A stretch of 64,000 bases of DNA from Liolophura sinensis (taxonomy: Eukaryota; Mollusca; Polyplacophora; Chitonida; Chitonidae): positions 24,933,127-24,997,126 of the forward strand of contig NC_088297.1 in NCBI RefSeq assembly GCF_032854445.1, written 5' to 3'. The translations under genes were made by a program, and so were the position numbers. Below the pieces are notes generated by a model that worked only from the letters and a program-made list of their open reading frames with translations, did no database searches and was not told the origin of the DNA. Of this stretch, positions 1-64,000 are shown piece by piece. Every line of letters starts with the position of its first letter. The first letter of the stretch is position 1.

Positions 1-112
1 CTGAGTGGGAGGAGAAATGGGCATCTGAGCGGGAGGAGATATGGGCATCTGAGTGGGCGGAGATATGAGCATATGAGCGGGAGGAGATATAATCATGTGA
101 GAAGGAGGAGGA
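1..112. repeat. 24-bp minisatellite, cut by the window edge
   Basis: About 4.5 copies of a purine-rich unit with the core GGAGGAGATATGGGCATCTG. It may extend to the left. Confidence 0.85.
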
Positions 113-1559
<1,447 letters not shown>

Positions 1560-2790
1560 CAGCAAGTGTATGGAGGGGGAAGATAACTGGAGAGTGGAAG
1601 GGGACTCAGTAGACATTGCTGACATTCCACAAGGTTAGGGAGGGGGAAGTTAACTGGACAGGGATGAGGTGTAGCAGACATTGTTGGCGTTCCACAAGTG
1701 CAGGGAAGGTAGCTAGATGAAGAGGGGAAGGGGACTCAGTAGATATTGCTGGCGTTCCACAAGTGCAGGGAGGGGGTAGCTAGACGAAGAGGGGAAGGAA
1801 ACACAGTAGACATTGCTGGCGTTACACAAGTGTAAGGAGGGGGTAGCTAGTCGAAGAGGGGAAGGAGACACAGTAGACACTGCTGGCGTTCCAAAAGGGT
1901 AAGGAGGGGGTAGCTAGACGAAGAAGGGAAGGGGACACAGTATGCACTGCTGGCGTTCCACGAGTTTTAGGCTAAATGGAAAAGGGAAGGAGATGTAGCA
2001 GGCATTGTTGGCGTTCCAGAAGTGCAGGGAGGGGGTAGCTAGACGAAGCGGGGAATGGGACTCAATAGATATTGCTGGCCTTCCACAAGTGTAAGGAGCG
2101 GGTAGTTTACTGGAAAAGGGAAGAGGACGTAATGGACATCGCTGGCGATAAGGAGATGAAAGATGACTGAAGAGGGTAAGGAGACGTAGAAGACAACGGT
2201 TGCGTTCCACGAGTTTAGAACGGGACCAGATACCTGAAAAGGGACAGGGGACATAGCCGACAACGGGAGCGTTCCTCAAATTTAGGGCGGGGATAGATAA
2301 CTGAAGAGGGGAGGGTAACGTACGTGTATTAGATAATAGTGGCGTTCTACACCTCTAGGGAGAGGGTAGACAATTGAAGAGCTAACGCTGGCTAACAGAA
2401 AAGGGGAAGGGGGTGTAGGAAACAATTGCTGGCATTCCAGAAGTGTAGGGAGAGGGGACCTGATTGAAAAAGAGAAGGGGACGTAATTGACCACGTTGGC
2501 GATACGGAGATGATAGATAACTGAAGAGGGGAATAGTAGATAACGATAGCGTTCAACAAGTTTAGAGTGGGGATAGACAACTGAAGAGGGAAAGGGGCAT
2601 AGTAGACAATGATGGCGTTCCACAAGTTTAGAGCTGAGATAGATAACTGAAGAGGGGAAGGGGGTATAGTAGACAACGGTAGCGTTCCACAAGTTTAGAG
2701 CGGGGATAGATAACTGAAGAGGGAAAGGGGTATAGTAGACAATTCTACAACTCTAGGGAGGGGGTAGACAATTGAAGAGGGGAATGGGGC
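1560..2790. repeat. Diverged minisatellite, about 60-75 bp unit
   Basis: Purine-rich units recur with the cores GTTCCACAAGTGTAGGGAGG and GAAGAGGGGAAGGGGAC. Unit length and sequence vary, so the array is old. Open frames on the minus strand here are repeat by-products. Confidence 0.8.
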
Positions 2791-3119
2791 GTGATGCTCG
2801 TTGCTGGCTTTCTATAAGTCCATCTAATCCCGAAATACCTTGTTACGTTTGCAAGGACGAGTGCAACTTTCACTAAGCTTTGTAGGTCAAATGTTCTTCG
2901 GATCTGATTGACCATTTGCCAACCACCACAGTTTGATCTCCATGCTGATGTATTTTGTATTGCATGAACTGCTGGTCTACTAGTTCTCAGGTTCTGGTCC
3001 ATATGCACTGTCTCCATGGAAATATGATGACATATCATTTAGAGAAATACTAGACCAGTAGCGCATAATAGTTCGCACGTGTCATCACTATATTGTCTTT
3101 ACCTAGTTCTGCTTCAACC
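2791..3119. other. Unassigned unique sequence
   Basis: A minus-strand open stretch (3038-2800) contains WQMVNQIRRTFDLQSLVKVA, which does not look like repeat translation but is not recognised. No splice-consistent gene could be built. Confidence 0.2.
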
Positions 3120-4140
3120 ATGGTTCTAGAATCTATGCATCTAAACGGACATTCGTATACCTGCCGTCAACCACGGTGGGCGTTCCCGGTCAATAATCAC
3201 AAGGCCAATTCCCAACACGTCGTTTAACACAAACTAACAAAGAATTAAGAAAGTATATAAAGCACGAAAATAGGACGGAATCATGTAAAAAGAAGCACTC
3301 AGCAGTTTCCACTGATGTTGGAAAGACATAAGGTATGTTTTAGGCGTATAAGTGAAATCACTATTTAAACCGTGTACCATGGTAGTATATAAGTAATCTA
3401 TTATGATATGTATCTCAGTTGCGCTTTGATTGCACCAGACCATATATCCAATGCGGCGGTCTAATTCAACACAATGAATATACAGTCCCTAGCCTAGGGT
3501 TAAGCGCAATTAGACACATTCATGAAGCAGAGTGCCAGAGATTATCCACGATCTTACAATTGAACATTAATCTTCATTTAACTTTAGAAACTTTGAGTGA
3601 GGGAGTTTGATGGAATAACCTTGACACACTAGTTTTTGCAGTAATTATTCAAGCAGGGTCTAACAAATGCTAGAAGGCGAGATAGGTACACGCCATATGC
3701 ACGACCCTTTGGTATATTGCTGTCCCAGTAAGGATAATTTACAATGTCAGAATTGAAACTATTCCTCTTGTCGTAAAGTCTGCAAGAAAAGAAACTGTTT
3801 TGATATTTGTACAAAAATAGGACCAGAAAAGATGTACGATCTGGAGAGTTTGTGGTTTTCTTTTAAATCCAGAGAAGGTGGGTAAATATCTTTAACAACT
3901 TTTCCTACATATGGGTTGTTTAAAGCTGGCCTATTAATAAGAACAACGCATTTTCTCTGAAAGTACCTTTCGCACAGTAGAACCGTTCAGAACTTGTTTG
4001 GCAGTCACATGAGATTTAGTACTGATACGGTGAATTCCAACCATTTTCTTTATCATCTCAAGCCAGATGTCAACGGCTTAAGGTTTTAGGGTCTTCTGTT
4101 TAGACCTTTTTTGGCGATGTTTTCAAGCGCCGACAGTTTT
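3120..4140 (-). mobile_element. Truncated second copy of the same Penelope-like family
   Basis: The 3814-3629 minus-strand frame contains RLYDKRNSFNSDIVNYPYWD, nearly identical to the segment of the right-hand element at about 62.5 kb. Sequence at 3120-3540 matches the 3' untranslated part near 61.8-62.0 kb, and 3980-4110 matches the linker upstream of the reverse transcriptase (63.6-63.7 kb). The reverse transcriptase core between these parts is missing, so this is an internally deleted, non-functional copy. Confidence 0.65.
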
Positions 4141-4589
4141 CTTATCAGCTCTCACATTTATGCTTCTCGGCTGTTTATACTTCGAACCCCTCACAAGCAG
4201 ACTTCGTAGATCATCGTTATTTACAATATTAGGGTTACCAGTTACGACATGTCCGAAAGTCCGACGATTCACATTCTTAACTGCATCCGCCAGAATTATC
4301 AGCAGATATCTCAAAATCAGTATTCAAACCGTGTACCATGCTAGTATATAAGTTGTCAATAATAATAGACGACGCGTAAGGGTATTATTTAAGTGTTTAC
4401 ATGAAGCGTTAAAACAGATATCTAATTGAGCCAAACTGACAAGAGGCCAGGTTTCACCGGTTACATGTGACCTCTTGTCAAATATCACATTATTTCGTGT
4501 CTGTTCTGGTTTTAATCTCTCTGCTCTAATCCTTTGTATTCGCATGCACCAGCAGCCTAGTAATATAAAAAGTCACAAGCAGACATGTG

Positions 4590-5070
4590 GTCGTTTCTGG
4601 TGGTTCTTCCTAGCTTCCTAGGCTCATTCACACATGCAAACATGCAGTTACTTCTGGAGACTCTGTCTGGTTTCCCACACTCATGCACACATGGAGACAC
4701 GTGGTGGCTTCTGGTGGCTCTGTCTGGTTTCCCACTCTCATGCACACATACAAACATGCGGTGGCTTCTGGTGGCTCTGTCTGGTTTCCCAAACTCATGC
4801 ACACATGGCGACACGCGGTGGCTTCTGATGGCTCTGTCTGGTTTCCCAAACTCATGCACACATGGAGACATGCGGTGGCTTCTGGTGGCTCTGTCTGGTT
4901 TCCCAAACTCATGCACAAATGGAGACACGCAGTGGCTTCTGGTGGCTCTGTCTGGTTTCCCAAACTCATGCACACATGGCGACACGCGGTGGCTTCCAGT
5001 GGCTCTGTCTGGGTTCTTAGACACACTCTTATACAGACATGCAATGGTTTCTGGTAGCTGTGTGTGGTTT
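4590..5070. repeat. 57-bp minisatellite
   Basis: About eight copies with the core TGGCTCTGTCTGGTTTCCCA. The unit is a multiple of three, so several overlapping frames stay open on both strands. These are not taken as genes. Confidence 0.9.
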
Positions 5071-5284
5071 CCCACGCTCATACACTTGATTTCAGTCTCA
5101 AATTCTAAATGTTCATACGAACAGCGCACAGAAACAAACACGATACAAATACAATACAACAAACACGTGGAATACATTTCTTCAAACATGGGTTTGTTTA
5201 ACCACATCGCATTCTCGTCGCTGTTCTGGTTTACTCTCTCTGAGTTTTTCGTTATTCTGCCGCCTTATTTTCTAAATTTTCTGA

Positions 5285-7300
5285 ATGATCATCGTGGCTT
5301 CAATCAGTCAATGATGTCCCTGTGATCATCTTGGCTTCAATCAGTCATTTATGTCCCAGTGATCATCGTGGTTTCAGTCAGTCATTGATGTCCCTGTGAT
5401 CATCGTGGTTTCAATCACACTAATGTCCAAGTGTCATTGTGGTTTCAGTCAATCATTGATGTTCCAGTGATCATCGTGGTTTCAATCACACTAATGTCAC
5501 AGTGATCATCGTGGTTTCAATCAGTCACAAATGTCCCAGTGATCATCGTGATTTCAATCAGTCAATGATGTCTCAGTGATCATCGTGGTTTCAATCAGTC
5601 AATGATGTCCCTGTGATCATCGTGGTTTCAATCAGTCAATGATGTCCCTGTGATCATCGTGGTTTCAATCAGTCACAAATGTCCCAGTGATCATCGTGAT
5701 TTCAATCAGTCAATGATGTCCCAGTGATCATCGTGGTTTCAATCAGTCAATGATGTCCCAGTGATCATCGTGGTTTCAATCAGTCAATGATGTCCCAGTG
5801 ATCATCGTGGTTTCAATCAGTCACTGATGTCCCAGTGATCATCTTGGCTTCAATCAGTCACTAATGTCCCAGTGATCATTGTGGTTTCAGTCAGTCATTG
5901 ATGTCCCAGTGATCATCGTGGTTTCAATCAGTCAATGATGTCCCAGTGATCATCGTGGTTTCAATCAGTCAATGATGTCCCTGTGATCATCGTGGTTTCA
6001 ATCAGTCAATGATGTCCCAGTGATCATCGTGGTTTCAATCAGTCACTGATGTCCCAGTGATCATCGTAGTTTCAATCAGTCAATGATGTCCCTGTGATCA
6101 TCGTGGTTTCAATCAGTCATTGATGTCCCTGTGATCATCGTGGTTTCAATCAGTCAATGATGTCCCAGTGATCATCATGATTTCAATCAGTCAATGATGT
6201 CCCAGTGATCATCGTGGTTTCAATCAGTCACAAATGTCCCAGTGATCATTGTGGTTTCAGTCAGTCAATGATGTCCCAGTGATCATCGTGGTTTCAATCA
6301 TTCAATGATGTCCCAGTGATCATCGTGATTTCAATCAGTCACTGACGTCCCAGTGATCATCTTGGCTTCAATCAGTCACTAATGTCCCAGTGATCATTGT
6401 GGTTTCAGTCAGTCATTGATGTCCCAGTGATCATTGTGGTTTCAATCAGTCACTAATGTCCCAGTGATCATCGTGGTTTCAATCAGTCACAAATGTTCCT
6501 GTGATCATCTTGGCTTCAATCAGTCATCTATGTCCCAGTGATCATTGTGGTTTCAATCAGTCAATGATGTCCCTGTGATCATCGTGGTTTCAATCAGTCA
6601 ATGATGTCCCTGTGATCATCGTGGTTTCAATCAGTCACAAATGTCCCAGTGATCATCGTGATTTCAATCAGTCAATGATGTCCCAGTGATCATCGTGGTT
6701 TCAATCAGTCAATGATGTCCCTGTGATCATCGTGGTTTCAATCAGTCATTGATGTCCCTGTGATCATCGTGGTTTCAATCAGTCATTGATGTCCCTGTGA
6801 TCATCTTGGCTTCAATCAATCACAAATGTCCCAGTGATCATTGTGGTTTCAGTCAGTCATTGATGTCCCAGTGATCATTGTGGTTTCAGTCAGTCATTGA
6901 TGTCCCAGTGATCATTGTGGTTTCAGTCAGTCACTAATGTCCCAGTGATCATCGTGGTTTCAATCAGTCACAAATGTTCCTGTGATCATCTTGGCTTCAA
7001 TCAGTCATTTATGTCCCAGTGATCATTGTGGTTTCAGTCAGTCATTGATGTCCCAGTGATCATTGTGGTTTCAATCAGTCACTAATGTCCCAGTGATCAT
7101 CGTGGTTTCAATCAGTCACAAATGTTCCTGTGATCATCTTGGCTTCAATCAGTCATTTATGTCCCAGTGATCATTGTGGTTTCAGTCAGTCATTGATGTC
7201 CCTGTGATCATCGTGGTTTCAATCAGTCAATGATGTCCCTGTGATCATCGTGGTTTCAATCAATGACATGTCCTAGTGATCATCGTGGTTTCAACCAGAA
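5285..7300. repeat. 37-bp minisatellite, about 54 copies
   Basis: Unit core GTGATCATCGTGGTTTCAAT with CAGTCAATGATGTCC. The array ends only about 27 bases from the gene A exon donor at 7327, so it fills the start of that intron. Variant units (CTTGGCTTCAATC, ATTGTGGTTTCAGTC) recur in blocks, indicating multi-unit duplications. Confidence 0.95.
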
Positions 7301-7327
7301 TCTGTGATGTCCGAGAGACGTACTCAC

Positions 7328-7433
7328 CTTAGTGGGGCATCTATTGTACAGGCCAGACGTTTTCCGGTTTGCTGGATTCTGAAGTCATCCTCTGCCGAGA
7401 AAACACTGTCAGAGTCTTTGCTGATCATGCGAA
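7328..7433 (-). CDS. Gene A third coding exon
   Basis: It follows TCTTTAG and ends at CTAAG|GTGAGT, 106 bases. The base left over from the exon ending at 14017 joins its first two bases to give one open frame: VRMISKDSDSVFSAEDDFRI then QQTGKRLACTIDAPL. That phase agreement across a 6.6-kb intron, plus the change from low-complexity to more ordered sequence, supports a real exon. It leaves in phase 2. No continuation is recognised in the repeats to the left, so the rest of the gene is probably outside the window. Confidence 0.6.
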
Positions 7434-7852
7434 CTAAAGACACAAAGAAACAGAGAAAATGACATGATTTCCTTTTACGTCTTTTTACGTAGTCCTTTTA
7501 CGTAGTTAGAGTAAAAAACTGACTGGGGTAAACTGACAAAGATGCCGTATTCCACCGGTTATGTGTCACCATTTTCCAACTATGATAGTGTTATCGCCGC
7601 TCTGGTTTTACTCTCTATGCTGTAAGTCTTTTATTATAATGGAATGTATATACTGAAATCTGCTGCCGATCCTCCTTGGTTAAGTGCTAGGGAAAACCAA
7701 ACATACGCCTGTCTCACGAATTGGAAAATTTCCATAGTTGGGAAGTGTCCAAATAGGCTGTCAGTCGTATAAACAGTATCCAAGTTCAAATTTCCAAAGA
7801 CCAGTTTTATTAATTAATTAGTATCACCATCTGATAAAAAAATTCCTTACCG

Positions 7853-8062
7853 CTGGTTGTGATGTATCTGGTTAGAAAACTGTCCGAAAGGAAATTATTA
7901 TAGTTGAGAAATAAATATGGCTGGTTGTGATGTGTCTAGTTAGAAAACCGTCGCGAGGAGAAAATGTTATGGTGGAGAAATAAATACGGCTGGCTGTGAT
8001 GTGTCTGGTTAGAAAACTGTCGCCAGAGGAAAATATTATACTGGAGAAATAAATACGGCTGA
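7853..8062. repeat. 69-bp tandem repeat, three copies
   Basis: Three units sharing GATGTGTCTGGTTAGAAAAC and GGAGAAATAAATACGGCTG. They lie just before the 81-bp array in gene A intron 2. Confidence 0.85.
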
Positions 8063-8139
8063 GGGAAGAATTGTTTTTGGTAGGTAACATATAGTGTATC
8101 GAAAATATTGATAGAGAATATTTCTGGTTTAAGAACTAC

Positions 8140-9355
8140 GGCTGCTTGTGGCGTGCCTCATGGGGAAACTGTGGCCTAGGGAAAACGTTAGTGTGGAAAA
8201 TGTCTGGTAGGGAGAATTACGGCTGCATGTGACGTGCCTCATGGGGAAACTGTTGCCTACGGAAAACGTTGGTGTGGAAAATGTCTGGTAGGGAGAATTA
8301 CGGCTGCTAGTGACGTGCCTCATGGGGAAACTGTTGCCTACGGAAAACGTTAGCGTGGAAAATGTCTGGTAGGGAGAATTACGGCTGCTAGTGACGTGCC
8401 TCATGGGGAAACTGTGGCTTAGGGAAAACGTTAGTGTGGAAAATGTCTGGTAGGGAGAATTACAGCTGCATGTGACGTGCCTCATGGGGAAACTGTGGCC
8501 TACGGAAAACGTTGGTGTGGAAAATGTCTGGTAGGGAGAATTACGGCTGCTAGTGACGTGCCTCATGGGGAAACTGTGGCCTACGGAAAACGTTGGTGTG
8601 GAAAATGTCTGGTAGGGAGAATTACGGCTGCTAGTGACGTGCCTCATGGGGAAACTGTGGCTTAGGGAAAACGTTAGTGTGGAAAATGTCTAGTAGGGAG
8701 AATTACGGCTGCTAGTGACGTGCCTCATGGGGAAACTGTTGCCTACGGAAAACGTTAGTGTGGAAAATGTCTAGTAGGGAAAATTACATCTGCTAGTAAC
8801 GTGCCTCATGGGGAAACTGTGGCCTACGGAAAACGTTGGTGTGGAAAATGTCTAGTAGGGAGAATTACGGCTGCTAGTGACGTGCCTCATGGGGAAACTG
8901 TGGCTTAGGGAAAACGTTCGTGTGGAAAATGTCTAGTAGGGAAAATTACATCTGCTAGTGACGTGCCTCATGGGGAAACTGTGGCCTACGGAAAACGTTG
9001 GTGTGGAAAATGTCTGGTAGGGAGAATTACGGCTGCTAGTGACGTGCCTCATGGGGAAACTGTGGCTTAGGGAAAACGTTAGTGTGGAAAATGTCTAGTA
9101 GGGAGAATTACGGCTGCTAGTGACGTGCCTCATGGGGAAACTGTTGCCTACGGAAAACGTTAGTGTGGAAAATGTCTAGTAGGGAAAATTACATCTGCTA
9201 GTAACGTGCCTCATGGGGAAACTGTGGCCTACGGAAAACGTTGGTGTGGAAAATGTCTGGTAGGGAGAATTACAGCTGCATGTGACGTGCCTCATGGGGA
9301 AACTGTGGCCTAGGGAAAACGTTCGTGTGGAAAATGCCTGGTAGGGAACACGGCT
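8140..9355. repeat. 81-bp minisatellite, about 15 copies
   Basis: Unit cores GACGTGCCTCATGGGGAAAC and GGAAAACGTTGGTGTGGAAA. The length is a multiple of three, which keeps a 172-codon minus frame open without evidence of coding. It lies in gene A intron 2. Confidence 0.95.
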
Positions 9356-9379
9356 ACAAGGGAAAGTTATTTATTTGAA

Positions 9380-9602
9380 TGATTGATTTTTTACGTCTTA
9401 CTCAAGAATATTCCACTTATACGACAGCGACTAGCATTATGGTGGAGGAACTCGAGCAGTTGATGGCAGGCCTTTCCGCGTAAGACGGAAAAGGAGCTGG
9501 AATTAAGCTCACAGCTACCACATTTGATGAAAGGCTCATGGTCATTGTTCTGCGCTAGCACGCTAACCATTAGGCCATGGAGGTACCCATTGGGGAGAGT
9601 GC
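9380..9602 (-). mobile_element. SINE family A, diverged, full length
   Basis: It contains the ACTCAAGAATATTCCACTTA and AGCATTATGGTGG blocks and, on the right, the head relic TGCGCTAGCACGCTAACCAT. It lies at the end of the 81-bp array in gene A intron 2. Confidence 0.7.
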
Positions 9603-10089
9603 CTAGCGACAAATAGGGAGGGGGGTGAAATCGTAAACACTGTTGGCTTTTAACCGGCTTGACACGAGCTACTTATATATCAGGTAGATCTATATTCAGC
9701 TTTAGTAACACACAATCACATCTCACGCGCGGTCTTGGCCTCTTCTTCGTCTGCTGACCCAGGTCTGAGTTTTGTTCATCCCGTTCATGATGTTCATTGA
9801 CGCTGTGTACTACAGCCTCAGTGTTCAGTCAAACGGAAAGTTCGTTTGCACCGTGCCAGAAAAATCACCAGTCATGAATTTACACTCAACCGTCGACCCG
9901 TGACGTTCGTTTCATTGGCACTGACACTTCAAGGGTGGAAAATCCTGATTACTTATTATTACTATTGAAATCTGAGATTTATTGATTCGAGATTTATTGA
10001 TTCTTCAGCAGGCAGAGATAATTGTACATTTATAAGCTCGCTTGACCGGAAAATTCACTCTGGTCTAAGTTTTTCACGTGATGGACTTT
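9603..10089. other. No feature seen
   Basis: Unique sequence in gene A intron 2, with no exon, RNA gene or repeat that I can support. Confidence 0.4.
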
Positions 10090-11360
10090 ATCCCGGGCAC
10101 GCGTTTGGATACTGACCAGTGCATGTTACTTTATCAGGAAAACATCTCGCCGAGCAATATAGCAAACTAGTTTATCATAACCAAATCTAGCCGTGTAATA
10201 TCCGATATTCGACTAATCTTCAGTTCTGACTAACACATGTTACTTTATCAGGAAAACATCTCACCGAACAATATAGCACACCAGTTTACCATAACAATAT
10301 CTAGCCGTGCAATATTCGACATTCGACTAATCCTTAGTTCTGACTAACGCATGTTACTTTATCGGGAAAACATCTCGCCGAACAATATAGCACACCAGTT
10401 TATCATAACCATATCTAGCCCAGCAATATTCGACATTCGACTGATCCTAAGTTCAGACATGGTACTTTTGTCAGGAAAACGTCTAGGAAAACACCTAGCC
10501 GAACAATATAGCAAACTAGTTTCTCATAACAACATCTAGCCGTGTTATATCCGACATTCGACGAATCCTCAGTTCTGACTAACGCATGATACTTTTGTCA
10601 CGAAAACATCTTATCCTTACTTTGACCAACATATGGACACCTGCTACCTGTGTAATATCCGATATAACAATAATTCTCAGTTTTGACTAACACATGGAAA
10701 TCTATTACCCGTGTAATATCCGATATTACACTAATTCTCAGTTTTGACTAACACATGGACACCTACTACCCGTGTAATATCCGATATTACACTAATTCTC
10801 AGTTATGACTTACATATGAACACCTACTACCCGTGTAATATCCGATATTACACTAATTCTCAGTTTTGACTAACACATAGACACCTACTACCCGTGTAAT
10901 ATCCGATATTACACTAATTCTCAGTTCTGACTAACACATGGACATCTATTACCCGTGTAATATCCGATATTACACTAATTCTCAGTTATGACTAACACAT
11001 GGACATCTATTACCCGTGTAATACGCAATATTACACTAATTCTGAGTTCTAACACGTGGACACCTGTTACCCGTGTAATATCTGATATTACACTAATTCT
11101 CAGTTCTGACTAACACATGGACATCTATTACCCGTGTAATACCCAATATTACACTAATTCTCAGTTCTGACTAACACATGGACACCTGTTACCCGTGTAA
11201 TATCTGATATTACACTAATTCTCAGTTCTGACTAACACATGGACATCTATTACCCGTGTTATATCCGATATTACACTAGTTCTCAGTTCTGACAAACACA
11301 TGGACACCTACTACCCGTGTAATATCCGATATTACACTAACTCTCAGTTCTGACTAACGC
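10090..11360. repeat. Two related arrays, about 110-bp then 61-bp units
   Basis: The left part (to about 10620) has four to five longer units with GTTACTTTATCAGGAAAACA and TCGCCGAACAATATAGC. From about 10625, around twelve 61-bp units carry CCCGTGTAATATCCGATATT and CTCAGTTCTGACTAACACAT. The shared CTAATYCTCAGTTCTGACTAAC segment suggests that one unit derives from the other by deletion. Confidence 0.85.
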
Positions 11361-11439
11361 ATGAGGATTCATCAAAACAGCACTTAGCCATGTACTTATC
11401 AGACACCCTTCTTATGTATTCTTTGTATTTAACGATTGA

Positions 11440-12430
11440 AAACGTTGACCGGTCCGTATTTTCCAATGAAAGTACTGGTCTGTCTATTTTTGTTAACAAA
11501 AGTGTAGGTCCATCTGCATTTTCTAATGAAAGTGTCGGCCCGTCCGTACTTGCCAACGAAGTTGTCAGTCTAGCCGTATTTGTCAACGGAAGTGTAGGTA
11601 CGTCAGTATTTGCCAATGAAAGTGCCACTCAGTCCGTATCTGTCAGGGAAAGTGTCGATCCGCCAGTATTTGTCTAGGAAGGTGTCGGTCCGTCATTGTT
11701 TGTAAAGGGAAGTGTCGGTCCGTCCGTATTCACGGACACAAGCGTCAGTCTGTCTGCATTGGTCAACGGAAGTGTACGTACGTCAGTATTTGCCAATGAA
11801 AGTGTCACTCAGTTCGTATCTGTCAGGGAAAGTGTCGATCCGTCAGTATTTGTCTAGGAAGGTGTCGGTCCGTCCTTATTTGTGAAGGGAAGTGTCGGTC
11901 CGTCCGTATCTGTCAGAGAAAGTGTCGGTCCGTCAGTATTTGTCAAGGAAGATGTCGGCCCGTCCTTATTTGTGAAGGGAAGTGTCGGTCCGTCCGTATT
12001 CACGGACACAAGTGTCGGTCCGTCCATATTTGTCAAGGAAAGAGTAGGTCCGTCCGTATTTACGGTCACAAGTGTCGGTCTGTCCGTATTTGTCAACGGA
12101 AGTGTACGTACGTCAGTATTTGCCAATGAAAGTGTCACTCAGTTCGTATCTGTCAGGGAAAGTGTCGATCCGTCAGTATTTGTCTAGGAAGGTGTCGGTC
12201 CGTCCTTATTTGTGAAGGGAAGTGTCGGTCCGTCCGTATCTGTCAGAGAAAGTGTCGGTCCGTCAGTATTTGTCAAGGAAGATGTCGGTCCGTCCTTATT
12301 TGTGAAGGGAAGTGTCGGTCCGTCCGTATTCACGGACACAAGTGTCGGTCCGTCCATATTTGTCAAGGAAAGAGTAGGTCCGTCCGTATTTACGGTCACA
12401 AGTGTCGGTCTGTCCGTATTTGTCAACGGG
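11440..12430. repeat. 30-bp minisatellite with a 330-bp higher-order duplication
   Basis: About 33 units with the core GTGTCGGTCCGTCCGTATTT. A block of eleven units starting at about 11854 is repeated almost exactly starting at about 12184. Frames are open on both strands because the unit is ten codons. The repeat lies in gene A intron 2. Confidence 0.93.
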
Positions 12431-13689
12431 CAAAGCGTCCATAGCCGTAGCCGTTGGCCTGTCAGTTTTATAAGGAAATAGTAGGTTTTCCAGAATTTCA
12501 CAAAGTGAAGATGGATCCGTGCATAACTTGCCAGCGAAAGTGTCGCCTGTATTTGGCAATGAAAGTGAAATTGTATATGATGAGATATGTGACCGTGAAA
12601 TTTAAAATCACCAGTCCTGGAGTCTCGCTGGCTCAGTCTTCTCAGGCGTCCCGCTCAAGATAGCTGACAGGTATACTTAAGTAATAATGCCCCTCAATAA
12701 CAATATGAGTTGTTTCCTGGACACCCTATATATCGAACATTGTATCGAAATCTATTTACCCCGAGATAAATAAATGAGTAAACATTAAAGAAATAAACTT
12801 GTCCTGAAGACACTGGGCCTAGATTACGAATCACCTGTTCAGTCCATGATGCTGATTCACCTGAGGAAATTCCTGCCGCAGGTCGAGTCTTGGGTTTCGT
12901 GGAACCCTATACACACCCATGTACAAGAGAAGCCAGCCACCTTTAATCCGATCTGGCTTAGGCACAACTCTATTCCCATTTAAGTTCAACTATCAATGAC
13001 CGTCATCGAATTAACAAGAAACCTCTTCAGAATTGAGAGTTATTCGGCGTGTACATCCCGACTATGGTGTTGTTGACTGTAATTCTAGAGGTCAATGGTA
13101 TGACCTTACCGTAGTGTCGATGAGGTATCACGTTAAACGTTAACACACGCGAACTGAATTCATGTATATATGAAGTTAAACGACGATTTCATTGGTGTGC
13201 GCAAAACTGCTCTAGCACATTCCGGAGGCCTCTTTATTTTCCAAAGTCATCATATATCCGATGTTAGACAACATGTTAAAATAAGTTGTTTCGATACACT
13301 GATCATGATACCTCAACTTATTGACTTAGGTTAAAAGTTGGCGAACGGCTCGTGGAGTTTTCACCGATTGTTAGCTGATCTTAAGCTCATTGTTTTACAT
13401 TTGGCCGGCGCGGAACGCAAGAAACTTTGTTTCTGAGGTATTGCTGATAACTGGATAACCCACCATATGTTATAAGTCATACTTTATGTTTAAGAAATAA
13501 GGCCTTGTGCTGCAAGTTTGAATGCAGCTATCCAAAGATGTCTTTTTCACAAGCAAATTAAAGTCATGTTTTTCAAATACTCTGTGGTTAAATCTAATTA
13601 ATTTCGCTGTAGGCCTTTTCTCGACATTTTATTAACAAAGTAAATATATTTTATTTACCTCCTCTTGGTTTGAGTATACTGACTGGTAG
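12431..13689. other. Intron sequence without recognised features
   Basis: Non-repetitive part of gene A intron 2. No splice-bounded frame matches the phase of the flanking exons. Confidence 0.4.
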
Positions 13690-13797
13690 GTTGCTCTGCC
13701 CGGTTTCCACCCACCATAATGCTGGCCGACGTCGTATAAGTGAAATATTCTTGAGTACGGCGTAAAACAACAATCAAATAAATAAATAAATAAATAT
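13690..13797 (+). mobile_element. SINE family A, 3' part only
   Basis: GCCCGGTTTCCACCCACCAT, CTTGAGTACGGCGTAAAACA and an AAATAAATAAAT tail are present. The head is absent, as in 5'-truncated copies. Confidence 0.75.
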
Positions 13798-14016
13798 CAT
13801 TACAGAATTTCGTGTGGTAATTGACAGGTAAGATGCCAAGATGTGGATTTGAGCAGCTAGAGATAAGCTTATTCGGGCCGACACCACAACGTCGAAGGGC
13901 GGGATCTCTGACAAGATGGGAGCAGCTATGATTATGACGTATCCAAATATTTCTCAACCAAATAGTCAATGTACTCGGAGACACCAGTGTCAACTTTTAC
14001 AGAGCAATGAACTCAC

Positions 14017-14560
14017 CGTAACTGTCTCTGCGTGGACTTCCCGAGGTGACGTCAGCGTTGTTGTTGGAATCCTCCAAAACGCTGACACTACTGTCTGCAT
14101 AGCTCTCCGTACTTTCGTGGCTATCCTCTCCCTCAAGCTTGAAAGTGGCTTTCTTCAGGGCCCCTTTCAGTGGAGGTCGCTCTTCCGGGGCGAAATTTAC
14201 AGCGGAAGCAGGACGCAGGTTGTCTGACTTCCGGTCTGCTTCTGGAGCGATTTGTTCCGTGCTGCTGGATGTTGGATCGAGGGCTGCGACGTTGTTCAAA
14301 TCAGAGAAACAAACCTCTATGCCACCAAGGTTTTGTTTCTTTTGGTTTGGGGGATCGTCTTTTTTCTTCTCGACAGCGTGATGTGCCTCCGGTGCCTTGC
14401 GTTGTGTTGCGGATTTAGCCTTGTTGACGTCTGAGTGAGACGGCGCGGAGTGCTTTGCTGGGTCAACTATGAGATAGTTCGTGACAACTGGGTGACCGTC
14501 TTCGAAATCCTCGCGAATCACAAGTTCTGTTTCAGAGAAGTCGTCCGATTCCCCATTGTC
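14017..14560 (-). CDS. Gene A second coding exon, acidic Ser-rich disordered region
   Basis: Preceded by TAATTCAG, it encodes 181 codons plus one base (residues 22-202) and ends at TACG|GTGAGT. The protein is rich in Asp, Glu, Ser, Pro and Lys, with clusters such as DNGESDDFSE, AVEKKKDDPPNQKKQ and EDSHESTESYADSSVS, and lacks hydrophobic segments. It reads as a disordered cytosolic N-terminus with many possible phosphorylation sites. I do not recognise the family. It could precede a membrane protein or a signalling domain encoded to the left. Confidence 0.65.
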
Positions 14561-14799
14561 CTGAATTATAAGGCGGGGATAAAAGGCTTATCATACTGAG
14601 CAGGGGAAAATAACACTATTGAGAGTACACACATTATTCTTCAAAAAGATAATATTTTCAGTCATTCTCAGTTCTGTGAAGGAAGCGATACCTTAGTTAC
14701 CCTGTCATATTGCTTTCTACACTGAAGAAAAAAAGGAACCAACAAAAAGTATCTGAACAACTAAAATTCATGTTAAAATACATAAAAATGGTTCTATAC

Positions 14800-14895
14800 C
14801 TCGTCATTGTCTGAAGCATACTCTGTTCTTTCTTTCGGCAAATCAACCTGTGAAGAAGCCATATCAGTCTAGTCTGCTATGTTCTGGCTGGAAAA
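14800..14895 (-). CDS. Gene A first coding exon
   Basis: The ATG at 14862 opens 21 codons, MASSQVDLPKERTEYASDND plus E, ending in phase 0 at GAG|GTATAG (14800). Bases 14863 to about 14895 look like 5' untranslated sequence after a pyrimidine-rich CTTTCATAG acceptor, so a further upstream non-coding exon is likely. The product is not recognised. The exon is accepted because its phase and acidic composition continue smoothly into the exon at 14560. Confidence 0.55.
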
Positions 14896-15406
14896 CTATG
14901 AAAGGGAAAAAAAAACAACAAAGACTTTTACATACTTTGGATTGAAACGACAGCTCGGTTTAAATACTCCCGTCTGAAAAACTCGTCTTAAATTCTAGTA
15001 TGGAATTTGCATAAAACTATTTTTTTTTTTGGTATTTTGTTTAAACATTAGAGTTCATTAATAAACGGTAAAGAGGTTACACAGTACAGCTCTGTGAGAC
15101 ATGTGTGATGTTGCTTACATACATTGTTTATACAGCATGGTTATGTAAAAACAGATTTTTCTACAATTGTTTATAGGAGTGTAATTTACTACTCTCTGAT
15201 GGCATTCTTCAAAATATAAAACCAACTGTAAACCATGAACCACAGAGGACTAATGTTACCAATGTCCCAATTTTCCACTCCAGTCGTAATTAGGGATCGG
15301 ACGGCGTAGCCGTCACTCTTAAAGCGTGTTAAATTAAACCGTCAATGCACCTCCAATGAAAATTCTCCAAACTGTACTTTCATTTTTGGTTACTTTTATT
15401 ACGTTG

Positions 15407-15787
15407 ATTTATTTATTTATTTGATTGGTGTTTTACGTCGTACTCAAGAATATTTCATTTATATGACAGCGGCAAGCATTATGGTGGTGGAAAACCCACG
15501 ACCATTCGCAGGTTTTTGCCAGACCTTAACATGCTTGCTTGGTGTTTTACACCGTACTCATGAATATTTCAGTTATACGACAGCGGCCAGCATTATGTTG
15601 GGAGGAAACACGGCAGAGCCCGGGGGAGACCAACGACCATCCGCAGGTTGCTGGCAGAACTTCTTACGTAGGGCTGGAGAGGAAGCCAGCATGATCTGGA
15701 CTTGAACTCACAGCGACCACATTTGTGAGAGACTCCTGGGTCATTACGGTGCGCTAGCGCGCTAACCAACTGAGCCACGGAGGCCCC
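15407..15787 (-). mobile_element. SINE family A with partly duplicated 3' half
   Basis: Two adjacent 3' modules (15424-15515 and 15541-15650), each with the TACTC-AGAATATTTCA and CAGCATTATG blocks, are followed by one body and a tRNA-like head ending GAGCCACGGAGGCCCC. A separate scrap of head (GCGCTAGCGCGCTAACCGAC) lies at 15841-15872. This is either a nested insertion or a tandem duplication. Confidence 0.75.
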
Positions 15788-15872
15788 CTAGGCAGAAGTA
15801 TGAGGTAAACAATAAAATATAGATATACATGTATTATTACGCTGCGCTAGCGCGCTAACCGACTGAGCCACA

Positions 15873-18296
15873 CTTTTATTACGTTTACCTATTTTTTTGG
15901 CAACAAAACTAACCGTGACCTTGATGACTGTGGATAAAATGAAAATAAAATGGAATCGGATGTATCATAGTTTAGCTTGGCGTGGTCACGAGGCGTGGTC
16001 AAGAGGTGTGATCAAGAAACAAGGCAATTTGAAATGACGATGATGCAGATATATACATTCCCCGACTGGACCACTAATCATAATGTTACCGAACCGGAAG
16101 ATTATCGCGTTACTTTCACATTGTACTCTTCAATACAGGGTAAGTATGTCAAGTTCAGACACACGTATCAAAACGACGTCAGCAGTGAGTGTTGTGGAGA
16201 CACGGGCAACTGTACATCTACATCTTAATTGCTTCCTTCATTATTATTATCGACGTGACTATGAGCCGATACTATGAAACAGTACATAACTTGAGACAGT
16301 ACATAACCTGAGACAGTATATGACTTGAGACAGTACATAACTTGAGACAGTATACAACTTGACACCGTACACAACTTGAGACAGTATATAACTTGAGACA
16401 GTACATAATTTGATTCTTCTTACGTCCGCTGATCAGGCTCTTAAAATCTGGTTTGGGTGGGCAGGGGACAGGAGGTGTGTGGGGGTGGGGGGTGGGGGGG
16501 AATAATTGTTTTCTGATACATGGTCACTGATCGCATTCTGCAATGTTTCAAACAATCGGGTTGCACGTAGAAGCAAAACAGTCAAACGTGTTCCATTTTC
16601 ACAACAAACTGCTAGATACATTGGTATCAGGTCGTAAGCAGACAGTCATGGCAATATCGCGGTTGGAATCACGAGTAAGTGATACGCCAAACTGTGTATT
16701 CAGCATGTCTTGCAAAGAAGCCTATCGCGATGGAGTAAAACCGCTCTATAACAAGGCATCTCCAGTCATGACTTACTTTTTAACTCATTCCGTTCAAGTG
16801 ATGTTTCTGAAGAATCCATGATCATGTGGAATGGAAAAAAATTCCAGGAAGAACAACTCTCACCGTTATAAAATCGGCCTAATATGAAATGTAAGACCTT
16901 TCATTAATACGCCATGGAGTTTGTCTTACGTTGTTAATAGTTCTTTCCATTTTCATCCATTCCCAAACATTTATTTTATTTTGATTGGTATTTTGCACCG
17001 TTGTCAAGATTTTATATTCAAAAGATGGTAACGACACATGGCCAAAGCATGCACATCCCCTTGTCTGGTACCTGTGTAACCGCCTTACGTAAAGCTGCAG
17101 CCAAGTGAGATAGAGTTTGATGAGAATGCTTCACTTTCACAACCAAAGTCCTGAGGTTCTTACCTTTACAGTGAAAGAATGAAGGCATCAAAGAAAAAAT
17201 AAACGTATATATGGCTAAAATGAACTGTAGATGTGATGTGGGTCACCTTTTTTATTATCTCTACGCAGAAAGTTACTCTGTTACAATAGTTTAATGTATA
17301 AAACAGTACTTACTTGAGGAAGTCGAATCAAGAATGTATATTCCCAAGGTGACAACACACCGAGTGGCACTCCTGTAGCCTCCCCGTTTTATACGCCTTC
17401 ACGCGAATTTCGCCTCTGAATGACCTCCGCATTTGTTGAAATTTAACAAGTGGTGCAAAAAAAGGGGTTTCAGAAGACCTGCAAATGACTGGGGGAGAAT
17501 ATGGTTAGGTCTGTCAATACCAGGTGGCGAACAATGACATCTACTTGCAGCTAACCGAATACTCTTCAAACCCGATACACCCGATCTTTTGATATCCCGG
17601 AGAATTTAATACTATCCCCGACCTTTAACCCGCAATTGTTGTTGTTGTTGAAAAGACGGATGGAGGTCACGTGGTTCTTTTGAGGCGCATCCTTCTGTGG
17701 CCATGAAGCCGTCATTAAAGCGAGACGGTCTGACAATGATATTGAGCGTCGCTAAATTGGCCATCTTCGTTCCAGGGGGCGGAAACTTACTTTTGATTGA
17801 AAATTTCAGAGCCGGGCAAAGACTTCTACTGCATGACAGCTATTATGGGATGCTTGTTTTGACGAACTATTTAGGAGATTTATTGTTAAAGCTCACTTTG
17901 GTACGAAGATAAGATCTGCCAAAAGCGAACACATACGTGTGCGGGTTGTGGAGAGAACGTGTTGATCCGTAAATCCCATTTAATCCAGTTATCATCCATG
18001 GTGTTTTGTTACTGTTTTAGTTAAGATAAGCCAAAAATGGACGTTTCTCATGATCGCGTGCACAGACGACTCATAATGTACAAGCACGAATGTTCAAAAA
18101 CTGACACGTGCATGTTGCAAGCGAGTATGCATGTGCCGTTCGCGTGTATTCTCGCGTATATGAGAGAAACACATACTTTCGGCACATACTTTTTCTTGCG
18201 CGGGCTTCATGGCAAGTGCAAATGACCACACGTAAACGGTGAAATCCGTTCAATTTAATTCACTCTGGGTTTTACTCCTACTCTTCATTAAATTTT
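15873..18296. other. Intergenic, with a 21-bp repeat and a G-rich tract
   Basis: At 16276-16411 about seven units of a 21-bp repeat (GAGACAGTACATAACTTGAG) occur. At 16455-16500 runs of three to seven G on the plus strand are able to form a G-quadruplex. Near 16975-17035 there is a faint SINE-like scrap (GATTGGTATTTTGCACCG). Open frames are short and unrecognised. Confidence 0.5.
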
Positions 18297-18442
18297 ATTA
18301 TTTATTATTTGATTGGTGTTTTACGCCGTACTCAAGAATATTTCACTTATACGACGGCAGCCAGCATTATGGTGGGTGGAAACCGGGCACAGCCCGGGGG
18401 AAACCCACGACCATCCGCAGGTTGCTGGCAGACACTCTTCAT
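18297..18442 (-). mobile_element. SINE family A, 3' part only
   Basis: A TTATTTATTATTTGATTGG tail junction, TTTTACGCCGTACTCAAGAA and the CCACGACCATCCGCAGGTTG block are present. The copy stops before the tRNA-like head. Confidence 0.75.
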
Positions 18443-18599
18443 TAAAACACTTCAAAAGTAGCAACTTTTTCGCCCCTTTATGGGCACTCCCGTTCTCGCA
18501 TGAATACGACTATGTACAAACTCTGTTAAAAAGTGCTCTTTTATCAAGCTATATACTTTGAGACGGTATTTTGACGAACTTCAAAATATTAATGTGTTA

Positions 18600-18810
18600 A
18601 ATTTAAGAGAAAGTCTGTTGTCTGAGTGATGATAGAATGTATTCTGTTTTGCAGCAGATTGTTCTATTAAATAAAACACACTATATTCCATTAATTCAAC
18701 ATAAAGATTCTATTATATTAGGCGGATATTATGTTGAATATGACAATATTGTCTTATAATAACACTATGTATACTAACATCACTCAGACAAAAGACTTTC
18801 TTTTAAAATT
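18600..18810. mobile_element. MITE copy 1
   Basis: The left end AGAAAGTCTGTTGTCTGAGT (from 18608) and the inverse complement of the right end, AGAAAGTCTTTTGTCTGAGT, differ by one base, giving inverted repeats of about 25-30 bases. The interior is AT-rich with no coding capacity. A second member lies 0.7 kb to the right. Confidence 0.7.
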
Positions 18811-19512
18811 ATCAGATTGATTTTTCGAGTGTAGAGGTGAAGAATTGGCTGATGCAGTCTTCCTGCCGGGGTTCAAAGATGTATTGACCATTTCCTCAAA
18901 AAACAACAACAACGTGGAAAGTAAATGGAATACAGAATAGAAATCAGTTCATTGTATTGGTCGAATATGATTTTGCACTATAGCAAAAAAACATTTAACA
19001 TAAACACTAAAAGTTTTTCACAATTCCGTTTATATAAAAAGAAGTGACATTATGAAATTCTTATAAAACCTGTTTGTCGGAGCAATCACCGGAGTCTAAA
19101 GTGCAGGCATGTATATTACACAATACTCGACCTCTACGGACTGAATGTTTTGTAATACATGCTTTTAAGGGTACAGTATATAATACACTGGCATATATAC
19201 GAGGATTACGCATCTGAAGGACAATGAAGTCGCCCATTCGTTCCATTCGCAGACACCAATTACCATACAGGTCAGAAAATAGACAAAGATGGAGGAGTAA
19301 CAATTTCTGTTGGTATAAATATGAAACATGTGGATTCCCTTCACACACGCACAAAGGTTATAATCCAGAATGAAATTTGATGTATTAAATTTCCATAAAT
19401 GAATATATTCTGACAGATAATTATCATCCTTAACAGGTACAATACACACACAGTGGTAATAGTGCTCTACACAGTTTGGTTCCTTTTATGCCCTGCACTC
19501 AAGAAAATTAAT
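18811..19512. other. No gene seen between the two MITEs
   Basis: AT-rich unique sequence. Two overlapping minus frames (19449-19061) are short and match nothing I know. Confidence 0.4.
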
Positions 19513-19731
19513 CTGCTAAATTTAACAGAAAGTCTGTTATCTGAGTGAGGCTAGATTATATTCAGCATCTGTTACTGCAGAGGATTATTCTGTTAAATAT
19601 AACACACACATTCTATTAATTCAACATAACCATTCCATTAGAATAACAGGATACTATGTTGAATATTGTGGTGCATTAAAAGAATAGAGTCTAGTATCAC
19701 TAAGACAAGAGACTTTCTGTAAAATGTAACA
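19513..19731. mobile_element. MITE copy 2
   Basis: Same family as the element at 18600. Its ends are ACAGAAAGTCTGTTATCTGA on the left and the inverse complement ACAGAAAGTCTCTTGTCTTA on the right. The interior shares ATTCTATTAATTCAACATAA-like stretches with copy 1. Divergence between the copies suggests old insertions. Confidence 0.7.
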
Positions 19732-19931
19732 TAATAATATTTTTAGGATACCTCAATAATAATTTTCTTACATCACAGAAATGCGCCATGTCAGCTCCTG
19801 TGTACAATAACGTGAGTTGCTTATGTCATCTGTGCGCAAATGGATGCATCCAACATATCTGATGTCCCACAACACCTCTTCTCGAGACGTTACTTTTCAT
19901 TGCACTCCCAGTGAAGGCAATTGTGAGGACA

Positions 19932-20225
19932 TGACGTCACAGAAAGACAGAACATTTGTAACCAATGACTGGGACATCTGGCGGACCTATTTGCATCAAT
20001 TCTGCTTATGACTGGTCATTTGCGTGTGACATCACGTCACAGAAAAACAGAATATTTGTAACCAATGCGTGGGACATCTGGTTGACCTATTTGCATCAAT
20101 TCTGCTTATGACTGGTCATTTGCGTGTGGCATCACGTCACAGAAAGACAGAACATTTGCAACCAATGCGTGGGACATCTGGTTGACCTGTTTGCAGCAAT
20201 ACTGCTTATGACTGGATAATTTCGT
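19932..20225. repeat. 100-bp tandem repeat, three copies
   Basis: Units share GTCACAGAAAGACAGAACAT, GGGACATCTGG and TTCTGCTTATGACTGG. Confidence 0.85.
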
Positions 20226-22080
20226 GCTCTCGATTTACAGTTCGGAAAGATTAAGTGTTTAAACTTAATTTAAATCATTGAAATAAAATATGCTGCTAAC
20301 GTTAAAATACCGTAAAATTAAGTATGAGCATCCCAACAACAACAACACAACACAACATACAACATAAATGTAAAAAGGGTTATGAATAGGCCAAATAAAA
20401 TCTGGCTTATCAACTTAAAACCATTTAATCAATGATCAAAAGGGATTCACTGTTAGCAGCCGGCGATGAAATGCTCTCGACAAAATGGAATAAGAAAAGG
20501 TTTGTATGCAGAAAAAAAAAACACACACACACACTTCGCCTTATATGAGAAGAAATTCCGTGGTATTGAAACACGATGATAATGAGATGTACAGTAAAAC
20601 ACCAGGTAGGTAGGCTAACTAATACTACACAAAAACGAGCGACACATTAGGGGGGAGTCAAACGACACAAGCGAGAACCCGCAAGTCTGGTACATGTGGC
20701 CCATGGGCGAATGAACTGCATATTATCAGCATAAAGGGAAATGAACAGTCTAGTATATGCTTTAAAAACATGAGGGAAATGGACAGTCTAGTATATGCTA
20801 TAAAAACATGAGGGGAATGATTAGTGCAGCTTAACACAAAGGAAATGAACAGACAAGTTAACCATAAAATGCGCCAATACTTTGACCATGTGGAAAATTG
20901 GCAGACATTTTCATCATGAGGAAAACTGAGAGACACTTTAACCATGAGGACAACTGAGAGATGAAACACTTTAATCAGGAAGGAAATGAGGAGAAACCTT
21001 ATGAATGAGAGAAAACTGGCCGTCAATCACGGAGAGATACTTGAGATTTTACACAAGATCGCAATCAGCAAACCAGAAACGCTTTGAAAAGTTAAGTAGC
21101 TGTGAAAATAAGAGAGAAAAAAGTTGTGCGCAGATATATACAACAACCTTGCAACAAAGCCCTTGGTCAGTACAAGATGAATGATTTCAGAAAATGACAA
21201 CTGATTAACTGAATTAAGATAATTTGCATGGCTTATTCAAAAAATAATTAATGAGCTTTAATTGTTAACTGATTACATTCTACGACGTTTTTAATAGTTT
21301 CAGGTTTTCAGAAATTTCATAATTCAATACAAACAATAAACAGCATTAGTGGAACGATAAAAAAAATATCTATGCAGAATTTGAGACGATTCCACGTCTG
21401 AGTTTTATCCTACCCAACGTCAGGGCAGACTTCATGTTAATGTCTCCATGTCTTGGATTAATCTATATTTGAACAATGAAAAACTTGTTGGAGTTTATGA
21501 TTTAGTCTTATTGCATACATACATAAACACGGGTATACAGGCAGGCACTGAGTAGATTCAGCAAACACCTGCTGAGGAGTAAAAGAAGGCATGATTAATT
21601 TTAGATTAGATCAGATTTGACAACATCAAATATTCAGAGGCACCCATGCAGTATGAGTACTCCCTGTTAGTTTCCAGGTTTATAATTTTCCATAGGAACA
21701 AATCCTGTAAACATCAAACAAAGTAAATATTATCATAAAACATCTCATATACACGTGTAATACATGGATTTGGAGTAGTTCAAAACCAGGGACGTTTTGC
21801 AATTAGCATCCGTGCATATTTTGTTACCTATAATTCTGCAATTTCTATATAAATAAATTCTATAATTTCAAGTAAAACATTGAATGTGTGGAACTTACTG
21901 TAGGCCTAAACAATGCTCATTAACCAAAGCCCATTGGTTAAATTATGTGCAAAAACCTATATATAAGCATGTAAAGCCCGTATACAACCTGACGATTGCA
22001 TAAACCAGAGGGACATACAGAACACTAAACCATCATATATGTGTGCAACATTTTACATAAAACTTCAGTTTACATCAGCC
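20226..22080. other. Intergenic, no gene recognised
   Basis: AT-rich. A 39-bp unit (CAGTCTAGTATATGCT) occurs twice at 20745-20820, and a run of ACCATGAGGAAAACTGAGAG-like words follows to 21020. The 122-codon minus frame across it is not convincing as a gene. Confidence 0.4.
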
Positions 22081-22169
22081 AACAGATTCTGTTTCCCAGT
22101 CCCCCACTGATCAAAGTTCTGACATGTTCCGTACTGATCCAACTTCTGTTTCTCATATTACACTATTTA

Positions 22170-24245
22170 CCTGTCTTTATTTATCTTCATATTCCCCTAT
22201 TAATCTAGCTTTTGTTCTCCTGACTCCTTCATTGATCTAGCTTTTGTTCTTCCGATTCTCCTATTGATATATCTTTTGTTCTCGTGACTCCTTCATTGAT
22301 CTAGCTTTTGTTCTTCCGATTCTCCTATTGATATATCTTTTGTTCTTCCGATTCTCCTATTGATATATCTTTTGTTCTTCAGATTCTCCTATTGATATAT
22401 CTTTTGTTCTTCCGATTCTCCTATTGATATATCTTTTGTTCCTCAGATTCTCCTATTGATATATCTTTTGTTCTTCCGATTCTCCTATTGATATATCTTT
22501 TGTTCCTCAGATTCTCCTATTGATCTAGCTTTTGTTCTTCAGATTCTCCTATTGATCTAGCTTTTGTTCTTCAGATTCTCCTATTGATCTAGCTTTTGTT
22601 CTTCCGATTCTCCTATTGATATATCTTTTGTTCTTCAGATTCTCCTATTGACCTAGCTTTTGTTCTTCCGATTCTCCTATTGATATATCTTTTGTTCATC
22701 CGATTCTCCTATTGATCTAGCTTTTGTTCTTCCGATTCTCCTATTGATCTAGCTTTTTGTTCTTCAGATTCTCCTATTGATATATCTTTTGTTCTTCAGA
22801 TTCTCCTATTGATCTAGCTTTTGTTCTTCAGATTCTCCTATTGATCTAGCTTTTGTTCTTCAGATTCTCCTATTGATCTAGCTTTTGTTCTTCAGATTCT
22901 CCTATTGATCTAGCTTTTGTTCTTCAGATTCTCCTATTGATAAATCTTTTGTTCTTCAGATTCTCCTATTGATATATCTTTTGTTCTTCAGATTCCCTTA
23001 CAGATCTAGATCTGTTTTTCAGAACCCTATATTTCTAACTTCTGTTCTTCAGATTCCTCTATTGATCTAGCTTTAGTTCTTCAACCTCCTCTGTTGATCT
23101 AGCTGCTGCTGTACTTCAGATTTCCTTATTAATCCAGTTTTTGGTTTTAAGATTTCACGATTGATCTACCTGCTGTTCTTCAGACTCCTCTATTAATTTA
23201 TCTTTTGCTCTTCTGATTCCCTTACTAATCCAGCTTTTGTTCTTCAGATTCTCTTATAGATCTAGCTTTGTTTTTCACAACCCTCTTGATCTAACTTCTC
23301 TTCTTAAGATTCCCTCTTGATCTAGCTTCTCTTTTTCAGATTCCCGTCTTCATATATTTTCTGTTCCTCACACTCCCCTCTTAATCTAGCCTCTGTTCCA
23401 CACACTCCCCTATTGATCTAGCCTCTATTCCTCACACTTCCCTCTTAATCTAGCTCTTGTTCCTCGCACTCCTCTCTTGATCTAGCCTCTAGTCCTCAGA
23501 CTCCCCCTATTGATCTAGCTTCTGTTCCTCACACTCCCCTATTGATCTAGCTTCTGTTCCTCACACTCCTCTATTGAACTACCCTCTGTTCCTCACACTC
23601 TGCTCTATTGATCTAGCCTCTGTTCCTCACACTCCCCTATTGATCTAGCCTCTGTTCCTCACACTCCCCTATTGATATAGTTTCTGTTCCTCACACTCCC
23701 TATTGATATAGCTTCTGTTCCTCAGCCTCCTCTATTGATCTAGCCTCTGTTCCTCAGACTCTCCTCTATTGATCTAGCTTCTGTTCCTCAGCCTCCTCTA
23801 TTGATCTAGCCTCTGTTCCTCAGACTCTCCTCTATTGATCTAGCCTCTGTTCCTCACACTCCCCTATTGATCTAGCCTCTGTTCCTCACACTCCCCTATT
23901 GATCTAGCTTCTGTTCCTCACACTCCTCTATTGATCTAGCCTCTGTTCCTCAGACTCCCCCTATTGATCTAGCCTCTGTTCCTCACACTTCCCTATTGAT
24001 GTAGCCTCTGTTCCTCACACTTCCCTCTTGATCTAGTTTCTGTTCCTCAGACTCCCCTATTGATCTAGTTTCTGTTCCTCGCTCTCCTCTATTGATCTAG
24101 CCTCTGTTCCTCAGACTCTCCTCTATTGATCTAGCTTCTGTTCCTCACACTCTGCTCTATTGATCTAGCTTCTGTTCCTCACACTCCCCTATTGATCTAG
24201 CCTCTGTTCCTCTCACTCCCCTATTGATCTAGCTTCTGTTCTTCA
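22170..24245. repeat. 32-bp minisatellite, two subfamilies
   Basis: The left half uses TTCTCCTATTGATCTAGC with TTTTGTTCTTCAGA. The right half (from about 23340) uses CCTCTGTTCCTCACACTCCC with CTATTGATCTAG. Units grade into one another through a diverged centre at 22990-23340. Roughly 60 units in total. Confidence 0.93.
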
Positions 24246-24249
24246 GGCT

Positions 24250-25134
24250 ACTAAGTTGCCAGATTATTTATCAATCCATTGTCCAACATAATGCATTATG
24301 ACACTTACCACTCAATAAATCAAGTACTTTGAGGGATTTATCATAAACTAAACTCTTTTCCCAGGATGTACCACCCTGTTCCTTGAGCATACTTTACATA
24401 CATATTGAAAAACCATTTCTCCACACCTATATATACCAGTACGTATTAAAATTAGATTTAAAAAATAATACAACATCTAACAATACAAGAGGAGAAAATA
24501 CTTCTACATAATGGTATGATTAAATATTAACAAATTTTAAGAATATTTCTCAAAGGGCAGTCTAATAAAAATAAACCACGTATATAAAAACATCTGTATA
24601 AAAATCAACATGTAAATATACATTCCACTTGATATGAAACATAAATGTAAATCTGTTTGAAATCAGCTTGAACAAAGCAAGCAAAGATATAATACTTGAT
24701 ATAATCCCATGATGGTTAGTCACATGAACATATCAAATTCAAAATTATAGATCTCTGAACAGAATCTCTTTGGTGTACAAAACTTCATTGATTGTCTGCA
24801 AAGATACAAATAATATTTAATATCTATATATATGTTACAGTACAATAATTGATTCGTTTTGTTTTTTGTTTTTATCTTTTCATAACTGATTCGTAAATCA
24901 AACAACAGAAAAATGTAAATTGTACTAAGCTTATTCTCAATTTAGCTACAGTCTAACCAGACAGACAGCTGGATATTGGTCACTGGCTCATTGTCTGCAA
25001 TGAAAACAACCCTGCTGATAACTTGAACTATAGCGAAAATTAAGCTCTCACTGTTTGAACCATGTAAAAGTTACAAGCTACATGTACTAAAGACTAATAA
25101 CACTGATAACACGAACAATAAATGTTGTTGGATT
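24250..25134 (-). other. Probable 3' untranslated region and downstream flank of the transporter
   Basis: AT-rich, non-repetitive and without a credible coding frame. A minus-strand ATTAAA (plus strand TTTAAT, 24816-24821) lies about 315 bases after the stop and is a possible polyadenylation signal. Its use is not demonstrated. Confidence 0.35.
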
Positions 25135-25284
25135 TCAAACACACTGGTAGTTTTGAGGACCAGGCAGGTCTGTAGGACTGAACTGTGTCTGTAGGATAGG
25201 TGTGCGTTCATCTGCTCTACCTTTCTCATTCTTGACATGTGCATGTTGCCGTTGTATACACACTTGCAGTAACACCAGAACACC
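25135..25284 (-). CDS. SLC18B1: Transporter last coding exon (end of helix 12, C-terminal tail)
   Basis: Fifty codons including the TGA stop, acceptor CTTGGCAG. It begins GVLVLLQVCI, ending helix 12, followed by a polar tail with ADERTPIL, an acidic stretch before an Ile-Leu pair that resembles the acidic dileucine-type sorting signals of vesicular transporters. The sorting role is inferred. Confidence 0.88.
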   Translation of the reverse strand, partial: GVLVLLQVCIQRQHAHVKNEKGRADERTPILQTQFSPTDLPGPQNYQCV

Positions 25285-28200
25285 CTGCCAAGGAAAGAAA
25301 ATTGTTGGATTGTGAGTTTTAATCAGTAAAAAGTACACCTGATTACAATGAATGCTATTTCAACAGCATTCCAACATATTGAGCGTTTCTATGGTACAAC
25401 ACAAGCCAAAATCAAGCCACTTGCTCACCACAAGCATACTACTACCATTCCACTCCACTGCTGAGAATGGTTGATCAAACGTCCATTTAAGATTAAGCCA
25501 GCTTACAGGTGAACTGTAAAGCTCTTCAAACTTTGCAAAAACATTCTTAATTCTCTTCTTACTGTATAGGATTTTTTTTTTGTGAAAACATTTCATTAAC
25601 TATTTTAATATAAATCTTTATGTCTGTTGAATGTGACTTATGAAATCTTTACATCGCTTATCTCTCTTTGCTTTAGGACCTCATAACAACTCTGAGAACT
25701 CTTTAGAAAACGAAGGTAAGAAAATGTTGCAGGCTGCTACAATGTCCATTCTATATAAAAAAAACCCCCATACATGTGCGAGTCAAATCTGACCTGCAAT
25801 CAAACTTAGAAAAGCTACAACCAGCTTCAGATATAACATTTATACATGTAATCTATTCTTAACACAGCAAACCTTATCACCTACAGAGCTAGAATACAAT
25901 TGTACTGATATGCAAAAATAAAATAACTTACAGCCATGATATAGCATAAAGCACATATACAGGCAGTCCAAGGGAAACCAAGTTTGTCACTGACAATACC
26001 ACCCAGTGTGGTAGGTCCAAGAAATGACCTGAAAAGTAATATGTCATATATGTGATATGAAAACAAGGTATCGGAACAGGCTCTGAAGACCCTGAACTGC
26101 CCTGCTATGTGTAAAGCCTTATACTGTAAGTCTTCAGCCTATTCACTCACTAAACACCCTTTTTCTGAGTGGAATTTAAGCATACAATTATCAAAATGAT
26201 TAACTTTTGTCACTGAAGATGCAAGCTTCATAAAGTTGTGCAAATTAGTTCCCTAAAACCTATAGCTCTCTCAGAATGTTTCAAAATATTGGCTGCGAGG
26301 CAGTTGAAAAGACTGAAGAGTTAGGGTCAGGGATTTTATCAAATTAGACAACACATGAAAAAGTCATTGCATGGAAACCAACACAAAAATTAGAACAATG
26401 GAAATCATTAAATATACAAAACTCAAACAGGGGTTCCACTGGTTTTAGAACTTGATCTGAGGTTACACAAATTGAACATGCCTACATAAATTTTACCAAC
26501 ATCAAAGAATATTTGGAGCAGTTATGGCACAAAAATCTGACTGCAAATCAGAATCAACGCATTTACTACATACGCAAAAATCAGCCCACATACATAATAG
26601 GCTGCTTTTCAAACTTGCTGTGACATTTCCACCATGTGAGCCTGCACACAAAATTTCAGCAAACTCGGGCAATACTTTGTATAATTTTCACAGAGGAACC
26701 ACAACATGATTGATGGGCAGAAAAACAAACAGACAAAAAAAAAAAAGACAGAACGACAAACCTAATATCCCTTGATATTTGTTGAAGCATGGGTTGGGAT
26801 AAAAATGATGAGAAAATGTACTCGTATATTTGTCAATTGTGAAGAAGACTCCCAAACCAATATATCCTCATAGTTCACATGTCTAGTTACATGTAAAGCA
26901 GTCGCCTACCCGAAAGAGAAAGCTGAATTAAACAACCCTGACACGATCCCGTATGTGGCAAAACTTTCAGGGTAACCATTGGCACTAAAACAGAAATCAA
27001 CAAAGTTTAATAAACATTTTCATGTATACAAACATTTAGTTCTTATACTATTGCTGTGGTCCCGCTATTCTTCATCTGTTTACATCACGCACATTGCAAA
27101 CAGGCTCTTCGTTTATACTGGATACATTGTAATGTGAGTGAAAAAAATCATGGGATTTAAGCAACACTTGTACATCCTACTGACAGAAAGACAAGCATCG
27201 CAGTCAGTCAGCCGTGACCCATCACACCTACTCCCACACCACCCTACCACCTTAATACCCGACTACCCAACACCCCCACCATCTACCACTGTACCAACAA
27301 AACAGAAAGAGTTCATTTGTACTAATACAGAAGCTATAGGACAAGGTCAAAAAAGGGGAGGTAACTAACCTTGCAGAGTCCAACAGTGCCTTGAAGGTGG
27401 GTATCAAAGCGCACCCTAGGAATAATCCCATCAGTACAAGGGAGACAACCTCCAGCCAAAGTTCTCTGTGGGGTGGAATGTATTTACATATTTATTTATT
27501 TATCATTTTTATCCCATACTCAAGCATTTATCAGATACACAAAGGTGGAGAGTTTTATGTGGAGGAAACCAGAGTGTCATCGCCATGTCAAACCACTGAC
27601 AAACTTTACCACATACCTGCATGACGTACAGGTATTCACACTTTAATGATGGAAGTCCAACTGTCGTCAGTGAACATTAGACTGTGCAAACAGTCACGTG
27701 ACAGCTTGTCGTCAACTGCTTACTGATACCAAAGTCCACAAGTAGTGAAAGCAAAGAGATTTACATGTATTATCACCAGACAATGACCCACTCTCATGTA
27801 GGAGATGACGACAAAATACAGACAGGATGTGGGCAGAAGCATGAGGCAAACAATAACATTTAGATATACATGTATTATCACCAGACAATGACCCACTCTC
27901 ATGTAGGAGATGACGACAAAATACAGACAGGATGTGGGCAGAAGCATGAGGCAAACAATAAAATATAGATATACATGTATTATCACCAGACAATGACCCA
28001 CTCTCATGTAGGAGATGACGACAAAATACAGACAGGATGTGGGCAGAAGCATGAGGCAAACAATAACATTTAGATATACATGTATTATCACCAGACCACA
28101 GCCCACTCTCATGTAGGAGATGACGACAAAATACAGACAGGATGTGGGCAGAAGCATGAGGCAAACAATAACATATAGATATACATGTATTATCACCAGA

Positions 28201-31200
28201 TAATGACCCACTCTCATGTAGGAGATGACGACAAAATACAGACAGGATGTGGGCACAAGTATGAGGCAAACAATAAAATATAGATATACATGTATTATCA
28301 CCAGACCACAGCCCACTCTCATGTAAGAGATGACGACAAAATACAGACAGGATGTGGGCAGAAGCATGAGGCAAACAATAACATATAGATATACATGTAT
28401 TATCACCAGACCACAGCCCACTCTCATGTAGGAGATGACGACAAAATACAGACAGGATGTGGGCACAAGCATGAGGCAAACAATAACATATTGATATACA
28501 TGTATTATCACCAGACCACAGCCCACTCTCATGTAGGAGATGACGACAAAATACAGACAGGATGTGGGCAGAAGCATGAGGCAAACAATAACATATTGAT
28601 ATACATGTATTATCACCAGACAATGACCCACTCTCATGTAGGAGATGACAAAATACAGGCAGGATGTAGGCACAAGTATGAGGTAAACAATAACATATAG
28701 ATATACATGTATTATCACCAGACAATGACCCACTCTCATGTAAGAGATGACAAAATACAGACAGGATGTGGGCGCAAGTATGAGGTAAACAATAACATAT
28801 AGATATACATGTATTATCACCAGACAATGACCCACTCTCATGTAGGAGATGACAAAATACAGGCAAGATGTAGGCACAAGCATGAGGGAAACAATAAAAT
28901 ATAGATATACATGTATTATCACCAGACAATGACCCACTCTCATGTAAGAGATGACAAAATACAGACAGGATGTTGGCACAAGTATGAGGTAAACAATAAC
29001 ATATATATATACATGTATTATCACCAGACAATGACCCACTCTCACGTAGGAGATGATAAAATACAGACAGGATGTGGGCACAAGGATGAGGCAAACAATA
29101 ACATAAAGATATACAAGTATTATCACCAGACAACGACCCACCCCCATGTAAGAGATGACAAAATACAGACAGGATGTTGGCACAAGCATGAGGGAAACAA
29201 TAAAATATAGATATACATGTATTATCACCAGACAATGACCCACTCTCATGTAAGAGATGACAAAATACAGACAGGATGTAGGCAGAAGCATGAGGTAAAC
29301 AATAACATATAGATATACATGTATTATCACCAGACAATGACCCACTCTCACGTAGGAGATGATAAAATACAGACAGGATGTGGGCACAAGGATGAGGCAA
29401 ACAATAACATAAAGATATACAAGTATTATCACCAGACAACGACCCACCCCCATGTAAGAGATGACAAAATACAGACAGGATGTAGGCACAAGCATGAGGG
29501 AAACAATAAAATATAGATATACATGTATTATCACCAGACAATGACCCACTCTCATGTAAGAGATGACAAAATACAGACAGGATGTAGGCAGAAGCATGAG
29601 GTTAACAATAACATATAGATATACATGTATTATCACCAGACAATGACCCACTCTCATGTAGGAGATGACAAAATACAGACAGGATGTAGGCACAAGCATG
29701 AGGGAAACAATAACATAAAGATATACAAGTATTATCACCAGACAATGACCCACTCTCATGTAAGAGATGACAAAATACAGACAGGATGTAGGCACAAGTA
29801 TGAGGTAAACAATAACATATAGATATACATGTATTATCACCAGATAATGACCCACTCTCACGTAGGAGATGATAAAATACAGACAGGATGTGGGCACAAG
29901 GATGAGGCAAACAATAACATAAAGATATACAAGTATTATCACCAGACAACGACCCACCCCCATGTAAGAGATGACAAAATACAGACAGGATGTAGGCACA
30001 AGCATGAGGGAAACAATAAAATATAGATATACATGTATTATCACCAGACAATGACCCACTCTCATGTAGGAGAATACAAAATACAGACAGGATGTGGGCA
30101 GAAGTATGAGGCAAACAAAAAAATATTGATATACATGTATTATCACCAGACAATGACCCACTCTCATGTAGGAGATGACAAAATACAGACAGGATGTGGG
30201 CAGAAGCATGAGGCAAACAATAACATATAGATATACATGTATTATCACCAGACAATGACCCACTCTCATGTAGGAGATGACAAAATACAGACAGGATGTG
30301 GGCAGAAGCATGAGGCAAACAATAAAATATAGATATACATGTATTATCACCAGACAATGACCCACTCTCATGTAAGAGATGACAAAATACAGAGAGGATG
30401 TGGGCAGAAGCATGAGGCAAACAATAAAATATAGATATACATGTATTATCACCAGACAATGACCCACTCTCATGTAAGAGATGACAAAATACAGAGAGGA
30501 TGTAGGCAGAAGCATGAGGCAAACAATAAAATATAGATATACATGTATTATCACCAGACAACGACCCACCCCTGTGTAAGAGATGACAAAATACAGACAG
30601 GATGTGGGCAGAAGTATGAGGCAAACAATAAAATATAGATATACATGTATTATCACCAGACAATGACCCACTCTCATGTAAGAGATGACAAAATACAGAG
30701 AGGATGTAGGCAGAAGCATGAGGCAAACAATAAAATATAGATATACATGTATTATCACCAGACAACGACCCACCCCTGTGTAAGAGATGACAAAATACAG
30801 ACAGGATGTGGGCAGAAGTATGAGGCAAACAATAAAATATAGATATACATGAATTATCACCAGACCACAGTCCACCCCCGCGTAGAGGATGAGAAAATAT
30901 TGACAGAATGTGGGCAGGAGAAAGAGGTGATGAGGCAAAGAAAAAAATTCTGATACCTGTATATTATCAGTATCTAATATATGTGTACTTACAATTTAAT
31001 GTTAAGAAAAGGTGCTGGTCCGATGAGAACAAAAGCAACGGCTGTCAGTATGTTGCCGCCTACAATCATTGTGATGGTGTAGCCCTAAACAATAAACATA
31101 CACTGACTCTTTTATCTGAATCGTGTTTTATGCTGCAGATAATGACGATTGCGTCATTTATATTCCCTAAATGACCACATATTTCGTTTATGACAAACTT

Positions 31201-34200
31201 TTTTTAAGCCAATTTTTCATGATTCCCAGTTAAAGTGATCTTAGAAAAATGTTTTGAGGTTTGCATGGAACATGAGATGACATTTTACTGGAAAATTGTA
31301 CGTTTCAGCATCAAAAATAATATTTTGTGACATTTAAAATGCACTTTAGAGGTCATTTAGAGTAAACTGAAAATCCCCAAAATACCAAAGAGCATTTTGG
31401 GAGACCAATAAATGTCATGAGATTACTTCTGGTGCTAAAATTGACATTTTCCCGGCAGGATTTCATCTAACCTTTCACACATCTCTCAAAACATCTTTCT
31501 AAAATCAAATGAACTGAGCAACTTGATCATGGCCATTTCGGGTATAAACTGACACCTGGCCAAGCGCCACAACTCCTCTTCTTCACTTCTTAGCACAAAG
31601 CCAGGGAAGTAGGCCTACCAGGACAGTAAAAGCCTATTGTAAGATCTGACTTGGGATTGAACCAGACATCTGCTGGTAATAAGACACATGGTCATTTCGG
31701 GTATAAACTGACACCTGGCCAAGCGCTACAACGCCTCTTCTTCACTTCTTAGCACAAAGCCAGGGAAGTAGGCCTACCAGGATAGTAAAAGTCTATTGTA
31801 AGATCTGACTTGGGATTGAACCAGACATCTGCTGGTAATAAGACACATGGTCATTTCGGGTATAAACTGACACCTGGCCAAGCGCCACAACGCCTCTTCT
31901 TCACTTCTTAGCACAAAGCCAGGGAAGTAGGCCTACCAGGACAGTAAAAGCCTATTGTAAGATCTGACTTGGGATTGAACCAGACATCTGCTGGTAATAA
32001 GACACATGGTCATTTCGGGTATAAACTGACACCTGGCCAAGCGCCACAACTCCTCTTCTTCACTTCTTAGCACAAAGCCAGGGAAGTAGGCCTACCATGA
32101 CAGTAAAAGCCTATTGTAAGATCTGACTTGGGATTGAACCTGACATCTGCTGGTAATAAGACACATGGTCATTTCGGGTATAAACTGACACCTGGCCAAG
32201 CGCCACAACGCCTCTTCTTCACTTCTTAGCACAAAGCCAGGGAAGTAGGCCTACCAGGATAGTAAAAGCCTATTGTAAGATCTGACTTGGGATTGAACCA
32301 GACATCTGCTGGTAATAAGACACATGGTCATTTCGGGTATAAACTGACACCTGGCCAAGCGCCACAACTCCTCTTCTTCACTTCTTAGCACAAAGCCAGG
32401 GAAGTAGGCCTACCATGACAGTAAAAGCCTATTGTAAGATCTGACTTGGGATTGAACCTGACATCTGCTGGTAATAAGACACATGGTCATTTCGGGTATA
32501 AACTGACACCTGGCCAAGCGCCACAACGCCTCTTCTTCACTTCTTAGCACAAAGCCAGGGAAGTAGGCCTACCAGGATAGTAAAAGACTATTGTAAGATC
32601 TGACTTGGGATTGAACCAGACATCTGCTGGTAATAAGACACATGGTTTCATTAGGGTGCAACAATTCAAGCAACGAGCTGTACATTCTATGCACATAGTG
32701 ACAACTGTAAGAAAAGTTACTTAAACTGCACACAAGTTTTTACTGGAACTCTGGTTTTACCTTATTGTCTCCAATCCAGCCAAAGACAGGCGCAGTCAGG
32801 GCGTAGACGGCTGGTGCCAGGAAAAACATCAATCCAACCCAAAAAGGAGACAGGTTAAACTGTATTTAAAAATAAAAAAAACATCCCTATAGCAGGTGAA
32901 AGTATTAAAATATCATGTATGTTTTCATCAGATTTGCCTCATATGGTCACCAGATGTCGCCGCTCTTACACCGGATACTGAGACTTCTTTTAAAAATTGC
33001 ATGCATCAGATTTGTCATAGCTTTTGAGGTAAATGACGGCAGCATTATTTGCCACGAAAGCCTGCACAATTTTGTGAAAGTAGACCCATGAGAGGGTTGA
33101 CTGTCTACTACAGAAAAAACCAGATCATCTGAAAGCAGATGTACAGATATTAAGTGTTCATTTATTTGACAGATCTATAGCCAACATAAACACTTTCACA
33201 AAATTTCCCCCTCAGCTGTTCCAATTCAACCCGTATTACATGAAAAGGTACTAAAGAATGACAGAGCATGGTGTTATGGAACCTGATTAAAGGTATACCA
33301 AACAAAAACAAAAAAAATGTGAAGAAAGATTATATTTTATATTTCTCAATAACCTCTTTATTTCATGTATATTTTCCATCTGAAATATTTGGAAATGACA
33401 TCATTGATGAATATACTGGGAAAGTGGGACGACCAACTAAGCAATCACATTTCAGGCCCTTACCAACCAGTCCTATTTCCTTGCCCTGACCACTTAGTGC
33501 TGAGTGCGAGCAGCAGCAAGTGCCTTTTTAAACGTCTTTGATATGACCTGACACGGGTTTGATCCCGGGGTCTCCCCGACTTCGAGGCCGACACCCTAAC
33601 TATGAGTGGATTAAAGCAGATTCATTGAATGCAGCCATGTATCTGGATATAACAGAATGAATTTTAAGATCCTTTTACCTCCACAAAATGTTCAGCTAAG
33701 GTAGGGTCGAGAAATCCCATCCCAAATGATCCTATCACGATGGACACGGTTATGACAAAAGCGGAAGGCTTCAGGAAAAAGGAGATAAGCGATCCTTCAA
33801 ACGGGACTTCATGATCTGAAAAAAAAAGGAGCAAAATGACCAGTCTCATGTTACAGTTTCACATACACTAGCTACAGTCTAGTTGAGCCAGGTTGGTATT
33901 AAGGACTGTGCAAGGAGTAATTGTTCAATATTCATCATGATTTGTTAACTTTATTTCAAGAGGACAAAACAACGTCAAATTCACAGCACTGCACATAAAC
34001 ATATTCTTGTGGGAGTACTGTGCTCTTCCAGATTTTATCTGAGGAGTACTGGCCTATATCACAGGAGTACTGGCTTATTTCAGAGGAATACTGGCTTATA
34101 TCTGATGAGTACTGGCTAATATCTGAAGAGTACTGGCTAATATCTGAAGAGTACTGGGTAATATCTGAGGAGTACTGGCTAATATCTAAGGGGTACTGGC

Positions 34201-37200
34201 TTACATCTGAGGGTACAGGCTTACATCTGAGGGGTACTGGCTAATATCTAAGGGGTACTGGCTTACATCTGGGGATTACTGGCTAGTATCTGAGGAGTAC
34301 TGGCTAATATCTAAGGGGTACTGGCTTACATCTGGGGATTACTGGCTAGTATCTGAGGAGTGCTGGCTAATATCTGAGGGTACAGGCTTACATCTGAGGG
34401 GTACTGGCTAATGTCTGAAGAGTTCTGGCTAATATCTAAGGGGGTACTGGCTTACATCTGAGGATACAGGCTTACATCTGAGGGGTACTGGCTAATGTCT
34501 GAGGGGTACTGGTTTACATCCGAGGGGTACTGGCTAATATCTAAGGGGTACTGCCTTACATCTGGTGAGTACTGGCTAGTTTCTGAGGAGTACTGGGTAA
34601 TATCTGAGGGTACTGGCCTACATCTGAGGGTACTGGTTTACATCTGAGGGGTACTGGCTAATATCTTAGGGGTACTGGCTTACACCTGAGGGGGTACTGC
34701 CAGTACTGCCAAAANNNNNNNNNNNNNNNNNNNNNNNNNNNNNNNNNNNNNNNNNNNNNNNNNNNNNNNNNNNNNNNNNNNNNNNNNNNNNNNNNNNNNN
34801 NNNNNNNNNNNNNNNNNNNNNNNNNNNNNNNNNNNNNNNNNNNNNNNNNNNNNNNNNNNNNNNNNNNNNNNNNNNNNNNNNNNNNNNNNNNNNNNNNNNN
34901 NNNNNNNNNNNNNNGACTGCTTGACCCGTATCAGTATAATGGTTTGGGCGAGGAGGCTTACTTGCCTTCGGTAAAGCGTCTCATAGATGAAAGAACATAG
35001 AAATCCGTCCTGCAACAAGGAGGCACATTACATGCATTCTAAGGATTCCTTCGTCGTCATATGACTGAAAAATTGTCAAGTACAACGTTAAACCCAAAGC
35101 ACTCACACACTCACTCTCTTACTCTGATACGACCAATTGCAATATCTGACTCAACCCTCTGCAAGAGTCCAACAGTCCAGCTTCAAAGACTCCTGTCTGA
35201 TGTTAAATGAATGTAATCAAGCTGTTGGATTACTTGATACTGGATTTAAAACAAAAGAGGAAGTTGGAGGGCACACGCTATGTCACTGAAACACAATCCA
35301 AATACTTGGAATAACACCAGATAAACTGAAGAACAAATATGTTCATATCCTGGCACAGTTTTTTTTTTTTTTTTTTGTTGGATTAGTGTATGATGCCAGT
35401 ATGGTTTATTAGCAGATGAAAAGTAGTTACTGTGACGAGCCTCCTGACTAAAGGCCTTGTCTAAACCATGAGCTCACCTGGTGCCTGACAGCACTCACCT
35501 GATACAGGGCACCCCCTAGCGGCGGACCTACCATCATCCCAAACCCACTAAACGTCTCCAAAGCACCCTGGCAAAAGAGAATGGACTTTTTTCTAAATGC
35601 TGTTTAACGCTTAACCCTGCACTGTTACATTTATACAAGTCAATAATATTCATTTTAAAGAAATGAAAAATGCACTTTTATGTTAGAAAAAAAAAAGAAA
35701 GAAAGAAACAACACATATTTAATCATACCAAAGACATGACATCCGCAGGCCTTTCATACATTGCTAAGGTCATTCAGACATGACACCAGCTGGCCATTCA
35801 TATATTGCCAAGGTGATTCAGACATAACACCAGCTGGCCATTCATATATTGCCAAGGTGATTCAGACATAACACCAGCTGGCCATTCATACATTGCTAAT
35901 GTCATTCAGACATGACACCAGCTGGCCATTCATATATTGCCAAGGTGATTCAGACATAACACCAGCTGGCCTTTCATACATTGTCAAGGTCATTCAGACA
36001 TGACACCAGCTGGCCATTCATATATTGCCAAGATCATTCAGACATGACACCAGCTGGCCTTTCATACATTGTCAAGGTCATTCAGACATGACACCAGCTG
36101 GCCATTCATATATTGCCAAGGTGATTCAGACATAACACCAGCTGGCCATTCATACATTGCTAAGGTCATTCAGACATGACACCAGCTGGCCATTCATATA
36201 TTGCCAAGGTGATTCAGACATAACACCAGCTGGCCATTCATACATTGCTAAGGTGATTCAGACATGACACCAGCTGGCCATTCATATATTGCCAAGGTCA
36301 TTCAGACATAACACCAGCTGGCCTTTCATACATTGTCAAGGTGATTCAGACATGACACCAGCTTGCCATTCATACACTTCCAAGGTGATTCAGACAGGAC
36401 ACCAGCAGGCCATTCATACATTGCCAAGGTGATTCAGACATGACACCAGCTGACCTTTCATACACTGTCAATGTGATTCAGTCATGACACCATGAAATAC
36501 ATCCAAACAAGACATAGAATTAGATATCTTCTAGATATTAGATATATAAAGATATATATCTTTATTTGATACTATATACATTATACTTATTATACTTATT
36601 TATTTGATTGGAGATTTACGCCGTGCAAAAAACTATTTTACCCGGGGAGAAACCCAGCACCATCCACAGGCTACTGACAGAAAGGAGAGGAAGCCAGCAT
36701 GAGCTAGACTTGAACTCACACCCACTGCCTTGGCAAGAGGTTCCTGAGTCACTGAGATGAGTTTTTATTTGAAAAAAAATTTTGAGTGTAACAGGGTAAA
36801 TATATACAACTTACAAAAACTGTTGCCACATTGGCTGGAAATTCATGGGCCACGATGGCAAAACTTGCCACAAGTACAGCTGAGCTTCCCAGGGCCTCCA
36901 CTGAGCGTGTCAGGAAGCACATGACAATGTAAATAGTCCCCGGGGGACACATGTCTAAAGTCCTGAAACAACAACAGCAACAGCCATAATTAACAGCTTA
37001 GCTCTAAGTTACATGTTGTATCTTAATATTTGCTTCAATTGCTAGTGGTTTACTCCTTCATCATTTTGGTCATGTTACAATTTTGTATCAATGTAGCAGG
37101 TTGGTGTCAATGCCGATACACTGGTAGTGTTACCTCAATGAAATACCACGCTGAAGACACCAGACAGGACCCATTCACAGTGGACAGACAGTCATAGTGC

Positions 37201-40200
37201 TGCCTCACTCAAAGACAATTCTGAAGACACCTGACATAAGGCACACTCACAACACATACAGGCAGCCATAGTGTTGCCTCACTCAAATACCACGTTGAAG
37301 CCACCAGGCATGACACCATCACTACAGACAGTCACAGTGAAGCCTATCAAAGAGGCCATGCTAAATAGCAAGCACTCACAACATACACACAGTCATAATA
37401 CCGCCTCAGTAGTGAGTTATGCTGAGGTCACCACACATGACACGCACTTTTAACCTGGATTCAATGCATTGTGCTGTCATGATATTTGTTTAATATTTTC
37501 TGGAAATTTCTGGGAGCAGTTCTTTCAACACTCATAGTGACATTTCACCATCATGTTCAACATGTATTTATCCATCTGTCGGGTGTTTTATGTCACACTC
37601 AACAAGAATTTTTCACTAACATATGTTGACATTGTCAATCTGTCAGGATTAAGGATGGAGGAAACAAAAAATTTTGTTGTCACAAACACAAATAAGGACA
37701 CGTGTACTTACCCAAACTCACCATATTCCAGATACCAACACACCTACCACAAACATGAATGAGAAGACCTGTACCCACCCAAACAACACTCCACATATTC
37801 CAGATACCAACACACCTGCCACAAACACGAATAAGGACACGTGTACTCACTCAAACTCACCATATTCCAGATACCAACACACCTGACACAAACATGAATG
37901 AGGACACATGTACTCACCCAAACAACACTCCACATATTCCAGATACCAACACACCTGCCACAAACATGAATGAGGACATGTGTACTCACCCAAACAACAC
38001 TCCACATATTCCAGATACCAACACACCTGCCACAAACACGAATAAGGACACGTGTACTCACTCAAACTCACCATATTCCAGATACCAACACACCTGACAC
38101 AAACATGAATGAGGACACATGTACTCACCCAAACAACACTCCACATATTCCAGATACCAACACACCTGCCACAAACATGAATGAGGACACATGTACTCAC
38201 CCAAACAACACTCCACATATTCCAGATACCAACACACCTGACACAAACATGAATGAGGACACATGTACTCACCCAAACAACACTCCACATATTCCAGATA
38301 CCAACACACCCGCCACAAACATAAATGAGGACACATGTACTCACTCAAACAACACTCCACATATTCCAGATACAAACACATCCGCCACAAACATAAATGA
38401 GGACATGTGTACTCACCCAAACAACACTCCACATATTCCAGATACCACCACACTCGCCACAAACATAAATGAGGACACGTGTACTCACCCAATCAACACT
38501 CCACATATTCCAGATACCAACACATCCGCCACAAACATGAATGAGGACACGTGTACTCACTCAAACAACACTCCACATATTTCAGATACAAACACACCCG
38601 CCACAAACATAAATGAGGACACGTGTACTCACCCAATCAACACTCCACATATTCCAGATACCAACACATCCGCCACAAACATGAATGAGGACACGTGTAC
38701 TCACCCAATCAACACTCCACATATTCCAGATACCAACACATCCGCCACAAACATGAATGAGGACACGTGTACTCACTCAAACAACACTCCACATATTCCA
38801 GATACAAACACACCCGCCACAAACATGAATGAGGACATGTGTACTCACCCAAACAACACTCCACATATTCCAGATACCAACACACCCGCCACAAACATGA
38901 ATGAGGACACGTGTACTCACCCAAACAACACTCCACATATTCCAGATACTAACACACACCCCACAAACATGAATGAGGACACGTGTACTCACCCAAACAA
39001 CACTCCACATATTCCAGATACCAACACACCCGCCACAAACATAAATGAGGGCACGTGTACTCACCCAAACAACACTCCACATATTCCAGATACCAACACA
39101 CCTGCCACAAACATAAATGAGGGCACGTGTACTCACCCAAACAACACTCCACATATTCCAGATACCAACACACCCGCCACAAACATAAATGAGGACATGT
39201 GTACTCACCCAAACAACACTCCACATATTCCAGATACCAACACACCCGCCACAAACATAAATAAGGACATGTGTACTCACCCAAACTCACCATATTCCAG
39301 ATACCAACACACCCGCCACAAACATAAATGAGGACACATGTACTCACCCAAACAACATTCCACACATTCCAGATACCAACACACCCGCCACAAACATAAA
39401 TGAGGGCACGTGTACTCACCCAAACAACACTCCACATATTCCAGATACCAACACACCTGACACAAACATGAATGAGGACACCTGTACTCACCCAAACAAC
39501 ACTCCACATATTCCAGATACCAACACACCTGCCACAACATGAATGAGGACACCTGTACTCACCCAAACAACACTCCACATATTCCAGATACCAACACACC
39601 TGCCACAACATGAATGAGGACACCTGTACTCACCCAAACAACACTCCACATATTCCAGATACCAACACACCTGCCACAACATGAATGAGGACACCTGTAC
39701 TCACCCAAACAACACTCCACATATTCCAGATACCAACACACCCACCACAAACATGAACTTGGCTCCAATTTTTGTTATCTGAATAACACAGAAAACAGAA
39801 AAATGTATGAGTATCAGTATCAGCAGAAGAAACCACTGAAAACTGTATCTGAAAATACTTTCGCTTTTTTTTTTTTTTTTTTTTTACAGATTCTTTCCCC
39901 CAGAATTAAAAGCAGTCAAATGTGGGCTTAACAGACCATTGTAATAATGAATGTGGCCAATGATGAAAAATTATTTTCTATGCTTGTGAAAACAATGGCA
40001 ACCATACATGGTTTTACCAGCGAGGCATCACGGTTAGATTACATATATAGAATACATACAGACAGGACATTTACATGATTACACCCAAAATCATATCACA
40101 TTGAGACATGCCATAACTCTGCCTGTACATTTTCAGTTCTTTCATTTCCAGTGTTAAGTGACACAAGGTCAAAGTTTATCACTAGTATTTATTTATTTAT

Positions 40201-43200
40201 TTATTTATTTATTTGGCTGGTGTTTTATGCCGTACTCAAGAATATATCACTTATGACGACGGCCAGCATTATTGTGGGAGAAAACCAGGCAGAGCCTGGG
40301 GGAAACCCACAACCATCCACAGACCTTCCCATGTATGTCCTGAAAGGAAGCCCGCATGCGCTGGACTTGAACTCACAGTGCTGGCACTGGTTAGAGGCTC
40401 GAGGGTCATCATGCCGCGCTGGCATGAAAACGCCCTCGGCCACAGAGGCCCCTCTATCGCCTTTATAATGTACAGTTACAAATTTCACTGCTTTGGGAAC
40501 GACAACACTTGCAACTGAACTCAGCATTCCACTGAAACACAGCCCAAACTCACCAGACTGCCCAATACTGAGGAGGAGAGGAATATCACCAGCTCATACG
40601 TCCTGAACTCAGCATTCCACTCAAACACAGCCCAAACTCACCAGACTGCCCAGTACTGGGGAGGAGAGGAATATCACCAGCTCATACGTCCTGAACTCAG
40701 CATTCCACTCAAACACAGCCCAAACTCACCAGACTGCCCAGTACTGGGGAGGAGAGGAATATCACCAGCTCATACGTCCTGAACTCAGCATTCCACTCAA
40801 ACACAGCCCAAACTCACCAGACTGCCCAGTACTGGGGAGGAGAGGAATATCACCAGCTCATACGTCCTGAACTCAGCATTCCACTCAAACACAGCCCAAA
40901 CTCACCAGACTGCCCAATACTTGGGAGGAGAGGAATATCACCAGCTCATACGTCCTGAACTCAGCATTCCACTCAAACACAGCCCAAACTCACCAGACTG
41001 CCCAATACTGGGGAGGAGAGGAATATCACCAGCTCATACGTCCTGAACTCAGCATTCCACTGAAACACAGCCCAAACTCACCAGACTGCCCAATACTGGG
41101 GAGGAGAGGAATATCACCAGCTCATACGTCCTGAACTCAGTATTCCACTCAAACACAGCCCAAACTCACCAGACTGCCCAGTACTGGGGAGGAGAGGAAT
41201 ATCACCAGCTCATACGTCCTGAACTCAGCATTCCACTCAAACACAGCCCAAACTCACCAGACTGCCCAATACTTGGGAGGAGAGGAATATCACCAGCTCA
41301 TACGTCCTGAACTCAGCATTCCACTCAAACACAGCCCAAACTCACCAGACTGCCCAATACTGGGGAGGAGAGGAATATCACCAGCTCATACGTCCTGAAC
41401 TCAGCATTCCACTCAAATACAGCCCAAACTCACCAGACTGCCCAGTACTGGGGAGGAGAGGAATATCACCAGCTCATACGTCCTGAACTCAACATTCCAC
41501 TGAAACACAGCCCAAACTCACCAGACTGCCCAAAACTGGGGAGGAGAGGAATATCACCAGCTCATACGTCCTGAACTCAGCATTCCACTGAAACACAGCC
41601 CAAACTCACCAGACTGCCCAGTACTGGGGAGGAGAGGAATATCACCAGCTCATACGTCCTGAACTCAGCATTCCACTCAAACACAGCCCAAACTCACCAG
41701 ACTGCCCAGTACTGGGGAGGAGAGGAATATCACCAGCTCATACGTCCTGAACTCAGCATTCCACTCAAACACAGCCCAAACTCACCAGACTGCCCAGTAC
41801 TGGGGAGGAGAGGAATATCACCAGCTCATACGTCCTGAACTCAGCATTCCACTCAAACACAGCCCAAACTCACCAGACTGCCCAGTACTGGGGAGGAGAG
41901 GAATATCACCAGCTCATACGTCCTGAACTCAGCATTCCACTCAAACACAGCCCAAACTCACCAGACTGCCCAGTACTGGGGAGGAGAGGAATATCACCAG
42001 CTCATACGTCCTGAACTCAGCATTCCACTCAAACACAGCCCAAACTCACCAGACTGCCCAGTACTGGGGAGGAGAGGAATATCACCAGCTCATACGTCCT
42101 GAACTCAGCATTCCACTCAAACACAGCCCAAACTCACCAGACTGCCCAGTACTGGGGAGGAGAGGAATATCACCAGCTCATACGTCCTGAACTCAGCATT
42201 CCACTCAAACACAGCCCAAACTCACCAGACTGCCCAGTACTGGGGAGGAGAGGAATATCACCAGCTCATACGTCCTGAACTCAGCATTACACTCAAACAC
42301 AGCCCAAACTCACCAGACTGCCCAGTACTGGGGAGGAGAGGAATATCACCAGCTCATACGTCCTGAACTCAGCATTCCACTCAAACACAGCCCAAACTCA
42401 CCAGACTGCCCAGTACTGGGGAGGAGAGGAATATCACCAGCTCATACGTCCTGAACTCAGCATTCCACTCAAACACAGCCCAAACTCACCAGACTGCCCA
42501 AAACTGGGGAGGAGAGGAATATCACCAGCTCATATGTCCCAAATATCATCCCAGTGATCCCCTGGCTAACACCTTTCACAGACGCCTGAAAAATGAAATT
42601 GCCAAATGAAAAATAGGACTGCCAATGTAAATACAAGACTGCCAAAGGGAAATCAAGACTGCCAAACAAGAAATAAGATCACCAAAGGAAAAACAAGCCT
42701 GCCAAAGGATACAGGATTACCAAATGAGAAACAAGATTGCCAAATGAAAAAGAAAAACGAAAAAAAAATGACATTTTATAAACATGAACTTCTCCAATGT
42801 AAAAGGAAATTCTTGTAAGACTTACTCATCTAATTTGTAGCTTTGCAACTTTAGGGGTAATCAACGTACCACAACTGGTATATTAGGGTATTCTGCTTTT
42901 TTCAATTAGTAGATCCATTTTCTTTAGGCCAACAACATTTGCGTACATCTAAATACAATGATTTTACATACATTAGTCTGGGGCTAATCTTTTGGCATAC
43001 AGAATACCCACACTAAATAATCTACCTTCATTAGGAACCTGACAAATCTCCTGACTTAAAGCTACAGCTGAACGAGCGAGAGTCAAAGTCCATCCTGTTT
43101 AATCACTGGTCTCCTGGGTAAAAACCTGTTCAGGGTTACTTTCTTTAAATACTACTTGTTCCGCAATAAAAACTACGTGGAATTATTAAAATGATATGAA

Positions 43201-44537
43201 GTAAATCCCATGGAAGTAGAACTATGGTTCCAATGGGTGTACAATGTACAACACTATTTAACCTCTATCACTCGTGATTCCTCAAAAATAAAATTCCCAT
43301 CAGTTTTCGTAATATTTGCTCAGAGTGGTGTGGTGTGATATTATTCCTTTCGTGATGTTGAATCAAGCAGATATGACATCGAGTAACTATTACAGCAATT
43401 CTGCTGAAATGACATCAAGAGCATTGGACAGTGGAGCATCTAGACATGTGGTTTCACGCCAGTCATGCCATGTGATCTTGCTTGACGTCACACCAGACCA
43501 AAGTGTTTCCATATTATCCAATGCGAATTACAAAAGCGGTTTTAATACATGTACACTGTAACTGATGTTAACAATTTAAGAAAACAATCCAAACTATTTC
43601 GACCTTTATCATATTTCAGTGTTTTTCAGACACACAGGTTTTGACACAAGCATAGCTCTTTAACTTCAGGGTACATAAAAATCTCCTCATGGTACGTACT
43701 TACTTCTTGTGGGAAGAATGGTGCCAACAGAGCAAATGCCGCACTGGCACAAAAGTTCACAAACGCAATAGAAATGAGAGTAAACTTGTGACGAGTGCTG
43801 ATCCTGCGGAATGAGAACTCTGGAGGGTCCTTGGAACCCCCGCAATCAGCACCCTCTGGTGGCCCGTCACTGTTCAGTGATGGGCATGACTGGGTTTGCT
43901 CACCAGAGGAACATTCCATGGCACCATATGTGCTCCAACTCTTGGAGCGTGGCCTGAAAACACCAAGTTTGCTTCTTTTCACTCTTTGTTTACGTGCCTT
44001 CAGTGCATGAGATGGAACCGAGGATGAAAACTGAGCCTCCTTGGTGGCTTGAAATTTGCTGATTTCATTTCCAGAGCAGCTTAATTTACTTTGCTCCGCT
44101 TTTATGGATTTGTTTCCGTCTTCATTAGATGGTGATAATGAAGACATTTGTTCAATTGCTGAGATAGAATCCCTTGAACTGTCATCTTCTGCTTCATTCT
44201 TCAAAATTCTTGACCCTCTCTCGTTTGTTAAATCCTTTTTATGCCCTCTGTCACCATATGACTGAGTTTCAGATTCATGACTCAGTTTCAGAGAAGAGTT
44301 CAGTTCTTGTAAATCTCTTTCTCCTTCTTCATGACCTGTCACAGGTAGGCTGTTAGCTCTTCCCAATTCTCTGTCACCAGAGCTATAATCCTGTTCCTTC
44401 TTACTTGAATCAACAGGTTCATCAAAAACCCCACTGTCAAGCCTGTAACTATAGGAACAGTTGCCAGGAGACTCCTGCCCCCTGTTGCCATAGAAATCAT
44501 CTTGAACTTCACCTTGGGGAGGCAGATCACCCTCCAT
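25135..44537 (-). CDS. SLC18B1: SLC18B1-like vesicular polyamine transporter (whole coding span, 13 exons, one hidden in the gap)
   Basis: This is a major facilitator superfamily proton antiporter. The human SLC18B1 family member loads spermine and spermidine into secretory vesicles in exchange for protons. Twelve exons are read directly, at 44537-43704, 42585-42490, 39778-39705, 36962-36815, 35567-35499, 33815-33679, 32859-32761, 31084-30993, 27465-27370, 26984-26910, 26028-25932 and 25284-25135. All have GT-AG borders and compatible phases, giving about 655 residues. Eleven of twelve helices are visible. The antiporter motif GPPLGG ends helix 5, and a related GPTTLGG lies in helix 11. The helix 6 exon must lie between 35498 and 33816 and is probably in the N run. 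The N-terminal tail before helix 1 is about 248 residues, far longer than the few tens in the human protein. Family assignment is from remembered homology. A paralogue within the SLC18B1-like group cannot be excluded. Confidence 0.88.
25932..26028 (-). CDS. SLC18B1: Transporter exon 12 (helices 11-12)
   Basis: One base plus 32 codons, from TTTTCAG|GTCA to GCT|GTAAGT. It encodes SFLGPTTLGGIVSDKLGFPW then TACICALCYIMA. The GPTTLGG glycines and the DKLGF ending repeat the pattern of helix 5, as expected from the internal symmetry of this superfamily. Confidence 0.89.
26910..26984 (-). CDS. SLC18B1: Transporter exon 11 (start of helix 11)
   Basis: One base, 24 codons and two bases, from CTGTTTTAG|TGCC to TTCGG|GTAGGC. 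It encodes ANGYPESFATYGIVSGLFNS and AFSFG, matching the family segment before the second GP motif. The donor GTAGGC is the weakest in the gene, and its neighbours are nearer the consensus. Confidence 0.88.
27370..27465 (-). CDS. SLC18B1: Transporter exon 10 (helix 10)
   Basis: One base completes a leucine codon, then 31 codons and two bases run to GCAAG|GTTAGT. The acceptor is CCCCACAG. It encodes ELWLEVVSLVLMGLFLGCAL then IPTFKALLDSA, matching helix 10 and its conserved IPTF ending. The alternative AG two bases further on would break the frame. Confidence 0.89.
27485..27640 (-). mobile_element. Faint SINE-like copy in transporter intron 9
   Basis: TTTATTTATTTATCATTTTT, CCCATACTCAAGCATTTATC and TGTGGAGGAAACCAGAG echo family A blocks at low similarity. 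Confidence 0.35.
27740..30900. repeat. 102/105-bp minisatellite filling transporter intron 9
   Basis: About 30 units with ATACATGTATTATCACCAGA, TGTAGGAGATGACGACAAAA and GCATGAGGCAAACAATAA. Units left of about 28640 have GATGACGACAAAA (105 bp). Those to the right lack one GAC (102 bp). Both lengths are multiples of three, so a 1072-codon minus frame and others stay open. No start, splice or family support exists for a protein. Confidence 0.95.
30993..31084 (-). CDS. SLC18B1: Transporter exon 9 (helix 9)
   Basis: Thirty codons plus two bases, from TGTTTAG|GGC to AAATT|GTAAGT. It encodes GYTITMIVGGNILTAVAFVL then IGPAPFLNIK, with the family-typical GP motif closing helix 9. The donor opens an intron almost wholly filled by the 102/105-bp array. 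Confidence 0.9.
31531..32645. repeat. 159-bp tandem repeat, seven copies, in transporter intron 8
   Basis: Units contain CATTTCGGGTATAAACTGAC, GCACAAAGCCAGGGAAGTAG and GGGATTGAACCAGACATCTG. Copies are almost identical, so the expansion is recent. The last motif is B-box-like (GGGATTGAACC), so the unit may have been seeded by a tRNA-derived element. Confidence 0.95.
32761..32859 (-). CDS. SLC18B1: Transporter exon 8 (helix 8)
   Basis: Thirty-three codons in phase 0 at both ends, from ATACAG|TTT to AAG|GTAAAA. It encodes FNLSPFWVGLMFFLAPAVYA then LTAPVFGWIGDNK. The ending PVFGWIGDNK is the second-half equivalent of the conserved major facilitator loop after helix 2. Confidence 0.9.
33424..33612 (-). 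mobile_element. tRNA-derived SINE family C
   Basis: The minus strand reads TTAGGGTGTCGGCCTCGAAG, GACCCCGGGATCAAACCCG (B-box-like), then GGCACTTGCTGCTGCTCGCA and AGGAAATAGGACTGGTTGG. This arrangement of tRNA-like head plus conserved body is typical of SINEs in molluscs. It lies in transporter intron 7, beside exon 7. Confidence 0.6.
33679..33815 (-). CDS. SLC18B1: Transporter exon 7 (central loop and helix 7)
   Basis: Two bases complete a codon, then 45 codons end in phase 0 at GAG|GTAAAA. The acceptor has an uninterrupted T tract before CAG. It encodes the central loop HEVPFEGSLISFFLKPSAF and helix 7, FVITVSIVIGSFGMGFLDP, ending TLAEHFVE. The FGFLDPTL-type ending of helix 7 is characteristic of SLC18B1 and the SLC18 group. 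Confidence 0.9.
34030..34714. repeat. About 20-bp minisatellite ending at the gap
   Basis: Units alternate between GAGGGGTACTGGCTTACATCT and GAGTACTGGCTAATATCT types. On the minus strand many units contain GTAAGCCAGTACC preceded by CTCAGAT, which resembles a 5' splice site. The array meets the N run at the point where exon 6 is expected. Confidence 0.9.
34686..34714 (-). CDS. SLC18B1: Possible visible 3' end of transporter exon 6 at the gap edge
   Basis: Exon 5 leaves in phase 0 and exon 7 enters needing one preceding base, so a missing exon of length 3n+1 must lie between them. It should encode helix 6. The 29 bases beside the N run can be read as FGSTGSTPS plus one G, ending at a usable donor GTGTAAG in exactly the phase needed. 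This would form the hydrophilic loop joining exon 7 (DHEVPFEGS). The sequence also looks like a unit of the adjacent 20-bp array, so the call is tentative. Confidence 0.3.
34715..34914. other. Assembly gap, 200 N
   Basis: Exactly 200 undetermined bases. The round number suggests a scaffolding placeholder, so the true length is unknown. It interrupts the transporter gene between exons 5 and 7, has minisatellite on the left and a truncated SINE on the right, and probably hides the helix 6 exon. Confidence 0.97.
34915..35115 (+). mobile_element. SINE family B, 5' part lost in the gap
   Basis: From GACTGCTTGACCCGTATCAG through TTACTTGCCTTCGGTAAAGC to GTACAACGTTAAACCCAAAG and an ACTC-repeat tail, it matches the inverse complement of the copy at 47.4-47.8 kb. 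The head is hidden in the N run. Confidence 0.7.
35499..35567 (-). CDS. SLC18B1: Transporter exon 5 (helix 5, antiporter motif)
   Basis: Twenty-three codons in phase 0 at both ends, residues 385-407, from TTGCCAG|GGT to CAG|GTGAGT. It encodes GALETFSGFGMMVGPPLGG and ALYQ, which is the major facilitator motif C of proton antiporters (spaced glycines followed by GP and GG). This motif is the best single indicator of the exchange mechanism. Confidence 0.9.
35738..36495. repeat. 44-bp minisatellite, about 17 copies, in transporter intron 4
   Basis: Unit core CATTCAGACATGACACCAGC with TGGCCATTCATATATTGCCA. Two alternating unit types (ATATATTGCCAAGG and ATACATTGCTAAGG or ATACATTGTCAAGG) suggest duplication of pairs. 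Confidence 0.93.
36595..36760 (-). mobile_element. SINE family A, degraded, in transporter intron 4
   Basis: TTATTTATTTGATTGG, a decayed middle, then GAAGCCAGCATGAGCTAGAC and TTGAACTCACACCCACTGCC. Central blocks are deleted. Confidence 0.6.
36815..36962 (-). CDS. SLC18B1: Transporter exon 4 (helix 4 and loop)
   Basis: One base completes the glycine codon begun in exon 3, then 49 codons end in phase 0 at TTT|GTAAGT. The acceptor is GTTTCAG. It encodes the short loop TLDMCPPGTIYI, helix 4 (VMCFLTRSVEALGSSAVLVA) and EFPANVATVF, a segment conserved in the family just before the antiporter helix. Together with exon 3 it completes residues 311-384. Confidence 0.9.
36963..37689. other. Transporter intron 3, near side
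   Basis: Loosely repeated words (CATAGTGCTGCCTCACTCAA, CATAGTGTTGCCTCACTCAA) at 37120-37440 suggest an eroded tandem repeat of about 70-75 bp. A faint SINE-like scrap lies at 37565-37675. Confidence 0.4.
37690..39755. repeat. 72-bp array derived from the end of exon 3 and its donor (about 29 copies)
   Basis: On the minus strand each unit is 53 bases of the 3' part of exon 3 (GTGTTGGTATCTGGAATATG and TGGAGTGTTGTTTGG), the donor GTGAGT and 13 further intron bases. The authentic exon and donor (39705-39778) are the right-hand end of the array. The unit is a multiple of three, giving the 453-codon plus frame and several minus frames that encode nothing recognisable. Confidence 0.93.
39705..39778 (-). 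CDS. SLC18B1: Transporter exon 3 (helix 3)
   Basis: Seventy-four bases, entering in phase 0 after GTTATTCAG and leaving in phase 2 at TTTGG|GTGAGT. It encodes ITKIGAKFMF followed by VVGVLVSGICGVLFG, matching the human helix 3 segment in position and character. The last 53 bases plus 19 intron bases are the unit of the 72-bp array beginning directly at this donor. In the exon frame, the donor itself supplies an immediate TGA if it is not spliced. Confidence 0.88.
40186..40455 (-). mobile_element. SINE family A, near full-length, in transporter intron 2
   Basis: It has the ATTT-repeat tail on the left, the TTTTATGCCGTACTCAAGAA block, the AACCCACAACCATCCACAG block and a diverged tRNA-like head ending GCCACAGAGGCCCC on the right. 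It sits just beyond the exon 2-derived array. Confidence 0.8.
40515..42540. repeat. 88-bp array derived from the end of exon 2 and its donor (about 23 copies)
   Basis: On the minus strand each unit is the last 50 bases of exon 2 (from ACGTATGAGCTGGTG to GGCAGTCTG), then GTGAGTTTGGGCTGTG and the rest of 38 intron bases. The authentic exon (42490-42585) is the right-hand unit. Copies differ from one another at only a few positions, for example GTACTGG against ATACTGG. Confidence 0.96.
42490..42585 (-). CDS. SLC18B1: Transporter exon 2 (helix 2)
   Basis: Thirty-two codons in phase 0 at both ends, residues 279-310, from TTTCAG|GCG to CTG|GTGAGT. It encodes GITGMIFGTYELVIFLSSP and the start of the loop, matching helix 2 of SLC18B1. 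The last 50 bases of this exon, together with its donor and the first 38 intron bases, form the unit of the 88-bp array that follows it on the minus strand. Reading into the intron gives a stop after six residues. Confidence 0.9.
42595..42760. repeat. About 21-bp degenerate repeat before exon 2
   Basis: Seven or so units of AAGACTGCCAAAGGGAAATC type lie in transporter intron 1, immediately upstream of the exon 2 acceptor. Confidence 0.65.
42761..43703. other. Remainder of transporter intron 1
   Basis: Unique sequence with no repeat or exon that I can support. Confidence 0.5.
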
Positions 44538-44626
44538 GTGTTGTGAATAGTTTTCTAAAGATCATTCATGGACAATTCTTTTGTAGTCCACCATTCCATC
44601 GTCCTTTTTCAGAACTCTCCAAAACA
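43704..44626 (-). CDS. SLC18B1: Transporter exon with start codon: long cytosolic tail and helix 1
   Basis: Coding runs 44537-43704 (278 codons, ending in phase 0 at GAA|GTAAGT). The upstream part, 44538-44626, is 5' untranslated and follows a pyrimidine-rich TTTTTCAG acceptor. The ATG at 44537 is preceded in frame by a TGA about 27 bases upstream, so the start is well supported. Residues 1 to about 245 are hydrophilic and rich in Ser, Glu, Asp and Gly, with a basic stretch (KARKQRVKRSK) near residue 190, and look disordered. Helix 1 occupies about residues 252-275 and ends in APFFPQE, the usual position of the family's first helix. The long tail is not typical of the vertebrate protein and may be a regulatory or sorting addition. 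Confidence 0.88.
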
Positions 44627-44944
44627 CTGAAAAATAAAAAAAAGTAGAAAAAAAAAGTCCATTATGAAGATGACATGTCCTCCGTACTATTTCTACATAC
44701 ATTGAAGTATGTGAGATTTATGGGGGGTGAGAACGCAGGGCATAACCCAGGAGTAAACTGCCACACCTTACGTGGTAAACTTCATGACACAATGCATCAG
44801 ATGCCTTAGCAGGAATATGACTGAAATGAACAATCAGAGTTGGTGTACATTGGAACAATGTGACTGTTCTTCTCCGGAGAACAGGTATATGAAAAAACAA
44901 GAAAAACCTTCTCAAATTTCTTATTTTTTCTTCGATATATATAT

Positions 44945-45561
44945 ATATCAGATGGGCATAAAAAAGTGGGCCATGCTTTGACGCTCAATATCTCCGAAAC
45001 CCTCTTATGTCAGCTTCGAAAAATTTACACACTCAAAAGCCATTATGTCCTAAGTATGCAGACCAAATTTCAATTTCATCCTTTCAGATTTCTGTTCATG
45101 GGACCACAACAAAATGAGTCAAAAACGCATGTTCCGGACATTTCAAAATGATGTTCTACCTTGTTTTATCAATAAGGTGATAAATTGGTCCTCCATCTTC
45201 TTCGTAGAAGGCCTGCAAACATTTCTTCCATGAACTCATTCAGTCCTGAATCTCCCTAAGAGTAATTTTTTTTCCAGCAGTCCTTGATGCGTGCTTTTAG
45301 TTCTTCCTCAGTGAATTTTCCCGTGTGACCCTCATGACACCTGACAGGTGATGCAATGTGGGTCACCGGAACGTGCGTTTGTGAGGCTATGTTATCGTCT
45401 TAACCCTGTGTATAGACTACTCAGGCTATGACCTTGAAAACTGGTCAGTATATTAACAAAATCGTGCCACTGGAATTTCTAAAGTTTGAAAGGGTCTGAA
45501 CAAAGGATAATGGAGCAATGCAGCATCAAAGTACGGCCCACTTTTTTATGCCCACCCTATA
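44945..45561. mobile_element. Tc1/mariner-like DNA transposon remnant with terminal inverted repeats
   Basis: The 19-base sequence GGGCATAAAAAAGTGGGCC at 44954-44972 occurs as its exact inverse complement at 45535-45553, and similarity extends inward for another 12 bases or so (CTTTGAcGCT and CTTTGATGCT). The right end is followed by CCTATA and the left end lies in a TA run, consistent with the TA target duplication of this superfamily. The minus strand retains a decayed frame (ENFTEEELKARIKDCWKKNY, about 45.3 kb) that resembles a Tc1-type transposase C-terminus. It is broken by stops and too short to be active. Confidence 0.65.
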
Positions 45562-46681
45562 CATGTACCTACAAACCAGATATATATTAACTCCCTGTTT
45601 TACCTGATGATAATGGTTATGGGGCTGTAAAGTCACTAATGGGGAGATTCAGGACTTCTGTCGGACAAATCATGACATTGAAATACATATACATGACATA
45701 GTACAGGACAACCGTCAACACCAGTACCAACAGCACCTGACTAGATCATACAAAAACTACTTCTGCACATGTATGGTGCACTGCCACTTCATCTGCTGTT
45801 AAAACTGACCTGTCTAAACATGTATTTACAGACTGTTTAAGATAGCAACACAATGCTTCAAAGTTTTAATTTTCCTGTATCAGTACATGTCACCAGCACC
45901 TCCACAATGTTTTCCCAGAAAAAATCAGAATTCTAAAACAGCAGTTTCATTGAGATGTAATTTATGATTAGGAGGTTCCAAGAGCATGATCATTCATTCA
46001 TTATTAATTTAGCGGGGATATCTCTTTCTTGGACAAAATCACATATTACCAAATAAATCCTCTTTTCATACCTCCTCAAAGAATTTAGGAGAATATACTG
46101 GAATCCCCATGTGTGCAGGCCTGTGTTTGCAGACACGATTTTCTCCATGCCTCCATTCCCAAACTACCCCATCAATTTTGTTGAAACTTGCCACACATCT
46201 TGCCTATCATCTGAACTTGTCCTTACATAAGTTATATGGCAATAGAGTAATTAGTTTCATAATTACCCCCAATTAGGACTTTGTATAACAGTGCTGCACC
46301 CCTGAGTTACAATGTCAAACATAGTTTAAGTCCCTACTTTTCTCAAAACCCCCAATAACTTACAATATCATCAAAACATCTGCATGCTTAATAATAATGA
46401 CAGCCTGATTATTTTTTTCTATTCTTGGAAACGTTGAGGAACGGAAGTAGGAAGAGAGGTATTTTGGGCATCCAGATACTTTTTTTTTTTTAATTTCTTT
46501 GTATGTGTAGGTTTTATAATTTTGTTACTTTGCTGGCTCATATATGGTTAAAGTGCTGACTGGCTGCAACTATTAGGCTCTTGTTCAATGAGGCTATGAT
46601 GTTTGTCAGACACCTGCTAAAGGTCAGCGGTTTATTGCCAGTGATCTGGTTTCAAATTCTTAAGTATGATGTTGATTTCCT
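45562..46681. other. Intron sequence, no feature seen
   Basis: AT-rich unique DNA within the inferred first intron of the transporter gene. Nothing I can name. Confidence 0.4.
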
Positions 46682-46808
46682 TTTATTTATTTGATTTGGT
46701 GTTTTATCCCGTACTCAAGGATATTTCACTTACATGACCGCAGCCAGCATTATGGTGCAAGGAAAACGGCCAGAGTCTGGGGGAAACCTACGACCATTCA
46801 CAGGTTAA
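46682..46808 (-). mobile_element. SINE family A, 3' part only
   Basis: TTTATTTATTTGATTTGGTG, CCGTACTCAAGGATATTTCA and GGTGCAAGGAAAACGGCCAG blocks are present. It abuts a tRNA-like head at 46815. Confidence 0.7.
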
Positions 46809-46811
46809 TTT

Positions 46812-47020
46812 CCCTTTAGTTCAGCTGATAAGAGTGCTGGACTTCGGATGTGGAGATATGAGTTCAAATCCTTGTGCGACCCAATGTAAATTTTTCAGCG
46901 CTATGGTCAGACAGAATTTCCCAGAAGAGTGGGTAGGCGCTGGGCCTGTGAATGTACATATGTATGTATGCTTGGAGTTTTACGTCACACAACAATTTTT
47001 CAGTCATTTGATGGTAAGGA
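46812..47020 (+). mobile_element. Possible second tRNA-derived SINE
   Basis: TTAGTTCAGCTGATAAGAGT resembles a polymerase III A box, and GAGTTCAAATCC about 40 bases later resembles a B box. The body ends near GTTTTACGTCACACAACAAT, a motif like the tails of other short elements here. No target duplication was found. Confidence 0.35.
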
Positions 47021-47051
47021 GTCATTAGGTGTGTGTATATACATTGTGCCT

Positions 47052-47233
47052 TCTTATACCAGAATGCTGGCTTCCTCCCCGGCCATACGTGGGAAGGTTT
47101 GTCAGCAACCTGCAGATCGTCGTGGGTTTCAACCGGGCACAGCCAGGTTTTCTCCCACCATAACGCTGGCCGCCGTTGCATAAGTGAAAAATTCTTAAGT
47201 ACGGCATAAAATACCAATCAAATAAATAAATGA
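47052..47233 (+). mobile_element. SINE family A, head missing
   Basis: It runs from AATGCTGGCTTCCTCCCCGG through the body to TCTTAAGTACGGCATAAAAT and an AAATAAATAAAT tail. Confidence 0.75.
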
Positions 47234-47369
47234 ATTCTTACACTTTAACTTCAGTGTTTGCTTGCACAAACTGCCATACAAGTGTTGTCAATGACCATTT
47301 ATTATAACCAAGGCCCCATGAACAGTGAAAACTACAAATTCCAAGACTGGGGTTGAACCTGCACCTTGT

Positions 47370-47852
47370 GAGTGAGTGAGTGCTTGGGGTTCAATGTTGT
47401 GCTCAACAATTTTTCAGTCATATGACGACGGAGGAATCTTTAGGGTGCATGTACGTGTAATGTGCCTCCTTGTTGCAGGACGGATTTCCACCGCTCTTTT
47501 ATCATGCTGCTTCACCGAGAGGACTTACCGAAAGCAAGTAAGCCGCCCCGCCCAAGCCATTATACTGATAAAGGTTAACCAGTCGTTGCACTATCCCCTT
47601 CATGCTGAATGCCAAGCGAGGAAGTTACAACTTCCTCTTACTTACCGAAGGCAAGTAAGCCGCCCCGCCCAAGCCATTATACTAATAAAGGTTAACCAGT
47701 CGTTGCACTATCCCCTTCATGCTGAATGCCAAGCGAGGAAGTTACAACTTCCTCTTTTAAAGTCATAGGTGTGACCACCCAGGATTGATCCTGGATCTAC
47801 AGCTCCTAAAGCGGACACTCTACCAACTGTGCTATCCGGGCTGGTTACCTGC
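47370..47852 (-). mobile_element. SINE family B, full length, with an internal 121-bp duplication
   Basis: The minus-strand head GCCCGGATAGCACAGTTGGT then GATCCAGGATCAATCC is lysine-tRNA-like with A and B boxes. The body contains GAGGAAGTTGTAACTTCCTC, and the tail is an ACTC repeat at about 47370-47385. The central block occurs twice, at about 47522-47640 and 47641-47758, differing at a few positions. Confidence 0.75.
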
Positions 47853-47952
47853 ACCTCGTGTGTTGTTCGGTAGTGAATGAATTAAATCGTAACATTAAGC
47901 TGCACATATTTGGAATTGAATAAAAACAACCAACATAAATTTCCACAGCCTG

Positions 47953-48041
47953 TTCACTCTACATCCGTCGCCACGATATGGCTGAAATATTGCCGATGTG
48001 GCGCTAAACCATAATCATTCATTCATTCACTCTACATCCGT
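47953..48041. mobile_element. 57-bp SINE/LINE tail insertion with perfect 16-bp target duplication
   Basis: TTCACTCTACATCCGT is present at 47953-47968 and again at 48026-48041. Between them lies only a short 3' tail (GATATGGCTGAAATATTGCC and GGCGCTAAACCATAATC) ending in an ATTC repeat, as in extreme 5'-truncated retroposition. The tail resembles one seen in many molluscan short elements. Confidence 0.8.
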
Positions 48042-48705
48042 GCTGTTTATGATGATACAATCATCAACAATTAAGCTGAGATTGCTGACCATGTTTGTTG
48101 AGGACCAGTTTCTCAGATGTTCATTGTGAAAGCAACTTTTTCCATGAATTTAGGTCACTCTACCACTTCAGAGCCACCCCTATGTTAATCCTCTGAGTCT
48201 CGCACGACGGCCGTCAGTGCATGTTTCATGGGTGATATAATATTAGCTAGTGTTGTTGTTGTAGTGTTGCTGAAGATATTGTCTATTCTCTTGACTTAAA
48301 TCGAATACATCCGCCACACATTGGATACTCTTTTCCTTCCGGTTAATAATGAAATGATTGTAATGAAATGATAGTAATAAATGTCTTGTGGAATAAAAAA
48401 AAAACAGGGAAGCTTACATGACACAGCTCTGACGAAACTCAGCCGACTTCGTACTGCACTAAAGTTTTAAGTCCACAGCCAGAGTTATCTCTCTTGCGAT
48501 GTACCTTGGACAGCAACTTAAACGTCAAGTTAGGCCTGGCAGATAATTGATTAATTGGCATGTAGGCTGCGTTTTTGGCACAGATAGGGGGCCTGAACTC
48601 ATTATTCACCTCATTTAAGTACCTGCATGGTGTATCGTTGTGTTCTTTAGTGTTTAAATAGAAAGATCTGTATATGGGATAGAAAATGTAATATTTGATC
48701 TTTAC

Positions 48706-48756
48706 CTGTGTCCGTTTCAGTTAATCAAATAACGTCCAAATCTCGCTCTCGCGAGA
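48706..48756 (-). promoter_or_regulatory. Candidate promoter and non-coding first exon of the transporter gene
   Basis: A perfect TCTCGCGAGA palindrome lies at 48747-48756. In vertebrates this motif marks active CpG-type promoters and is bound by BANP. On the minus strand it is followed about 40 bases later by a good donor, ACACAG|GTAAAG, with the exon ending at 48706. A matching strong acceptor with a long pyrimidine tract and TTTTTCAG lies just before 44626, upstream of the coding start at 44537. A short non-coding exon 1 spliced over about 4.1 kb to exon 2 is therefore inferred. No transcript data are available, and the palindrome could instead serve a plus-strand transcript. Confidence 0.4.
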
Positions 48757-48759
48757 CTG

Positions 48760-49260
48760 CAAAGACTTCCTACTGGGGTGATAGGACCCCCATTACAACA
48801 GACCCCCATTACAAAAGGCCCCCATTACAACTTCCGTTTTTCGGGAGGGAACGTAATTCTGTGCATTTTAGGGTGTAAAGTCATTTTTTGATGCCAGCCT
48901 GTCGTTTTTGGTGTACAGGTGCATGCTTGGTATCAAAGTGCTGGAAATTGTCTAAGCTTTGGGCAGGTATGAGTTTTACTGATGAAAGTTTGAAATTCTG
49001 GGCGAGAGGAAACAAGGAGATAGGTGGTGATGCGGCTGCAAGTGACGTCCCCTTAGCGTTGTTAGGCATCTCTCCCAGCTGCCGGCATAGAAAGGTCCAG
49101 ATTTTGAACGTCAACCTATGTCAAGATTTTAATGGCTTCTTTCACACAGGCTGGGGCAGGTATGTACCAAAGCTTATTGGCCACGAAATGTTTGGGGCTG
49201 AGCTACAGCGCTAAACGTTAAAATTGTCGCTTGTGGAAAATTAATGGGGGTCTGTGGCCT
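48760..49260. other. Segment bounded by a 14-bp inverted repeat
   Basis: ACAGACCCCCATTA (48798-48811) is exactly inverted at 49242-49255. Near the left end CCCCATTACAA occurs three times about 17 bases apart. Between them a 108-codon plus frame (48888-49214) and a minus frame are open, neither recognised. This could be a small DNA transposon or a promoter-associated repeat. Confidence 0.35.
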
Positions 49261-49531
49261 GATAGCGAACGTTTACAAATGGTGCCTGGCTAGAAACACA
49301 TGCATGGGGAAGCGAACGAATTGTTGTGTTCCTGAATGTTATCATGTCCGACGGAAGGTACCCATGGCGTATTAGAGAATCCCGAAATTTCCTGTTTAGC
49401 GAAGAAAGCAATTTATTAGTCTTATTGAAAGGGAGTGGAGATGGATGTCTGTGGACAGCACTCGAATCTCTGCTGCTCATTTTGTAAATGGGGAAAAGTC
49501 GAACAACCTCGAGTCTGACTCGTATCTGCCG

Positions 49532-49800
49532 TCAATCGCTGTCATAACTTCTATTGGTTAGTTTAGACAGGTCGAATTCGGGAACCTTGCGAATATCTTT
49601 CGTCCATCCGTTAAAAGCCCTGGGAAACTTGGGAAGACTTCGGTAAGTGCTGTGGAGCAGTTCGCGACTTACCGACCGCCCAACGACAGTAAAATTGTCC
49701 GCCACATTGTACTCCACGTCAAAATGATCAACTATTCGAGACAAAACATCGATTTTCCTGCGACACCCCTCCCTTAATTCTTTGGCTGATTTTTTTTCTG
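49532..49800 (-). pseudogene. Unidentified 90-codon open stretch, exon- or transposon-like
   Basis: The frame is open from a TGA near 49808 to a TGA near 49532 and has normal amino-acid balance, with ELREGCRRKIDVLSRIVDHF, EYNVADNFTVV and EFDLSKLTNRSYDSD. It has no ATG in the frame and begins after a possible acceptor CTGCAG. A further open minus stretch (49480-49241) follows. I do not recognise the family. A decayed transposon gene or an isolated exon are both possible. Confidence 0.3.
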
Positions 49801-50017
49801 CAGTTCACGGTAAAACAGTTTTGGAGATCTCATAATAGGGTCGTTCACCGACTTATCACCCCACCGTTACTCATGATGCGTTACACGGCCTTCACTTCGC
49901 GCATGTGCAGTCGGCAATTGACCGAGTACTGAATCGGCCTATATCCTCATGAATTATAGACGTTCTACTGCATGTACTACTCTTTACACTAAACACTTTA
50001 CACTGCTTCTAGTGCAG

Positions 50018-50112
50018 CACAATAACCCAGCAACCTCCCATCAATGCGGCCTCTGTGAGTTCGAGTCCAGCTCATGCTCGCTTCGTGTCCGGTCATACAT
50101 GTACTTGATAAG
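50018..50112 (+). mobile_element. SINE family A, head fragment
   Basis: TCAATGCGGCCTCTGTGAGT then TCGAGTCCAGCTCATGCTCG corresponds to the B-box side of the head. The 3' body is absent. Confidence 0.5.
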
Positions 50113-50211
50113 GCCTTCCTGTCTACATTTATCCTGAAGAGGACTCGATAGATTAATCAAGGTAAACCACCCGCCTGTGGCAAGTTACGTCATATATACA
50201 GATATACTGAT

Positions 50212-50478
50212 AGGCCGAGTGGGGTAGCGCGCCAGCGCGGCGCAATAGTCCATGAGAGCCTCTTGCCAATGCAGTCGCATTGAGTTCAAGTGCAGTCCAT
50301 CCTGGCTTCCTCTCCGGCCGTAAGTGGGAAGGCCTTGTAGGAACCTGTGGATGGTCGTGGGTTTCCCTCGGGCTCTGCTCGTTTTCCGCCCACCATAATG
50401 TTGGCTGCCGTCGTATAAGTGAAATATTCTTGAGTACGGTGTAACTTGAAACTCCAGTCATGTAAATAAATCAATTAA
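50212..50478 (+). mobile_element. SINE family A, near full-length
   Basis: The tRNA-like head (GAGTGGGGTAGCGCGCCAGC, then GAGTTCAAGTGC) lies on the left. The body follows, ending TTCTTGAGTACGG and a short AAATAAAT tail. Confidence 0.8.
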
Positions 50479-51164
50479 TGGAAATATAGAAACAACACGT
50501 AGTACCTGTTGTTTCACTGAGTTCTCACTTTGGTCTACGAATTTTCCATAATGTGGATATGTGACATACATGTGGGATGGCGGCATATTTTTAATCCCTT
50601 GAGATGGCACTAGAGTGAAGCAGTCCCTCCAGTCATTGCTACCCTAAGTCGAAAATGGACGACAGCGCAAGATCTATAATGTTTTATCATACAAAACATA
50701 TACTTAGACTTTACTGTTTATTCACTTATTCAGACAAGGGACGTAATTATCTAGTTGCCATGGATTTGGGCATAATATGGACCTTTCTAGTTTTATTCTT
50801 AACGGCACCGGTATTAATAAACACACCGTTGACTTCACCGGGAACTCCTACGTTTGTGGATCAAAACAACTGGCAAATATTAGATACATTTTTGATGAAA
50901 TAACACATAGAATATGATCTGAACGCTACTGACGGAATGTCTAAGAGAATGTATAACAGAATGGACTGCTAACATTCTGTTAATAGTGTTAGAACAGGAT
51001 TGGTCCATAAATCATTTAGCATAAAGTAATTTTTGTATTGAATACAACTTGCAGAATGGATTTTGATATCGATATCCACATGTTGCAAAACCAGAATTAT
51101 TACTGCATCCATGTTACAAGATTATTTATGATCACACATATTTCAGACATATAAAATAGGGTCT

Positions 51165-51280
51165 GCCAGCATGGTCGTGGCTGTGGGTTTCCCCATAGTC
51201 TACCATAATGCTGGCCGCCGTCGCCATGTAAATGAAATTCTCTTGAGTACCGCATAGAACACCAATCAGATCTATAAAAC
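51165..51280 (+). mobile_element. SINE family A, 3' fragment
   Basis: ACCATAATGCTGGCCGCCGT and TCTTGAGTACCGCATAGAAC are recognisable. The tail is eroded. Confidence 0.65.
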
Positions 51281-52116
51281 ATATTAAGTAATACAACAGT
51301 AGTTGCAATATTGTTAAATTCCTGTTTAGACAATGAACCCAACCCATACAGCGACATGGTGAGAGCAAAAAGCTAACTCTGTACGGAGTGCATGAGGATC
51401 CATACTAAGTTGTCAAGGACTCAAAACAAACAAACATATGGGAATGAATTTCAGGAGTTAAGAATTAGGAAATAGAGATAAAAGTTAGTTGATTTTTTTT
51501 AAATTTCCATTTAAAGGTATACAGAATCAACCCTGATTGGATGACATTAAAGATTAAACCCTCGAGCTTTAGTCACGCTTGAATTAATCTGCCGTACCTA
51601 AAATTCACCTTAGACTTGACATAACATGGACTTGCCTATCTCACACCAGCAAGACGGAAACGATTCTGTATACCTTTAAAGTTAAAGGTGGAAAGGTTAT
51701 AAATCATGAACAGTAATTTAAAATACCAAATTAAATCCCTAGTGAGTATATTCAAGGCAGAAGCTTGGAGATGAGCAATGTTTTTGCTTCGAACCCGGTC
51801 TCTAGCAATTACTATACTTATAGTGCCGATGAATCTCTGACCCATGAACGTGGGTCTCGAAATTACCATCAGTGTCGTGCTTGTGATAAATCGACAGATG
51901 AAAAGATAAGGATCATGTGTGACTTCAAACTTAAGGCTGTGGAGACGTTTTTTGACAGGAAGTTTTCGTCTCAAGCGCCATCTCTGGCATTGATTTGGGT
52001 TCACCCTTGGACATACACAGTTTTTCAAAATCTATAACGTCACAACAATCTCGGACTATGTTTCCATGCATTCATGTTTAACCACACACAATACCAACAA
52101 GCAAAGAGGGAGCACC

Positions 52117-52325
52117 CGAGTAGGGTAGCACGCCAGCACGGCGCAGTGATGCAGGAACCTTTCACCAATGCGCTCGCTGTGAGTTTAAGTCCAGCTCATG
52201 CAGGCTTCCTCTCCGGCAGTACATACGGTTGTGGATTTCCCCTGGGCTCTGCCCGGTTTCCTACCACCACCGCCGTATAAGTGAAATACTCTCGAGTTCG
52301 GCTTAAAACACCAATCAAGTAACAA
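52117..52325 (+). mobile_element. SINE family A, diverged, with internal losses
   Basis: The head GAGTAGGGTAGCACGCCAGC and B-box-like GAGTTTAAGTCC are followed by a shortened body and CTCGAGTTCGGCTTAAAACA at the 3' end. Same orientation as the copy at 50.2 kb. Confidence 0.7.
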
Positions 52326-52329
52326 GCAA

Positions 52330-55300
52330 TGATCACCTATAGCCATTTCCCCAGCGCGTATGACATTACTCAGTGACAAGCAGATACTACATGTATAATA
52401 TCTTACAAATGTCTACCTGGTGAGATCATATGACACCTTTTACCTCTCAAACAATAACAAAATTAAGTAAGCCTTCCAAGTTTAACAGCGCTCAATAATA
52501 GAATATGCTAATTCTTGTATACCGCTTATCAACACGCTACACAGCTACATGTATAAATCTACACTCGACTATAGCAGAATAATGTAGACCCACTGGCTAG
52601 AATATGGAGTGTAGACCCTGTTTATTCCACCCTTTAATTAATCGCGGTCTTTTAGTGGCAGACCGCAGTTCAAGATATATGCAGATCGGACATGAGACGG
52701 GTTAGAAAACTTCGTAACCTCTGACAGCGCAAACGTGATTGAATGAAAATGGGATTTCCCCACAGCGTTGACCTTCATTCCGGGGAGTCCCCTCTTAGTG
52801 ACGTCACTCGTATAACGTCACATTAACGTGTGTATGACGAAAGAACACATCATACCTCACTGATATAACTGAGTTCCAGTTTTTAACCTGCTTGTATCGT
52901 CTATACAAATAACGGCAAGGTTTGAGTTTGTTACATTATTATGACTGCCGACAGATGTATAAGACCGAAAGATACAGATTACAAGGCTGTTTCTACACAC
53001 AGATACTAGGGCTGCATGTAGGCCTACATAACTTCCTAGCTTTCATAACATTCTTATGCTGAATAGATTATAGACTAGCCTGCCGCCATTCTGGTATCCC
53101 TTTACAATATAAACTTTGACGGTTTTGAACGTTCCTCAAACATATGTAAAAACATTACATAAATCCAATCTACAAAATCGCTCACGGGAAAATGGACTAG
53201 TAACATAGATAAGTCGTCGTCAAGTCAGACCTCTTCTTGATCGGAGGTAATAAAGTCGCGCCTAGCAACGGCTGTCATGCGACGCTTTCAGTGACAGACT
53301 GGCGGGACATTCGTCAGACAACGAGTGCCATCTTCATCTACCGCTGCCCTGGCGTCCCGAAACACTGACCCTTGTAGAGTTTTTCGACGGGAAAAAGCTA
53401 CATCACGTGAAAGAGCCAGTTGTCAAACACTTTGAACTGGAAGGTAGCTGCAGGAGGTCGATTTTATACGACTTAGCTCAGCTGGTACACCTTACACACG
53501 TTCTCAAGCTTAGCCTGGCTGTGATCGCGGTGCAGGACGCGCGCTTGGAGAAGTTGGCAGAGAGCCTCTGTTTTAGCTCTGCAAGGCGCTTGGGGCGGTT
53601 AGCCGCCTTTACATATGGAGAAGTGTACTGATGTCTGCATATCCTGATTAGACTAGTATGACTTGACCAAGGATAAGTCTTCAACTTCAAGGATTATTTT
53701 CTTGGAAGCTTCTATATACACAGGTAAGAGAATTTCTTTTTCTTTCAAGTTTTAATGACACGCACCACCTTTCTTTCGGGCCGATGCATTTTAAATGGAT
53801 CTGTAAAAAGTATAAGTAAGAGAATATTCCTAACACAACTCACAATGCTCCTGCCTGCACCCAAAAATTCACCGTCCTGGCAAATTCTTAAGCACGGCGT
53901 TAAGCACTAGTCAAAGAGAAAAAAAAAGAGATGAATGCGCCCAGTACAAAGGTTTTTTCTTCATTTCCTGCAGCATTGTGGAGAAAATTGGAAATAACAT
54001 TTAGTTTGGACAAAATACTATTGTAATCAACTATCAATAATATTAACTACGACGTTAAATACGCCAGTGTGTTTTTTCACGATTTTGTGCCAGGTGCATG
54101 CTTAACGGGTTTGCTTCCATTACACAGTCAATTTGTTTTTCAGGCCTATATTTTACCTGCATATAAAGGAACATAAACGCACTGAACTGACACATAGCTG
54201 ATAGCTCTTATCTACAAATGGCCATACATGCGTGTGGCAAGGTTCACAACTTTGAGTATAATAATAGTGTTGAATTACACCTTAGTTAATTTGCGCTTGT
54301 CAGTTCGCATTCTGATATTTGGAATCACCTGATAGGCGAATGATATTAACACCTTAATTGGCATGTACAAAAGGGCGTGTACCTTACAGAGAATACAGTG
54401 AGTGCAATGATGCTTGCATTCGTAGCGATTGGAGAGCTAGCTCGGTTATATGTCTTAACGTTTTGAGCTTGTGATTATATGGTTAAATGTGATTATATCC
54501 GCTTCATCGGAACAAATAGTGAGACAGTTATGGGAGAGACGACAAAAGAAGTCAGAAATTTGTGAATTAAATTAATGGTCACGGAGAAAAGGTCTCGATT
54601 CTCTTGTACCAGTGCTAGTATGCGTGTAAAATTAAACTAGATCACAGAATTTATTTTATAAATCAGACAACAATTTTTTTATACTCAGTGAAACTTTCAT
54701 GTTACATCAGATATACGTTGTCCACTGCCTGTAGCGGAAATAAGGGAATGGCTCAGCTATCTGTAGAACATCTGGTACCATCTCCAGAGTCTTGGTTGTC
54801 ACTTGTGCCATGCCAAGCCACTGATATGGGATAGTACATGTAGATCTGCTCTTAAAACACACGAGAAACTCTATCCTTTATTCATTGGCTTGGATTTGGT
54901 TTAACGTCGTATTCAAAAGGATTTTTCACTACTACAACATTCGTTCAGGCTTGTACGGTGGATGAGACTGAGCGGTGCCCAGGGTTTAACTATACCGCCT
55001 TCCTCCGGGTGCACGACAAGCCTTCTGGGCAAGGCAAGAATCAGGGATCAAAACGACTTGAGGGGTTATGTTGTTTACAAATCCAATCCTGGCTTACAAT
55101 AAATTGTCTGGATTAGATGTGTTACGTATACAGGTGTAACGTTATCGGTCACTGGGGCATGACGGCTTATGTGTAAACCACGACACAATTGTGATCAGTA
55201 TCACAAACATATATCCTAAGTCTTCAACTTCTTCAACCGCCTCCGTGGCCAATATTGGGAAACATTCCGAAAGAAATATGGGGGTGTAGAGAAATAATTT

Positions 55301-55440
55301 CAACAGTTGTTTAAAGCTTGTATCTTAAGTGACAAAAATAAATCGTTTTAGCATCATTTTCATAATAATTGCATGCATAAATTCAACTGAAAAAGCGCTT
55401 TACAGAAGTGGAAGAGATTGAAGATTTACAATAAGCTTCT
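52330..55440. other. Gene-poor region with a GC-richer island at 53.2-53.6 kb
   Basis: At 52799-52830 three GTCA-type motifs (GTGACGTCACTCG, AACGTCACATTAACG) include a perfect cAMP-response-like TGACGTCA. At 53407-53631 a 74-codon plus frame lies in CG-containing sequence. It is unrecognised and could be a first exon or chance. A SINE 3' scrap (TTCTTAAGCACGGCGTTAAG) lies near 53885-53925 and a diverged SINE-like piece at 54890-55080. Confidence 0.3.
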
Positions 55441-55515
55441 GCATGTATAATCCATACTTGCTGCTGGCTGGAGGCGCTAATAAGCTACACGCAGCAACTT
55501 CTTCAGCTCTCGGGC

Positions 55516-55519
<4 letters not shown>

Positions 55520-55598
<79 letters not shown>
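55520..55598. repeat. TA microsatellite
   Basis: About 78 bases of uninterrupted alternating T and A. Confidence 0.95.
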
Positions 55599-55601
<3 letters not shown>

Positions 55602-55749
55602 TATGACCAATATAGTTTACGACCAATAGTAGTTTTGATTCAAAAGTAAAAACATTGTGAGATGTTTGTGAAATGTTTTTACTTTTGCATCAAAACTACT
55701 ATTTACTCTCCATCCATGTCTTTTTTATTTCTTGTACAGAAGAATGTAA

Positions 55750-55890
55750 TTATTTACTTGTTTTACGCCGTACTCAAGAATATTTCACTTTTATGACGAC
55801 GGCCAGCATTATGGTGGGAGGAAACCAGGCAAAGCCCGAGGGAAACCCACGACCATCCACATATTGCTGGCAGACCTTCACGTGTATGCA
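55750..55890 (-). mobile_element. SINE family A, 3' part only
   Basis: TTTTACGCCGTACTCAAGAA, CAGCATTATGGTGGGAGGAA and CCACGACCATCCACATATTG are present. The head is missing. Confidence 0.75.
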
Positions 55891-58800
55891 GAAGAATGTA
55901 AAATGCTTGTGCAGTGTGTATAGATCTGGTAAAGTGTCAGCCTTAAGAAGGTGTACCATCACTGTATTTTACATATAACACTGAAAAGTGATAAATTTCA
56001 AGACGATTTCATTATCGTTAGACCTGTACAATAGTTATGCAAGTTCCTGTGCCGCGGGACAAGGCTCTGAAACAGCTGAAATAGCTCATCTGGCGGTTAT
56101 TCCCAAAAGTAATTTTAAAAATCTAATTATTCATCTATTGAAATATATTTAATTTAATACTTTATTTATTTATTTATTCAAGATTGTACAGAGCCCAGGG
56201 GCTACACAGTTATTTTCCTATCTACATAATTACGCTTACATACATGTATATCTCATCAGGTTTTTTACAGCAGAACATTAGTTGGCCACGGCAATAGATT
56301 TACTGAATATATACCACTGTATACACCCAGGGTATAATAGAATCTGTATCCGATTAAGTATATATGGGCCTATTCTGATCCGAAATAAGCCTAGAGCATT
56401 ACATTCTACGTCCCGTGTTATCAAAGCCAAGCGAGTATGAGTGCACGCTAAATGGTTACGGAAGGAACTGTAAATTTTACGTCAAGTGCCTTTCTAGTGG
56501 CAGTTTTAGTGTATATGACCAGCGTGGGTCATTTATTGCACCTGTGGTGGGTAGGTACGGAATACCATTGGAGTCATGGTCAAAAATAATTCTGGGGAAA
56601 AAATGTCGAAATTTCGGCTCTATACTCACTGACATGACAACTAAAAAGATCACAGTAGGGAGATAGCACAAACCGAGATGGAAATAGACCACGCAAAGTT
56701 TAACACGGCCTGCCATAGTCATCAGCATATATACATGAATACCGATATAGTGCAGAGGAAGATAGCATATAGAAAAATTATGTCGAAATTTCGAGAAAAG
56801 AAGTCGAAGTTTCGATTTTTTACACACAATTTTTTTTTTTTTTTTTTTTTTTTTTGCACCGTGACATCAACGGGCTTCCGTACGTAGGCCTATAACAGGG
56901 GAGAAGGCGCATCTGACTATAGCTGAGCCACATGCGGGCCTCACATTAGCCTTTACTTTTACTAGAGGACACACGGACACATTTATATAGATTGTATTCT
57001 AATGCATAAAGCTCATGCCAGTTTAGCAACTCATTCGACAAACCATCGAGTAATCAGTAAGTACACAAAGGATTCCAGATCACTTATTATACGCCAATAA
57101 CGATTTCCTCATTTATGAAGAAATCAATGTTCGAAGTGACGCGTGCCTCAATGCATCAATCGATCAATAATGAAATCATTAATGAATCAATGAAATGTTC
57201 AATCCAATCACGCTGTGAGTCAGACAACATCCTATACCACTACAGAATCTGTGAGCACTCGGCTACCTGTGCAAAGCATGTGTTTGTAAATTAGTTCCCT
57301 CGGCCACCATATCATTATTTACAGAACTGGAAAGTAAGAATACAGTACAGGTATATGGTTGATACATAGGTTCAAGAAAAAAGGAAATGAAACAACCACG
57401 GCCAAATTGTTTGTGGACTATTTGTACTCAGGCGCATTGTTAACTACATGTATTTCGCATGTGCTAAGTAGAAAAGGTGGTTTCCCTTATTATTTAAATT
57501 GGTTAAGGTTTGTCGCTAAAGGTTGGTCAAGTATAAAGTTTATGCTGGCACTATATGTTTATTTGTTTAACATGTCACATTTCTGAAAATGTTCGTCCCA
57601 AGCCCTCCCCCACACGGCCCCATAAGGAATTTTAGTGCAGTCGTCATATATCTAGCCACCCCAGACCATCGTAGAATTTTATGTTTTCGGGGTTGGAAAC
57701 AAAAAATAAATTCATCTTTTTACCTGGACTGTCCTTAATGGTCTTTGATCTGATAAATTTAGTGTTTTCTGCCTTTAACAAGGCAAAATATGAATACCGA
57801 TGTTTGAAAAATGATAATAATGACGGCGCTTTGGAACAAACTGGATTGATTCACCGGTTATGCTTAAGAAGATAATTGTATTTACATATAGCGGACAACA
57901 GGCTACGAAAAGAGAGATGTTTATTAAATCTCCTTTCCAATGTAACAAGGGTGATCCGTGTATATGTACGCTAGTGTAAATGCCAATAGCGCTAAATTAC
58001 ACAAGGACAAGGGCCGATTCGACAAAGGCCAGTTTTTACCATAATTGTTATTAAAAATTTGAAATTTGATTTTATCAACTTCCTAGTTAAAAATAGGAAT
58101 ACATAACTAGAGTTATAAAAATTGTATGTTATATTTAGGTTTTAAATTCAGACAGAAGTCTTGTGAGACAGGTCATGGTTTTAGAGGACTCTCTATGTAT
58201 ATTTAAGTATAGGCTTGTACAGGCCGTCATGTTAGCTGACCAAGATATTCATCGATTGCTGGTAGGGGGCCTAAATCATGACGATATGCTGTATACGCTT
58301 GCAGGCAGTTACGTCTAGGGTAATCGTCTATGTCGGAAGATTTGTGTGTGCGCTATTTTGTCAAACAATATCCATGTAGTAGACAGAGAACCTGCCCGTG
58401 CATGCCTATACATATATACATTTCCACCATAGCCAGTATACGTGCATCGAACAATGGAACTCATAAAATCTATATTAGAAGGGTTGTTATGCGCTTTGTT
58501 TGCTCTCTACCACTGCATACTACTAGTGGCTGTGGTCATCATGGCATATTGGAAATCAGTGATAATAACATGCAGCACCCAGGGTATATTTACCCTACAG
58601 AACCAGACACATAAAACGGCAGAAAACCGCTTTGGCTGTTAGTTCTGCCTAAACGGTTTACTTCCATCAATCGAAAACTTTAAACTGGATTCAAAACTGG
58701 CACAGCTGGAAGTCTATAGACATTAACATTAATTAGCCAAGACAGGTGGTAATCTAATATTCCATATAAGCTGTAGGCTTACAGTGCTCCCGTTTTTGTT
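55891..58800. other. Intergenic, no gene recognised
   Basis: AT-rich unique DNA. A TTTATTTATTTATTTATTC run at 56162-56180 followed by AAGATTGTACAGAGCCCAGG looks like the 3' end of an inserted retroelement on the minus strand. A run of about 26 T lies at 56830-56855. Short frames are unrecognised. Confidence 0.4.
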
Positions 58801-58804
58801 GAAA

Positions 58805-59770
58805 AGGCCTAACTCTAGTGGCATGCTAGAAATCTACAAAAAGTGTACCCATGGTGAGCCAGTGGCATGCAAGAAGCCTGCTAGAGGTATCCTTATGGCA
58901 TGTTAGAAGTCTACTACAGGTGTACTCATGGTTTATTTATTTATTTATTTGATTGGTGTTTTACGCCATACTCAAGAATATTTCACATATACGACGGCCG
59001 TCAGCATTATGGTGGATGGAAACCGGACAGAGCCCCGGGGAAACCCACGACCATCCGCAGATTGCTTAAGGACCTTCCCACGTGCGGCCGTAGAGGAAGC
59101 CAGCATGCGCTGGACTTGAACTCACATCGACCGCATTGGCGAGAGACTCCTGGGTCATTACGCTGCGCTAGCGCGCTAGCCAACTGAGCCACGGAGGCCC
59201 CGTACTCATGGTGAGCCAGTGTCATGCTAGAGGTGTCCCCATCTGGGTTAGAGGCATACTAGCAGTCCACTAGAGGTGTACTTATCGTAAGTAAGTGACA
59301 TGTTAGGAGAATAATACAGGTGAAGTCGTGGTGAGCCAGTGACATGCTAGAAGCCTGCTAGAGGTGTACTCATGGTGAGCTTGTGGTACGCTTGGAGTCT
59401 GCTAGAGGTGTACTCATGGTGAGCTAGAGGCATGTAAGAAGTCTACCAGAAGTGTACACATGGTGAGCTAGTGGCATGTTAGAAGTCTACCAGAAGTGTA
59501 CTCATGGTGAGTTAGTGGCATGTCAGAAGTCTACCAGAAGTGTACTCATGGTAAGTTAGTGACGTGTTAGAAGCCTGCTGTAAGTGTATTCATGATGAGC
59601 TAGTGGTATGCTTGGAGTCTGCTATAGGTGTACTCATAGTGAGCTAGGGACATATTAGAAGTCTATCAGAAGTGTACTCATAGTGAACTAGTGGTATACT
59701 AGAAGCCTGCTAGAGGTATCCTAATGGCATGTTAGAAATATACTAGAGGAGTTCTCATGGTGAGCTAGTT
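58805..59770. repeat. Degenerate 43-bp array, left block (interrupted by a SINE)
   Basis: Units such as GTGTACTCATGGTGAGCTAG with TGGCATGCTAGAAG recur with many substitutions. The block resumes at 61010-61760, so one array was split by about 1.2 kb of other sequence. Confidence 0.8.
58929..59201 (-). mobile_element. tRNA-derived SINE family A, near full-length
   Basis: On the minus strand it has a tRNA-like head with A box TGGCTCAGTTGG and B box GTTCAAGTC, a body, and an AAATAAAT tail. It is the best copy in the window for the family consensus. It interrupts the 43-bp array, and GTACTCATGG occurs on both sides, although that word is also part of the host repeat, so the target duplication is ambiguous. 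Confidence 0.85.
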
Positions 59771-60107
59771 GAATGGTAGTGTCTGAGGCTGATGGTCTAG
59801 GGTAAACTCCAACAACTCGGGGTTTTGCGTCATGGCGGTTTTATTATAACTAAAAGGTAAACGGCATAACGATCCCCTGTGAACAAAACACAATGCTCCA
59901 TTAGCCCATTTGAAACACCATAAGGCAACATTACAGAACAAACACATCTAAAGATAGTATATAAATTATTTAGACTGTCATGTGGCAGCACAAAATATGC
60001 ACAATTCTGCTTTGCGCGTGTGACACTATTACCACAACATACTAAATACGAATGAATTTCAAGGCATCCCATTAAGTTTTCCGTTATTACGGTTTAACAC
60101 TGAAATA

Positions 60108-60572
60108 CATTAGCCATAACAGATAAACAATACCCCTATTATCTGGTAATAAAAGCAAATACTTGTGAATCCGTGGACTACAACCTTTTAATAACAGATA
60201 AACAATATCCCTATTATCTGGTAATAAAAGCAAATACCTGTGAATCCGTGTACTACAATCTTTTAATAACAGATAAACAATATCACTATTATCTGGTAAT
60301 AAAGGCAAATACCTGTGAATCCGTGAACTACAACCTTTTAATAACAGATAAACAGATATCCCTGTTATCTGGTAATAAAAGCAAATACCTGTGAATCCGT
60401 GGACTGCAACCTTTTAATAACAGATAAACAGATATCCCTGTTATCTGGTAATAAAAGCAAATACCTGTGAATCCGTGGACTGCAACCTTTTAATAACAGA
60501 TAAACAGATATCCATATTATCTGGTAATAAAAGCAAATACCTGTGAATCCGTGGACTACAATCTTTTAAATC
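60108..60572. repeat. 75-bp tandem repeat, six copies
   Basis: Units share TAACAGATAAACAATATCCC and AAATACCTGTGAATCCGTGG. The unit is itself partly palindromic around ATTATCTGGTAATAA. The array lies between the two blocks of the 43-bp array. Confidence 0.92.
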
Positions 60573-61009
60573 CCCAAAGAATCTCACTCACTCAAAGCCA
60601 ATCTCACAGTGACATAAATACGGTGAGTATTCACTTACAAAATAAAAAAAAACACCAAAGAGAGCTAAAACAAGGAGCTATTTCAGCACACTTACTCCAG
60701 ACAACCATACACGTTACCATCTTGTTTCAGGTAGGAAAATATCGGGTTGTAATATCATTACCATCAGATGTCAACACAAAATATCATTTTACACTTTACA
60801 TCCGAAATCTCCAAATCGCATATGCTGATAGGCATGAATAATGCATGTTGCCCAGAACTACTCCACAGTTCACATAAGGTGGAAAAACGTAATCAAACTA
60901 ATACTGACATTCTGCCCTATAGTGATGTCGAATAGTCAATCACTCAACTCTAACCCACGTAATCTACCAAAAAACATGTCCCGACCACAGAAACGTGTTG
61001 GAGGTGTCC

Positions 61010-61765
61010 TGGTGGCGAGTTAGAGGTATGATAGAAGTCTCACTCATGGTGAGCTAGTGGCATGCTAGAAGCCTGTTAGAGTTATCCTGATGGCATTCTA
61101 GAAATTTACTGGAGGTGTATTCAAGGTGAGCTAGTGGCATGCTAGAAGCCTTCTAGAGGTGTCTTAAGTAAATGAGTCGCACGCTATGAGTCAGCTCAAG
61201 TTGTCTTTATGGTGGTTTAGCGGCATTCTACAAGTCTACTAGAGGCGTGCTTATGGTGAGATAGTGACATGATAGATACTAGAGGTCTACTAGAGGTATC
61301 CTTTTGGCGAACTAGTGGCATGTTAGAGGTCTGCTAGAGAGACTCATGGTGACGTAGTGGCATGCTACACGGCTACTAGCCTCATGTTAAGTTGGATGCA
61401 TGCCATACGCCTGCTGTTGGTGTGCTCATGGTGAGCTAGAGACATGCTAGAAGCCTTCAACAGGTGTCTTCGTGGTGATCTTGTGGCATGCTAGAAGCCT
61501 GCTGTTGGTGTCTTCGTGGTGAGCTAGAGACATCATACAAGCTCTCAACAGGTGTCTTCATAGCGAACTAAAGGCATGCTAAAGGCCTGCTATAAATGTG
61601 CTCATGGTGAGCTAGAGGCATGCTAGAAACCTAATACAACTGTGACCATGGTGGACTAGTGGCATGCTAGAAAACCCGCTACAATTGTGATCATGGTGAG
61701 CTAGTGCCATGCTAGAAACCCGCTACAATTGTGATCATGGTGAGATAGTGGCATGCTAGATATAA
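61010..61765. repeat. Degenerate 43-bp array, right block
   Basis: Same unit family as the block at 58.8-59.8 kb (CATGGTGAGCTAGTGGCATG, CTAGAAGCCTGC). It ends against the 3' boundary of the Penelope-like element. Confidence 0.8.
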
Positions 61766-61769
61766 GCGT

Positions 61770-64000
61770 CAAGTCCGACATTCCTATACCATTCGTAGTC
61801 CGTAAAGGGCGTTCCAAGTCGATAATCGCAAGATCCATTTCCACAACAAAGTCCGTGAATAAATTCGTTCGTAGTCCGTGAATGAGTTCCATGTCAAATA
61901 ACAGCTAAACAAGTATCTCAGTCGCGCTTTCATTGCAACTGTTCATAAAGGCATCATGCTGATGTAATTAGCATGGCTACCTATACGGCCCCTAGCCCCA
62001 GGTTAAGCGGTATTAGATACAGTTTGAAAATGACAAGCGTTACACACCCTAACCTACCAGATATATGATTCAAACGTAACGGACGATTACGTCTTTCCCG
62101 TTAATATGTAAAGATTTCATGCTGCAAGAGGCGACATCAATGATGTTACACATGACATACAAGATAGACTGTTACACTGGGCAACCAGCGCCATCTATGT
62201 TGTTAAATACCATGTACGTGATAGATATGTACATAGGGATAACAGCGCAGTCTATGTGGTTGATCACAATGCAGATCGCCAGAGATTCTGAACGCTCTGT
62301 CCATACCTGCCAACGAGTGTTATATTCATTGTAAAATTTGAGAAACTTAGAATGAAGGCGTTTGATGGAGTATCCTTGACATACTAGTTTTTGGACTAAC
62401 AATTTGTGACGCAGATTAAAGTCATCACAATTAACGCAAGATCTGACAAATGCTACTAGGCGAGATATGTATACGCTATATGCAGGACCCTTTGGTATAT
62501 TGCTATCTAAATAAGGATAATTTACAATATCAAAATTGAAATTATGCCTTTTGTCGTAAAGGCGGCGTGAAAGGAGATCTTGTCCGTCTTTGTACAGATA
62601 TAGATCCAAATAAGATGTACCATCAGGACTATCTGTTGTCTCCTTTAAATCCAATGAAGGCGGATAGATTTCCTTCACAGCTTCAGCAATATGGGGATTA
62701 TTTAACGCCATCAGTATACCGCTTGGTAAATGAAAAGGATCGAGCTTTAAAGATATTACTTTTACGTAATTTCTGCATATAGTCGTATTCATATGAAAAC
62801 AGGTATAGGTCTGCCAAAAGAGGCGCACAGTTGGTACCCACTGGAATACCTATGCACTGTTGGTAAATGGTATCTCCGAATTTCACATAGATGTTATTAA
62901 TGAGAAATTCAAGTAATTCAATAAATAATGTAACATCCCATGAGTGGTAACCTTTATAAAGAGTAGAACTAAAGAAAGCCTTATTGCTTCTGACGTTAAT
63001 ATAACGGTGACTAGTTTTAGTAAATACCGAGACAATTAACGACGACATTCTTTCAATAAGATCTTTGTGAGGATTCGTAGTATAGAGAGTAGAGAAATCC
63101 CATGTGGATACGTCTTTGTACGGTATATGCATATGAGCATCGAGTTCTTCTGTAAGACGTTTGGAGTTGTTAAGAATCCACATGCAGTTGACACCTGAAT
63201 TTTTTGTTATGGCACAACAATACTTATTCCAAAATGACTTTACTTCTTGTAACGCTCTCGTCAGTAGGGTTGACAAGAGTTTGGTGGTACAGCTTCTTGA
63301 ACCTGCAATAAATCGAACCTTGTATGGGGATTTGTGCATTTTAGGAAACCAGTAAAGTTGTGGTATTTCTGTGTGACGGGTAGGTATATTTATGCGCCTT
63401 TATTTAAGAACGGTTTTGTGTTTGTTAAATAGTTCCTCCAGAGTACATGTAGTAGAATACGTGGATGTCGTTGTGGATGCACATAGCTCTTGAACAAGAA
63501 TTTGATAATAATAATTCTTGCAAATAAAGATGACATTATTAGGAGCCTTGTCTGCTACAGTGATGACAAATTTACTATGAAGGTCAGCGAGTGTTTCTTG
63601 CACAGTGGGATCCTTCAGAACCTGTTTAACTTTAGGTAGAGCATCAATGTCTAGGCGGTGTATAGTTAAACTAACTTTCTTTTTGACAATCTCAAGCCAA
63701 TCGTTAAGTACCGAAGAATCCAATTTCTCCCGTTTTGACCATTTTTTAATATACTCCACACTTCTTGCATGTTACCAAGTAAATACAATTGGGACACAAT
63801 ACAACTTAAGTTAACGTAGGAATTAACAGAATAACATTTACCAGTCAGTGAGGAAATAAAAGTGGCGGATGTATCAAATGATGGACATGTAAGACAATCG
63901 TTATGTCCACATTTAGAAATAGTTAAATGTTTGCTTTGGGAATTCAATGTCAAACAATCGTTTAGTTGGACAGAACACGGTTTGGTGGAAATACCATGTT
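61770..64000 (-). mobile_element. Decayed Penelope-like retroelement, Naiad type, running off the right edge
   Basis: Minus-strand reading gives, in order: a cysteine motif (CGHNDCLTC, near 63905), the first strand of a GIY-YIG endonuclease, a linker (63759-63400) and a reverse transcriptase (63339-62698, then 62828-62172 in another frame). The core contains YWFPKMHKSPYKVRFIAG and IGIPVGTNCAPLLADLYL. An endonuclease upstream of the reverse transcriptase is the permuted order described for Naiad/Chlamys Penelope-like elements. Breaks seen: the endonuclease is frameshifted and cut short after its first strand, one in-frame TAA lies near 63399, and the catalytic box reads YTDG followed by a frameshift instead of Y-x-D-D. 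The region 61770-62171 is the 3' untranslated part, which also occurs at 3.1-3.5 kb. This copy cannot encode an active enzyme. Confidence 0.8.

Follow-up and report, generated by a model that had tools for sequence, protein, structure and literature searches.

The end of coding exon 2 of an SLC18B1-like gene in the chiton Liolophura sinensis, together with its 5' splice site, is repeated as an 88-bp tandem array. This array is a real, well-formed and large case of a known kind, and a second one lies beside it, at the exon 3 border of the same gene. Most likely, it is a new, large example of a mirage, spliced at its first donor. We consider it highly probable that both arrays are such exon-border minisatellites, in which an 88-bp and a ~72-bp segment were independently duplicated and expanded while the first donor stayed in use. 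The window, the whole stretch of DNA analyzed here, comprises 64,000 nucleotides (C3:24933127-24997126, scaffold_11), and the assembly searched contains 632 contigs and 609.46 Mb. PMC11068029 gives 14x HiFi coverage with reads averaging 8,347 bp; the species was originally published there as Liolophura japonica, a name since corrected to L. sinensis (PMC12441733). Positions below are those of the window, and a slash marks the exon-intron border.

The 88-bp array at the exon 2 border

The features at exon 2 are as follows:

42490..42585, minus strand: the 96-nt coding exon 2, ASVKGVSQGITGMIFGTYELVIFLSSPVLGSL, with acceptor TTTTTCAG and donor CTG/GTGAGT
42451..42538, minus strand: unit 1 of the 88-bp array, with the real exon 2 end, the real donor (GT 42489-42488) and the rest of the 39 intron bases
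40515..42450, minus strand: units 2-23 of the 88-bp array, in which the exon 2 border recurs 22 times within the intron; donor CTGGTGAGTTTG in every unit
42600..42751, minus strand: degenerate 20-bp array, 7.7 copies, 69% matches, pyrimidine-rich TTTGGCAGTCTTGTTTTTCA-like units (Tandem Repeats Finder)

Run on the window, Tandem Repeats Finder reported a period of 88 with 23.0 copies, 98% matches and a score of 3896 at 40515-42539, and cutting the minus strand unit by unit yielded 23 units of 88 bp, from 42538 down to 40515. An earlier sequence-only reading had described a coding exon 2 border expanded into about 23 copies of 88 bp, with the real exon as the terminal unit, and both statements are borne out, the exon 2 end being held by unit 1. 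The same reading had divided the unit into 50 exon bases, a six-base donor and 32 further intron bases; its make-up of exon end, donor and intron stands, but the split is 49 exon bases plus 39 intron bases (GTGAGT and 33 more), with one G assignable to either side.

The units are highly uniform, with 22 variant cells among 2024 bases when compared with the unit consensus. Units 1 and 23, the edge units, which in a mirage would escape homogenisation, carry three differences each, and the inner units carry 0-2 in 20 of 21 cases and four in the remaining one. The three differences that separate the real exon 2 end from the consensus (ACA/ACG, GTT/GTA and TTG/CTG) are all synonymous, as judged by reading the codons by eye in frame. 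The 12 bases surrounding the donor, CTGGTGAGTTTG, are invariant in 23 of 23 units, which agrees with the earlier expectation of about 22 near-identical donors downstream of the real one. As the exon 2 donor copies are identical, local strength cannot pick one of them; with the donors identical over 12 bases and their surroundings nearly so, the choice must lie outside the unit, in position, the real acceptor or transcription order.

The unit also contains CCTCTCCTCCCCAG and TTCAG, as well as the stretches of 14 and 49 bases, all as the sequence-only reading had listed them. In the unit consensus, CCTCTCCTCCCCAG is acceptor-like and lies 14 bases 5' of the donor, an arrangement that would suit intron or exon gain under way, with a downstream unit becoming a new exon. 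Such a model has been published for amphioxus globin genes (PMC3087553). We regard it as very unlikely for this gene, in which a pseudo-exon of 14, 49 or 88 bases would in each case shift the reading frame, and a stop in frame with exon 2 lies in the intronic portion of the unit. Use of a distal donor would append V-S-L-G-C-V followed by TGA, the stop after six residues that had been foreseen.

The degenerate 20-bp array, which the earlier reading did not mention, lies on the acceptor side of exon 2 and stops 14 bases short of it. By eye, the tract of the acceptor itself (TTTGGCAATTTCATTTTTCAG) resembles a final unit of this array that has diverged. Just downstream of the 88-bp array, at 40206-40470, lies a copy of a SINE-like dispersed repeat, for which blastn gave 15 hits in the window, counting this copy.

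The SLC18B1-like host gene and its second array

The other located exons of the gene, and the second array, are listed below; splice sites throughout were set by eye.

43704..44561, minus strand: upstream coding exon (exon 1), open frame ending FALLAPFFPQE, 5' limit not fixed; donor GAA/GTAAGT
39705..39778, minus strand: coding exon 3, 74 nt, ITKIGAKFMFVVGVLVSGICGVLFG; donor TTTGG/GTGAGT
37681..39757, minus strand: 71/72-bp array repeating the exon 3 end and donor about 28 times (Tandem Repeats Finder and unit cutting)
36815..36962, minus strand: exon 4, no duplicated border in the border test
35499..35567, minus strand: exon 5, no duplicated border in the border test
33679..33815, minus strand: exon 7
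32761..32859, minus strand: exon 8, limits by eye
30993..31084, minus strand: exon 9, limits by eye
27370..27465, minus strand: exon 10, limits by eye
26910..26984, minus strand: exon 11, limits by eye
25932..26028, minus strand: exon 12, the last located, limits by eye

Joined, exons 1-4 matched human SLC18B1 (PDB 9d7u) with E = 8.7e-32 over query residues 4-137, which upholds the earlier claim that exon 2 is coding; exon 2 on its own reached E = 0.62. The later exons matched the human protein with E = 7.7e-16, and a human SLC18B1 query located exons 8 to 12 of the chiton gene. With many exons matching human SLC18B1, the host gene is an SLC18B1-like transporter gene, a class assigned by comparison with the human protein. 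No exon could be located between exons 5 and 7; this stretch includes a 200-N gap at 34715-34914, and exon 6 may lie inside it. The gap adjoins a 21-bp array.

Exon 2 could in principle be a decayed copy of an exon located elsewhere, and the assembly was searched for a better copy at the DNA and protein levels, with the best candidates scored in each case. A 201-base query over the exon 2 border matched 22 places, all inside the 88-bp array, and the protein search gave six matches: five fell on exons of the SLC18B1-like gene, and the sixth was an MFS gene on C1 with 29% identity. No better copy of exon 2 was found among them, and the decayed-copy explanation was rejected.

The exon 3 array has the same anatomy. 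The border sequence ...GTGTTGTTTGG/GTGAGTACAG is repeated throughout 37681-39757, and the real exon 3 donor (39704) is followed by 28 more copies, comprising 26 GTGAGT, one GTGGGT and one GTAAGT, the last of these being the final copy of the array, at 37711. Four 67-bp variant units contribute four extra GTGAGT, one apiece. The real exon encodes FMFVVG, whereas the array consensus reads FMFVAG, as does human SLC18B1; the array therefore seems to retain an older state of the exon. This second array had gone unmentioned in the earlier reading. In both arrays the unit spans the exon-intron border, and it is the edge unit that holds the border yielding the conserved protein.

The first donor of each array is taken as the one used, since no other donor has a real acceptor facing it over a short exon, as exon definition requires, and no other yields the conserved protein, the gene and frame being fixed by human SLC18B1. 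The joins made at the first donors read GSL-ITKIGAK and LFG-TLDM, in agreement with the human protein. Distal exon 3 donors would run straight into a stop (TTT GGG TGA). With a stop soon after the real donor in both arrays, six residues on for exon 2 and immediate for exon 3, mis-spliced messages would be truncated and probably degraded. We infer first-donor use from this reading frame and from the amphioxus cases discussed below.

We propose that an 88-bp segment, reaching from the exon 2 end through the donor into the first part of intron 2, would have been tandemly duplicated and then grown to 23 units by minisatellite turnover, through slippage, unequal exchange and gene conversion. A ~72-bp segment over the exon 3 border would have undergone the same process independently. 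The 5'-most donor would be used, paired with the real acceptor across the 96-nt (or 74-nt) exon, and the remainder of the array would leave with the intron, so that the duplicates could be tolerated.

Twenty-one splice borders of this gene were tested for duplicates (at least 80% identity over 30 bases): the donors of exons 2 and 3 have them, and the remaining 19 borders have none at this threshold within 3.2 kb; the test left out the exon 1 start, which is not a known acceptor, and several of its windows were one base off. Ordinary minisatellites occupy five further stretches between located exons. A 102-bp array in intron 9 (27757-30865; 30 copies, 92%) sits within a single open frame that runs for 1091 codons on the minus strand (27720-30995), in which its unit, a multiple of three, is stop-free. 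Pfam gave nothing above the cut-off for 10 other open frames of the window, exon 1 included. The open frames at 62172-63771 on the minus strand, with no Pfam match above the cut-off, resemble a retroelement reverse transcriptase by motif.

An assembly artefact, with the repeat collapsed or inflated, would be in keeping with coverage of just 14x and with the 200-N gap and unlocated exon in the same gene. We nevertheless consider it extremely unlikely, since HiFi reads averaging 8,347 bp outspan both arrays, the 2.0-kb exon 2 array among them. The differences among the units are moreover patterned, and the same anatomy recurs in other genes of the genome.

Border duplications elsewhere and their chance rate

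We screened 63 loci for copies of matched exon ends, using 13 MFS, 19 ABC and 30 of 81 myosin matches, each with 1.5 kb flanks. The sample is small and biased, with several loci from the same genes and a 63rd locus (L013) that overlaps L015, and since a profile match need not extend to the true exon border, some borders may have been missed. Splice-border duplications were counted at 4 of the 63 loci, which are likely candidates for border duplication in other chiton genes:

L069: myosin exon donor, end CAGTGTGTGATCATCAG/GTATGT, 66-bp array of 8.1 copies
L077: myosin exon donor, GCAACAT/GTGAGTAT, then a 32-bp array of that border
L038: ABC transporter exon donor, ...GATGAGCCAACCAG/GTAA, two copies 64 bases apart, 79% over 47 bases
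L075: myosin acceptor and ~25 exon bases, two copies (85%) on either side of a 41-bp array, at a distance of ~660 bp

This count leaves out 14 loci with weaker matches (70-92% over 18-50 bases), which had one match each except L071 (two) and the A-rich L074 (seven). Arrays starting inside the intron without a donor were also left out (L040, L061 and the donor side of L075); they begin within the intron by ~13 bases in L040 (1672), ~32 in L061 (1469) and ~15 in L075 (1491).

The genome is rich in minisatellites. At a period of at least 15 and at least 2.5 copies, they cover 33% of the window, in 26 arrays, and 5-22% of five 10-kb pieces elsewhere (~10% of the 50 kb overall). A slightly stricter cut-off gave 9.7% for the five pieces and 9.9% for the 49 ABC and myosin loci. 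The 13 MFS loci, several of which seem to have long exons, had few arrays, at 1.5% of their bases. When the seven array unit lengths of the SLC18B1-like gene were placed over it at random, 0.52 arrays were expected on a splice border and two are seen, with two or more reached in 8.8% of trials (P 0.088). Two or more fell on donors in 2.9% of trials (P 0.029), a donors-only choice that was made after seeing the data. Across the 49 ABC and myosin loci, which offer 98 borders, the expectation was 1.09 arrays and two were seen (L069 and L077); for the 13 MFS loci, 0.09 were expected on borders and none seen.

Donor motifs are not enriched in minisatellite units. Of 75 array units, 6 contain GTRAGT, where shuffling gives 4.65, and 159 of 500 shuffles reach six. 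The six arrays are the two in the SLC18B1-like gene and those at L077, L059, L041 and L049; L059 was viewed, and no exon could be fixed next to it. Given these near-chance counts and the shuffles, borders look neither sought nor avoided by arrays, as far as this small sample tells: minisatellites capture splice borders at roughly the chance rate, and two donors in one gene is somewhat above chance.

The donor copies might instead be functional, introns 2 and 3 together offering ~50 U1-binding sites that would act in one of two ways. In a telescripting form, U1 snRNP would stay bound to the nascent transcript and protect it against premature cleavage and polyadenylation; PMC5499120 reports this process in human, mouse and fly. 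In a tuning form, copy number would set the yield of full-length SLC18B1 mRNA via mis-splicing and decay. The 22 and 28 downstream copies, 48 of them GTGAGT, would suit either form, and all six AATAAA on the gene strand of intron 2 lie in (TATT)n at ~40190-40214, downstream of the array. Intron 3, however, is the richest in donors and has one ATTAAA and zero AATAAA, and array units in general lack donor enrichment. The first nine intron bases of the 72-bp array are nearly unchanged: positions +1 to +9 hold one variant cell, and as few occur in only 4 of 72 nine-base stretches. This could hint weakly at constraint, yet equally few variants as in +1 to +6 are found in 12 of 72 stretches, and the window from -3 to +6 is no better conserved than others, ranking 42 of 72. 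Selective conservation of decoy donors at -3 to +6 is unsupported by this rank, and we consider a function for the donor copies quite improbable.

A broader conjecture would extend mirage formation across the genome. Chiton borders would be captured like any other gene sequence, leaving many genes in which perfect donors compete in their tens, a state that a robust first-donor rule, set by exon definition, would render harmless, with some arrays perhaps serving as U1 platforms or copy-number dials. Taken as a whole, we hold this to be rather unlikely. For the SLC18B1-like gene itself, where the donor choice must lie outside the unit, the arrays offer a natural experiment on exon definition.

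Mirages and other minisatellites at exon borders

Mirages were reportedly first described in Nucleic Acids Res in 2002. The sequence-only reading had called a minisatellite with an exon border as its unit rarely described, which is fair, though incomplete: the parts of PMC3087553 and PMC3902484 on mirages name several amphioxus cases (Adh3, the globins Gb6 and Gb9, TnC and PGBD5), and the relevant part of PMC2812944 surveys internal tandem repeats at human exon-intron boundaries in segmental duplications. The literature matches listed for minisatellites at exon borders include none in molluscs and, as far as these searches show, the mirage is new to this animal group.

As those parts describe them, amphioxus mirages share with the chiton arrays border-spanning tandem units, with the real border beside the copies. 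Their units measure 10-160 bp, repeat donors or acceptors and in many cases contain cryptic splice signals, and the chiton arrays are alike in this. Copy numbers differ, with 23 and ~29 units in the chiton against 2 to 7 in the amphioxus globin and PGBD5 cases covered there. Regular splicing and length instability are reported for amphioxus, where the Adh3 data and globin RT-PCR suggest that splicing is undisturbed by mirages (PMC3087553, likewise PMC3902484), whereas the chiton arrays are known from one haploid assembly alone; individuals probably differ in array copy number.

The human boundary repeats and the chiton arrays are alike as minisatellites that overlap exon borders and may affect splicing. 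In the survey's account, the human repeats average 30-bp units in four copies and lengthen exons or make introns, whereas the chiton arrays are long and intronic (PMC2812944). Ordinary intronic minisatellites of the chiton have sizes and copy numbers similar to those of the border arrays; unlike the latter, the five in the SLC18B1-like gene contain no repeat of a splice border that reaches 80% across 30 bases. Amphioxus mirages belong to a lancelet, and the chiton arrays affect two successive donors of one gene in a mollusc host. They extend the mirage, described only for lancelets in the papers cited here, to a mollusc whose genome holds further candidates.
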